From Amphibalanus amphitrite (taxonomy: Eukaryota > Arthropoda > Thecostraca > Balanomorpha > Balanidae), in contig NW_024882786.1 of assembly GCF_019059575.1 (NCBI RefSeq), positions 62,001 through 126,000 on the forward strand: a stretch of DNA of 64,000 bases. Direction: 5' to 3'. The notes under the pieces are model-generated. The model worked only from the letters and a program-made list of their open reading frames with translations, searched no databases and was not told where the DNA came from. The position numbers were made by a program, and so were the translations under genes. Of this stretch, positions 1 through 64,000 are shown piece after piece (position 1 is the first letter of the stretch; the number at the start of each line of letters is the position of its first letter).

Positions 1-3000
1 CATACAGTTTTGGTCACAACAATCTCCGGCTAGGGGGGCCGGGGCAGAGAGACAGACAGCCGGTCAGCTCGGGTGGGGCCGCGACTGCCGTCACCCATCA
101 AATGATAGACAGATCCGGTGGCCAGGCACTCATGGCCGGCACTTACTGACGGCGGTAAAAAAGACAGCTGCAAGTGCATTTGCGCTACGTGATATGTCAC
201 TGGAGTATGCCGGCTGTATTACTGTGGTCACCAGCGCGCATTCTGATTGGAACGGGAGGAGATGCTAATAAATATTTACTCGGGGTGAGTTACTATTGCC
301 CTGTTATTTTAAAGGTACACGGAAGTCGGAAGATGCACGCATTTTTCAACAAAGGCCTATTGCACTGAGACCTTGCTATCACAGCGTTTATTTCTTAGTG
401 AAATGTGCCTCACCGGATAACTTAGTTAGTTTGGATCGAGCCACGGACCCCTGTCTTATCTTTTTGGTGGGCACTATGTCTAAAATATACCAGAAATCAG
501 TCGAATAATACAAGACAACAGTATGCCATGAACATGACTCAATTTGAGACGAATAAACAAGACACACATATCACACCACAGTAGCATCATTTCATACGCA
601 TGGACCCAAGATACCTATAAGAAACAGGTAGATCCGATGTTTGAAAGTAAAGCCCCAGTCACAAATTTGACGCACCTGTGACATTTCCTGACACCCACGT
701 GACTATTGTATTAACTTTTGTGTTTTGCGATGTTTTGACCTTATTTAAAGTACTAAAAGCTCAAAATGTATGATTAATGTTGTTTAAAGCAGCATATTAA
801 TAATTATGTTTGTAAATTATCGATAAGCTGCTTATAGCAGGTCACGTGATTGCTACCAGATTATGTGCTCAGAAAGCATCTTTTCAACTTCGATTTTGAA
901 CAATTTTTACCTCCTTTGAGGCCAAATGATGGACGGTTTGAGGCACACGATGAAATGCTGAATCTATTGATGCCAAAATTTGTTCGTTTTTTGCATTTTT
1001 AGACTAGTATATCCTGGCTCAAACTTTGACCAGTTTGTGTGTAAACCCTATGGTGAAGGGAAAACTTCACGCCCAGCAGGCGTCCTTACAGTGCTGCCAA
1101 ATCGTGTTTGGTGGGGGTCGCATGGACCACTGATTCCGGAATTCCGCAAATTGTTTCTAACGACATCCATAATGGAGAAATGCGTCTCCGCGCCACTCCC
1201 CTCCGTCTTTGATAAGCACCTATCACATATGTGCGGGGGCGGAAGCGCGAGAGAACGCATAACACATAACTCCAATTCCGTATTGTACGGGACACGTATA
1301 AGATAGATAGGTCTCCAGGCACAGAAAATTGGGGTCTGATCTTGTGATTTTATCTAATAACTACGAACTCCAATGAACCGGTAATTATCACTTATACCCC
1401 AATAGTTCTGCCAAGTTATGGTAATGAATTGCCGCTATCGGTTGCTGGTAGCGTTGAAAGCAGCGTAGCGAGTTCCGAATTAAAATTACTTGAATTTCAA
1501 ATTACAACGGATTAATGTTCTGAACAGCAATGGTAGATAAATTGTATTAGAAGGGCCGACAAAATGAGAGTGAAAATGATGGGGCTCGTTAGGTTGAAAT
1601 GGCTGTGTAAAGAGAGCTGGAAGAGCAAACCCAACGTTTTACTGGGCCTGGTGAGAAGTAACGATAGGTAAGCTGGAGCGCCGAACGAGCTGAAGTGACA
1701 TCGTGGTCCGAGTTGATCGGGTCCGCAGTCCAGTGCTGGGCCCCCGCCAGGCCCGTCTGCCCCTCGGCGGCGGTCGCGGCGGTCCGATCTCGTCTGGGCT
1801 CGCAGCCGTCTCAGGCTCCCGAAATAGCCGGCGAAGATGGATCGCATCTGTCCAAAACTGAATCCCCAATAGTCGCGCCTCATCGCAGAAGCTGAGATAG
1901 CTTTATGAAAAATACTCCAAACTTGGGCTGGTGCATTTAAACTGTCAATATAATTCCGGCGTCCGCTGTTGCTTCGAAATCTGACAACAAATTCGAAATC
2001 GACGTTCAACTTACCCTTTCAACCGAAACCAATTTGCCATTCCTCGTATCCCTATCGGCAGTCCAAATCCCTCCGCCATTAAATGTGACAGACCGTCAAC
2101 ACACACCATCCGTCAAACTGACGTCTCCGACGCACACCTAACGAGGTGTAATTGCTCGAGGAGACGGCGCGGGGAGCTTGGCGCACCGCCGCCGAAAGTG
2201 ACGCAGCGCGAAGCTGCGCTAATGATCTGTTTTGTCTGCAGTATCGACAGATAATTAGCTGAGCCCGCTGCCCCCTTCCACCCTCCGTTGGACCATACGT
2301 GCTATCACCAGGATCTCTGCTGGGAGGGGTAGAGGGGTGGAGAGGTGCAGAGAGAGGGGTGGAGGAGCCGGACAGGACCGGAACGGTCTGGAGTCGGACC
2401 GGAGACCGTACGGGGCCGGTACCGGACGTCCGTGGTCCGATGGGGATCTACGGTAGTCGGTCGAGAAAAATAGGCCAACAGACGGGCCGGAGCTGCGATA
2501 AATGGAACTCGAGAGCTGAGAACCGCCATATACCTACGGCTTAAATGCATTGGTGCATCAAATGCTTTGAAGATTGTAAAACCGCAAAGGAGATTTTGAT
2601 CGTTTTTCGGCTCTTTAGCTAGTTTGTAGTAAATTGTGAATTCTCATCGTTTATCTAATTCATCCTTTTTAATCCTCCTTAAAATCTTATTGTGACCCTT
2701 CCCTCTTTTTCAAGCCTGCTGTCAGCCCTGCCTCGCACCTACATATAAATACGATTTCGAATTTATGGCAGCATTGTGCTGAACTCCAAACCGTACAGTC
2801 CCGAGCGGGACTCCGTCTCAAGAGTCGTTACCGCGAGCTGGACTTTGACTCTGAGTCAATCCCAAGCAAAACTCCGACTCGTGACTCCACCCTGAGCCCG
2901 ACTCAAACCCGGGACTCCGACTCGGGACGTCCCCATCGACCGTCTGAGGCCAGACCGGGAGATCGATGGCCGAGTCCGGGCTGCCGCCGCCGCTGCCGCT

Positions 3001-4034
3001 GCCGCCGGCTCATAACGCCGTTCCGTTCATAACTACCGACTGCAGCCCGAAATGAGACCCGCCGCCCTGACTTACATGCCTCCAGGATGCAGGAGGAAGA
3101 CGGAGATGAGAGAGATGATGGGTGGAGAGAGTAGAAGGAGAGGAGAGGCGTGGCTGGCATATATATTGGAAATGCCATGCAGGTGGTGTGATGGATGAAC
3201 TGGAAAGGTCATGGTCTCGCTATTTGCGTTGCATGTAGCATGCACGTTGATGGGTTGTAGCAGCAATGATTGCAAGAAAATATCCAATGAAAGCCTAGTG
3301 TTTAAGTGGTTGGCACATCATCGATATTGGAACAGCAATGATTACTAGCGTAAGGCTAGCGGTAGTTCAATCAACCATAAGTCGTGAAAGTGAGATAAAT
3401 TAACCGTGGAAATTTTGACTCTTCTTTTTTTTACAGAAGAAGTCGCATGATTTTAAATCCAGACTTCAAAAGACGCTTCAAATTTCCCACTGCCAATCCC
3501 AAACGTCTGAAACATATTTCAGGCCCTAGTGTCATGCATAAACGGATCTGCATCGTCTTATCTCGCATAATGACGGCTCTAGTCTAAGATCAGCACGGAC
3601 AGATGTGTATTTTTGTAATGTGTTCCGTACGCCAGTTCTGAGGATGGAGCGACACCGAGACAGACAGTGGCATGACACACGAGGTCCGGACGCCCACGGG
3701 CCTCACGGGTCCTCCATCATGCAGCCCTTATTCCCGGCGACACGGGAGGCGGGACGGTGTCGATGGGTGTCACGAATCGTTAGCGCACGAAGGACGACGA
3801 TCACGGTCTGTCACGAACGTTTGTGACGGTGAGAAGTCAGAAGTGACAGCGGTGACACTCAGTGACAGCTGTGCTGTATGGGAAAATGTTGCAGACGGAC
3901 TTCACTGCGGCTATAGTGAAATGTGCGCGGTTAAAAGACCAATGGCAATGACCGTGGCGACTTGATTGCTTTCCATTTCACCGGATGGTTATGTTGACCA
4001 CCGTCCGAGCGCCGAGCGCCGGAGACGAACTCAC
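1..4034. other. No recognisable exon; presumed NELL intron
   Basis: This stretch lies downstream of NELL exon 5 on the gene's strand and should be intron, because that exon ends on a clean GT donor and the protein is far from complete. I looked on the minus strand for the next NELL exon (coiled coil and first VWC module) and did not find one. The DNA is mixed AT-rich and GC-rich. Around 2300-2440 it is purine-rich with GGACCGG-type repeats, and around 2790-2930 it is a loose run of GACTCC/GACTCG repeats. Open frames here show no family resemblance. Confidence 0.5.
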
Positions 4035-4194
4035 CTGGAACCGAAAGTGTCGCTCGTTCCTCTGGCCGAGCCACAGTTGCAGCGGCATCTCCAGAGCGGT
4101 AGCATTCCTCTCCGGGGTGTGGATGACGCGAGAGTGCACGTGGTGGCAGTCCACGTACAGGTCCAGCTGGTGTCCGGATACGGACACTGCCAGC
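4035..4194 (-). CDS. NELL exon 5: end of TSPN domain
   Basis: The exon is 160 bp, entered after TGTGTCCGCAG and left at a GTGAGT donor. It takes one base to complete an Arg codon and ends on a full codon (phase 0). It encodes LAVSVSGHQLDLYVDC, a strand pair with the conserved Cys of the NELL LamG-like fold, then the family signature LWLGQRNERHFRFQ. NAT in the ERNATALEM stretch is a possible N-glycosylation site. The upstream intron edge is rich in GTGTCCG repeats (4196-4310) that resemble the acceptor. Confidence 0.93.
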
Positions 4195-7100
4195 CTGCGG
4201 ACACAGGACGCGTCAGACACTCGCGGACAGTCCCGCCACGTGTCCGGCGCGTGGTCGGACACGCGGACACGGACAAGGTCACGTCACCAAGTGGCGGCGG
4301 ACACAGGACACTGGGGAGCGCACGTTATTGCTGATATGTTGCCGCTGTTGAGGTCCCTGCGGCGACCGTAACACGGCCAATTAGGCTGGTATGGTCACGT
4401 GACTGTCAGCGTTCCGGTCGCGTTTGTCACGCACGATCACCTCGATCTGGACAGCTGCCACCGCCAGCTGAGCTGCCGCCAACAGCTGCCAACCGGCGGC
4501 AGCTGGTGGCTGTTGCTAAGCTGTTGATATGCATGTATTTGTACTTCTGTTGTAACAGCACTACACATCATTATTGTCACATTATTGTCACAGTACCTAA
4601 AGTCTACCGTTGTACCGCACCGTAAGGATGACAGTGTCTGTGACATCTCAGGATTTCAGACTTCAGAGCAAACATTGCGTGACTTTGAACTACCATTGAA
4701 CCGTCGCAGGTGGTATGTGATATGCTTGTGCAAGTGACGCCATAGGAACATACGTAACTACCATCAAACGAAACCGGCCTTTCCATGACAGGCAGCCAAC
4801 AGGCATTGATGTCGTGGTGAATTGCAATGACATGTCACTTCGAATTGTGGGATTCCCGTCATGTGGGCACACGTTGATTGCACGTGCTTTCTTTGCACTC
4901 ATAACAAAGTGTTTCACAGGAAAGGACGGGTTGTTTTATGTGATCTTGACTGTAGAGGCTGCTCCAGCTTTAGGTTCCTATATGTCCTGATTGCGTGAAG
5001 CAGTTGATGCTTTCGTGTTCTACATGAAAAATAGTGAAAAGAAACAAGCTCCTGTTTTGGACAAAGCGCCACGAGGCGCTAAATGTAGGTACACCTTACT
5101 CTTTGAATTATGGTTAATGGTGTCTTGAGCGTGCCGTGTTTTATGTTTTGAATCCACAACTCGAAATACGATAAGATAAGCCTCAAAATGCGCAGTCAGT
5201 ATAGATCAAAACGAGCACTTGTGTCTTATCATCGCCCAAAACACCAACAGCGCCTGTCATAGAGCATAGCAGTGGTTTGATGTTTGCAATTCGCCTTCAA
5301 ATCGCCGAAATCAGCCGGCCCAGTGCAGCGGTGGCGGCTTTCGCGATAGCCGTGTGTGTTGGCGGCTCCGTTAGCGTGGCTTGGTTACCGCAATAGCGCT
5401 GGGGACAGTGCCTGTCGACCATCGACCGCTGAGCTCCACAAAGCGCAAACACTGAGGATCGGATTGGCGGACACGCACCAGCAGCCGGCTGACGGAACAG
5501 TCGCAGAACAGACGACACAGTCTGTCAGTTGTCGAACAGCAGACGGACCGGAAAGGATGGCCTGGCGAGGCTACTGAGAAAAAGACGCTGCTGATTGGAA
5601 AAACGAAAATAGTCAACAACAGACTTTTCTCTTTAGAAATGATATAGCAACTTTACATCTCATAAACAAATAATTACTGTAATTCATCTCATCCAGGTGC
5701 ATACTAAGCCTGGAAAAGCCGTGCCCAAAGGCAAATGCTCCAGGCAGACGGTTTCCGGTGCACCGTGTTTTCAGAAGCTTTAATTTGAGCATGAAAGGGT
5801 TCAATTTCGTCAGCGCATAACCGTATCTGATGACATTTATTTGCCCGACTTTGATGACGATTAAAACGGCGTGTTGATTCAATTTCATTAAATGAGGACT
5901 CGGGGCCCGTTTCTGGAACAAACATGCAACAACCCACAGTCGCAGCTCGAGGCGTCAGGTCGGGTAGCAAATCGAGTACCATTCTCAGACCAATGGTATA
6001 TTCAGAATGACTTGAAAGTAAGTAGTGAAAATAAAAGACTCATTCAAAATAGGCACGGTTTCACTGCCGAGCTGGGTGTTGCAATTAGGCGTTATAACGT
6101 CTTACATAACGTCCATCATAAAGCGCTTTTCACAAACTCAGAAAGCCATCATCGCCAGTAGAGCTACTCGTTAACATTTTCGTCCATCTGACAACTTGAC
6201 TGACAGAGGAGCCGCTTGATTCGTTCTCATTTGTCAGTGTGTGAGCCTCGGCAGAATAAAAGGCGGAAAGACGGAAGACCTGCGGCATTATATCTGGCGT
6301 GGAGGCTCAGAAAGGTGGGAGAGAATTGGGAAGAAAGGGGAAATGAGCTAGCATGTGTAGAGCAGCCAATGCAACCGTAGTATTAATGAATTAATATTAA
6401 AAATGCGTTAAAACGGTCAGCTCTGACCTGACCAGTTCATGTATCGTTAATGTTTATGTTCAACTACCATGTGTCGAAGCTGTTACCGCTCCGTGACCAC
6501 TAACTTGTGCCAGAGCTGTGTTTCCCAGTCTCTCCCCTCTCCTCATGCTGACTGACCTGTACCAGAGCTGTATTTCGGCCCAGTAGTTCCCTCTCCCATG
6601 TCTGACTGACCTGTGCCAGTGGTCGTCGGCCAGTCTGTAGCGGAACGACTCCATGTGCACGTCGGGCGGACCGCCTCCTCTGTCCGGATCCTGGCGCCGT
6701 CTGGTGTAGTGAAACCGGATCTCATCGGTACGACCCGACGACTGCACCTCCAGAAACCTGCCGGGGTGGGACGGAACAACATCATATCACTGCAGTGCGT
6801 AACATTTGTGTGAGATAAGGCAGAGGATACATGAACAGAGTAAATGTGTATTACAAACGAATTACAATTCTGAGCGAATAGGAAAATCCTTCCGTGATAC
6901 GCATTTACTGGGTTATGTATTTGGGGCCAAAGTCTCAAATAGCCCTCCCTTCCTCTTGTGAATAGTGATCCAGTCCGGCCCGTCTCCCCACGGCCGAGAG
7001 AAGCTGGGTGGCCGAGGGTGCGCCGTATCGGGCCACCCTGCTCCCACCCAACCCTTTGTTCCGTGCGCCCCGGATACGGGCGATTCGGGGGCCGAATTCC

Positions 7101-10100
7101 GACTCAGTCAGCGTATAATCCCCTCCCCTCCCCTCCCCCGCCGCGGCCGGTCGCCACCGCAGACTGCCCCCAGGCGGTTTGTGCGCCAGCTGCCCGCGGC
7201 ATGGCCAGCCGGGTCACGTAATGCCCTGGGGCGGTGGACGGCCTGTCTGGTGCCCAGTTGGCTGTTACTGGGCAGAGGGCACGGGGTCGACTGGCATGGC
7301 CCATGCTGTTCACTTCATGGCATACCAGGGCTTGCTATCAGCCAATCAGCTGATGGGATGCAGTATATACAGTGCGGTCATGGGAGACGAGACGGCATTT
7401 GGAAGAGCCTTTGAGGATATTCCTGTATGTGGATTACATATTTCAAAGGCAAAAAGACTTATCTCGTTTAGGTTTCCGTGTAGGCATATTGAAAATCCTC
7501 ACCACGTCACCTGGTCATCCAAGTAACCGTTCTGACCATTAATATTCTCTGGTTCCACGGGTCGGGCACACATGTTCTCCGGACGGTTACTGACCAATTT
7601 TGACCCCTAGTTTCAACAGCTGCCACACCAAATCCCGACCGCACCAACTAGAGGCGTGAACCGATTAGATCTCGTGCAGATATGACAAATTCAGCCGAAC
7701 CCTATAAACACCTCTTGCGCCATTCGTCGCCGCAGCCGGCAGCCGGCACAGGTGTGCCCCGCGCCACATTTCCCTGCCGCGCGTCGCTGGCCGAACAGAT
7801 GGTCTAACAGCTTGCAGCCGTGTCAGCTGACTGGTGGTGAGTCAAAGGACACGTGAAGAGCGGACACCGACCCGGCAGAGATGATGACCCGTCAAAAACG
7901 GTTCGCAAACCCATTTTGCGCAATTTATTCGTGATGAGCGAGAGACCGAATAAATAAGCTTGGTGGACACATTTTGTGTACAAGGCAACATCAGAACATA
8001 CTAAATCGTAAATTAACTTCTTATTCAAACATTCATTCATTTCATAAGCGTTCAGGAAATATTTCCTTCCAAAATCTGAGCGGAGCTGTGACTGTTGTTT
8101 AAATTTCAACCAATCCACAGTGGGGATTTTTCCGATCTAGCACGTATTTATTCGTAGAGGGCAAACCATAGGTAGCATTGTAGCCAGATTGTGCACAGAT
8201 GTTGGCTGGTGTGTCCTAGTGAGAATTTTACCTGTAAATGTGCATAATCAACATAGTATAGGGGGTTCAATTGGACCCCCCGCTCAGCCGTTTGGCCCCT
8301 GATCAAGCTAGTGCTTCGCGGAAAAGTCAAGCGTGCTGCCTATGACGAAATTAGGCCGAATATATCCAATTTCAAAGTCCAAGGTCATAAGCTGACTTTC
8401 CAAGTCAGTTTAATGACCCAACTAAAGTTGGGAAATCGAGACCACTTGAAACTTCGTAAAGTTAGGGTGTTACGGGGTATTTTGGGGTGCTGATCACGAA
8501 TTTCGTGTTAGTTTTGATCACAGACGATGTCTTTATGCATTTAGGCCAGGTCGGGTCAGGTCAGGTTAGATCAATTAGTAGGCGTCCTGCCGGCCATCCG
8601 TAGAAGTGTCACCTACTACTGATAGCTTCGTAACATGGAACGAAGGCACTAGAACTACTTCGTAAATATTCAAATGGCTGCTAAAATCGAAATCAGCACC
8701 AAAAACTACCCTAGAAACAAGTAAAACTCGAAAAAGTGAACCAAGGTCATCAAAAGGTCAATGACCTTAACTTGACCTTCACGTGACCTTGACTCCCACC
8801 ATTATGCATGGCACCAACATCATTTCACATATTTGAACGTTTAAAACCACAAAAAGACTGGAAACCGCGGATAATGTGAGCTGGCATACGCCGAATCGCG
8901 ATTCCGGCCAAACATGGTCTCGAGAAATATACCACAGGTCAAAGGTCAGTTGGGTCAGAGTCATGAAATTTTTAGGTTAAATGTAAAATTTATGATCTCG
9001 AGGGTACCGAAAGTTTCGGCGCGATCGGCCGCTTTTTGCGCGAGTAATTTGCGGAAAACCATGGGGTTTTATCCGACCCCTTCCCCCTCCCCCTCCCCAC
9101 AAGTGCGATGGTTAATAAGGTTACGGTATGTATAATTTACGCTTGTCATCCTATTCCTAATGAATGTGTCTCAGAAAATATGCATCATATAAATCACGAA
9201 GTAAAATTATTCGCCTATGTCCGGAACATATACCTATATCGTGCTGTTTGCCCTAGCGCTCCTCGAGTGGGGTGTTAAGATACTCTAATGTGAATATTCC
9301 GTGTTCAGGCAAGTTTCGGCAGCCAAACTAGGCGTTGTCTTGTGCAGAAGAAAGTGGCGAATTCGATAGGATATATTTCGGAGTGGAAAAGTGTGGAGAA
9401 CATTGTTGATTTCCTACATTTATTTAGAATACCATTCCTTCAATATGGTGTCTGTAAGGGTTTTTTGTAAAGGGCATTTTTGTGACCTTAGTAAGGTTGT
9501 GGCATACTTTCTGCTTGCCATTCCATTCCTAATAAAGGTGCCTTTCAGACGATATGCAACTTTAAGACCTCGCAAGATTAAAACCAACAGGACAGGACAA
9601 TGAAATTGAGCTATACTTTCGGGCCTTGCTGAGCCCATTGAGTAATCACGCATGAGTGTGAACTTTGGGCGCATTTTTCCTAGTTTTGCTGTGGACATAC
9701 AGATAAAACAATGCCATATATGAAAAATTCAGACATTGCTTAGCCCTACTGACACAAAAAAATAAACAAAAATCCAAAAAATATTTTTTGAATTAATAGG
9801 CGCTAGATCGGAAAAATCCCCACTGTGCAATCGTTAGTTCAAATTGAACAAACGATAAACACCAACATTGCACAGTAGCTAACTGCCGATTCGCAGATGC
9901 ACTGTGCCATTACCATCACATGAATCATCCACCGTGCTGATTATCAGCCCTAGTGACGCAAATCGCTGCCCGTAACGGCGCGAGCCGATGGCCCATTACC
10001 AGCCGCGTGAGGTGAGGCGTTCTCGTCACCCCAGCAAGGGGAACCTCCGCCGCCCGACAGCTAGACTCGTAAATTGTCGACGATCGTTTTTTAACGGCGC

Positions 10101-13100
10101 GTCGACCGGCTGCGTTGCGGCGTTTTATGCGCAGGGAGACGGTTCTTCACTCGAGCGCACTGATGATAAACTGAGTCCGTAGTAAACACCCCCGTCCCCA
10201 CGGGAGAGCCGTAGTAAGCTAGTGTAAACATGGCCGTTGCTATGCAAACCGAGGGCTCGAGGACAGTAGAAGACGCTGCGATATATATTCGAAGAGAAAA
10301 GGTGTTTATTCTTAGATACAGCAGCGATTCCATAATATTCAAATGTATTCAGTCAGGATCTGAAGTATGCAAATATTTTTACTCGAAATAAAGCAATTCT
10401 CCAAACTGAGGAAATATTTTCACACCAAGCAGTCAATTTCCATAATATTCAACTTTGTCGGAGCTCGCAAAACTCAGCTCCAACTTGGCATCACTAAAAA
10501 AGACCTTACCCCAAAAGCGCAAGCCATTTTGGCCGAACAGCTTCTTACAATTCCCTTGTCGTGACACCTTATAAAAGGAATGCCTATTATGCACCCAACA
10601 TGACCATGGGTAAACCATAAACGGTTCGGCCTTGGATGCGCTGTCCATTGTGCGGTATGCGTGTCCGCGTATTGATCCTCTGACTACGGCGTGGGTGGCG
10701 CGGATGGTGAGCAGAGCTCTAAATGAGTTGTGTCAATACTGTGTAGGCATTATGCGACTGGCATGCTTGCAAGTTGGTGTCGAAAGAGACGGGAGCGACC
10801 CCCACTGACCTGTTGGCGTCGAACGAGAAGGCGACGATGGTGCCGGCGTTCTGCGGCTGCTGCCGGACGCTGGCCAAAATGGTAAACTCGGCTGACGTGG
10901 TCAGCAGAGAGACGGCCCTCTCCAACACGGCGTCAGGCAGCCGCACTTGCCGCGTGTCACCTGGGGTCAGAGGTCAAAGGTCATGAGACAAAACACACAG
11001 CCGCACTTGCCGCGTGTCACCTGAGGCCAGAGGTCATGGGTCACCAATCGAAGGTCAGCAGTAAGGTAGCCCAAGGAACATGACGATACATTTGAAGCGT
11101 CAAGAATAAGCTCAGGGACGTGAATTATATAAAATGCATGACAGAAAGCCGAAGAAGAAGCGCCACGCCACGGACGATTTTCAGAACCCACAGAAAGGCT
11201 TCAGTCTGGAACCGCGGTCAGTTTGGTCTAAGTCGACTAACAAATAACATTACTAAAATATCCACGCATGGTGTCCCTCAGGACTGCATCACTGCTGTGA
11301 CAGTAAAGGTGGAGGTGACCTGATCCAGACTTGATTAGCTAAGGTCAGGAAGTGACGAACTTCACCGGTTGTCACCTGTGATCCGCGTGTGATTGAAGAG
11401 ATACCCTACCGTAAGGTCCCAACAGACCACCAGGGGTCATGGAGCTTTAGTAGAGGTCACAGAGGTCAACTGAGGCCACTGGTAACACCCAGGGTCAACA
11501 GAGCTAGTGAGTAGATGTGCCACCTTATAGAAGATGAAGTGCTGGACCCAACGATACAGGGAACAACACGCCTGAACCAAGTGACCTCGCCCCGCTATCA
11601 CAGTAAAGTTGGAACTGACAGCCACCCAGACGTCTGGCTAAATGAAATTAGTTTGGACGGGCCAGCCTGATGGCTATTCGCCGGATTGCAACATTAACAG
11701 AATGACAGCCACTGTGGCGTGAAATACGAATCAGTTCCACTACAAGAGTTGCAGAAATGTGATGAGTTGTTTTGAATGTTTGTAATTCTTTAAGAGTGCT
11801 CTTAAAAAAAGAACAACATCTTCACTCGATGCTTTTCGTTTGGCGATCATCTCATTTTAGACTCCCAGAGGTGGATAATTCGCACCTCATCATTGCCGAT
11901 TTACAGTGTTTTCCCGTCCCAGGTCATCATTTTCTTTCCGTGCTCCCCAGCTGAGGTGAGCTGTGACCGGCCTGGCACTGGCCGCCGATATCTGGACCGC
12001 TTTCCAGGTCATCGGGTAGGCTTCGGACCGCCACGCCCCTGCTGCTGTCAGCCGGCGGCCAAGTCTAGTCCCTCAGCGTCACTGTCCACCCCCTCCCCCT
12101 CCCCACACGCCCCGCCCCCGCCACCGCCGCCGCCCGCCGCGCCGCCGCCGTCGCTCGCGGTAGCTAATTGCCTCAGGCAGTCTCATCACGGGATCAATGG
12201 CACCGCGCCCGCCCCTGATTAATTAGCATGGTAAAAACCTGCTCTGTCGCCAGCCCGGGCGCCCGGGAAGGGTTCCTGAGCAGCGCCTGAGGTCACGGTC
12301 GGGTCAGGCCGGGGGGGGGGCTGAGGGGGGGAGGGTCGCCTCCCAGCTTCGAGAGCGCGGTCTCAGGTGGTGTAGGTGGCATTTATGGATGAGCCGCAGT
12401 ATGAATTGAATACGCGGAGACGCGATGAAATGAGGCAAGGCATGCCGTGACGACGCGCGATATGTTGCTTGGCGAAACAATTTTATTGAAGTTTTTCAGC
12501 CAATTACTTAAATTGCCAACAGTACAAGATATCTGGACTAAGAGCCAGGGTTGCACGGATCGTCCTGATGCCTACGGCTACAGCTAGTAGGTGCAGCTCG
12601 GCACCCAGAGCCCGTGGGAGGGGGCCAACATGGTATGCACCGTGGCGAGGCTACTATCGGTGAAGGAATGTCAATAAGTGGGGCCCACAAAACACCGGAT
12701 CTCACCGCGACAGCTAAACGTACTAACTGGGACAAGGATATGTCCCAAGATATGTCCCCAGGTCGGCACTCGGCATCCACGCACGGGGAATGAAATTTGC
12801 AGTCACTTATGAGGTGCGATTTTTTTATTCGATCCCTTCACGTCTTCCTGGCCATTTTGAAGTTCGGACTGGGCCGTATTAGACTCGTTGTCTTGCCTGA
12901 GTCCTTGGCTGTGGGACTAAGAGAAAGATGAGACCATTATTTTCCTTGAACAAACGGTACATAAATAAAGGCAGTCGGGATAGGAGAGGGCACGATAAAA
13001 ATGCGGAATGAAGCGACCAGCTGCAGAAGCAGCACGATGACGTGGAAGTTAGACGTTGACGTCATCCTGTCCATATCGTTCCTCATATCACGTGACTGTG

Positions 13101-16100
13101 CGTGCCACACTACCCATGGATATCGCGGTGGCGACCCTCTGCGGAAATCAATGTAGCCAGGCTATTACGGCGACGCTTAGCAGTACAATGCAGTGGCTGG
13201 GGGGAGGAGCCGTCCCATGCTGAATGACGTCAGCTGATCTGACTGGTGGAGTGGAATACTATATCCAACTTTGGGGAGGCTCAGGCTAGGGCCTAGGAAT
13301 TACACTTGGGCCATAATTCATCAATATATCAATACATAAAATAGGATTTACAAGTTTAATAAAAAATCTTATCATTGATTCAAGATAGGGTTATGTTTCA
13401 GTGTAATGAAATAGCAAAAACAGAGAAGATTAATTAGTCATGAGAAGTTATCTGCACAAAATGAATGCTAAATGATGATTATGCTAATACTTTGATCAAT
13501 TTAGATGGGATTCATAGTATGTTAGGGTAAAACGGGGAAGTGTAATGAATTTACAGGCATCCCTAGTCACGCATATTCATCATCATTATGTCAAACGTTC
13601 GGCTGCCTTCGCGCAGAGATCGCACATCGCAACCATCAGTCTTCTCGACACCACAGCAAGTTCCAAACAAATTACCCGTGCCCCTACTACGCTCCCTCCC
13701 GCTCAGCGCGGGATGAATCACCGGTCCCTCTCAGACCAGCCAGAGGTCAAGAGGAGACCCTGATATCACCAAGTGTCTCCTTGTCTCTCGGCACTGATAG
13801 ACGCCCTGCGCTATATCGCGTCTCTCGCAAATTTGTCTGATACGGCAATGAATCATGAACAAGGGCTGCTTCCGGCTGTGCCGGAAATGACGAACAGCGT
13901 GGTTGCTGGATCGATTTTTGGGCCAATGACGTCATCGGCGGGCCCTGACAGCCAGATTGGGTCTGTGGGACAGATGGGTGGCTGTTATCCCGTCAGAGTG
14001 CCATAGGGGAGGGAGTTGATTGGCGGCGGTCACCGCTTCGCAGGAAATGTATGTGTTGTGCCGTGAAACAAGTGGGAACATGTCCCCCGAGATGAGACAA
14101 ATTTCCACAATGAAAGCGGCAGCCTGTTTGGGCCAAACTTTACGATATTGGCAAAGTTCTGCAAGTTACGGACAGGGCAAGGTCAAGAGTGGAGAGTCTA
14201 CCCTAGCTTGTTGACCCGCGCGACGTCTGCCCCAGGGAATGGTGAAGTCAATCACATCACCGTCTCTGAAAGAAAGTAGGTACGACGACGGGACGGCAAC
14301 ACGATTCATCTCCGATGACTCCAGGAGATTGGATTAGAGGACAGTGGAGGGGAGGCTTCCTGGTATCCGGATCGATGGAGATATGAGCCACCTGTAATGA
14401 TCGTGCAGGTTCATGACCAGTTTGAACCAGACTTGGCTCACCCACCTGACAGACTGAGTGCCCGGGACTAACGACATAGACTCCTCTGACCAGTCTGTCC
14501 CGACTACTGGCGACTTGGCTAACCCACCTGACAGGCTGAGCGCTTGGGACAGACAGACAGTCTGAGTCTGTCCCAGACTAGTCTGACCCACCTGACAGGC
14601 TGAACGCCCGGGACTAACGACACAGACTCCTCTGACCAGTCTGTCCCCGACTAGTCTAACCTACCTGACAGGCTGAGCGCCCGGGACTAACGACACAGAC
14701 TCCTCTGGCCAGTCTGTCTCAGACTAGTCTGACCCACCTGACAGGCTGAGCGCCGGTGTGAAGCTGTGCGGCCCGGGGATGATGTTCACCCCCGGGTAGG
14801 TGGTGTTGAACAGCTGCAGACCCTCGATGAGGTCCACCTGGATTCGTGTCTCGGTGCTGATGCCACCGCCTACCACTGCAACAGAGAGAGAACAAACGTG
14901 ACTTCAGTTCACCCGGGCTTCTCAACAGAGCAGTTTGTATGAGCGACAAGTGGATGGGTAAAGCAGAGAGGGTGCAACAATGAGGCACAGTGCGACCATA
15001 ACCACGGCTCGGGCGGGGTCAAGCTCCGAGGAACAGTCCTGATGCATCGCATCAAGTTCGTGAATCTCTGCCAAACGTCGCCGATGAGGTAGGTAAACAG
15101 AGCGTTGCGATCAGTTTACGAGACAATGTCGCATTGTCTTTGAAATGCATGGATTCACATAGGTCATCAAATAAGTTTACATTTAGATAATAAAAAGTAA
15201 AAAAGTTGAAGCAAATATTTACCAAAATTAAGCCCATCACCGTTCAGCATCTTTGCATTGCACCAAAGCACATTTATTGTGACCTTTCCGAGAACCGGCG
15301 CAGGCCAACTGTACCGTTATTGGGTATGTTGGAGGATCGATCCAGTCGCAAATGATTGTACGAAAATGGCGAGGGACTGTGACAAGCCGGAAAATACGAC
15401 ACGCAGATACTGGCATAATGAATGTATTTAGATAATGAGGCGTAAATGTGGCCGATATAATTGTTCACACTATAAATCGTTGACCAAAATTACTATGACA
15501 AGGCGTAGAAAATTTATGCATGTATGCATATGTCGCTCTTATGGGTGGACCATATTTGTGTTTGACTAAGGGCAGGTCGATTTATTCCGAAGTGTTCGGC
15601 GCTGTACCGGATTGTCTCGGAGGACAGGTGGCGAGGTCGGCGTCCAGTGTATCTCCAGAGCTGACCGCCGCCGACCGCTCACACTGCCCTCCGCTCCCGA
15701 GGGTCAGCACCACTGCCAGAACCACCGCCACCGTCACCAGCACCACTACCAGCACCAGCAGGCCCGCGCAGCGCCGCGAGCGCTGCTGGCGCGCAGCCTC
15801 CGCGGCGCGCATCGCACTCGCGCGGCTCGGTGCCGGACACCGAGCTCACGAAAAGGCGCCGAGTACGCTCGCGGGTTGCCTTTCTCACGCACGAAGCGTC
15901 ACCGAAGCGTCACCGACGCGGCGTCACGGTGTCACGGACCGTCACGGAGCGACTGGCGCGGTGACGGCCGCGCAGCTCCGCTCAACAGCCCGCCGCTATC
16001 GCTGCCGATTCGCAGTTACTCAGATCAGGCGCGGCCGGTTTACTTTGTCGACTATCAGGTGGCCAGCGCGCCGATTGCGGGGCCGGCGCGAGCGGCGGCG

Positions 16101-19100
16101 ATTGTGGCGCGAGCGGGAGGCGATTGTGGCGCGTTTCCGCTCCAGTTGCTAGCGGCGCTGTTTGTTCGGGGGTGGCGGGGTGGCCGGGCACGAGCTGCTA
16201 ATGGGGAAGAGATCGACGGACGAAGGGAAGGCGCGCGCGCTTGAGAGATTAGACCAGCAGGTGTGTGCCGATGTGCGAGTGTGGGCAGCCCGGGGTTCTC
16301 TGAGAGGACAGTGTGCTCAGTGTCAACAGCGCGGCGCGTGTGATGTCGGGAACTCCACCTGTACTTCCGAGGTGCTCGCTGCACAGTGTTTGATGAGAGG
16401 TTCGCAGGAGAGATGGCAGGCTCACTGCACAGTTGCAAAATGCTGGTATTTGCCTTCCGATAATGCCAGGCGAGCCGCCGACATTGATAAGCGCTCTGAT
16501 GATTTGAGACGGCTGTTTTGACTCATGCCTCCGTCGGATGCCGACGTTGACATGTCATCAATGTTTGTTGACACTTAGCGAGACACATTGGTCATGCTGG
16601 TAGTCACGGTCGGTCTCATTGTCACCTGGCACTCTCCCAGTCCGAACACTCACTGCTTATGACTCAACTTCTCGACAACGGTGCAGATTGACGGCTATTG
16701 ACACACGACTCAGAGTCAGCTCAGTGACACAGGCGACAGCGGTGACACTTCTCAGTGTCACTGACATCCGGAAGACAAACAGCACCCATGGCTCTTCTAT
16801 GAGCCTGCGTTGGTGCGGCGTCAGTCAGCAATGCGGCAGAAATCGTTCCGGAATCCCCTCTAATGGAAAACAAACAGAGAAGCGGACACCCTCATACGCC
16901 TGTCGTGTGCCAGAACGGATTGGCGGCGAGATGAAAGTCGAACGGCGGGAAGTCGTTTAAAAAGATATGCGGAAGAGGAAGATGGTTTATCGATGGTTTG
17001 CCGAGAGCATCCTCTAGTAAGTTATGAGCTTCAACGAAGCAAAACAATAAAAAGAACACGCAGACATTTAAGTGTAAAACGGAGACGTTCACAAATTTAA
17101 AGGTAGATAAATAACGAGGGGCACATAAATTTGGAACACAAATAAACTCCTGTAAATCATGTACTTAATATCTTATCTCATCCATGATATCATCATGTCA
17201 TTTCGAGTCAGGTAGTCATCGATCAGGGGCAATATCAAACTATGCTGTGTTTTACTAGACATTTTCCTTCATTACCTTCGAGCTACATTGACGTTTCTGG
17301 TGACAGCAACCTCATTCACAAGGTACGGTTATACAATATACATGTCTTATACAGTTACATGTAACTTGTAAGTTCTCGTGAAATACAAACTTTGGGCGGA
17401 TATGGTGAAACCCGGAGAACAACTGTCATTCGGTCAAACTCAGCAAACAAAGATGGCAATGTGCTTACAAGGAGGCAACTGCGACAATTTCCCTGTATTC
17501 AAATGCTCCAATAGCAAATTGATGAGGATAGGTATGCATACGAATACGACTCGACTCTGAGTATATGATGCAGTTGCGGAATGATGCAAAACAAATATTC
17601 GCAACAATAGCCATGATTTAATATGATATAATGCGTCTGCGGAATGGATAGAAACTGGTCTGTAATTGTTGAGAAGTGTTGATTCAGCAGTAAAGCGACT
17701 CATTGCATATTTTACTCATCATTTTGCGGTGGACTATCTAAACGTGCGTCCAAATACTTTGCTTTTAGTGGTGCCTTTAAAATACGAATTTAAAGGTCCA
17801 CGTTAGACATGATCTTTTTTAATCCCATATTTGGGATGCTTGTTTAGAATGACGTCATGTCCAGCGCCCACGTAGTCAACATTAACCTCTACTGTTGTCT
17901 TTGAGTGGGTGACGACGTCGATGGTGAATGAACCTCCCCATTATAAGCATGTATAGACAACGGTCGATGTCTTTTACCGTGTTCGTCGCACCTTCCACTC
18001 CAAGAGCCCGACTATACCTATAACGTCATATGTAGAGTCTGTGACGTAGGCCACTTCATTGAGCATCGAGCAAACACATTCGTTACGTCATACCGTGCTC
18101 ACTAACGTCATTGCAATGGTCCTCGGCCATTCGCAAAGCAATGTGATTACCAAAGTGTCCACTGGGCGCTTCATTCAGGGAAAGAGCGGTCGAACCTCTA
18201 ATGTGTCTCAAGACCTTGAACTACGAACACCTCCCACTCTGTTTAAACATTCAGCTAGATGGATGGGGTCACGGGCAATGACAGTCAGTAGTCATGGGTC
18301 ACTGACACCTCCTACGCGAAAATCGACCCCGGACGGTAGTTCGGCAGGCACTTTACGTCATAGGGGTAAGTTATTGAAGTGCAGTTGCCCCGTCAGCGAT
18401 GACCTTGACTCGGTCAGGGTCAATAAGGATGACGTGGGTGGCCAGACGTTTTAGAGCGAGCGCTGTTTCCCTAATCGATGCACCACAAAATGGTACGGCG
18501 ACTGGGCAGTTAGTATGTGCGCCTTGCCATTTGTGGAAGTATTAAGAGACGTGGGCGTACTGTTTGGTATGCGTTAACATTGGCACGAGGGCACGGTGAA
18601 AGTGTGGTACCTACAGGGTGTCTCAAAAGTTCGCTTACAGGTACCAGCCATGCTTTTTTGTCAATAATTCTGAATCAACAAGAAATTAACAGTCGAAATT
18701 TTGCATGGGCATTGGTAACAACCTTCCTCAAGCAGCTTCATTGTTTTCAAGCGCATTCGACCCTTCATGAGCTCACAAAAAGGGTTCACCTCTGACCATG
18801 GATCAGGCATGAAAATGGAGGTCGCATACTCGGGTCGGCTGAGAAACTCTCTGCTTCACGAGTGATGGGAATGGTTAGGTCGGAAATGACACATGGCAAA
18901 GTGTCGGCGAGGATGAGTACAACATGATGGTCATCTAATAAAAACGGTGGCTAAAATTTTTGAAGGACAAAACCATGCGAGACTAACAGCGCTTTGAACG
19001 ACCCTTGTACCGCAGCAGACTCGTGCTCCGGAAAGCAGCTGAAAATGCAGTCCTAACTATTGAAAACTGACTAGAAGCTCACAGACAGAGGTTACCCAGT

Positions 19101-22100
19101 TTCAAAAATTGCAGGTCATCATAAAATAAAGACAAAATATCATTTAAAATTGTTTATAATATCTATAACGCTAAATTTTGAGGGAAAATAATGCGAAAAT
19201 CGTCAATGCCGAGGACAAATGACCCTCCAAAAGTGTCAATTAATGTAAAGTTTTATCTAACGAAGTTTCAAGAGGCAGATCTGGAGCAAATAGCTTTCTT
19301 TTACACACAAAATCCGGACAAAACCGCACGATGGACAGGTTTTGGCCGTTTACAAAGCAGAACCTCTCCTGAGGAAAACACTCCGGAACCCAGCGAAGGT
19401 CTTGGCATTGGGAATGACGAGCGTTCGGGATTTGCAAAATTTGCAAAATGTGTCTAAGAAACAGATGGCCGACACATTCTGCTACGATATGCTGCGAAAA
19501 ATTTGCCCCTGGCACTTCCCATTTGTTCAGGAATGGGGTTGTTTTGAAAAGGAAAATGGTGCTTGGGAAGTGGGCGCCAGTCATTCATGAAGGAGTTAGC
19601 GCCAGAGAAGACCTACAAAATGCTCACGGATGGTGTCGATGCAAGCTGTCGGCTTTCAGGGAGAAGCGGATGTTGCCGGGGATTTCGTCAAACCTAAATC
19701 CGACGCAGAAACTGCAGGGGATTCCCCTACAAGAGCTTGAAAGCTGGTAAAATTTTATCAGCCTCCGGTAGCTGACGGAGTGACGAAAATCGGTATGGGC
19801 AAATATTTTTGGAGATACAGCAAAGGGTTTGGTTTCCAACCTTCCGAATCAGTTGTCAAAGCATGCATATTTGTCTAGTGTACACACGGACACAAAAAAC
19901 TTAGATTTTTGGCCGGTTCTTATATGCTTTATTGACATGGGAAATGTGTAAACGAACTTTTGAGACACCCTGTAGTTTTCAAGCGATAGCAAGATATTTT
20001 TGGGCTAGTCCATCTTTAGTGAATATTCGTCATCATGGATCACTTATCGCATAAAATAACAATTTTTTTATGGAGTTCCACGACTATTCACAATTAAAGC
20101 TAGAAATAGGCGATTACGTGGCACACCAATGAATCATATTTCACGTATTCGTATATAAAAAGCATACATCCAAAACCCCAGCATTGTAGAACATCTGGTA
20201 TGTATCGTCATTGAAGGCCACAGGACTTCATCAGCAATACTTGACACTTGTCTCATCAAAACATTACACACAGCCATCCGCGCAAGTTCATCCACCTTTA
20301 CATCACACTGCATCCCCGTACCGATAAACCGACCAACCATTTGTGTCCGTCACAACAGAGCACATCATCACCCTCTCTCCCCCTTCGTCCCCTTGTTACC
20401 GCGTCAGCCATGTCCATCAGGACGGATAATTTCAGCTGGCGCCCCGGCGAGGATCACTGAAACCCCACACTCCCAATTTCACGGCCGCTTTGCCCCTGGA
20501 AACCCTCCTGGCGCCGCTAATAATCGCTGGGTAACATGATCTCGGGGACATGGAAAATAGAAGACAGGCGCCTGCCGACTGGCCAGCCGGCGGCACGACC
20601 AGTAAACGGTCAGGTGCGAGGACGGGAGAGCGAGACGGTGCGGGCACGCGCGCAGACACCACCCGTGCTGATGGGATAAATGGTGTGCCGAGCTGTCAGG
20701 GAACTACTGAGAGCAATTACGATAAATTCGGAACGGCGGATGCGGTAAGAAGTCGCCAGGTGATCGGATACAGACCGTGTAACTACTGTGTAGACAGGAG
20801 AGCGATTATTTGGCGCAGCTGGGCTGCTCAAATTGCCGGCACCGTCTTCAGAATACGGTTCAAATGTACAGCCCTCTGCAAACTGCGTGGTAGGTATTCT
20901 TTTTTCGACAAATCCGAGAATAACGCGAATACTATGCTATCGGTCACTCAAAAATCGTAACAGCAAGACGCGCGAGACTCCGCACCTTAGATTGGCACTA
21001 TCATCGTGTTCATTTTCCTTCAAGTTTGGCAGCAAAACCCAAAAGTTTATATTTGCCCCCAAAACAAACTTTTGCATTTTGCTGCCACACAAGGCCCATA
21101 CTTTGTTTAGTGATGGACCCATTCGAAGGAGTGGAGCATGGCGCATCTATTTGCAGTGAGTTCCGACCGACTGATAACATAGCCTTTGAGCTATTATCGG
21201 TTTTGTCGAAAAAAGAATACCTACCACGCAGTCTGCTGAGGGCTGTACATGGTCTCAGGATTTTCCTACAACAGCATTATTCCAACGTTTCAGACTACTG
21301 ATATTGTGTTGATGACGTATACACTTTGGCGAAAACAAGCTAAATTGTAAAGTTGAGAACTTTTAAGTGTTCTCAGCTTCATTGCTGGCCTCGCCATCAG
21401 TAAACTCGATCGGAGCACAAACTTTGGCAGACGCTCGATGACGTCAGAGACTACATGTGGTAGCAGTTCTTAGGTCATGGCCATCGGCTGATCGACTGCT
21501 ATTCTTCTCCAAGTCCAGTAGATTCTGGCACGCAAGTGATGGATCCGATGGCTTTCCTGGTCTCCGAACTCAGCTAAAGAGCTTTCAAAGAGGTGGCCCG
21601 AAAGACGTCGATGGAGTTAAGATTCGACACAATGCTTCGAAGAATCTGCACAGTCGTACCATTTCTCATCTCGTCTCAGTTTCAACCGTCTGAGCATCAA
21701 GAATGGATGTTGCATTGTGCACGGTCACTATACTGGGGTTAACTTAACCCTGACGTTCGGTAAGGTCAACCTGTGATGTCGATTAGACAGCGCTCCCCTT
21801 TCCACCCCTGCTGCTGGGGACAAAAACGCCTCCCGGCTCCATTGTACGGCTCAGGCACGTGAGGTGGCGCAGTTTTGGAGGCACGCCTGGTGGGACCGGG
21901 GGCCGTTAGAACGCGCCGGCGGCACGCATGGCCCTCCGACTATACTCGTAACTGGGGGACGCGACCACACAGGCTGGGAGAGACCGCGACGACAAACGCA
22001 CAGTTTGGTCAATGCTGCAGGGTGGAGAAGAGAAACCGATTCGGAATTGTCATTGCAAGGTATAATCAATGAGCCAAGTCAGTTTGGTTTAGACTGCGAC

Positions 22101-25100
22101 TTTGTTTTCAACTGTGTGCGTCATTTTGTGAGCGTTTATTGGTAGGGTTATTAAATACTTCACGTACAATGAATTTGTATAGGGAGCAATCTTTGTGCTT
22201 ATTTATAGAGCTTTGCCTATGATAAAATTATTTGAAGCATTTTCCTTTCATCCTAGCCTTTCATGGTGACCGCATTTTGACGCAGATGAAGCATGAAATG
22301 AGCTGGGCCCGAAAACAATGCCCGTCAGGCCCATCAGTCTAACAAAGCAGCCGTTAAATAAACACGAAAATTAAATCCAATTAGCGTCAAATTTCGCCGT
22401 CAAGCGGAGGAAAACTACATCACTGCATAACTCCAGTCACCCGTAGATAAGCACCTGGTGCTTTTATTGCAGCCTAGACCTATGCGACGAAATATTGAGA
22501 CAGGCTAAGGTCAAATGAAGCAAACAACCCAAATTAACAGCCCGGTTGGCTCGACAATCACAGCAATCCACATTCCCGCATTTCCTGTCCATGTGAATCC
22601 AACTGCGAAGTGGCCGACGAGCCTCAGTGATCACAGTCGATCAGACTGCTATTTCCAACCCACCGGGAGGTGAATGTCCCTGGGAAACAATGGGTTATTC
22701 GCCCCATGTGTTGACGTCCGGTGGCCGGCGCGGCAGCGGCCAGTCGGCTCCGCCGCTGCAAGGCCCGATCACCTGCCGGCACCAGGTGGGCGTCCAGAGG
22801 CCACTTCCTTCTGCGGCCGGCGGCTGCGTTCGACCCACCCCCTCCCCCGCGCCCACCCGTCCCCCACGCAGCGGGTCAGCCAGGCGTGACGCTTGTGGCA
22901 CGCGCCCGCCGCCGGCAGTGCGGGGCAGGTGGGAGACCGAGCGCGCAGCCGAGCGGCCGAGCGGCCGAGCGAGGGCAGCGCCACCTAGCGCCCGTGAGAG
23001 AGACGGAACGGTCACTGGAACGTGAGGATAGCGATCTTCGCGGGTTCAGGGAGCTGAGATAGACCTGCTACCGACGCGTGGGATTCTCTAACGGAGACGT
23101 CTCGGTTAAGTCACGGACCGTTACGGTATCGTCACGCTGCCGATGCCATTCAGTCACGGTTCGGTCACGGAGTCCCGCAGCTCGTCACGGAGTGCCGTGA
23201 ACCGTCACGGGTTGTCCGAGTCTCTGCGGATAGTCACGGATCGACACGGTGACCAGAACATGTCACGGACCGTCGTGCTGTGCCGCGTCTCAATTGGAGC
23301 ATTTTACACCAAACAGCTTCCGTGACAGACGCGGCTGCGGCTGCGGCTGCAGCGTGGCGGCGGCGGCGCAGAAAAGGCGAACGCGACTAGGACAACAGTC
23401 GCAGTCGACTAGCCACGACAGGCGACACTTTGGAATGTCTCCTACGTCACGGTTGGCAACTGACAGGTGGGGGACCCGGGACGGGGGAGCGGGGTCTAGG
23501 CGCTGTCTCGCCCTTCCCCCCCCCCTCCCCTCCCCTCGGAGGAAAGGACCGCACGCGTCGGAGGCGTCTGGCCAGGAACCTGCGGTTTAAAGAGCGGTCT
23601 GCGGAGCTCGTCAGTGGGTGATTCACCAGCCGACGCGTGTCGGAGCCGCGGGAAACACGCGCTAATGGAGTGAGAACACCACCGGAGAGAGACGGGAGAG
23701 AGCGATGGGCCGCCGCAGCGAGAGGTGGCCTGAGCCGGGAGGTATTGAGCGGGCCGACGGAGACGTTAGGAGGGTTTCTCCCATGGGATGTTGCAATATG
23801 TGAGTGGTCGTAAAATAATTCTGTAAAGGGTTTAGGCTGCAATCTGCATATTTTCTGCCATTCCGGCAATTCCTGCCATGCTATGAAATAGCTTACTCCC
23901 AAAACTTCAATGTGCTATGCTTCATTGCAATCGAGAAAATAAAATAACGGAGCGGTGAGCAGCATTGATAAACAGCTATAGTGGTTACCTTTTAACATCG
24001 GCATCGAAACTGCCTCCTAAGCTGTTTATCGGTCAGACAATGCCACTATTGCTGAGCTGGTGCCGACAAAACTTCCGCATTGTCAGCATCACTCTTCTCC
24101 TTCCCGCTGGGAACCACCATCTCCCATTCCTCTTCCCTCTCCCGCAGGTTCTCTCCACTCGCCCTTCAGGAGCCTCTCTTTACCCGTCTCGCGCCCGGCC
24201 TTGACCTCTCATCTCCATCTGAGAGTGCGGCTGTCTGCGCAGAGCACACAGCTCGCCACCAGGCGCGTTTACTCGGTTGTAACCGGAGCTCTCTGGCGCC
24301 AAGACCGGCCGACGGACGCCCAGCTCAGCAGCCGGACAGGTCGGGGCGCTGCTGGGTGCTGACCTCAGCACGGTGACCCCGGCCGAGACGGGTCAGCGCA
24401 GCGCCGACAGACATTGGGAGCTCGTCTGTACCCGTCTGCTAAAGTGGCTGCTGTCCCGTCTGCTGTCATGTCTGTCAAGCCCCTCCCCCGCCGCACCCGC
24501 GGCCGGGGACTTTTCAAAACAACGAGGCGTTCATGAACGAACCGCTGCGGTACGGAGGCAGCGGCTATGGTCGTAGCATGCGACCCACGTGACAAATAAG
24601 GCACACCGATTAGTCAGGAGTGTTGACTGAGCAACAAGTGATGTTTGGCCATTATGGTATTGCCGCAATAGGTAACACCTCTTCGTGTGGGGTGGTTATT
24701 GGTGCGCTCCGACGTACTGGTTATAGACTAGTGTTGAACAAGTGCTTATTTTTGGAACATTAGCAATTAGGTACGGTAAACCGTTCGGGCTAAGTACTGT
24801 CGCAAATTGTTAAGAATTGTTAAGTCATCATCCAGTGTCGATTAAAAGTTGTGGCATATACAAAAAATATCATACACATCATCTAATAAAATATTTTAAA
24901 AAAGAGCGAAGTTTCTGCACTTTTTCGAAGTTCTAAGCACAGCCAGCCGGTGAATCAACGCCTCATGACGTCACCAAATCGCTCTGGACTCAGTGACGTC
25001 ACATGTCGTCCCACGACCGGTCGGCAGCGGCGGGTTAATTGGACAGGGCACCGTCCAAATAGCCCTGCCGAGTGGGCGGCTCCTCTTTCAGGACAGAGTG

Positions 25101-28069
25101 CATCGACCACTGGAATGGAGCCGCACGCACACCGGCCTAGACCACCTCACCCTTCAACCTACAGCTCCAGCAAACCCCACCCGGCCACCCCGAGCGCCCA
25201 GAAGGTTCGACTGGACGCATCAGCGCACGTCAGCAGCTTCAAGCTCTAGCAGAGGGAGAAGATAGAACTGGAGACCGATATGATTTTAGCGGTTATCATC
25301 CGGGAAATAAAACATATTTTTGAGCGCTTTCAGTAGATATCTGAGCTCCTTTGCAGAACAGCTTGATGGCCATTCGGCACCTAATCGAGAAGCATAGAAC
25401 AATGGAAATTATAAAAAGCACTATTGCTAGGTGACATTACACTCAATCAATTCAGGCGCCTGCACAAATTGACATGATCGATCAGTGCCTAGATAACTAG
25501 TTCCGTAGAACAATGCTCATAATAAGGAAAACCTTTGTTTTAGGCTTGGTTTTGGGCTCGCGTATCGCAATATTTAGCTGTTGCGTGATCAAATGTGTGA
25601 CGATCGTGTTATGCGTGACATGTCAGCAGAAATAAAAACGATGTTATTCTTTTGATCAACCGACGCAGCACGACACAACCCCTCCAAGATGGTATGGAAT
25701 AATTGACCTACGGATGTTGACATTACCAGGTTGACATTACCCTTTCAATAACCCAGCAAAATAAAAGTAATCGTATTTCATCAAACTATTTGCAGAAAAA
25801 AAAAAATGTTGTAGCATCAATTTTATAGAGCACTGCACGAAATCTTAAAACAATCCGCAACACAAAATTCAATTAGCGTAAAGTAGGAAAGGTTGGCTTT
25901 CAAACTCATCGACGTCCACTCTATCGTACCTGATGCGGCTTTATCGGTACCTACTAGTACGGCTGTGCGACTCTACATATATCGATGCTATACGACGGTA
26001 CCAGTGTGAGCACCACGGTACCGACACGGCACGCTCGTCCCGGTAACCGGTGCGGTCCCCGAGTCCGCGCACACCGGCACACACCTGGGGCCGCCAGTCG
26101 CCGGCGGGTCACTATGTCCCCGTGTAATTAGCACCGCCAGATCGATACGTACGCCGCCGGCTGAAACTGCACCTCCCCTCTGCCCTCCCCTCAACCTCTA
26201 CCCTCCCAGACTCTGGCGTCATAACACGGTATGTGCGGTAACCACAGGCAGACATTGCGACTTCACCCTTTCCCTGCTTGCGGTTGGCGGCGCTCTCACA
26301 TATAGCTTATGTGACAAGCTTCCAGCAGCAGCGGACATTACGATCGCCTGGATACGTCTGCGATGCACGGAATGGTTATTGATGAACGGATTTAGCCCGG
26401 TGGTCGGCTATGTTCACCAGAAACACGGCCGGGAAAGTTTCCGGATCGATAGCGGCCGAGTCGCCTGACCAGGAGCCGACCGCGTGGCTCGCGCGCTGTC
26501 ACGTGACAGCCCACAGATGCGCCCACCGCCCACTTTGGCACCAGTTCGGCCACGTGGCACGAACGCGCTGCTTGACGCTGTTGTCTGGGCTGTCCGCGCT
26601 GTCTGTGACGTCCCGCTTTTGTTTGATTAATTGTGTGTGTGCTGTCTGTGCTGTGACAGGGCTGTCTGCGCTGCGTGGCGCTGCGCTCCTTCGCCGCTAA
26701 CCTATGATCCCTGCGATGCCTCTGAACTGCGGGCGGGCGCTGTCTCGCTTACGGCAGTGAGCAGTGCGAGCCACCAACCCTAGCTGCCGCACCAAGCCGC
26801 ATTACTGGCTGTAGGGCGGTACACAGTGGATAATCCTACAGATAAACCGGCTTCTATGAACCCTGGACAAGTGTCAGACCGTGGGTGGGGCGCCGAGCCA
26901 GCTGTCCCTCCACCCAGCTGTGCGGTAGACGCCGCGCTACCGGCAGTACGGGACGGCACGCGCCGACTGGGGATCTGGGGACCGCGGCCCGTGTCCAGGG
27001 TGACAGACCGGTACCGGGGGTTGACGGGGCACCCCATCACCTGCCGCGCTACCAGCCCGGGCCGCACGGAACACGTGCTGGGCCGAGCTCTCACCGGATT
27101 GTCACATTTGCCACACAGCAAGGTGTTATCTGTGGTGGATGGCATGTGGGGTTGGTGCCAGCAATAGGTTGCAAAAATTCGTTCCATGCAGGGATGCAAA
27201 TTTAAAGGTTGTAGCCGTTTAATTTCCCGTGTAGCCCGCGGGCTATATCCACCAGAATCACTTCGAACCTCAATGTTAGTTGCAGTAACTGCATTATGCA
27301 ACTTCTTCGAAGTAAGTATAGTTTGCAGAACAATTTCTCTGCAAACATTTCCGTTAATTTTTAATCAAAATTGACCACAATACCGCCTTTTGCAGCGAAA
27401 ATGAAAATGAAACTTTGAATACGGAGCAGCGGCTGACATCTTTTTCAAGCTCAGTAATGTCATTCAACGCTACGCTATTGAATAGGCTGAATGCAAATAG
27501 AAAGAATCATCTATGCGGCTAAATAATAACAGGAGCACATCACGAATCATGCTACGATTTATCAAACACAAAATAACTTCCAATTTCCTCCACGTGCAGG
27601 AAGCGTACCCTAACGAATCATTCGCCACGCTGCTGGCCACACCCTCAGGTTGGATGGTCAGCTTGGAGCCAACATCGTCCGACACTGAAGTGTTTCCTAA
27701 TTGGCTGGCAGGCTCGGGCGGTGGCCTGGCCAACCTGATGTAATCCACTTAAATTCAGACTCGGGCCGACGGGGAACAAGTCAGCGGGGCAGCGACGGAT
27801 GGGTCTGAATACGGATGATAATATGAAATGGATGGATCGAAACGGGCTCATGCTATTCATTCATGCTGTTATTTGCGGTAGGCTTGGTTAACATTTAATA
27901 GAAATAATTACCACCACTGGAAGACACTTCTAGCTTTATAAAATAAAGTCATATGAAGAAAATTTCCCTTTCGGGACTCACCTGCAGTATGTGAGATCAT
28001 AAACACGATGAAATAAATAGGCATCATGACTAGGAATGTAGGACTGGTTTCGGGCGCCCGGCATGGCAT
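4035..28069 (-). CDS. NELL-like secreted glycoprotein, 5' part (exons 1-5), runs off left edge
   Basis: NELL proteins are secreted, glycosylated multidomain ligands with an N-terminal thrombospondin/laminin-G-like (TSPN) domain, a coiled coil, VWC modules and EGF repeats. Only the signal peptide and the TSPN domain are present here. Exons, in coding order, are a first exon (15683-15812 or 27982-28069), then 14738-14875, 10810-10960, 6611-6757 and 4035-4194. All junctions are AG/GT and all phases agree. Diagnostic stretches are SAEFTILASV with RQQP in exon 3, LEVQSSGRTDEIRFHY in exon 4 and LWLGQRNERHFRFQ in exon 5, which match the NELL TSPN domain from memory in order and spacing. With the exon at 15683 the joined exons make 242 codons. 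The coiled-coil, VWC and EGF exons must lie to the left of the window. Introns hold several transposons and splice-boundary repeats. Confidence 0.9.
4195..6610 (-). other. NELL intron 4
   Basis: The intron between exons 4 and 5. Its acceptor end (4195-4310) is a GTGTCCG/CGGACAC-rich repeat in which the acceptor-like string TGTGTCCGC recurs about 100 bp upstream. Its donor end carries decoy copies of the exon 4 donor (see 6499-6620). I see no gene or clear transposon in the rest. Confidence 0.7.
6499..6620 (-). repeat. Tandem copies of NELL exon 4 donor boundary
   Basis: Three imperfect copies of about 60 bp each contain the end of exon 4 plus its donor. Reading the minus strand, the true boundary is CTGGCACAG|GTCAGTCAG at 6611/6610. 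A second copy, CTGGTACAG|GTCAGTCAG, has its boundary near 6550, and a third degenerate copy (CTGGCACAAGTTAG) is near 6500. Sequence between copies is also similar (CAGCTCTGG, GGGAAACA). The copies are intronic in the model because the reading frame and family homology end at 6611. Confidence 0.75.
6611..6757 (-). CDS. NELL exon 4: middle of TSPN domain
   Basis: The exon is 147 bp, entered at CCCCGGCAG and left at GTCAGT. It takes one base and leaves two. It encodes FLEVQSSGRTDEIRFHYTRR, then a Pro/Gly/Asp-rich loop, then ESFRYRLADDHWHR. The LE-SSG-DEIR-HY and YRLAD-WH patterns are characteristic of NELL1/NELL2. The loop DPDRGGGPPDVHM looks longer than in the vertebrate proteins as I recall them. 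Confidence 0.95.
8116..9827. mobile_element. 1.7-kb inverted-repeat transposon with CACAGTG ends and 5-bp duplication
   Basis: The left end reads CACAGTGGGGATTTTTCC, continuing to GATCTAGC; the right end is its exact inverse complement (at least 26 bp). Both sides are flanked by CAATC (8111-8115 and 9828-9832), a 5-bp target-site duplication. No transposase is visible, so it is non-autonomous. Termini of the form CAC(A/T)(A/G)TG with 5-bp duplications are typical of the Transib superfamily, related to RAG recombinase; CMC/Chapaev-type elements also begin CAC but usually give shorter duplications. The superfamily assignment is inference. The interior holds a copy (about 8650-9050) of the AGGTCA-rich repeat also found near 45.4-47.7 kb. 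Confidence 0.75.
8650..9050 (+). repeat. AGGTCA-rich dispersed repeat, copy 1
   Basis: About 400 bp matching, in inverse orientation, 45411-45752 plus 47662-47714. Shared landmarks are CAAATGGCTGCTAAA, AAACTCGAAAAAGTGAACC, GAATCGCGATTC, CATGGTCTCGAGAAATA and AACTTTC/GAAAGTT. It lies inside the CACAGTG-ended element. It carries AGGTCA direct repeats, including AGGTCAAAGGTCA at 8936-8948. Confidence 0.85.
10810..10960 (-). CDS. NELL exon 3: start of TSPN core
   Basis: The exon is 151 bp, entered at TGACCCCAG and left at GTCAGT. It takes two bases (completing Gly) and leaves two. It encodes GDTRQVRLPDAVLERAVSLL followed by the NELL-type strand SAEFTILASV, then RQQPQNAGTIVAFSFDANR. The continuation across the junction into exon 4 (AG+G giving Arg) restores the expected family order. 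The acceptor and first 20 or so bases are duplicated just upstream (10939-11045). Confidence 0.93.
10939..11045 (-). repeat. Duplicated NELL exon 3 acceptor
   Basis: Two 60-bp-spaced copies of the intron-end/exon-start sequence. On the minus strand each reads CTC(T/G)G..C(C/T)CAG followed by GTGACACGCGGCAAGTGCGG. The true boundary is 10960; the upstream copy would start an exon at 11020. Use of the upstream acceptor keeps the frame numerically (60 bp) but meets an in-frame TGA before exon 3, so it would be unproductive. AGGTCA direct repeats lie between the copies. Confidence 0.85.
10961..14737 (-). other. NELL intron 2
   Basis: A 3.8-kb intron. It has AGGTCA-type motifs at 10970-11050 and 11290-11500, a CCG-rich low-complexity stretch at about 12080-12170, a G homopolymer near 12310, and splice-donor decoy repeats at 14431-14737. 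I see no exon in it. Confidence 0.7.
14431..14757 (-). repeat. Minisatellite built from the NELL exon 2 donor boundary
   Basis: Five copies of a 63-85-bp unit. On the minus strand each contains the exon end and donor, GGCGCTCAGCCTGTCAG|GTGGGT with small changes; boundaries lie near 14738 (the real one), 14666, 14591, 14528 and 14444. Between them is the spacer AGACTAGTCTG...CAGAGGAGTCTGTGTCG. The repeat therefore straddles a coding exon and its intron. Confidence 0.88.
14738..14875 (-). CDS. NELL exon 2: N-terminus of mature protein
   Basis: The exon is 138 bp, entered at TCTGTTGCAG and left at GTGGGT. It takes two bases and leaves one. It encodes VGGGISTETRIQVDLIEGLQ, then LFNTTYPGVNIIPGPHSF and TPALSLS. 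This resembles the segment just after the signal peptide of NELL proteins (a G-x-G pattern, then hydrophobic D(L/I)-x-x-L-x-L-x-N-T-T). The NTT is a probable N-glycosylation sequon. Phase links correctly to both candidate first exons and to exon 3. Confidence 0.9.
15683..15812 (-). CDS. Candidate NELL first exon (proximal), signal-anchor-like
   Basis: From ATG at 15812, 43 codons plus one base up to a strong donor GTGAGC at 15682. The protein begins MRAAEAARQQRSRRCAG, then about 20 hydrophobic residues (LLVLVVVLVTVAVVLAVVLT), then LGSGGQ. Splicing to exon 2 gives GGQL-VGGGIST in frame. The long hydrophobic core could be an uncleaved anchor or a signal peptide. Competing candidate: 27982-28069. 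The upstream DNA (15813-16250) is GC-rich with clustered CGTCACGG repeats, as expected of a promoter region. Confidence 0.5.
18614..19972. mobile_element. Mariner-sized TA-flanked element with CAGGGTGTCTC ends
   Basis: Terminal inverted repeats begin CAGGGTGTCTCAAAAGTTCG on both sides (25 of 26 positions), and TA occurs directly outside both ends (18612-18613, 19973-19974). The length of 1,359 bp is normal for Tc1/mariner. No intact transposase is readable; the interior has only short frames in three phases, so it is eroded or non-autonomous. Confidence 0.88.
20869..21245. mobile_element. Foldback MITE, TA-flanked
   Basis: A near-continuous inverted repeat of about 377 bp centred at 21057. 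The ends are CAGCCCTC...GAGGGCTG, flanked by TA at 20867-20868 and 21246-21247. Inner arms pair with the same centre (TGGCAGCAAAA against TTTTGCTGCCA). It codes for nothing recognisable. Confidence 0.82.
27982..28069 (-). CDS. Candidate NELL first exon (distal) with classical signal peptide
   Basis: From ATG at 28069, 29 codons plus one base to a consensus donor CTGCAG|GTGAGT. The N-terminus ends VMMPIYFIVFMISHTA; an alternative in-frame start at 28027 gives MMPIYFIVFMISHTA. Both give a short hydrophobic core and small residues, typical of a cleaved signal. It leaves one base, so it is phase-compatible with NELL exon 2 and gives SHTA-VVGGGIST, which resembles the signal-cleavage region of vertebrate NELL1 as I recall it. 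GC-rich DNA directly upstream fits a promoter. It could instead belong to another secreted protein. Confidence 0.5.
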
Positions 28070-28400
28070 CCCGGTCTCCACTGCGCTGACTAGAATGGCA
28101 CTGTCTCGACTCTCGTCTCACTGGCTAACGCACACGGCAGATCGTCAGTTACATGGCGGGAACGGCGCTACGACGGAGCAGCGGCGCGCGACGCCGACCG
28201 GCCGACGAGCGGAGAGCGACTGCCGCCGCCGCCGCCCGTCGCCCGCCCGGCCGGCCAGCCGCGCGGCGGCGGTGGGGGATCGATGGTCACCGACGGCCGT
28301 CGCGCCGCTGACCTGACTGAGGTCACCGGAAGGTCACCCGGAGGGTCACCGAGCGATCACTGAGAGCTGGACGATGGGTGGAAAAGACACCGGGACGATA
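28070..28400 (-). promoter_or_regulatory. GC-rich region upstream of distal first exon
   Basis: CpG-dense sequence, densest at 28150-28320, sits immediately 5' of the candidate signal-peptide exon on its strand. It contains (CGC)n-like runs and GGTCACC repeats at 28318-28360. No TATA box is evident. The promoter role is inferred from position and composition only. Confidence 0.35.
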
Positions 28401-28862
28401 CGGTGACCGGTTAAAAAGTCGTGTGTCAGTGGCGGGCCAAGTAGCTGTGGAGCAATGAGCTATATCACTGAGGAATGACGGCTGACGGGCAGAATATTTT
28501 GGTTATAAGCCGTAAGGATAAGCACATATCGGTCAAACAGCAAGCTTAAAAGCTTTTAAATGCCACTACTGATAGTCACAAATGTATGATCTCGGTCACT
28601 TCTGCATAAACGTAGTGTTCATGCAACTGTTAGAATGGCCAAAAATGTTAAAGCGTCGAAAAAAACAGCCCGAAGCAAATGGACTTTCGTAGCAATCTGG
28701 CACAAAAAGAGACAGTAAATGAAAATCTGTAAATGATGCATTATCAAACTACACCTCAGAGAAAATTTCAATGTCACACTCACAGACAAACAGAAAAATA
28801 ACACTTCTTGCATCCCTGTTGCACGAACAGATTGACTCGAAAGAGTTCCGTGCCCACACAAC
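28401..28862. other. Intergenic, no feature seen
   Basis: AT-rich sequence between the candidate NELL promoter and the hAT-like element. I see no exon, repeat or RNA gene here. It ends with the left copy of the 8-bp duplication CACACAAC (28855-28862). Confidence 0.6.
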
Positions 28863-29264
28863 CACGGGCGTAGGAACGTCATGAAAAGTGGGTGGGCCAC
28901 CCTGTCAAGGGGCCTCCTTTTCCAGGGGGCCTCCTATTTTCAGGGGCCTCCAACTTTTGCCTCGTCCTGCTGGCTGCTTTCAAGTATGACCTCCAAATCT
29001 AGCTTCTGAGATCGGGCAGATGTACCCAGGGGCGTAACCGCTTAAACGAACAGTGCGGAAAGACCGCACCATTTTTAAAACTTATTCCCCCTCCGATTTT
29101 TTTTTTAGAATCTATTTGCCGCAAACGGCGAATGACCCCTGAAAACCCTTACACAAATGCCTTCCTCGTTTCCCAGATGCCCCCGTTAGCTTCATATGCG
29201 CCCTCTTTGGCATATAAGCGCCCTATGTAGGTAATGGTATAGTCATCAGAGACATCCCTATATA

Positions 29265-30544
29265 CAGGGTTGGGCAGATAAATTGGGACAAAATACATAT
29301 TTGCATTTAGAACGCCGTAGCTTAGAAATTTGTAAACATAGGCATTTCAAATTTGGATCACATATTGTCACACCAATTTTACACATTTATCACCAAATAT
29401 GGTCACCGTGGTCCATCTGCATCAGTCCTTATCGGTGCCTCGACTGGCCGCACGCGCGGCGAGATCTCCCGTCTGAAATGGCTCGTAATTGTAGCCAACT
29501 GGCACTGCTGAGGCTCACCACAGTCACATGGGGACGTTCGCTAGACTCACCCGCAAAAACGCCCCAGCAACCAAAACTTGTGTGAGCTGAGGTTTAATGA
29601 GGAAGGGGGCATTTTCCCTTGGGAACGGTTTGCGGGATCCTCCGTTTCAGGAGATTTTGTATTTAATTTACTGTATGCCGGGGAGCTGAAGAGCACCACT
29701 CCATCCAGGATGTTGCCTTCTTCCATCTTGTTGATTCGAACTGCCGGAATAGTGGTTAGGTACCCTGTAATGGCGAACCCCCTCCCGATTCCGTAAAATA
29801 AGGGGGCCCCACGTGACCGTCAGAAGTCACCGAGTGGAATGCCATCACCGATGTCTGCTGCATGCTTTTTGGAACTAAGATCACGTCTTCTGGGCTGGTT
29901 GCGATGTTACATGGTGTTTGCGGTTGTTCATATGTTCGGTTATGGGGATACCATCGTCGAAAAAGACCTGCACGTGCTTGCTCGCTTCTCCAAGCCCTTC
30001 AAGAGGAAACAATCTTTTTAACGTCACAGCTGCTTCAACATCTATGTTGACAGGTTGATATGCATCAATGCATAAGAGTACATGTTTGAGGTGCTGGTAT
30101 ATCGCTTTTTCATGGCGCGGCTACCTTCGTTGTAAGCTCGCGCCACTGTTTTCGCGAGGATCCTCTGATTTAACTGAATTTTGCCTTTTAGCCCCCCTGG
30201 AAAACCGGGGGAGCGGCCGGTGTCAATGCAATAGGTATGTAAGGATGAGTCAATGTCATCTCTTCCTCCAACGTTTACGTCTGTTCGATACACACTACTT
30301 TCAGCCATTTTATGGAGCATAATTAGAGTATTGGCATGCATGTGCGCGCGGACTAAGTTGATAGTGGCTTGAGTTGCTTAAGCCCACGTTCTGTGACCAG
30401 CCGACTCAAAATTACAATGCAACCTGCATAACATGGAAACGTATTCATTAGCCTATATTTATGTTCAAAAATTATCTTTATCACTCAAAAAATAGTCGTC
30501 TTAGAGGAAGTTGAAATTTGTCCCAATTTATCTGCCCAACCCTG
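29265..30544 (-). mobile_element. Mariner-sized TA-flanked element nested in the hAT-like element
   Basis: Terminal inverted repeats start CAGGGTTGGGCAGATAAATT and match for about 28 bp; TA flanks both ends (29263-29264, 30545-30546). The length is 1,280 bp. On the minus strand near 29560-29730, shifting frames give fragments such as APRHTVN and IQNLLKRRIPQTV that vaguely recall the C-terminal catalytic region of mariner transposases. With stops and frameshifts this would be a dead copy. That last reading is weak. Confidence 0.82.
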
Positions 30545-30559
30545 TATGTCCCACAGTCG

Positions 30560-31530
30560 CCCCGTTGTCGCATACAATGTGCGCTTATCATAGGCGTCTC
30601 TCTTTTATGGACACTTGAAGGCGCCTCTCTTTGCCATGCCGGCGCCCCTGTTTCTTATGAATGCACCCCCGTCCCCCATGGCATTGATCAATTGCAAGCA
30701 GACCTCTATTGCATGTGGACGCCCATATATGTAGGCCTCAGAGGCGCCCCTCTTTCGCATTGAGGCGCCCCTATGGGCTTCATATGCGCCCCTCTATCGC
30801 ACGTAGGTGCCCTGGTGCCCTATACCGTCTCAGAACCGCTACCCTTTGGCATGCAGACGCCCATCTTTCGTACGGAGGAGCCGCTGTGGTTCTTATAGAC
30901 GGCATGGTGCTCCCAGACGCAGATGGGGCTCTCGAAGTCGACAGTGTGGGACCTTCAGTCGCTGATGGGTGCCCGCCAGATGTGGACCCTCGGAGACGCC
31001 GGTATGGGGCCCTCAGAGATGCCGGTATGTGGCCCTTAGAGACACCGGTGTGGAACCCTCAGATACTTCAGTGTGAAGCCCTTACAATTGCTGGTGTGGA
31101 GCTATGAATGCGCTGGCTTAAATCCCTCAGAGGCCGGTACATGGACATTAGAGCTCAGTGAGAGCTTGTGTGGTGCCTTCAGTGGCCTTGTGGAGCCGTT
31201 AGACATTAACATGGTGCTCTCATGAGCCGGTGAGTCCTCAGAGTCACTGGTGTGGGGCCTTCAGAGCTCCGAGATACTGGTGTGGGGCCCTCAGAGGTGT
31301 CGGTGTGGGTCCTTCAGATGTACCTATAGAGCCTTGAGATGCACAGGTGTGGTGGCCCACAGAGGCGCCGGTGTGGGGCCCCCAGAGCCACCGATATAGG
31401 GCCCTAAGAGACACTAGTATGACCCTCAAAGGCGCCGCTGTGTGGCGCTCATAAACACTGGTGTGGAGCCGTTAGAGGCCGGAAAGGGCCTTTAGATATC
31501 TACAAGAAGCCTTCAGAAGCCGGTGTGGCA
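30560..31530. repeat. Degenerate GGCGCC(T)/GCCGGTGTGG minisatellite
   Basis: Short-period repeats, first of the type GGCGCCCCTCTTTCGCAT (30570-30800) and then CTCAGAGACGCCGGTGTGGGGCC (30940-31500), with period about 20-30 bp and much divergence. Open frames across it are periodicity artefacts. Confidence 0.75.
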
Positions 31531-31629
31531 CCCTTATGGGGATAAGCGTGTCTACTTAGGAGCCCTTGAGGTGCTCTCATTAGCTCTTTGGGGCCCTGCC
31601 GAGCCGAAATATGGCCACGGCCAGTTGCC

Positions 31630-32700
31630 ACCGCATGGCTCTTCGGACTATCATTCTCAGGGGCCTCATCTGCCTAGTTTGAATAGAAGGGCCTCTCAGA
31701 CAATCAGTCTCATGGGCCTCCTCTGGCTAGTATAAATAGAAGGGCCTGTTAGACCATCAATCCTAGGGGCCTCCTCTGGTTAGTATAAATAGAAGAGCCT
31801 CTCAGACCATTAATCTCAGGGGGCTCCTGTGGACAGTATAAATAAAAGGGCCTCTCAGACCGTCAGTCTCGGGGGCCTCCCTAGAAAAGTGTAAATGTGG
31901 ATAGAGGGCCCCCTCAGATTCATTAGGAGTGGACCTCTCTGACTATCAGTCTCAGGGGCCTCTTGTGGCTAGTGTGAATATAAGAGTCTCTCAGACCATC
32001 GGTCTCAGGGGCCTCTTCTGACTAGTGTGGATAGAGGGCCCTCCCAGACCACCGGTTTCAGGGGCCTCCAGTGGCCAGTTATGTGAACAGAAGGGCCTCA
32101 CAGCCATCAGCCTCGGGGCCTCTTCTGACTGGTGTGAATATGAGGGCCTCTCATACCATCAGTCTCAGGGGCCTCCTCTGCCTAGTGTGAATATAAGGGC
32201 TTCCCAGGCCATCAGTCTCAGGGGACTCTTCTGACTGGTGCCGGATTGAGGGACCTCCCAGACCGAAAGTTTTCGGGGTCTCCTGTGGCCCGTATGAATA
32301 GAAGGGCCTCTCAGTCCATCAATCTCATGGGCCTCTTCTGCCTGGTGTGATTATAAGGGCCTCTCAGGTATCAGTCTCAGGGGCCTCCTCTGACTACAGT
32401 GTAGATGGATAGGCATCCCAGACCATCAGTCTCAGGGGCCTCCTCTGACTAGTGAGGGTAGGGGGCCTCGGCTACACCGCCAGTGTCAGGGGCCTATTCT
32501 GACTAGTGAGGATGGAGGGGCCTCCCAGACCACCAGTCTCAGACCTCTGACTAGTGTGGATAGAGGGCCTCCCAGACCGCCAGTGTCAGGGGCCTCCCAA
32601 GACCAGTGTGGATATTGGGGCCTCCTCAGATCCATTAGGGCCTCTCAGGCCATCAGTCTCAGGGGCTTCGACTGACAAGTATGAACAGAGGGCCTCCTTG
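31630..32700. repeat. 53-bp GGGCCTCCTCTG minisatellite
   Basis: About 18-20 copies of a unit of roughly 53 bp. The unit combines GGGCCTCCTCTG-CTAGTGTGAATAG and AAGGGCCTCTCAGACC-ATCAGTCTCAG. It sits inside the hAT-like element, and its GGGCCTC core recurs in the second hAT-like element at 46579-47085. Confidence 0.9.
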
Positions 32701-35519
32701 GATCCATCGCGGCCCCTTGGAGTCCGTGCGTGGGGATTCGTGGAACTTATTTTTACCGAGTTTGTTTATTCTGAAAGGTGACGACGTCCTCTCAAATCGA
32801 GACGAGGGGCCTCGAGTAAAAAGTGGGTGGGCCAAAACACATGGTTGGCCCCCCCACCTCGAAAAGTGGGTGGGCACTTGCCCACCTGGCCCCCCCTGTT
32901 CCTACGCCTATGCACACAACTATACACTTTTTCACACCGAATAGCCTACTAAAGAGCTTACACCACGGTAACCAACATCAAAGAGTGCACAGTCGGAATG
33001 ATAGCTCACCTATAACGTCCACAAATACCCCGTCATTATCGACCGAGACACTAAAGGTCTGCGTATGGGCGCTTACGGGACGATGAGTACATTCCCATGT
33101 GTCATGTTGCAGCGTAGCAAGGCTGTGGTGCTTCCGGTTGTCGTCTGCTGTCCTGGGACGCTCGTCACTTCCTGCTGGGGTCTTGGTATGGGGGTGCAAG
33201 GCGCAATGTTCACCTCCGGTGCTGCTGCTGTACCCTATAGTTACTGAGCAAGGTAGCGCAATTTGGAGCAGCGATTGAGGGGGAGTGCACTGAACTCAGT
33301 TGAATACGAAAATTGATGCGAATGGGGACAGGTTGGTATCTTGGAAGCTTCAGGTAAGGGAAATATATTCAGGCACAGAGTTAAAAAGGTTACAAGGCAA
33401 CATAAAACAAACAACAACATTAAGTAGTGTAGTACACGAGCGAAAAAGGCCTAAGGATCGTTGCTGAATATTGCATCATAACAATATCATTGTTGTTGTA
33501 TCGCAACGGTATTTACAGGAGACACAAATGCCAGTAATGCAGGCTCCATGCATATTCAACGAATTTTCTCCTGCAACAGCCCGCAAAATGTGAGAAACAA
33601 TAAATAAGATACACTAATCGGCATTTTTGGAAGTGACTGATGTCATAGATCGCACATCATGAAACACTACTGTTTTGTTAAGCACATTCCATCTATCTAG
33701 CCGTTCGTATAGTTTAAGTTCCGAGGAAACCTGTCATTACAGCCATGAGGTAGTTTACAATGTTGGTTGTAGTTATGAGGTGGCGTGGCTCACTATTGAC
33801 AAGCAAAGGGTATATCACGCTACTTGGAACAAGGACGGCACACTTGTTTTCTGCCGCTAAGTAAGGTATAACCGTATAAACACGCTAAACTGCAACTATC
33901 GCCCCAAGAATGCCTCTCAGACGCAAGGCCCTCAGACGAGCCATAAGAGCTCATGAGCTCCAGGGAGCATTCAGAGCCTCACGATCTCAGCGTCACCATC
34001 GCCCCGCTGGACCCACCGGCGCCGTCCTGTCTGCGGCTGGGGCCGTTCCCACGCCGCGTTCTCTCGCACAACGGAGAAGTGTGAGCTGTCAACGCACGCA
34101 GAGTCATCACAGGCAGCCCTTATCGCAGCTCACGTCAGCGGCGCACTGAACATAGCCACCTGACGCAGAAACGTCACAGGAAGCGACAGCCGGCGCAGGC
34201 GACCAGTCATGGATTGTCAAGGAGCTTCCAAGGCGCAAGATCCGGCTGAGTGTCCCGCGGGATATTCAGGGTGGCGGTATGGGTGTGGGGGTGTGGGATG
34301 ATACGAGAGACGACCATATTCCGGAAGTGTGGATATCATTGGCATCATGTGCGGAGTGTCGGAATCTCCGGTTACGTAGAGGAAGAGCCTACACAATGAG
34401 CACTCGAGCTCGATGATATGTCATCCGATAGCGGTTGATAATGGGCGCTAGTTGAGTTTTATTTTTATTAGATGCCAACTCAGCGAGAACGCTCAGAACG
34501 AATGATGTCATTCAATTGGCCACTAAAATATGGGAATTGTCAAAAACTTCAAAAAGCTTCCACGCATTAGTGAATTTCAGACATCCTTTTCCATGACATC
34601 TTTGGACTGAGGCCAGCGTTTGTTTCCTTCTAACAAGAAAGACCAAGACAAATGTAAGGAAGGGGCATTTGACTCGGGCTACGGGCGTCACTTTCCCAAA
34701 CTTATTGCCATGGCTCTAATGGTTAATTTTAGGATGCCAGAGTAATGTTTACCATGCAGCGCCATACGGCTAATGTTAAACTTATGCAATCATTGGTAGG
34801 GCTCGGGGTAATATTGGGGCTCGGGCCCTACCAAGCCTATACTAAACGACACCCATGACTCGAGCACAAACTGAACATCAAAGTGAGAGAAAGGTAAGTG
34901 TACAGTTGTCTAGGGAAGCTTGATCCATCAAGAGATATAGGCACTATTCATTTGCTTTCACTTCATCCAAGAATTTTTTTCTGTCTGGGATGCTAATATC
35001 CCCTCACTACTGAACATAATGCAGCCGTGAACCATGCACACTGAAATATTGCTGTCTTTGACGTTACAGAGCGCAGCCTACTTAATTGTCGCCTATTGTC
35101 TGTGCACTGAAGCGCATTGAACGATGCGCCATTTGGAGCCTGGGCGTGTAAACCACACAAATGGCGCAGTTGGCCCATTTCGCGGCCTTAACAAGTCGTC
35201 GTTCTTTGACTGTTAAATGGATGGCCTCACGTGGCCTACGATCAATTCGCGACTGATGGCTGGAGCCATATGATACCGGCTTCACAATCACAACTCAATT
35301 TAGGTCAAACAAATCAAACGGCAGAATCCTCCGTCAAAATGACCCATAACGTGAAGGCTATCGATCATTCTATTTAAAAAAGTCATTTAAATTATCTCTC
35401 GCATTGTCAAGCTATGCATTTATCACAGTTTCACAGAAATTCTGGTTTTTATTTATTCATTTTTAAGACTGAACAGGAACATGCAGTCATTCGTGAAAAG
35501 GGGCACTACCACCTCCACC

Positions 35520-35890
35520 ACCATCACAACGTTGGTGTCCCGTTACCTCCCACCGTCACAGTCCCGCCGTCACCACTGTCGGCACTGTCCCACCGTCATC
35601 GTCCCACCGTCACTGCATCGTCCCCACCCCACTGTCAATGCATCGTCCCCACTGTCATCGTCACTCGTCCCATAATCATCGTCCCACCCCCAGTCATCGT
35701 CCTAACGTCCCACCGCGTCGCCACCGTGCCACCAGCACCGTCCCACCGTCACCGTCCCACCGTCCTACAGTCCCACCGTCACCGTCCCACCGCCCCCGTC
35801 CACCACCACAGCTCCACCGTCCCACCGCCACAGTCCCATCATCACCGTCACCGTCCCACCGTCACCGTCCCACCGGCGCCGCCACCACCA
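35520..35890. repeat. CCGTCACCGTCCCAC minisatellite
   Basis: A run of 15-18-bp units of the form CACCGTC(A)CCGTCCCAC covering about 370 bp. It keeps frames open on both strands (His/Arg/Pro/Thr on plus, Asp/Gly/Thr-rich on minus) but has no coding features. Confidence 0.88.
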
Positions 35891-36085
35891 CCGGCGTGGG
35901 TGTTCACTATTTGATGAGCACCTGACCGTCGACACGGTCGAGCAGCTTTTCGATCTCACCATGGCAACGCGGGCCGGTGCCACACAGTGGCAATGGCCCG
36001 CGGTATGGGCGGCATCGCCGGAGCCACAGCCCTATATACGGCCTTGGCCACAGCGGCTTCAAAGGGTGTGGGAGCGCCTCACGTA

Positions 36086-36215
36086 TGTACAGAGTCAATG
36101 TGTAGGATCGACTCACGTTCATTCAATGTGTAGGATCGAGTTCGACTCAAGTACCAAGTCAATGTGTGGGATCGACTCAAGTGCCGAGTCAATGTGTGGG
36201 ATCGACTCACGTGCC
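36086..36215. repeat. Short tandem repeat GTCAATGTGTRGGATCGACTC
   Basis: Three to four copies of a unit of about 30-36 bp whose core is TCAATGTGTGGGATCGACTC, with variable spacers containing AAGTGCCGAG or ACGTTCAT. Confidence 0.8.
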
Positions 36216-36559
36216 ATCGCGCTGAATCGATCCGATAGTGGAGGTCTTTTTTGAAATAATATTGTAAGCGGATGCTGGAAATGCCTGCTAAATCCCAACC
36301 CTAAATCCTAAACACGAAGGCATAATTGCCGAAGTTCAGCATAGCCATAACACAGCAGGACGAAATGTCATTCGCAAAAGCCGGGGGTGGTCAATATTTC
36401 GATCTACTGAATGGATAGACCTGACTGACCGTATAGTGGTCGTTATGGCTGATACTTTTTTGTCGCTCAGCTGTACAAATCAGGTGTGAGAGCGCCACAG
36501 CTATACGGTTTGAAGCAGCGTGGTATGTGCTGGTGCAATCTGGGTATTCAGCATCTGTA

Positions 36560-36720
36560 ACAGCCATCTGTGTGTCTGTGTGTTCGTCTGTCTGTCCCTC
36601 TACCCGGTTTCTGTGAGTCTGTTGTCCGTCTGTGAGTCTGCTGTCCGTCTGTGAGTTTGTTGTCCGTCTGTCTGTCGGTATAGACGGTATGTCTCTGACC
36701 CTGTCTGTGAGTCAATTGTC
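36560..36720. repeat. TCTGT/GTCTG-rich simple sequence
   Basis: A run of CTGTCTGTC and GTCCGTCTGTGAGTCTG repeats in which the 20-bp phrase TGTCCGTCTGTGAGT occurs three times. Confidence 0.75.
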
Positions 36721-36839
36721 TGAGCCACACCGTCTCTCCACACGCTGTCTGTGCCGGTTGGAGCCCCGCTAAGCCAGATGGACCATCAGCGTCCCGTCCG
36801 GTCTCTGCTGCACGCGATCTCCTCCCCTCCTCTGACCTG

Positions 36840-36985
36840 CTGCACCCTCCCCTCCTCTGACCGGCCACCCTCCCCTCCTCTGACCGGCCACCCTCCCTCC
36901 TCTGACCGGCCACCCTCCCCTCCTCTGACCGGCCACCCTCCCCTCCTCTGACCGGCCACCCTCCCCTCCTCTGACCCGCCACCCC
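36840..36985. repeat. 23-bp minisatellite CCTCCCCTCCTCTGACCGGCCA
   Basis: Six to seven nearly identical copies of a 23-bp unit (CCTCCCCTCCTCTGACCGGCCAC). High copy identity suggests recent expansion. The minus-strand open frame it creates (GGWPVRGGE periodicity) is not a gene. Confidence 0.9.
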
Positions 36986-37432
36986 CCCTCCCCATCATCC
37001 CACAGCCTCCCCACCCCACCCCACCCCAAAAGCTGACCGCAGACGGATCACTGCCCCCTCTCTGCCCGTCTCCATACACGGCATACGTAGACATACCTCA
37101 TACGCATTACGCATACCAACAGTATGACAATGTAACGACGAGCGACGAGCAGCACAATGACGGAAAAAACGTTGCTTCGGGACAGAATTAGTTCTTCGCA
37201 TGATAGCTTCAAGAATAATGCTAGTGTTTACTTATTGCGGCGATTGCGTAGTTCGTACTACGTGCGAGTTGTACAGGCAGTGGTAGGTATGCATATTTTA
37301 GAAATTTGATGTTTCCGGTGCAGCCATTATGCGAAAAAACACCTATTTCACTTATGTGTGACCGTGTTAGATTCCAAATAAATTCAGGATGGAGAGCGGC
37401 GTACCCTCTAACCTCTCCTCGTCCTTCTCCAG

Positions 37433-37436
<4 letters not shown>

Positions 37437-37515
<79 letters not shown>
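37437..37515. repeat. (CT)n microsatellite
   Basis: About 39 uninterrupted CT dinucleotides. Pure tracts of this length are mutable, so the true allele length may differ from the assembled one. Confidence 0.97.
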
Positions 37516-37519
<4 letters not shown>

Positions 37520-40500
37520 CTCCATCCGGTGACCCTCTGGCCCCGTTCCGTCGGCGTCCTCTCTCCGTCGCGCGATCACACCACCCTGCTCTGCCCCCTC
37601 GGCGTTCCGCCACGGCACCCGTATCGACTTTTTGCGCCAATTCCAATCCAGTAACGATTATTTGTGCGCGGTTTAATAAGTCGACGCACAACGAATGATC
37701 AATGGCGTTTGTGCTGGCGCGTTTTTGCGGCGCCGGCGGCGGCGGTGTATTTGAACACCACGTGACTGTGCACGAGGGAGCGGGGGAGGGTGCCAGAAGG
37801 GATACACACAGCTGGACAGGGTCGGCGTTTACCCCCCCCCCCCCCCGGAGAGAGGGGCGGGGGCGGGACAGGTGAGAGAGACAGGGGTGGGGGCAGGTGC
37901 GAATTCACAGCACATTGGCGCGTGCCCTTATTGCCGGTAGTCGTGCTGGGCTGTATCATTGGGGTGGGCCTAAGGCACGGGGCTAGAAGGGCACGAACGA
38001 TCACCACTGGCAAGCCATAGTGCATCGAGTCGGTTGCAGCTGAATGCCAACTCCATAATTAATTCACGAAAAGCAACAGCTGTGTTGAGCGGCGACCGAT
38101 TACGAAAGAAAAGGGCTCACTGACGGTGCATTCAGGCTGTGAATTAGTAACATCCGGCACCTCTGAGCTCGAATGGCGCGACCTCTTGATCGATTTTCAC
38201 GGGTGACCGGCTCAGCTCGCACGCACAGTGCGTGCACGAGTCGAGAGCGCGTGTCGTACACGAATGTAATGCACGCACATAAGTCGTACATAAGTTATGT
38301 ATGGCAGACTTCCGTCCCGTCTTTGCAGTGACAGAGGACTGTACCAGTTACCAGGTGTCGGGAGTCACGCATGCGACCCACACAGGGCTGGTTTATGGTT
38401 CCAAGGGGAGCCATAAATAGGAGGAATATTTTAACATTTAACGTTACATCAAAGACGACGTTCATGAATGGAGATTACATTATATTTGTAGATTTATAGG
38501 CGCAGTAGGAAGGTATATCATTAGTCATTCAGCCCGACGATCCGCGGACGAAATTGCGGGTCCAAATTAAATGCCGAGTTGCTAGATTCTCGCGTTTTGT
38601 TGGCATGCAGGACTGTTGCACGATGCGATGCGCTTCCGAATCAATCGAAGGAATTCACAAACATCGCAGAAGATAGAGTTCGATGCTTGCAGATTCAACA
38701 TTATTTTGATTCACGTTGTCGTCGGCACATATCAAAAAAGCATTCCCTTTGAAACGGTACCAGCTCCATGGAATAGTTCTAAGCGTGATGGCTAAAAATA
38801 TGGCGCTGTAACAGCAAAAGGGTCATATATTCAGCCCATAGTTACGTGCAGAGGGCGCATACAAGCTTCAATTTCTGAGAAACCTAGAGCGGTATGTTTC
38901 GAGGCATCAGTAAACGGCTCGAACCGACCATCTTTAGAATAAATCCATCCTTCTCACCCTATACCCAGTTTAGCGCTGTTACTAAAGCCCAAACAGGACG
39001 AACTAAGGCACTACGATGCCCAAATGTACCGTAACAGACCTTCAAAGACAGCGATAGAGTCCTATACACGAGCGTTGCCGGCTATGGTGCTTGTGCTGAA
39101 CACACATACCAACCATGGATTTCTATCGCACGGCAGCGCAGTACGTCCCATAAATGCCGCCCATTTCGGAGTCCGCGCTGGCGAAAATGCCCCTACACCC
39201 GCGCTTGGAATGCTCATGTAAATTTTTGACAGCGCTTGAATACTTAATGTCAATGGGGTCAACAGTAATAATGTAGGTCTTAAACAAAAACAGTTATAAT
39301 ATCGGCAAAATTGTTGCCAAGTAAAGGAAAATGGCAGGCTACGTGTCGGCAGAATATGCTGAGACACAACGGTACCGTGGGAAAGTGTGTATACCGTATA
39401 AAGATAGCGTCGCATACCGGAAACTACACAAACGATCGTTACGCATTTCTCAGGGTTTCCTCCTCAGCACCGTGAAGTAAAAATAATCAACCCATTCATT
39501 TACTACACTGACACATGTTCTCTATGTTTTTACACCACCTCATGTATGTACTAACACCGGATGCAGGTCACCGATCAGGAAAGAAACACATCGAAACCTC
39601 GCCCACTCACCGCCTCAGCGCTCAGCACGGCGTATAACCACGGTATCAGAAATCTGAGGGCAGCATACCGCTATGCATCATACATCCATGCATGCAACGC
39701 GAGTCGTTTCCTCTTTACGTCATCGGCGACCCAGGGCTGGCTCGATAGCTTCGGTCGTGCCGCATTCCGAACTCTGATTGTTCGAACAACGTGACGGTGA
39801 CGGCGTCACGGTAAGAAAGTAGCGTCTGATTCAATGGTAGCGACCTGAGTACGCGGGGCGTGACGCGAGTTGACCCGTAACGTAACGTTACTCGTGTTCG
39901 GCGTGTCAAACGGGGGTGATAAGGTGGATGTGGCTACAAAATGTTGCAGAAAACAATGCAAACTGGAAATTGGCGCGTGTGCTAGATTAGTGCAGAGATG
40001 ATCTGACTAGAGTTGTCATGTCATTGTCATGTTCCATTTCAAGGGAAGGTTTCATCAGTTACGCGGAGAGATATGAAGGTTGTGAATGTAGGAGCCATGA
40101 CACTTAGCACGCTGGATGGGAATGGCGACTTGTATCGAATGGGCATATCATATCTGTCGCAAGCTCGTCAAATAATCAGCTAGCATCAAACTAGTGAACA
40201 ATTTCATTCTGAGACAATTTCGATAATGAGCATATTATATAGTCACCGTGCATATTATATGTTCTGACTAGCACAGTCAGCATCTGAAAGCTTCAGAAAT
40301 CAGAACTCATGTGAAAACTATTCAGGCAGCAGCTGATAAAAAAAATATTCCAGACAATACCTAACCTACGTGTCGCCGGTTTAAATATTCGCAGAACAAG
40401 AAGTCAGGGAGTTGAGCACTTTCCCAAAAGAGTGCAGTTATAATCTTACTGTTAGTCCTACAGTTACTAGTTAGTGCCGTAAAAATATCAGAGCGATGGC

Positions 40501-41995
40501 AAAAATTAATTCCACAGCTCACACTTTGGATAAAATGTGGAAAGAATTAAGAAATTTGCAATTCCGTCCATCAGCCCACTATTAGACAGCACTTACGTGC
40601 CCGTACAATGTAAGCAGCCAATGACCTCTAACCGTTTGACTGCGTTTCATTTCCACCACCACCTTCTAAAAAATCGAAACGACTGTTCTCAGTCTGAGAG
40701 CAATCACCCTAAAAACTCTGTTCCTGGGCGCCCCAGAGATCTCAGCGACTCTGCCAATGGGTTCGGGGTCGTTTTGTGGCTATGGGAGGCGGCACCGTAC
40801 CCTCTTAACACCTGATATATGACCGCTCTATCGCCTGAAGGCAGTCGCCCCTGGCCCATTCAGACAAAGGCTCCAGAATAGACCGGGCACTAGCGCTGCC
40901 CAAATAGGCCACTGGCTTACTTTTGTGGTCGGTTTCGAAGTGCAGAAATGGAAACTTGCAATACAGATAACAAAGCTCAATGGGCGAGAATAAAAAATGC
41001 GGTATATGTTTGTAAAGGGTTGACATAAAAACACATAACACGCAATGTACAATAATGAGCTTGCATACACAGGCCTGTTTGGCGTAAGAACCACACCGTG
41101 CTAACAATAGCGGCAACTAATGGAATAAAGCCATCCATAGCTAAGCGTCGACTGGAAGCATATGATTTAGACCGTTAGCGGAGGTGATAATGCTGATGGA
41201 TAATGTTGATAATTGGGCTTACGGGTGGAGTTCGGAGCAGTTACTGCCAAATGGCTCCAGTTAGGGTAATTGCGTGGGCAATTGACTGGATTGACACCGA
41301 GAGGACATGGTGGTTAGGGCGATAGAGCGGATAGAGTTTTGGCACGGGAAAAGCGGCGACATAATATTTTTAGCTTGGTGTGATTTTGATAAAGCCATGA
41401 TGATAATACAGTTACAAAATATATTTGAGCATTTCAAGCAATGTTGTAAGCAAGCGGTTTTGTGGACGATTGGTCGGTAAATAGCAGTGATGTCGCCTAC
41501 CGAGGAAATGAAAAGACGAGGCTCTGAAGACATGCAGCCAATCTACAGCCTTTCGATGCATCATTAATTACTTTCAAACACACGCTTATTTGGTGGGCTA
41601 ATCAAACTTCAAATTCAAATGTTTATGGTTATATATCACTTAAAATCACTGCGTCGAAGGACTACAGCTTTCATCAGGCAACACTGGGAATGAATTGTGT
41701 ACTTCACATCACACAGTCCACAGGTAGTGAAGGCAGACCATCCGTGAAAAGCGCCACAGATGGCAGCACCTGTCAGCTACCTGAACCTGGGACTTCGGTG
41801 ACTACATAAGCGACGACGCATCTTTGCTGAAAAAGCAGCCTAAGTTTTATGTCTTGAATAATAAAATTTCCATTCTCATGCCATGGCAAAGGCCACAAAA
41901 TAGTGGTCGAATCAAGGAAACCCCACAAACAGCTCTGCACCACTTCACCATTGAGCAACTTTGGACCGACGTACAAACGTCCTAAAAATCAATTC

Positions 41996-42596
41996 TCACA
42001 ACAGCGGGAGTTCGCTCAGCGCTTCCACTACGCCCGTCACATCACTGGTCACCGTCCTCTCCGGCTCCGTCTTCAGCACAGTCGGCTTCAGGTCCTGATG
42101 GATGACCATCAGCTGGTAGGGCTCTGGACAGTCGGGTGCCGCTTCATGGGACGCGCTGGGGCCCTCAGGGACCTCACTGGGGCTCTCGGGGACCTCACTG
42201 GGGCACTCAGGGACTTCTCTTAGGCTCTCAGGTACCTCATGGGACGCCTCACTTCCAGCAACACCCAGCCCCGTTGTTTCACAGTAATGGTCCGCGGAGT
42301 CCCGGTCTGATCGCTGGGACCGGTCTAAATCAATATCTATACAACCCCGGGGCTTCGCTTCTACACAGGAGTCTCCCGTCCTCCCCTCGTCCTCCACACA
42401 GGCAGCACCGCCGGCATCGGCACCCTCGTCTCCCCCCGGCGCAGAGTCGCGTCGTTTGGCTGACCTGTGCCGGCTCCACACCAGCCGTCCCCGAGCTGCG
42501 TCCTGCGCGATCTGAGCGCGCGCCTCCTGCACCACCTGCTCTGGGTGCGCCGATTTACGGAACACCATGCAGTGTAGGTGTTCAGTCTTCTCGTAC
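41996..42596 (-). CDS. SAMTOR exon 4: end of fold and long acidic tail
   Basis: The exon is 601 bp after CTCTCCGCAG, ending at TGA (41998-41996). It finishes the fold with YEKTEHLHCMVFRK, then runs into a low-complexity tail rich in Glu, Asp, Ser, Arg and Ala. This includes four tandem copies of an EVPE(S/C/G)-(L/P) motif (residues 387-414). Tail sequence is not conserved with vertebrates. I did not find a convincing AATAAA on the minus strand downstream. Confidence 0.92.
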
Positions 42597-44344
42597 CTGC
42601 GGAGAGAAAGGGGAAGATCGGCGTTAAATAGTAGCACCATGTAATAAGTTACAGCATACCTACGTTGTTCATTTAAAATATTTCCCACATGTGTTACAAA
42701 TGCATCAATGAAGAGAGATGAAGAGTAAGAAGTTGGCATTTGTTGGTTTGCAAGCATATAAAGATATGACAATCGAAAATCAGCTATTATCCGAACCATA
42801 TGGTTTGCCGTCAAGCTTATGTTTCACAAGCATCCAATCTACATCGTTTTCTCCCAGCTCCCCGACCCCTCCCATCAGGCGTCACTGCCCGTCTCCCGCC
42901 ACTCACCTGACCCTGACGAGGCCCAGAGTGGCCAGTGCCAGTCTCCACGCTCGGTAGAGGGGCCCGTTGGCGGTGCGGTGAGCAGAGTCCGGACTGGCCA
43001 CCAGCAGCGCCCCCTCGGTACGGAGCAGCTGTGCCGCGCGCCGACAGCACTCGTAGCGCAGCCGAGGTGTCGGCAGGTACTCGAGCAGCAGACAGAAGAT
43101 GACGGCGTGCCACGCGCCGGTGGCCAGACTGAGGAGTCGGCCCGAGGCGCGATCCACCTCCGTCCGGTCGGTGAGTGGCACAGAGAGCAGGTCTCCGCGC
43201 AGTACGGTCGGCGCCGCGGGACACAGGTCGAGGGCGGTCACCCGGAGTCGTGGCAGGCCGCAGAACGGTCCGTAACAGCTGCCCACATCCAGCGTGTCGA
43301 ATGCGGCCGATGAAGTGAGCTCAGAGGCGCTGTGGGAGAGATGGGGGGAGGTCGGGATGCAGTCAGGGGATGTTGATAGTGAGTGGGATGGGCAGACAAA
43401 TATGTTCTCTGGAGTTGTGCACGAGCATGAGTCCAGGCCGGCCCAAAATGAGAATCGACGTGATTACCTCACGCAGTCAACTTCAAGGTATTATTGACGA
43501 GTTTCCCAATTAACTCGTCAAAAGAGAAGTTAAACATAAAACGACAGCACGTCTATGCATTACACAATACACATGCAGCAAAATGTTGAATTGAAATACT
43601 GCATGCCTATGACCAGCTCCACCGCAAGTGACACCGGCATTATAATCACCGACCGTCCACCGACCTGGGCCACTGGTGCGGCGTCAGCCTGTGCCGGGCG
43701 GCCAGTCGGTCGTCGTAGGCCCGCGCCCTCGCCAACTCCGTCTCCGAGTGGTAGCTGAGGAGCGCCTCGTGCAGCCACGAGATGCGCGAGAGCTCCGGCG
43801 CGCCGCCGTGCCGCCTGTCCCACACGTCTCTGGCCAGCCGGTGCATGGACGTCGCGTACTCGGAGAGGACCGCATCGTTCGAGGGCGATACGTGAGCACG
43901 CCACACCTCCTCCGCGGTGCTGCCATCTGTGAAAGATAATGGAATTGGAAAGCTTGACTTTGAGTACCTAGACACTGTACATTTGTAGTGATACCTTGAA
44001 TCTGAAGGCATTGGAATAGGAAAAAGGATGTTGAGATGCCTGGACTTGGGAAGAAAAATAGAAGTAAAAAAGGGGATAGAAAATGGCAGAAATTGAAATG
44101 GTAGAGAAAGCTGAAGGAGAAGGGAGCAGCAGAATCAGAATTCAGTGGGAGAGAGACAGGAAGCTTGGAAATGATTTACTTGAACCATGCATTAAACTAT
44201 TGATTTGTATGACAATCATTCCAGAATTGGACAACTGACCTCACCTTGGCATTTCGCACGGAGCTCTGCATGCACCCTTTTGATAACCCCAGCACATTCA
44301 GCTTGACATGAATCAGTTTTTGAATATGAATTTGAGTCGCTCAT
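41996..44344 (-). CDS. SAMTOR/BMT2 homologue, complete, four exons
   Basis: SAMTOR (BMT2, C7orf60) is a class I Rossmann-fold protein that binds S-adenosylmethionine and, through GATOR1-KICSTOR, tunes mTORC1. The coding exons are 44245-44344, 43650-43926, 42907-43329 and 41996-42596: 1,401 bp, 466 residues. All phases agree (leaving 1, 2 and 2 bases). Exon 1 gives AGVIKRVHAELRAKCQ, which aligns with the family's N-terminal helix. Residues 139-148 (LDVGSCYGPF) form the SAM-binding motif I and 157-163 (TALDLCP) its acidic motif II. Residues 199-211 (HAVIFCLLLEYLP) and 238-242 (PDSAH) match family signatures, and HLHCMVFRK closes the fold. The human protein is about 405 residues; the extra length is in the tail after residue 282. 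Nearest candidate promoter motifs are the CRE pair at 44873-44893. Confidence 0.95.
42155..42238 (-). repeat. Coding tandem repeat in SAMTOR tail
   Basis: Four imperfect copies of a roughly 21-24-bp unit (plus strand GGGACCTCACTGGGGCTCTC) encode EVPESLR, EVPECPS, EVPESPS and EVPEGPS. Unit lengths are multiples of three, so copy-number change would not break the frame. Confidence 0.85.
42907..43329 (-). CDS. SAMTOR exon 3: SAM-binding core
   Basis: The exon is 423 bp from TCCCACAG to GTGAGT. It contains motif I (LDVGSCYGPF), motif II (TALDLCPA), a hydrophobic strand AVIFCLLLEYLP and PDSAH. Compared with vertebrates, the motif I Phe-Asn is replaced by Tyr-Gly. The glycine and the aspartate expected to contact SAM are kept. 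Confidence 0.95.
43650..43926 (-). CDS. SAMTOR exon 2
   Basis: The exon is 277 bp after CTTTCACAG. It encodes DGSTAEEVWRAHV, then LSEYATSMHRLARDVWDRR and HQWPRSVD, in the order of the family's helical N-terminal domain. The donor is placed at CG|GTGATT (43650), which leaves two bases and keeps RSVD. An alternative donor a few codons earlier (CCCAG|GTCGGT) is also phase-compatible and would drop that segment, so the exact end is uncertain. Confidence 0.88.
44245..44344 (-). CDS. SAMTOR exon 1
   Basis: The ATG at 44344 is in the context ATAAATGAG. The exon is 33 codons plus one base to a GTGAGG donor. It encodes a polar, Ser-rich start (MSDSNSYSKTDSCQ), then the conserved helix AGVIKRVHAEL. 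It is too short and AT-rich to stand out as an open frame; I found it by extending the family alignment upstream and checking phase (G+AT gives Asp). Confidence 0.9.
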
Positions 44345-44872
44345 TTATCTTAAAAGTAACTTGCAGCTCTGACTAAATTGAAATGTAGATTATATACGGA
44401 CTTATTATGGACTTATTATCACACGCACAAATGTTTTGCCATTGTACACTCGCTTTTGGAGCAGTAACAAGTACTTCATTACTGCATCTTACTTTTGTAG
44501 TTTTAGCTTTTGATTCGCCATAGTAATTTGCAATTAATTTTATTGCTGTTGAATATTATTTATTACTAATAAAAACAATGGAATGAGGTAAAAAAGCGTC
44601 AGATGAATTTTCCCTTAGTTCTTGAAACACTTGAAAATAACACAAAACGATGGTGCTGCGACGTAACTGGCTCTGTTCTACTTTGTCGAAATAACGCTGA
44701 CATTGAACAACATACTCCCTAACTTGAGGGGCCTTGTGCACGGCGCGCAGTAGTTTGCTTAGCATTCTGAACACAAATAATGCTTCCGCATCAATTCCGT
44801 TTACACCCGAAGTAGCGCCCTGTCCAAGGCCCTATATACCAGGTAGGGTCGTCCGGCGATTCTACCTTTTCG

Positions 44873-44893
44873 TGACGTCAGCTCGTGACGTCA
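44873..44893. promoter_or_regulatory. Two palindromic CRE motifs upstream of SAMTOR
   Basis: Perfect TGACGTCA octamers at 44873-44880 and 44886-44893, spaced 13 bp, lie about 530 bp upstream of the SAMTOR start codon. They are consensus CREB/ATF sites. TGACGTCA also occurs elsewhere in the window, so a regulatory role is inference. Confidence 0.45.
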
Positions 44894-45127
44894 TTTGGAG
44901 TCAAGTCTCGAAGCCCCGTTCAATCCCCATGTAAATGAGCGATTTTCGAAGCACTGTAGAATGAAGTCTGCACAAGATATATCAAACCTAAGTATCTTAT
45001 CTGAAAGAGCAGACAATTTTCTGCAAGTTATCTATAACGTGTTTTTCGCTAAATCTTTTGCTTTTTTCACAAAAGCGTAAAATGTCCCCCCATGTCTCCG
45101 CAGCCTTCCTGCCGCCGGCCGCCGCGC

Positions 45128-45235
45128 GGTCGCGGTAGTGTAGTGGTTAGCGTGCCCGCGCAGTATTCCAAAGGTCCCGAGTTCGAATCTGTGCGGTGCG
45201 CGTATTTACAAATTGCAACCGAGCTCCGCCGTAGG
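45128..45235 (+). mobile_element. tRNA-derived SINE fragment
   Basis: The head has RNA polymerase III promoter boxes: an A box within TAGTGTAGTGGTTAGCGTGCC (45137-45157) and a B box GAGTTCGAATC (45180-45190). The T-arm stem does not pair, so it is not a functional tRNA. The following segment GCGTATTTACAAATTGCAAC...CTCCGCCG (45201-45231) recurs inverted at 53091-53122, which supports a dispersed element. Confidence 0.7.
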
Positions 45236-45410
45236 GTATTTTATTTCCGCCGTAGTGTATTTCACTTGGGGGATTCTCTACCATACATCTGGCCTGAGCT
45301 TAGGGTAATTACAATTTGTCGGCGACGTTAAAAAATGATGCACCTTTTTTCGCAGTATAGGATATCGCATGTGCATATTTCTGCCTTTTTGGGTGCGCTT
45401 TATCGGTTTT

Positions 45411-45752
45411 TCGTGAGTAACTCGCGTAAAAACCGTCCGATCGCGACGAAACTTTCAATACCCCCGATTTTATCAATTTTACACCTACCCTGAAAATTTC
45501 ATGACCCTGACCCAAATGACCTTTGACCTGTGACCTATTTCTCGAGACCATGTTTGGCCCGAATCGCGATTCGGCGTATGTCGGCTCGCATTAGCCGCGC
45601 GGTTGCAGTTTTCACGTGGTTTCAAGCGTTGAAACATGTGAAATGATGCTGGTCCCATGCATTAGGGTGGGTGTCAAGGTCACCTGAAGGTCAGGTCAGC
45701 TCAATGACCTTTGATGACCTCGGTTCACTTTTTCGAGTTTTACATGTTTCTA
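45411..45752 (-). repeat. AGGTCA-rich dispersed repeat, copy 2, left part
   Basis: The inverse complement of the repeat at 8650-9050, interrupted at 45753 by the hAT-like element and resuming at 47662. It contains three TGACCT half-sites in a row at 45517-45536. Confidence 0.88.
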
Positions 45753-46087
45753 CAAGGGCGGATCTAGGGGGTCGTTTTGGGGGGGGTCACCAGTCGGCCG
45801 ACATACCAGGTCTGGTGAATGAATTCTGACGACCGGGGGGGGGGGGGGTAGGGAGCGAGTATGTCGAGATCAAAAAATGACATTTGATCTTCGTCGTTTA
45901 TAAGATGAAGTTTTATCGTAAGTCACTCGGCTCAGTAGTTTTAGTTAGTGAAACCCACCTATATAGGAGCGTCGCCACGGATTTTTTACTGGGGGGGGGG
46001 GGGGGGGAGGCGGGTCGACCGACTTAAAAACCCAGAAGTAGATATAGTTACCTCACTTTTAGCCTAATGCATTAGTAAATAGTAGCA

Positions 46088-46577
46088 TACAGTCACGATC
46101 TCTCTTATTGACCTGTGTATGAATCGGCGGCGCGAAGCGCCGCAAAAATTTGCAAAAAAAAAAGTTGTCAAAACACAGCTCTAAAACACAAATATTACAA
46201 CCTTTTTAGCATGCTAGTACAAGCCGGAGTTCCTTCACAGTACACATATGAATTCCGATTCAATTTGACACGGTTGGTGTTATTACAGTCACTGTTATTT
46301 CTCTCTTATTGATTGGTGTATAAATCGGCGGCGCGAAGCGCCGAGAAAATTTGCAAAAGAATGTGTCGAAACACAGCTCCAAAACACAAATTTTACCACC
46401 CTTTTAGCATTGCAGTACAAGCCGGAGTTCCTTTACAGCACACATATGAATTCTGATTCAATTTGACACGGTTGGTTTATGTAATTACAGTCAAGATTTC
46501 GTATTGACCTGTACGTATGTACATAAATCGGCGGCGCGAAGCGCCGCGAAAAATTTGCAAAAACATTTGTCAAAACA
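46088..46577. repeat. Three tandem copies of a 202-bp repeat with a GC palindrome
   Basis: The phrase AATCGGCGGCGCGAAGCGCC starts at 46122, 46323 and 46526. Each unit contains the hairpin-forming CGGCGCGAAGCGCCG, an AAAATTTGCAAAA tract and TACAAGCCGGAGTTCC. The third unit is truncated where the next minisatellite starts. Confidence 0.92.
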
Positions 46578-46578
46578 C

Positions 46579-47085
46579 AGAGGGGGCCTCCTCTCTACAG
46601 AGGACCACCGATCTCTACTGCGGGCCTCCTCTTTTCACAGGGCCTCTTAACTACAGAAGCTACAGGGCCTCCTCTCTACAGAGGGCTTCCTCTCTACTGA
46701 GGGTCTCTCCCTTTAAGAGGGCCTCCTTTACAGAGGGCCTCCTCTCTTCAAAGAGCCAGAGGACCTCATCTCTGCAAAGGGCCTCCTCTCTTCAGAGGGC
46801 CTCTTCTCTACAGAGGGCCTCCTTTCTTCAGAGGGCCTCTTCTCTACAGCGGGTCTCCACTCTTCAGAGGGCCTTCTGCATTCAGGCGGTCTCCTTTCCA
46901 CAGAGGGCCTCCTCTCTACACAGGGCCTCCTCTCTACATAGAGCCTTCTCTCTACAGCAGGTCTCCTCTCTACAGAGGGCCTCCTCTTTAAAGGGGTCTC
47001 CTCTCTACAGGGGGCCTCCTCTCTACTGAGGGCCTCCTTTCTACAGAGGACCTCCTCTACAGAGGGCCTCCTACCTACTGAGGAG
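46579..47085. repeat. 18-19-bp GAGGGCCTCCTCTCTACA minisatellite
   Basis: About 25 copies of AGAGGGCCTCCTCTCTAC, each itself nearly palindromic (GAGGGCCTC, GAGGCCC). The open frame across it (LQRASSLQRAS) is a periodicity artefact. It shares its core with the 53-bp array in the other hAT-like element. Confidence 0.93.
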
Positions 47086-47661
47086 TCAGAGGGGCCCTAG
47101 CGGTCAGACACAGACACTAGCGGTTATTCACTGGAGGCCCCAGGAAGTAAGAAGGGCCCTAGCTGTCAGGCTGGTCAGAGGGCCCTGAATGTCCTGACGT
47201 GATTTTTGGGATTCCCGTGAATTTCTTTCGCCTCAGACGTGATTTTGACCTGCCAGGGCCCAGGGGCACTAAAAATAAAACAAACAAAATAAAAAATGAA
47301 AATAGGACATCACCAAAATTAAGTGACCGAAATCCGTTGAGTTTTTAATTTTGCGTATAGGTAGGGGCACCACGAATTAAATTCATGACCATCCCCTTGG
47401 AGTTTTCCTGGATCATCCCCTGGTGCTCGCACGGTTGAGACAAAAACGAGTAAGATTCTGGTCTTCAATACGCCTTTTCACGCAACACGATCCAGAAAAA
47501 CAAAGGTATTAGCTCAGAAGTGTTTGACAGGTGATTTTGAGCATGCAAGACGGCGTCTATAGCGCATTTAGGTCTTCGGCTTTTGGGGGGGGTCAAATGA
47601 CCCTCTCAGACCTTTTGGGGGGGGTCATGACCCCGTGGACCCCCCCCAGGATCCGCCAGTG

Positions 47662-47714
47662 TGTTTCTAGGCTAGTTTTTGGAGCTGATTTTGAATTTAG
47701 CAACCATTTGAACA
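47662..47714 (-). repeat. AGGTCA-rich dispersed repeat, copy 2, right part
   Basis: Continues copy 2 after the hAT-like insertion: TGTTTCTAGGCTAGTTTTTG through AGCAACCATTTGAA matches the inverse complement of about 8664-8718. Similarity stops near 47714. Confidence 0.85.
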
Positions 47715-48821
47715 TCACAGCGGGTGTAACGAAATTATCCAGACACCTTTCTTCCCGCTGTAAAAGCAAAACAATCTGGTATTTTTTCTTTTAACCGAGC
47801 TGGTAGCCACCTTTCATAAAAACACAGTTTACTCACCTCGTTGGTTTCTGCATATATTTGGAGTGGTTTCAAAGGACAGTCAGAGAGGAAATGAGGAACC
47901 CACACAGTGGCAAATGTTCTGGAGCATTTCAGCCAATGGATTCTCCAGCACACTGGCTTTGATGCGGACCAACGCCGTCTAAACCTGTGCCTGCGGTTGA
48001 GCAGTGCTTATGGCGGGTGGCTCTTCATACACCTCCTGCTGACCAAGAGCCCACAGGTTTTCGATTGAATTGGGATCGCGACTTTTTCCAAGTCATAAGC
48101 GTTAGCCCAGAATGATTGAAGGTTCTATCGGCATCAATTCCCGTTCTTTTAGGGACTTTTAAGTAGCGCGCCGCCACGCATGAAGTCAGCGTGGCTTGAA
48201 TCAGGCATCAGTGCGCGTTCAGAAACCGTGCCCTCCTATGCCGTCTGGTTGAGCGCCTCCAATCATGCTCCACCACCTTCCCTGGAAAAGCTCCACCCTA
48301 GCCTATGGGGCAAAATATAAGGGACAAAAACACAAAACAAGACAGATAAAAACAAAGCAAAATTAACTCATTACCTAATGAAATTCAGGCTGGAGCAAAA
48401 ACATAGGTAATAGGTTATGTCAAATTAGAATGAAAGATTAAAATCAACCTGACCAGACCTTACGGTCCGACCGGGTCCTAACCACCTTACTTCGCCTAAC
48501 TTGACCCAGTTCAACCTAGCCTACCACAACACCTGCAGAGTGCAGAGGTACCTTCCTGGAAAAATGACGCCCAGGGAGATGACTGTCCAACTTATTGAAA
48601 TACTACCATGATTGCTTGTCAAAATGTGTGTCATCATGCTCTTGTTTGACAAGTGGTGCATAATAAATGTGATATTCAATAATTACTCCTGACTGTTGAC
48701 TGTTGAGTTATCAAAATATTCAAATAATCAGGGTACAATCCTGTGCATAGTGCACACTAATCATGTTGTTTTTGTGTAGGCCCTCTGCACATTGTTGTGT
48801 GCACTGCTATGTGCACCTTAA
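47715..48821. other. Intergenic, no feature seen
   Basis: Unique-looking sequence without a supported exon or repeat. Two short AGGTT/ACCT-rich stretches (48440-48530) are not structured enough to call. Confidence 0.5.
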
Positions 48822-49367
48822 AGGAAATAGTTCACTTTCACGAAATTATTTTTTTGCAATGGATTTGTGATTTTTTATGTTCAAAATGATCAGCAAAGAA
48901 AATAAAACCTTTTTACAGCAAAAGATTATTTTCTATATTTTTGATATAGGAAGAACTTTTCAGTTTCTGTAAGGCACCACGATCCAGTATGAAAAGAGCA
49001 TGGGTCCCGAAAATTCTTCAGAAACTAGAGAAATTATCGCGGCCACCGGCATTTGGGCGATCTGCTCGTGCTTTTGTTACTGGAGCGCCCATAGCGCCTC
49101 ACTGGAGCGAATTTCTCTAGAGTTCTCGTAGATAATTTCTCTAGTTTCTGAAGAATTTTCGGGACCCATGCTCGTTTCATACTGGATGCGAATATATGCA
49201 AGGCACACATCCTCAACGCAAGACACATTTTTCGGGACGAGAAATAGAATATCTTTGCCTAGGGTGATCGTTGGGCTGTAAAAGCTCCTGATTTATGCTC
49301 GTCTCAGCCCAAGCTACGGAACTGCTATTCCAGTTCAAAACCCATGTTAAAATGTGAACTATTTCCT
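48822..49367. mobile_element. Foldback element flanked by TTAA
   Basis: The ends are AGGAAATAGTTCAC and its inverse complement GTGAACTATTTCCT, directly bordered by TTAA (48818-48821, 49368-49371). Inside is a second, longer inverted repeat of about 54 bp (48985-49038 against 49131-49184, containing GGGTCCCGAAAATTCTTCAG). No coding content; a MITE-like element. Confidence 0.8.
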
Positions 49368-52315
49368 TTAAGTAAAAAAGTGACTGGTGGTACATGACAA
49401 AAGGTTGAGCAACTGTGAAGTTCATGCCCTTGGTCTTGCTGGTGCCAAATGCCTATAGCTAGGATCAGTGAGGGTTGTAGACATGCTACATACATTGTGC
49501 ATTGAAGATATTGGCACAAAGTTCATCCGTAATTACTATGCTTAACACCTAATGCAAGAAGCGACATAAATGCCCAGATGATAAAGCTCTCTGGTCAACA
49601 TCACACAAATTTATTGACATACTTTGCAGGTACATATTTACATTCATGGCAAATACTTTCGATTTGATTCAGAAACTAGTTGCTAGTAAGCTTGCATTTT
49701 TGTAGGTACAACGAGTCGACCATATATTAAATCACAAAAAACCTTCTCATGGCATTCATCAATACCTTTCTACCGAACAAGTACCTTATACCTAGCTTCC
49801 ATGCAATGATTCTAAAATTTGTCCGCAATCCATCTATATCTCAACTGACACAATGAATTTCAAATACCCTAACAAAACCTATAACTGTACATAAGAAGAA
49901 TGCAATATTACAAGAATTATGAATTTCTGAAGTTATTCTCACATGCTGAATGTTGACACTACTTTTGTCGTCCATTTCCATGTTGGATTGAGCCATCATA
50001 TAGAACTGTTTCCGTTCTACAGCCACAAGCTTTCCCACAAATCTTGAATTTTTACACATCATCTTGAACCATGCTCCAGTCTTTCCAACAAAGCAATTTT
50101 GATTTGTTGCAACAGCTTCAGATCATGATATGCTTGAAGTTTGTTACACCATTTGTCAGACAAATCTCTACAAAATGTGTATCAATTCCCAAACTAAGTA
50201 ATTGATCATATCAGTATTTGCAGTTTCCACACAATGTTTCATAATCCTATTCTATGTTTATATAAAGAAACTCAAATAATCCACAAATTGTTATTGAAAC
50301 ACTCTCACTTCAATAATTCACAGCAATAACAGTACAAGTTCAGAAGTAAACAAACATTGCGCCACATTTCGTATGAAACGCGCCATCGCCCTGAAGTTTC
50401 TACCACAGACGGTAGTTCAACCGCAGCCGTAGTGCGAAAACCCCTGCCCACCTGCATATTTACGTCTGGACAACGAGTTGCGGGGAAAAGTGCTGATTGT
50501 GTTGCAGTTTTAGGAGCCGGTGATTAGGCTGGATTTTCGGGTTACTTTTTCGTTCCGATTCATGTATTTCATAGTGTTTGGCTTTTGAATATTTTAGTTC
50601 TTTCAGATAAATATTACTTGCCTTACAACTTTTGTAAAAACATTTCATTTTTTATAAGCCGACATTCAGAGTCCTAAAAATACATCAGCACTACAATCAT
50701 TGTAAACAAACAAATGGAGCACCACTTGGCTCTGTTCCAAGGCCATTTTTTAGTTTATCTGGTGGTTTTCTTGCTCTTGTACGTCGTTTTGTTGGATGTT
50801 TTGAATCCCTTAAGATTGACTTATATCATATTTAAGAAGCATGTTGACTGAAAACAATCTGAAGTATCCAGGAGGCTGACAGAGGTCCTGACTACTGAGC
50901 AATATCAATATCAAGTTGAACGAGTCAAGAAATTTTGGTTGATAAACGCAAGTTGATCGGGCTCATATATCAGCAAGAAAAAGTAAAATTAAAAGAGCTT
51001 ATTGTCCAAAAACAAGCTATAATATTGCAGACCTTGGAGCAATACTGAAGAGCACGCTGAGCAGGATCATGCCAGAAAATGTTGACTGATGAGCGCATAT
51101 TGATGTATTGGTATGAATATTGAATTATAACTTACAACAGCAAAATAAATTAGTGCTAACTATCAAGTTAAAATCTAGAATGAATGGACTTGGGCAGTTT
51201 TACTATGCTTAGATGCTATGCAGAAATGTGCATCAGGTACTCAGTGTCTGGCAAATGAAACATGCGATCATTCCATTGCTACTGGAGGAGAAAGCTTGGA
51301 TCACTAAATCCACTTTATGTTGATTATGATGTTAATCATCATCACTGTATTTCTTGAAAAAAGGATTGTAGTAAAATTGTCAATGTGACAATCCATGCAA
51401 TGATGTGATCATATTATGTGTTCATAGTCATTCGTGATAGTCATTATTGGTCCAATATACAATGGCAAAGCTCTCAGTCTCGGTGTTTCTTCCTGTGGAT
51501 GGCCAGCAGTGACTCAGAGCTTAGAAGTATTAGTTTTCTTCACAGGGCTGGGATAAAAAGTACTGAGGGTAATCTTCCACCAAGGAACTCTACTTTGACA
51601 TGGTATGAGATGTAGGCACAAGTAGTTAGGTGCTCAGTTCCTATATTCAGTACTCAGTAGTTGTGTATGTTTAGTCGGGTTAGCTTAGATCAGATTGTTA
51701 GTTTTTTAATTTGCCAAATGTCCATAAAAATGTGACCTGAGCAATGAGCATACCTGAACCTGACTAACCTGACAGCTGACCTAACCTCAATCATCACACA
51801 TATTTGCAGCCTACCCAAGACCTGCATGGCAGTAGCACCCAGTTATAGGTAGGTACTCACCCTAGCTCAATCTTACCTGCTAACCTTCAACTTGCCAAAA
51901 GTTAGCTCACATTGCCAAGCTGTGTCCAGGGAAACAGTCAACTGAGGAACTGGCTCATTGGGTGGCTGGTGTGAGTCTGTGCATTTAAAGTGTTTCTTCT
52001 CTGAAGCTGCTCTGCACTGCTGTATGTCATGTTAGATGCTCAGAAAATGTGGGAAATGATTACTAAGCTACTTTAGTGCTTTGTTAATGCTCGAGACATG
52101 AACAAGTACAGATCCTGCAGGGTACAGCTATGAGTTAGGTGCTAGGTGAGTATGTTATGTGAATGTGCTGTTCCCTGTTTGTCCATAGTAAGTATACAAA
52201 CAAGCACAGGGTCACAGTTATATTCAATCTCCACATAAACATACAACAAAAACGGCCATATGGCCTAACTCCGAACACACCACAGATAACTTAAGCCTTT
52301 GCAGGCACAAAAATG

Positions 52316-52604
52316 TTTTGATTAACAGGACAGGTATACAATATATCCTCTGTCCTTGGGGGATCTTGCTGCCAAGTTCAGGTATGATGACTTAACTTCA
52401 GGATTGATCAACCTTTTCTTAGCCACTGCTTATATACGAGAAAGACCAAATCTTGTTTGTTTTGATTTACAGGACATGTATACAATATATCCTCTGTCCT
52501 TGGGGAATCTTGCTGCCAAGTTGAGGTACGATGACTGAACTTCAGGATTGATCAACCTTTTCTTAGCCACTGCTTATAAACGAGAAAGACCAAATGCTTG
52601 TTTG
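52316..52604. repeat. 144-bp tandem duplication
   Basis: Two adjacent copies, 52316-52459 and 52460-52604, sharing TACAATATATCCTCTGTCCT and GATTGATCAACCTTTTCTTA, with a few substitutions. Not coding. Confidence 0.92.
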
Positions 52605-53090
52605 TAAACTGCGTTGAAAATTTAATGATCCACCTTCAATTCTGACATGAAGGCACAAATGAAATAGTTCCCTCTCCTTTTGGAATACACAAAGCAAAAA
52701 ATTTAATAAATGTTAGTGGATGGACAAGAGCAATTAGCATAGCTTTCCCTCAAGTTAACTTCTGGCACTGTTGATGATGAATTACACTGACGCTTATTCG
52801 CTTCATATTTTGTAACAAACGCGCTAAAACTGCAATATCACAGCACTATATGCTTCTTGACAAAATGCAATAATACTGAAAATTTAGCCCTGATGGCATT
52901 CATTCTTGGTGGAAACGTAATTACAAAATATTTTGTAGTAACTATTAAATTCCGGCCGAAAACAGTGCACGGTTTAAAAAAGAATCATTCCAATGACGGT
53001 CCATTCTTGCGGTCCTGAAATCGCCACTATTTCCGGCCTCTCCAACGCAACTCGTTGTCCAGACGTAAATATGCTGCCCACCTTACCCCA

Positions 53091-53122
53091 CGGCGGAGCT
53101 CGGTTGCAATTTGTAAATACGC
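53091..53122 (-). repeat. Inverted copy of SINE tail segment
   Basis: An exact 32-bp inverse complement of 45200-45231 (contains GCAATTTGTAAATACGC), with weaker similarity beyond (TGGGG against AGGGT). It indicates a second, mostly eroded SINE copy. Confidence 0.75.
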
Positions 53123-53305
53123 GTGCGGTGCGGAACTTTAATTGCAATTCCAAGCTGAATATACGCACATCCATAATAAATTATTATTCGTATAGCTAAA
53201 CTGTCACCAAGCTATCCATATAAATTGACTTCACCCAAAATATCGGCAAGATTCTATTAATATATAAATTCAAATATGGCGGCTTGGACTGCCGCGTGCG
53301 TTAGG

Positions 53306-53340
53306 CTCCGCCCATAGCTCCGCCCACATGCGTGACGTCA
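53306..53340 (+). promoter_or_regulatory. GC boxes and CRE upstream of LDAH-like exon 1
   Basis: Two CTCCGCCC GC boxes (53306-53313, 53318-53325) and a perfect TGACGTCA (53333-53340) lie 115-150 bp before the start codon of the LDAH-like exon. This is a typical TATA-less housekeeping promoter arrangement. Confidence 0.55.
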
Positions 53341-53453
53341 TTCGTGTTAGTGGACACGCAGAGAGATAGGGGACGACATGGGCCGGCCCTGTCATTCAAT
53401 TTCGCGCTGGGTTGTGTAGCTGGGGGTTTTCTGCTCGGTGATATTTTTCTTGA

Positions 53454-53607
53454 ATGTCTATTGTGCTGAAGAAACTTATCACTTCGGCGTCAATAATGAC
53501 CAGGAAGAGTGCGTTTGTTAATGTAAGTGGAGTGCCGAATCTGGTAATAACCTACGGAGGATGGATTGACGACTGCTCTGCAGCAGAGGTGGTGCTTGTG
53601 ATACCCG
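53454..53607 (+). CDS. LDAH-like lipid-droplet-associated hydrolase, exon 1
   Basis: LDAH proteins are alpha/beta-hydrolase-fold enzymes on lipid droplets. From ATG at 53454, 51 codons plus one base lead to a consensus donor CCCG|GTAAGT. The segment FVNVSGVPNLVITYGGWIDD, then AAEVVLVIPG, matches the first two beta strands of the family, which continue with NPG after IPG; the break after one base of the Gly codon allows this. A second in-frame ATG at 53496 (MTRKSAF) may be the real start, because family proteins usually begin close to this strand. Downstream exons (nucleophile elbow, His/Asp) are not in the window. The open frame continuing to 54011 past the donor is retrotransposon sequence. 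Confidence 0.72.
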
Positions 53608-53629
53608 GTAAGTCATTTGAGATCTATTT

Positions 53630-54110
53630 CCACAACAAGGCCCTGTATATTTACCAGGAAACGCTAAAGTTACTCATTGAGACCCACGTGTTCCCTCACA
53701 TTCTGTACTGCATTTCGGTGTGGGGCGGAACCACAAAAAATCAACTCACTCGGATCCAAAAACTCATCAACTTCAGTGCTCGGATCGTGACAGGCATGCG
53801 GCGTCGGGAGAGGATCGGGCCGGCTCTGGCATCCCTGGGCTGGCCCAGAGTGGAGCGGTTGGTGTGGGAGAGGGACCTACTGAAGGTGTGGAAGGCATTC
53901 CACATACCACCTTACCCTCTCTCCATCCGCCGCATGTTTGTGTCCCGCTCTGAGGTGTCTGGCCGGGTCACACGCTCTGTAGAAGCTGGCGCCCTGGAGC
54001 TCAGTTGGTGACATACAAGATATCTTGGCTCGCTCCGCGTCGCTTTGGCAATCAAAGTATGAGGGAGAAAATTTGGGATCGATTGGTGTTCGTCCCGTGT
54101 TAATCGGACG
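53630..54110 (+). mobile_element. LINE (non-LTR retrotransposon) 3' coding fragment
   Basis: This encodes the thumb/C-terminal part of a non-LTR reverse transcriptase: LLIETHVFPHILYCISVWGG, TRIQKLINFSARIVTG and RVTRSVEAGALEL are the usual order in such LINEs. The frame stops at TGA (54009-54011). In the next frame, YKISWLAPRRFGNQSMREK resembles the APR-WN-LP-E motif normally found next, so a frameshift near 54005 may separate them. The LINE has lost its 5' part and lies in the presumed first intron of the LDAH-like gene. Confidence 0.75.
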
Positions 54111-55319
54111 TCTAGAAGCTTAGATATTCACGAAAAACTTGTTGAACCTGCCAAAGTACCTGCCAGCTTGCTGTATCACCTGCTACTTGGTAATGTACTG
54201 AAAACTTGCTAATGTACTGAAAACCTGCCAAAGTACTTGGTATTTACTTGCCTAAATACCGCAAAGAACTTGTTCCTTTCCGACGTTTAAATCAGACGTC
54301 TTTAGTCGATCAAAGACTTTGCGAATTTGCCTTGATCTCAGATAATTTTGATTTGTTCCAATGAATTATTTGTAATTTGAATTATACTTGTTCCCAATTT
54401 GTATTTTGTTTCACCTACCTATCATTTCTAACTTGTTTTAGCGTCCTACCTATTAAGCGATTACACATACGTAGAGAGAGCCGGTGGGTGGTTATAATGC
54501 AATACCCTGCACGGTGAACAGCTTGCGAGTTTTGCAGCGGTGCGATTGCTGGGGCTTATCGCTGACAGAAAAGGGTAAATACAGTAAATACAGATGGCTG
54601 TGTTGGATCCCTTTGCTTTTGCCCAACATTCAGCGTTGGAATTGTGGCTTTACCGTCCCTCTTATCAAAGTTATCTAACTTTTTGTAGCTTCGTCAGGTT
54701 AGACACGACGCGCGTGACCTCTGGCGGCCGCTGGCGGAACTACCGCGCACGGCCCGCACACGGGCCTGGCGGCCGCCAGTGGAACTACTGCGCAGGTGGC
54801 AGCACCTACCCGTGGAGAAGCGGCTGGCAATCGGCCGCCCCACTCCCCACCCCGCCCCCACCCAGCTGGCCGCCAGACCGTGGGAACGACTCGGCTCAGC
54901 GCTGCCGGCCGCTGGACGGGGAAACCCCGCCCCGCCGCCCGCCGCCCAACACACTGCCGCCGGGCCGGCCGGTGGAATTTTCCAGCCGTCTCTCCGGAAC
55001 GGCGGCACCCCGCTCATCTTCGCACGCGCATTCAGCGGCGGCTTGTCGATTTTTCGAGTGTCGGCTGCCGATCTCCCGAGAGCCGGCCACCTGTCAGCCG
55101 CCGCTCGGCTCCGTGTTAAGCATATGGGGACGGCGAATTTCTCCCGGAGGGAAGCACCTCGCTCACAAAAGCACGTGAATCAGCCGCATTCCTGTGTGGC
55201 GCGCAATGCTGAAGAGATATGTGTTTCCGCGGGTATCTCGCAGGCCCTAAGAGAAAAAGCTCGCTGCAAAAACTCAGCGCTTCAAAAAACCCGCAATCCT
55301 ACTCAAATGGATATTTAAA
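54016..55319 (+). repeat. Array unit 1 (1304-bp class, long block)
   Basis: The LINE-like start is followed by a degenerate minisatellite (54150-54250), an AT-rich segment, then the long block (from about 54430) with TATAATGCAATACCCTGCACGG and a GC-rich interior. It is nearly identical to unit 6. Confidence 0.9.
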
Positions 55320-56342
55320 CAAGATATCTTGGCTCGCTCCGCGTCGCTTTGGCAATCAAAGTATGAGGGAGAAAATTTGGGATCGATTGGTGCTCGTCCC
55401 GTGTTAATCGGACGTCTAGAAGCTTAGATATTCACGAAAAACTTGTTGAACTTGCCAAAGTACTTGGTACTTGCTTGGTACTTGCCAAAGTACTCGGTAC
55501 TTGCCAAAGTACTTGGTACTTGCTTGGTATTTGCATAAGTACTTGGTATTTGCCAAAGTACTTGGTACTTGCTTGGTATTTCCATAAGTACTTGGTACTT
55601 GCTTGGTACTCGTAAAAGTACTTGGTACTTGCTTGGTACTTGGTACTTGCTTGGTACTTGCGAAAGTACTTGGTACTTGCACTCGCCCCCCCGTTCCCCC
55701 GACTCTACTCCCACACCTACCCCCTCGGGATAATTCCGGGTTCGTCGGGTAGGAAAACTTGCCACTCTACTCCCCCCCCCCCCACACACACACAGAGCCA
55801 TTTGGTATCGATCGGTGTTTATCCCGTGTCAATCGGTCGTCAATAAGCCGAGATATGCACGGCGAATTATTTCAATCGGCGTCGATCAGAATCTTCAGAA
55901 CGGAGGGACCCACACTCATTTCTGGCCGTATCTCACTTTTCCGAGATGTACGTCAAACTACGTATTTAAAACTACATATTCTACAGCCGAATCTTCAAAC
56001 TGGGGGTACCTCAGACCGTGGGAACGACTCGGCTCAGCACTGCCGCACGCGCATTCAGCGGCGGCTTGTCGATTTTTCGAGTGTCGGCTGCCGATCTCCC
56101 GAGAGCCGGCCACCTGTCAGCCGCCGCTCGGCTCTGTGTTAAGCATATGGGGACGGCGAATTTCTCCCGGAGGGAAGCACCTCGCTCACAAAAGCACGTG
56201 AATCAGCCGCATTCCTGTGTGGCGCGCAATGCTGAAGAGATATGTGTTTCCGCGGGTATCTCGCAAGCCCTAACAGGAAAAGCTCGCTGCAAAAACTGAG
56301 CGTTTCAAAAAACCCGAAATCCTACTCAAATGGATATTTAAA
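55320..56342 (+). repeat. Array unit 2 (short block)
   Basis: Start motif, AAGTACTTGG minisatellite (55455-55680), C-rich stretch, echo block (55800-55945), then the short block entered by GTACGTCAAACTACG. Confidence 0.9.
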
Positions 56343-57844
56343 CAAGATATCTTGGCTCGCTCCGCGTCGCTTTGGCCATAAAAAGATTCGGGAGAAAATT
56401 TGGGATCGAATGGTGTTTTTCCGGTGACGATCGGACGTCTAGAAGCTTCGATATTGGCGAAAAACTTGCTGAACTTGCAAAAGTACTAAGTACTTGCTTG
56501 GTACTTGCCAAAGTACTCGGTACTTGCCAAAGTACTTGGTACTTGCTTGGTATTTGCATAAGTACTCGGTATTTGCCAAAGTACTTGGTACTTGCTTGGT
56601 ATTTCCATAAGTACTTGGTACTTGCTTGGTACTTGTAAAAGTACTTGGTACTTGCTTGGTACTTGCGAAAGTACTTGGTACTTGCACTCGCCCCCCCCGT
56701 TCCCCCGACTCTACTCCCACAACTACCCCCTCGGGATAATTCCGGGTTCGTCGGGTAGGAAAACTTGCCACTCTACTCCCCCCCCCCCACAGAGCCATTT
56801 GGTATCGATCGGTGTTTATCCCGTGTCAATCGGTCGTCAATAAGCCGAGATATGCACGGCGAATTATTTCAATCGGCGTCGATCAGAATCTTCAGAACGG
56901 AGGGACCCACACTCATTTCTGGCCGTATCTCACTTTTCCGAGATATCATTTCTCACTTGCTTTTCGCGTCCTACCTATTAAGCGATTACACATACGTTGA
57001 GGGAGCCGGTGGGTGGTTATAATGCAATACCCTGCACGGTGAACAGCTTGCGAGTTTTGCAGCGGTGCGATTGCTGGGGCTTATCGCTGACTGAAAAGGG
57101 TAAATACAGTAAATACAGATGGCTGTGTTGGATCCCTTTGCTTTTGCCCAACATTCAGCGTTGGAATTGTGGCTTTACCGTCCCTCTTATTAAAGTTATC
57201 TAACTTTTTGTAGCTTCGTCAGGTTAGACACGACGCGCGCGACCTCTGTCGGCCGCTGGCGGAACTACCGCGCACGGCCCGCACACGGGCCTGGCGGCCG
57301 CCAGTGGAACTACTGCGCAGGTGGCAGCACCTGCCCGTGGAGAAGCGGCTGGACATCGGCCGCCCCACTCCCCACCCCGCCCCCACCCAGCTGGCCGCCA
57401 GACCGTGGGAACGACTCGGCTGAGCGCTGCCGGCCGCTGGACGGGGAAACCCCGCCCCGCCGCCCGCCGCCCGACACACTGCCGCCGGGCCGGCCGGTGG
57501 AATTTTCCAGCCGTCTCTCCGGAACGGCGGTACCCCGTTCATCTTCGCACGCGCATTCAGCGGCGGCTTGTCGATTTTTCGAGTGTCGGCTGCCGATCTC
57601 CCGCGAGCCGGCCACCTGTCAGCCGCCGCTCGGCTCTGTGTTAAGCGTATGGGGACGGCGAATTTCTCCCGGAGGGAAGCACCTCGCTCACAAAAGCACG
57701 TGAATCAGCCGCATTCCTGTGTGGCGCGCAATGCTGAAGAGATATGTGTTTCCGCGGGTATCTCGCAGGCCCTAACAGGAAAAGCTCGCTGCAAAAACTC
57801 AGCGTTTCAAAAAACCCGCAATCCTACTCAAATGGTATATTAAA
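56343..57844 (+). repeat. Array unit 3 (1502-bp class, long block)
   Basis: Has both the minisatellite/echo blocks and the long block. Its uninterrupted GTGTTAAGCGTATGGGG (near 57640) is the empty equivalent of the TTAA insertion site in unit 7. Confidence 0.9.
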
Positions 57845-59800
57845 CAAGATATCTTGGCTCGCTCCGCGTCGCGTTGGCCATAAAATGATTAAGGAGAAAA
57901 TTTGGGATCGAATGGTGTTTTTCCGGTGACGATCGGACGTCTAGAAGCTTCGATATTGGCGAAAAACTTGCTGAACTTGCAAAAGTACTTGGTACTTGCC
58001 AAAGTACTCGGTACTTGCCAAAGTACTTGGTACTTGCTTGGTATTTGCATAAGTACTCGGTATTTGCCAAAGTACTTGGTACTTGCTTGGTATTTGCATA
58101 AGTACTTGGTACTTGCTTGGTACTTGTAAAAGTACTTGGTACTTGCTTGGTACTTGCGAAAGTACTTTGTACTTGCTTGGTACTTGTACTCGCCCCCCCC
58201 CCCTTGTTCCCCCGACTCTACTCCCACACCTACCCCCTCGGGATAATTCCGGGTTCGTCGGGTAGGAAAACTTGCCACTCTACTCCCCCCCCCCCCCACA
58301 GAGCCATTTGGTATCGATCGGTGTTTATCCCGTGTCAATCGGTCGTCAATAAGCCGAGATATGCACGGCGAATTATTTCAATCGGCGTCGATCAGAATCT
58401 TCAGAACGGAGGGACCCACACTCATTTCTGGCCGTATCTCACTTTTCCGAGATGTACGTCAAACTACGTATTTAAAACTACATATTCTACAGCCGAATCT
58501 TCAAACTGGGGGTACCTCAGACCGTGGGAACGACTCGGCTCAGCACTGCCGCACGCGCATTCAGCGGCGGCTTGTCGATTTTTCGAGTGTCGGCTGCCGA
58601 TCTCCCGAGAGCCGGCCACCTGTCAGCCGCCGCTCGGCTCTGTGTTAAGCATATGGGGACGGCGAATTTCTCCCGGAGGGAAGCACCTCGCTCACAAAAA
58701 CACGTGAATCAGCCGCATTCCTGTGTGGCGCGCAATGCTGAAGAGATATGTGTTTCCGCGGGTATCTCGCAAGCCCTAACAGGAAAAGCTCGCTGCAAAA
58801 ACTGAGCGTTTCAAAAAACCCGAAATCCTACTCAAATGGATATTTAAACAAGATATCTTGGCTCGCTCCGCGTCGCTTTGGCCATAAAAAGATTCGGGAG
58901 AAAATTTGGGATCGAATGGTGTTTTTCCGGTGACGATCGGACGTCTAGAAGCTTCGATATTGGCGAAAAACTTGCTGAAGTTGCAAAAGTACTTGGTACT
59001 TGCTTGGTACTTGCCAAAGTACTCGGTACTTGCCAAAGTACTTGGTACTTGCTTGGTATTTCCATAAGTACTTGGTACTTGCTTGGTACTTGTAAAAGTA
59101 CTTGGTACTTGCTTGGTACTTGCGAAAGTACTTGGTACTTGCACTCGACCCCCCCCCCGTTCCCCCGACTCTACTCCCACACCTACCCCCTCGGGATAAT
59201 TCCGGGTTCGTCGGGTAGGAAAACTTGCCACTCTACTCCCCCCCCCCCCACAGAGCCATTTGGTATCGATCGGTGTTGATCCCGTGTCAATCGGTCGTCA
59301 ATAAGCCGAGATATGCACGGCGAATTATTTCAATCGGCGTCGATCAGAATCTTCAGAACGGAGGGACCCACACTCATTTCTGGCCGTATCTCACTTTTCC
59401 GAGATGTACGTCAAACTACGTATTTAAAACTACATATTCTACAGCCGAATCTTCAAACTGGGGGTACCTCAGACCGTGGGAACGACTCGGCTCAGCACTG
59501 CCGCACGCGCATTCAGCGGCGGCTTGTCGATTTTTCGAGTGTCGGCTGCCGATCTCCCGAGAGCCGGCCACCTGTCAGCCGCCGCTCGGCTCTGTGTTAA
59601 GCATATGGGGACGGCGAATTTCTCCCGGAGGGAAGCACCTCGCTCACAAAAGCACGTGAATCAGCCGCATTCCTGTGAGGCGCGCAATGTTGAAGAGATA
59701 TGTGTTTCCGCGGGTATCTCGCAGGCCCTAACAGAAAAAGCTCGCTGCAAAAACTGAGCGTTTCAAAAAACCCGCAATCCTACTCAAATGGATATTTAAA
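57845..59800 (+). repeat. Array units 4 and 5 (short block)
   Basis: Unit 4 runs 57845-58848 and unit 5 runs 58849-59800. They differ mainly in minisatellite copy number and C-run length. The short block looks like a deletion derivative of the long block: GAACGACTCGGCTCAGC continues directly to CACGCGCATTCAGCGG, about 125 bp being absent. Confidence 0.88.
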
Positions 59801-61104
59801 CAAGATATCTTGGCTCGCTCCGCGTCGCTTTGGCAATCAAAGTATGAGGGAGAAAATTTGGGATCGATTGGTGTTCGTCCCGTGTTAATCGGACGTCTAG
59901 AAGCTTAGATATTCACGAAAAACTTGTTGAACCTGCCAAAGTACCTGCCAGCTTGCTGTATCACCTGCTACTTGGTAATGTACTGAAAACTTGCTAATGT
60001 ACTGAAAACCTGCCAAAGTACTTGGTATTTACTTGCCTAAATACCGCAAAGAACTTGTTCCTTTCCGACGTTTAAATCAGACGTCTTTAGTCGATCAAAG
60101 ACTTTGCGAATTTGCCTTGATCTCAGATAATTTTGATTTGTTCCAATGAATTATTTGTAATTTGAATTATACTTGTTCCCAATTTGTATTTTGTTTCACC
60201 TACCTATCATTTCTAACTTGTTTTAGCGTCCTACCTATTAAGCGATTACACATACGTAGAGAGAGCCGGTGGGTGGTTATAATGCAATACCCTGCACGGT
60301 GAACAGCTTGCGAGTTTTACAGCGGTGCGATTGCTGGGGCTTATCGCTGACAGAAAAGGGTAAATACAGTAAATACAGATGGCTGTGTTGGATCCCTTTG
60401 CTTTTGCCCAACATTCAGCGTTGGAATTGTGGCTTTACCGTCCCTCTTATCAAAGTTTTCTAACTTTTTGTAGCTTCGTCAGGTTAGACACGACGCGCGT
60501 GACCTCTGGCGGCCGCTGGCGGAACTACCGCGCACGGCCCGCACACGGGCCTGGCGGCCGCCAGTGGAACTACTGCGCAGGTGGCAGCACCTACCCGTGG
60601 AGAAGCGGCTGGCAATCGGCCGCCCCACTCCCCACCCCGCCCCCACCCAGCTGGCCGCCAGACCGTGGGAACGACTCGGCTCAGCGCTGCCGGCCGCTGG
60701 ACGGGGAAACCCCGCCCCGCCGCCCGCCGCCCAACACACTGCCGCCGGGCCGGCCGGTGGAATTTTCCAGCCGTCTCTCCGGAACGGCGGCACCCCGCTC
60801 ATCTTCGCACGCGCATTCAGCGGCGGCTTGTCGATTTTTCGAGTGTCGGCTGCCGATCTCCCGAGAGCCGGCCACCTGTCAGCCGCCGCTCGGCTCCGTG
60901 TTAAGCATATGGGGACGGCGAATTTCTCCCGGAGGGAAGCACCTCGCTCACAAAAGCACGTGAATCAGCCGCATTCCTGTGTGGCGCGCAATGCTGAAGA
61001 GATATGTGTTTCCGCGGGTATCTCGCAGGCCCTAAGAGAAAAAGCTCGCTGCAAAAACTCAGCGCTTCAAAAAACCCGCAATCCTACTCAAATGGATATT
61101 TAAA
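59801..61104 (+). repeat. Array unit 6 (copy of unit 1)
   Basis: The same 1304-bp length as unit 1 at an offset of 5785 bp, with only a few substitutions seen. The AT-rich segment and degenerate minisatellite of unit 1 are both present. Confidence 0.92.
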
Positions 61105-63790
61105 CAAGATATCTTGGCTCGCTCCGCGTCGCTTTGGCCATAAAAAGATTCGGGAGAAAATTTGGGATCGAATGGTGTTTTTCCGGTGACGATCGGACGT
61201 CTAGAAGCTTCGATATTGGCGAAAAACTTGCTGAACTTGCAAAAGTACTAAGTACTTGCTTGGTACTTGCCAAAGTACTCGGTACTTGCCAAAGTACTTG
61301 GTACTTGCTTGGTATTTGCATAAGTACTCGGTATTTGCCAAAGTACTTGGTACTTGCTTGGTATTTCCATAAGTACTTGGTACTTGCTTGGTACTTGTAA
61401 AAGTACTTGGTACTTGCTTGGTACTTGCGAAAGTACTTGGTACTTGCACTCGCCCCCCCCGTTCCCCCGACTCTACTCCCACAACTACCCCCTCGGGATA
61501 ATTCCGGGTTCGTCGGGTAGGAAAACTTGCCACTCTACTCCCCCCCCCCACAGAGCCATTTGGTATCGATCGGTGTTTATCCCGTGTCAATCGGTCGTCA
61601 ATAAGCCGAGATATGCACGGCGAATTATTTCAATCGGCGTCGATCAGAATCTTCAGAACGGAGGGACCCACACTCATTTCTGGCCGTATCTCACTTTTCC
61701 GAGATATCATTTCTCACTTGCTTTTCGCGTCCTACCTATTAAGCGATTACACATACGTTGAGGGAGCCGGTGGGTGGTTATAATGCAATACCCTGCACGG
61801 TGAACAGCTTGCGAGTTTTGCAGCGGTGCGATTGCTGGGGCTTATCGCTGACTGAAAAGGGTAAATACAGTAAATACAGATGGCTGTGTTGGATCCCTTT
61901 GCTTTTGCCCAACATTCAGCGTTGGAATTGTGGCTTTACCGTCCCTCTTATTAAAGTTATCTAACTTTTTGTAGCTTCGTCAGGTTAGACACGACGCGCG
62001 CGACCTCTGTCGGCCGCTGGCGGAACTACCGCGCACGGCCCGCACACGGGCCTGGCGGCCGCCAGTGGAACTACTGCGCAGGTGGCAGCACCTGCCCGTG
62101 GAGAAGCGGCTGGACATCGGCCGCCCCACTCCCCACCCCGCCCCCACCCAGCTGGCCGCCAGACCGTGGGAACGACTCGGCTGAGCGCTGCCGGCCGCTG
62201 GACGGGGAAACCCCGCCCCGCCGCCCGCCGCCCGACACACTGCCGCCGGGCCGGCCGGTGGAATTTTCCAGCCGTCTCTCCGGAACGGCGGTACCCCGTT
62301 CATCTTCGCACGCGCATTCAGCGGCGGCTTGTCGATTTTTCGAGTGTCGGCTGCCGATCTCCCGCGAGCCGGCCACCTGTCAGCCGCCGCTCGGCTCTGT
62401 GTTAACCTTCGCCCTGGTGGGGGGGGGCCATTTTGGCCCCCCCCTGTGGTTTTTCAGCGATAACTCAGAAACCACTTGAGTTAGCGCCCTGAAACTTTGT
62501 ATAGCTGTTTATTCAACATTTTTACATCATGTCCTTTTTTTGGGGGTTCGGGTCAGGTCAGGTCAGGTCACAAGGTCACCAAAACTGACACCACCTCTAA
62601 AAAAGTTCAAAGCTCTCTCAAAGGCACAGCTTTTATCCGATCGATGTAAAATTTACAGTACTTGAAGATGTCACCCAGCTCTACAAAATGGCTATCTCGG
62701 ATTTTTTATAAATGTGACCTAAGGTCAGGTCAGGTCATCGCTGCTCCCCATTATAAGTCAATGGGAGAATCGAAAAGTAGTTGTTTTTCAGCTAAATCGG
62801 GCGTGATTGTTCCTATATTTCGTTATTGAAGTGTCTTGGGTCAGCAAATCACAGCCCATGTGAAACCATTTGCTTGTGACCTCGCTGAGGTCACGCTAGG
62901 TCATCTCCCTGGTCACCAGAGGTCACCAGCGGTTTTTCTGCACTTACTTGTTATTGAATAGAGATAGAGACTCCGTTCGACGTTTATCGTGTTTGTCTCG
63001 TCAATGCGGATCGAATGATATGCAGCATGACCTATTTCGGTAAGGTCATGACCTTGACCTGAGGTCAAATTTTCAAAATGACCTTTCGAGGTCAAACTAT
63101 ATATCATTCGACGCGTCTCGACGAGCCAAGCACGATGGTGCATGAATCGTTTCTCTATTTTCTCGTGAATGCATGCTATAGTTAAAAACATTTTCAACGA
63201 AATTTGCCAAGTTGACCTTGCATGACCTCTGTAGGCCAAACCGTTGAGCTGAGGTCAAATCTGACGAACCTTGGCGAAAGAGCTTGAAAAGAGCTATCGA
63301 TTGCTTTTTTCCGCGGCTCTCTAGCTCTTCTAGTTTCCGAGCTACAGCGGAATATGTCCGGCAACACCGAAAACACTGAAATTTGACCTATGATGACCTC
63401 TAGCGACCTCAATATTGACCTTAGCGAAAAAATGACCGAAATACTTTCGAACGTACTTGTTATGGGCTTTCGTTTGCTTTTTTCCGCGTCTTCCTAGCCC
63501 TCTTCGTTTTCGAGTTAGACGGGGGGGGTCATTTTGGCCCCCCCCCACCAGGGCGAAGGTGGCTCAGACCCACACCAGGGCGCGGGTTAAGCGTATGGGG
63601 ACGGCGAATTTCTCCCGGAGGGAAGCACCTCGCTCACAAAAGCACGTGAATCAGCCGCATTCCTGTGTGGCGCGCAATGCTGAAGAGATATGTGTTTCCG
63701 CGGGTATCTCGCAGGCCCTAACAGGAAAAGCTCGCTGCAAAAACTCAGCGTTTCAAAAAACCCGCAATCCTACTCAAATGGTATATTAAA
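61105..63790 (+). repeat. Array unit 7 (copy of unit 3 with an insertion)
   Basis: Matches unit 3 through the long block and is split at 62402 by the TTAA-flanked element. Without the element and one TTAA it is 1501 bp, against 1502 bp for unit 3. Confidence 0.92.
62406..63586. mobile_element. piggyBac-like TTAA insertion, 1.18 kb, AGGTCA-rich
   Basis: Flanked by TTAA at 62402-62405 and 63587-63590; other array units carry a single TTAA here. The left end is CCTTCGCCCTGGTGGGGG; the inverse complement of the right end is CCCGCGCCCTGGTGTGGG. TTAA duplication with CC-starting ends is typical of piggyBac-like elements (Kolobok also uses TTAA). A longer inverted repeat (GGCCATTTTGGCCCCCCC) runs from 62406 to an internal point at 63559. 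No transposase; the interior has many AGGTCA/TGACCT motifs. Confidence 0.9.
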
Positions 63791-64000
63791 CAAGATATCT
63801 TGGCTCGCTCCGCGTCGCTTTGGCCATAAAAAGTTTCGGGAGAAAATTTGGAATCGAATGGTGTTTTTCCGGTGACGATCGGACGTCTAGAAGCTTCGAT
63901 ATTGGCGAAAAACTTGCTGAACTTGCAAAAGTACTTGGTACTTGCTTGGTACTTGCGAAAGTACTCGGTACTTGCCAAAATACTTGGTACTTGCTTGGTA

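Follow-up and report, generated by a model that had tools for sequence, protein, structure and literature searches.

A row of five splice donor copies at the end of a NELL coding exon matches the mirage minisatellites of lancelets, in an arthropod genome

Mirage minisatellites are a rarely described kind of tandem repeat, known from lancelets, whose unit spans an exon-intron boundary. In amphioxus they are described in Adh3 and in the globin genes BflGb6 and BflGb9 (PMC3087553), with TnC and PGBD5 added in a second account (PMC3902484), and both accounts report them as leaving splicing undisturbed (PMC3087553, PMC3902484). The row of donor copies that we describe at the end of coding exon 2 of a NELL gene matches this kind, and its unit likewise spans the exon-intron boundary. 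Variable copy number is a further mark of mirages: the NELL locus was found once in the assembly, and sister arrays in another gene differ at 5 of 7 donors between two contigs, C477 and C2240, presumed to be alleles. In the same manner, normal NELL mRNA would be made via the outer copy. The amphioxus mirages belong to cephalochordate genes, whereas the exon 2 array lies in an arthropod genome. The cuticle domain PF00379 marks arthropods, and the host genome has at least 150 scored matches to it among 705 candidates; we therefore take the host to be an arthropod and not a cephalochordate. Unlike the amphioxus cases, copies are found here at both ends of one intron and, in a single Sushi gene, at 6 of the 7 donors tested. 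We recognised no arthropod mirage in the titles and abstracts searched, which is weak evidence because most subscription papers fall outside that coverage. The new part is the presence and density of mirages in an arthropod; the structure itself is known.

Introns can also be gained via tandem duplication of AG/GT proto-splice sites, and cases of this route reportedly exist in Drosophila. The NELL array has the tandem copying of AG/GT in common with it, although here an existing intron merely grows. Human genes in segmental duplications contain internal tandem repeats, some of them at exon-intron boundaries, and that account is alike in that minisatellite expansion at a boundary can introduce new introns and cryptic splice sites (PMC2812944). 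However, the human repeats are described from recent paralogs, with half of them in coding sequence (PMC2812944), whereas the added copies of the NELL array appear to stay intronic.

The window, by which we mean the whole stretch of 64,000 nucleotides analysed, is C1289:62001-126000, and positions below refer to it unless a contig is named. The original prediction had assigned the gene on its minus strand to NELL, and homology bears this out: spliced exons 2-5 match NELL2 in the PDB (1.1e-28), the joined VWC/EGF part of the gene matches NELL2 at 1.3e-50, and the Pfam domains run from laminin G to VWC and EGF, with NELL as the best match. The 47-residue peptide of exon 2 alone has no match in PDB or Pfam. 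The gene model in the window is as follows.

14738..14875, minus strand: NELL coding exon 2, 138 nt, phase 1 in and phase 1 out, ends ..PALSLS G/ (frame, NELL2 alignment)
10961..14737, minus strand: intron 2, 3,777 nt (gene model)
10810..10960, minus strand: exon 3, 151 nt, DTRQVRLPDAV..SAEFTILASVRQQ (gene model, NELL2 alignment)
6611..6757, minus strand: NELL exon 4 (gene model)
4035..4194, minus strand: NELL exon 5, ..LWLGQRNERHFRFQ (gene model)

The remaining exons lie outside the window at lower contig coordinates; the NELL exons were placed in part, and 14 donors and 13 acceptors were used. Elsewhere on the contig (C1289:7183-9852, minus strand) is an 890-codon open frame, which presumably resembles the RNA polymerase I factor TAF1B.

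The row of five donor copies is real. It forms a five-unit tandem array on the minus strand (14408-14756) at the 3' end of coding exon 2, four of the five copies falling inside intron 2. TRF reports it as 14427-14754 (score 353, period 146) and 14565-14754 (score 338, period 73); the far end of unit 5 at 14408, beyond the point where TRF stops, was set by hand. A slash marks the exon-intron boundary in the units below.

14684..14756, minus strand: unit 1 (73 nt), contains the real exon end and donor (unit alignment)
14732..14737, minus strand: real donor, copy 1, CAG/GTGGGT (donor mapping; exon 2-exon 3 junction ungapped against NELL2)
14611..14683, minus strand: unit 2 (73 nt), decoy donor at 14664, CAG/GTAGGT (donor mapping and unit alignment)
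14547..14610, minus strand: unit 3 (64 nt), decoy donor at 14591, CAG/GTGGGT (donor mapping and unit alignment)
14465..14546, minus strand: unit 4 (82 nt), decoy donor at 14527, CAG/GTGGGT (donor mapping and unit alignment)
14408..14464, minus strand: unit 5, incomplete and the most diverged, with its decoy donor at 14445, CAG/GTGGGT (TRF, donor mapping and unit alignment)

The donor G positions on the minus strand (14737, 14664, 14591, 14527 and 14445) are within 2 bases of where they had been predicted, and the steps between them (73, 73, 64 and 82) fall inside the predicted unit length of 63-85 bp. The last ~17 exonic bases recur in every copy with at most 2 changes, so the claim that exon end and donor were amplified together stands. 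The claim that every copy keeps the GTGGGT core stands for four of the five copies, the other one reading GTAGGT; AG/GT is kept in all five. The real exon end reads ..GGCGCTCAGCCTGTCAG/GTGGGT (minus strand), and the boundary is where the prediction had put it: joined through copy 1, exons 2 and 3 align to NELL2 with no gap at the junction, which identifies copy 1 as the real coding boundary. Copy 1 is also the only one of the five donors that keeps the frame.

Repeats are hard to assemble, and one amphioxus mirage is said to have been aberrantly assembled in the draft (PMC3087553), so one donor segment might have been falsely expanded, one of the outcomes that had been named as grounds for giving up the prediction. 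However, the units are only 75-92% identical, differing by 8-25%, and units 3, 4 and 5 each contain private indels; they are therefore not a single sequence repeated by the assembler. The same arrangement also recurs on other contigs and on paired contigs. Together, these observations make an assembly artefact hardly credible. The array is confined to its locus: the exact pattern CTCAGCCTGTCAGGTNGGT occurs 3 times in the 807.6-Mb assembly, always inside the exon 2 array, and neither this pattern nor a 461-base query over exon and array revealed a dispersed family in the whole assembly. The longer query found one place and no second haplotype of the locus, in a search that passes over very common words.

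Elsewhere in the window, minisatellites at 31646-32635 (53 bp), 36821-36991 (23 bp) and 46664-47083 (18 bp) also contain, by eye, the CTCCTCT(GAC)-like core seen in the exon 2 array's spacer. At 46508-47096 the 18-bp array stays open from stop to stop in both orientations for over 120 codons (173 aa on the plus strand, 122 aa on the minus strand). Within 54185-64000, open frames and 19/30/49-bp arrays reappear in near-identical form at distances of several kb (for example 54588-55178 and 60373-60963; 57194-57703 and 61955-62479), a recurrence that by eye looks like segmental or element-driven duplication.

What would happen if a decoy were used can be read from the frame. An in-frame TAG at 14724..14726 (minus strand), 11 nt past donor 1, precedes every later donor and is read by all four extended isoforms, which would thus be truncated and not extended. 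Joined to exon 3, each decoy gives ..SLSGGSD and the same stop after three extra residues; as proteins, the isoforms with added segments proposed in the original prediction are therefore not supported. Occasional splicing to a decoy is expected to yield a transcript with an early stop, which would be degraded.

Nothing in the local site favours the real donor. Its consensus score is 5.94 against 5.94-6.06 for the decoys, and its U1 duplex energy is -11.4 against -11.4 to -12.2, under the scoring matrix and U1 sequence used here. Three of the four decoys have the identical 9-mer; the remaining one, at 14664, scores slightly higher, and the strongest U1 duplex is formed by the decoy at 14445, which makes some leakage to the decoys plausible. 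Among the 241 GTs of the 3.8-kb intron, only the four decoys score at least as high as the real donor. RNA structure was considered as the selector and rejected, because the real donor is no more accessible than the decoys in predicted folds: its predicted unpaired value is 0.07 in the whole-region fold (decoys 0.29, 0.26, 0.02 and 0.10) and 0.21 in local 150-nt folds (decoys 0.26, 0.08, 0.25 and 0.44). What distinguishes copy 1 is its position adjoining exon 2. Exon definition, which reads a donor's place beside its exon, is an ordinary rule of splice choice. The earlier statement that the choice must rest on something beyond the local site is right in that the 9-mer cannot decide, and overstated in that its "must" is this ordinary rule and amphioxus offers a known parallel, in which splicing is reported as undisturbed. 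Frame and homology make it most likely that the cell uses the first donor copy and ignores the others.

We consider it likely that the array is a mirage minisatellite that arose by near-neutral tandem duplication across the exon edge, with the exon-proximal donor used and the decoys removed with the intron. A tandem duplication reaching from exon into intron would have copied ~54 intron bases along with the donor and the last ~19 exon bases, and the number could then have risen to five through slippage or unequal exchange. Lying beyond the first donor, the added copies are intronic. The exon-proximal donor would be selected by exon definition across the 138-nt exon 2, with its pyrimidine-rich acceptor; the decoys would be spliced out together with intron 2, and rare decoy use would give an early-stop transcript that is degraded.

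Near-neutrality can be compared with what the units themselves have kept. In the splice block 4 of 20 columns vary, against 20 of 53 in the rest of the unit (p=0.17), and equal conservation is reached by 5 of 23 blocks of the same length. Pairwise unit differences are 16/200 in the splice block and 91/434 elsewhere, which alone would fit some constraint. Selection maintaining the decoys left no clear sign in the column comparison.

The acceptor of intron 2, on which the original prediction was silent, is duplicated as well, together with the first 23 nt of exon 3, so that both ends of this intron carry edge copies.

10938..10983, minus strand: true acceptor copy, CTGACCCCAG/GTGACACGCGGCAAGTGCGGCTG (repeat family comparison)
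10998..11043, minus strand: decoy acceptor copy, 60 bp upstream of the true acceptor (91% over 46 nt)

Use of the decoy acceptor would add 60 nt with an in-frame TGA. On the one hand, five donors of near-equal score, a stop reached from every one of the decoys, and a duplicated acceptor whose decoy likewise gives a stop are what one would see in a working poison-donor cassette, in which U1 is spread over the five sites, a fixed fraction of transcripts is spliced at decoys and lost, and NELL output is adjusted through copy number. On the other hand, an early stop is expected in any random intronic extension, the decoy block shows no significant extra conservation in the column comparison, and many extensions in the sister arrays of a Sushi gene (below) have no stop in the added segment; at exon 4 on C477, for example, the added 72 nt are in frame and open. 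We regard such a cassette as improbable. The copies might also act as small exons: in copies 2, 3 and 5, TCGTTAG stands before the exon-like part (by eye), so that an acceptor-like TTAG, the exon end and the donor would delimit 22-nt microexons and give new isoforms or introns, and mirages have been put forward as a source of intron gain in the amphioxus work (PMC3087553). However, the stretch before each TTAG is purine-rich and copy 4 has no TTAG (both by eye), and the implied introns would be only ~51 nt long, which leaves microexons very unlikely.

Copies of exon edges are not confined to intron 2. Besides the exon 2 donor and the intron 2 acceptor, two more NELL edges pass a strict cut of at least 22/30. 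The VWC2 donor, GAG/GTCAGT, has 8 further copies within 210 nt (L009, C1289:37646-37857, minus strand) and an in-frame TGA 5 nt past it, and a copy of the VWC3 acceptor lies 55 nt upstream of it (25/30). Below the cut are a copy of the VWC4 donor (21/30) and one weak copy 54 nt downstream of the exon 4 donor (4/22 mismatched; 20/30). Copies at 22/30 or better are thus present at 2/14 NELL donors, among them the exon 2 donor, which was the starting site and picked beforehand, and at 2/13 acceptors. The corresponding figures are 59 and 78 of 8474 for intronic positions sampled every 5 bases (two directions) and, more than 480 nt from exons, 0/39 and 0/36 for matched pseudo-donors (two strands) and 0/199 and 2/203 for matched pseudo-acceptors.

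For other genes, the test covered 37 of the 38 further VWC matches on the list and, for Sushi domains, the 30 best of the 98 listed, with second contigs counted in. A score of at least 22 was reached by eight edges, all of them in Sushi loci, where exon edges are inferred from domain ends and not from junction-spanning homology; all eight were inspected. The donor of L040 has 12 further copies at up to 5/22 mismatches (11 of the 12 at exactly 5), and acceptors are copied upstream in L032, L033 and L034. A paired comparison is offered by the Sushi gene on C477, which has a near-identical second contig, C2240 (L037/L038, L045/L046, L047/L050, L059/L060). Total copies at its donors 1-7 are 2, 3, 1, 2, 6, 2 and 2 on C477 and 1, 6, 1, 3, 3, 2 and 3 on C2240, that is, nearby copies at 6/7 and 5/7 donors and a different number at 5/7. 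These figures hold with the exon 5 edge moved 29 nt by hand after sequence inspection; the script's own edge has no copy, which gives 5/7 on C477, 4/7 on C2240 and 4/7 differing. Domain matches are often paired on two contigs across the assembly, which therefore appears to hold many loci twice. The exons on C477 and C2240 are 95-98% identical, near the allelic differences of 2.6-3.9% given for one barnacle gene (PMC8270832), and on this ground the two contigs are likely alleles, with recent paralogs as the alternative. The exon 7 acceptor of the Sushi gene on C2240 has two extra copies. In the C477 intron after 191339 (L037), the two donor copies are separated by a spacer that exceeds its counterpart on C2240 by ~210 nt and includes a palindromic stretch that looks like a small mobile element.

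Whether donors attract such arrays more than chance would have it was assessed by two counts, which disagree. The first, with 30-nt windows and one contig per pair, gave no excess for donors (3/29 vs 12/98 pseudo-donors, p=1) and no significant excess for acceptors (2/41 vs 4/339, p=0.13); its background, 371 and 400 of 8247 positions, consists in part of arrays attached to other, unlisted exons, as was noticed afterwards. The second, with 22-24-nt windows over 25 sequences (second contigs and L057 left out, one donor re-placed), found copies at 11/67 donors, or 10 without the re-placed edge, vs 1/75 sense pseudo-donors far from exons (p=0.0015) and 9/127 antisense pseudo-donors (p=0.05). Without the picked exon 2 site, 10/66 donors differ from the pooled sense and antisense controls at p=0.012. 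Acceptors showed no excess in this count (2/62 vs 29/516 and 3/339 controls), those of L032 and L033 failing its test. TRF arrays with period of at least 15 and score of at least 80 cover 5/67 donors, 0/62 acceptors and 3.2% of intronic bases. The excess at donors in the second count points towards something beyond random duplication; taken together, the counts are at most suggestive of donors seeding arrays above chance.

Extra U1 sites may aid exon definition or block premature polyadenylation. Donor arrays could accordingly be mildly favoured, downstream U1 sites helping to define exon 2 or shielding a long transcript from premature polyadenylation, and two observations point this way: in the second count the copies are at donors and not at acceptors, and TRF array cover is ~8-9% within 250 nt downstream of donors and ~2.5% at 500-600 nt. 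However, 9 of the 11 positive donors are from two genes, one of the 11 is the edge re-placed by hand and another is the weak NELL exon 4 case, 21 of the 25 counted sequences have no copy at any edge, and the longer-match first count is without excess; we think such a benefit unlikely. A wider idea is tentative and, to us, somewhat doubtful: in this arthropod lineage, transcribed donors may be preferred starts of tandem duplication, or donor arrays may be favoured as U1 platforms, with many genes affected, high allelic turnover and a genome-wide choice among near-identical sites.

The findings extend mirage minisatellites from lancelets to arthropods. Rows of five to nine similar donors per pre-mRNA (up to thirteen, more diverged, in L040) are a natural in vivo test of exon definition, and paired contigs with unequal copy number are ready-made allelic comparisons. 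If it is true that donors seed arrays, splice-site sequence or transcription would be tied to tandem duplication, and intron growth and gain would have a steady source in the arrays.
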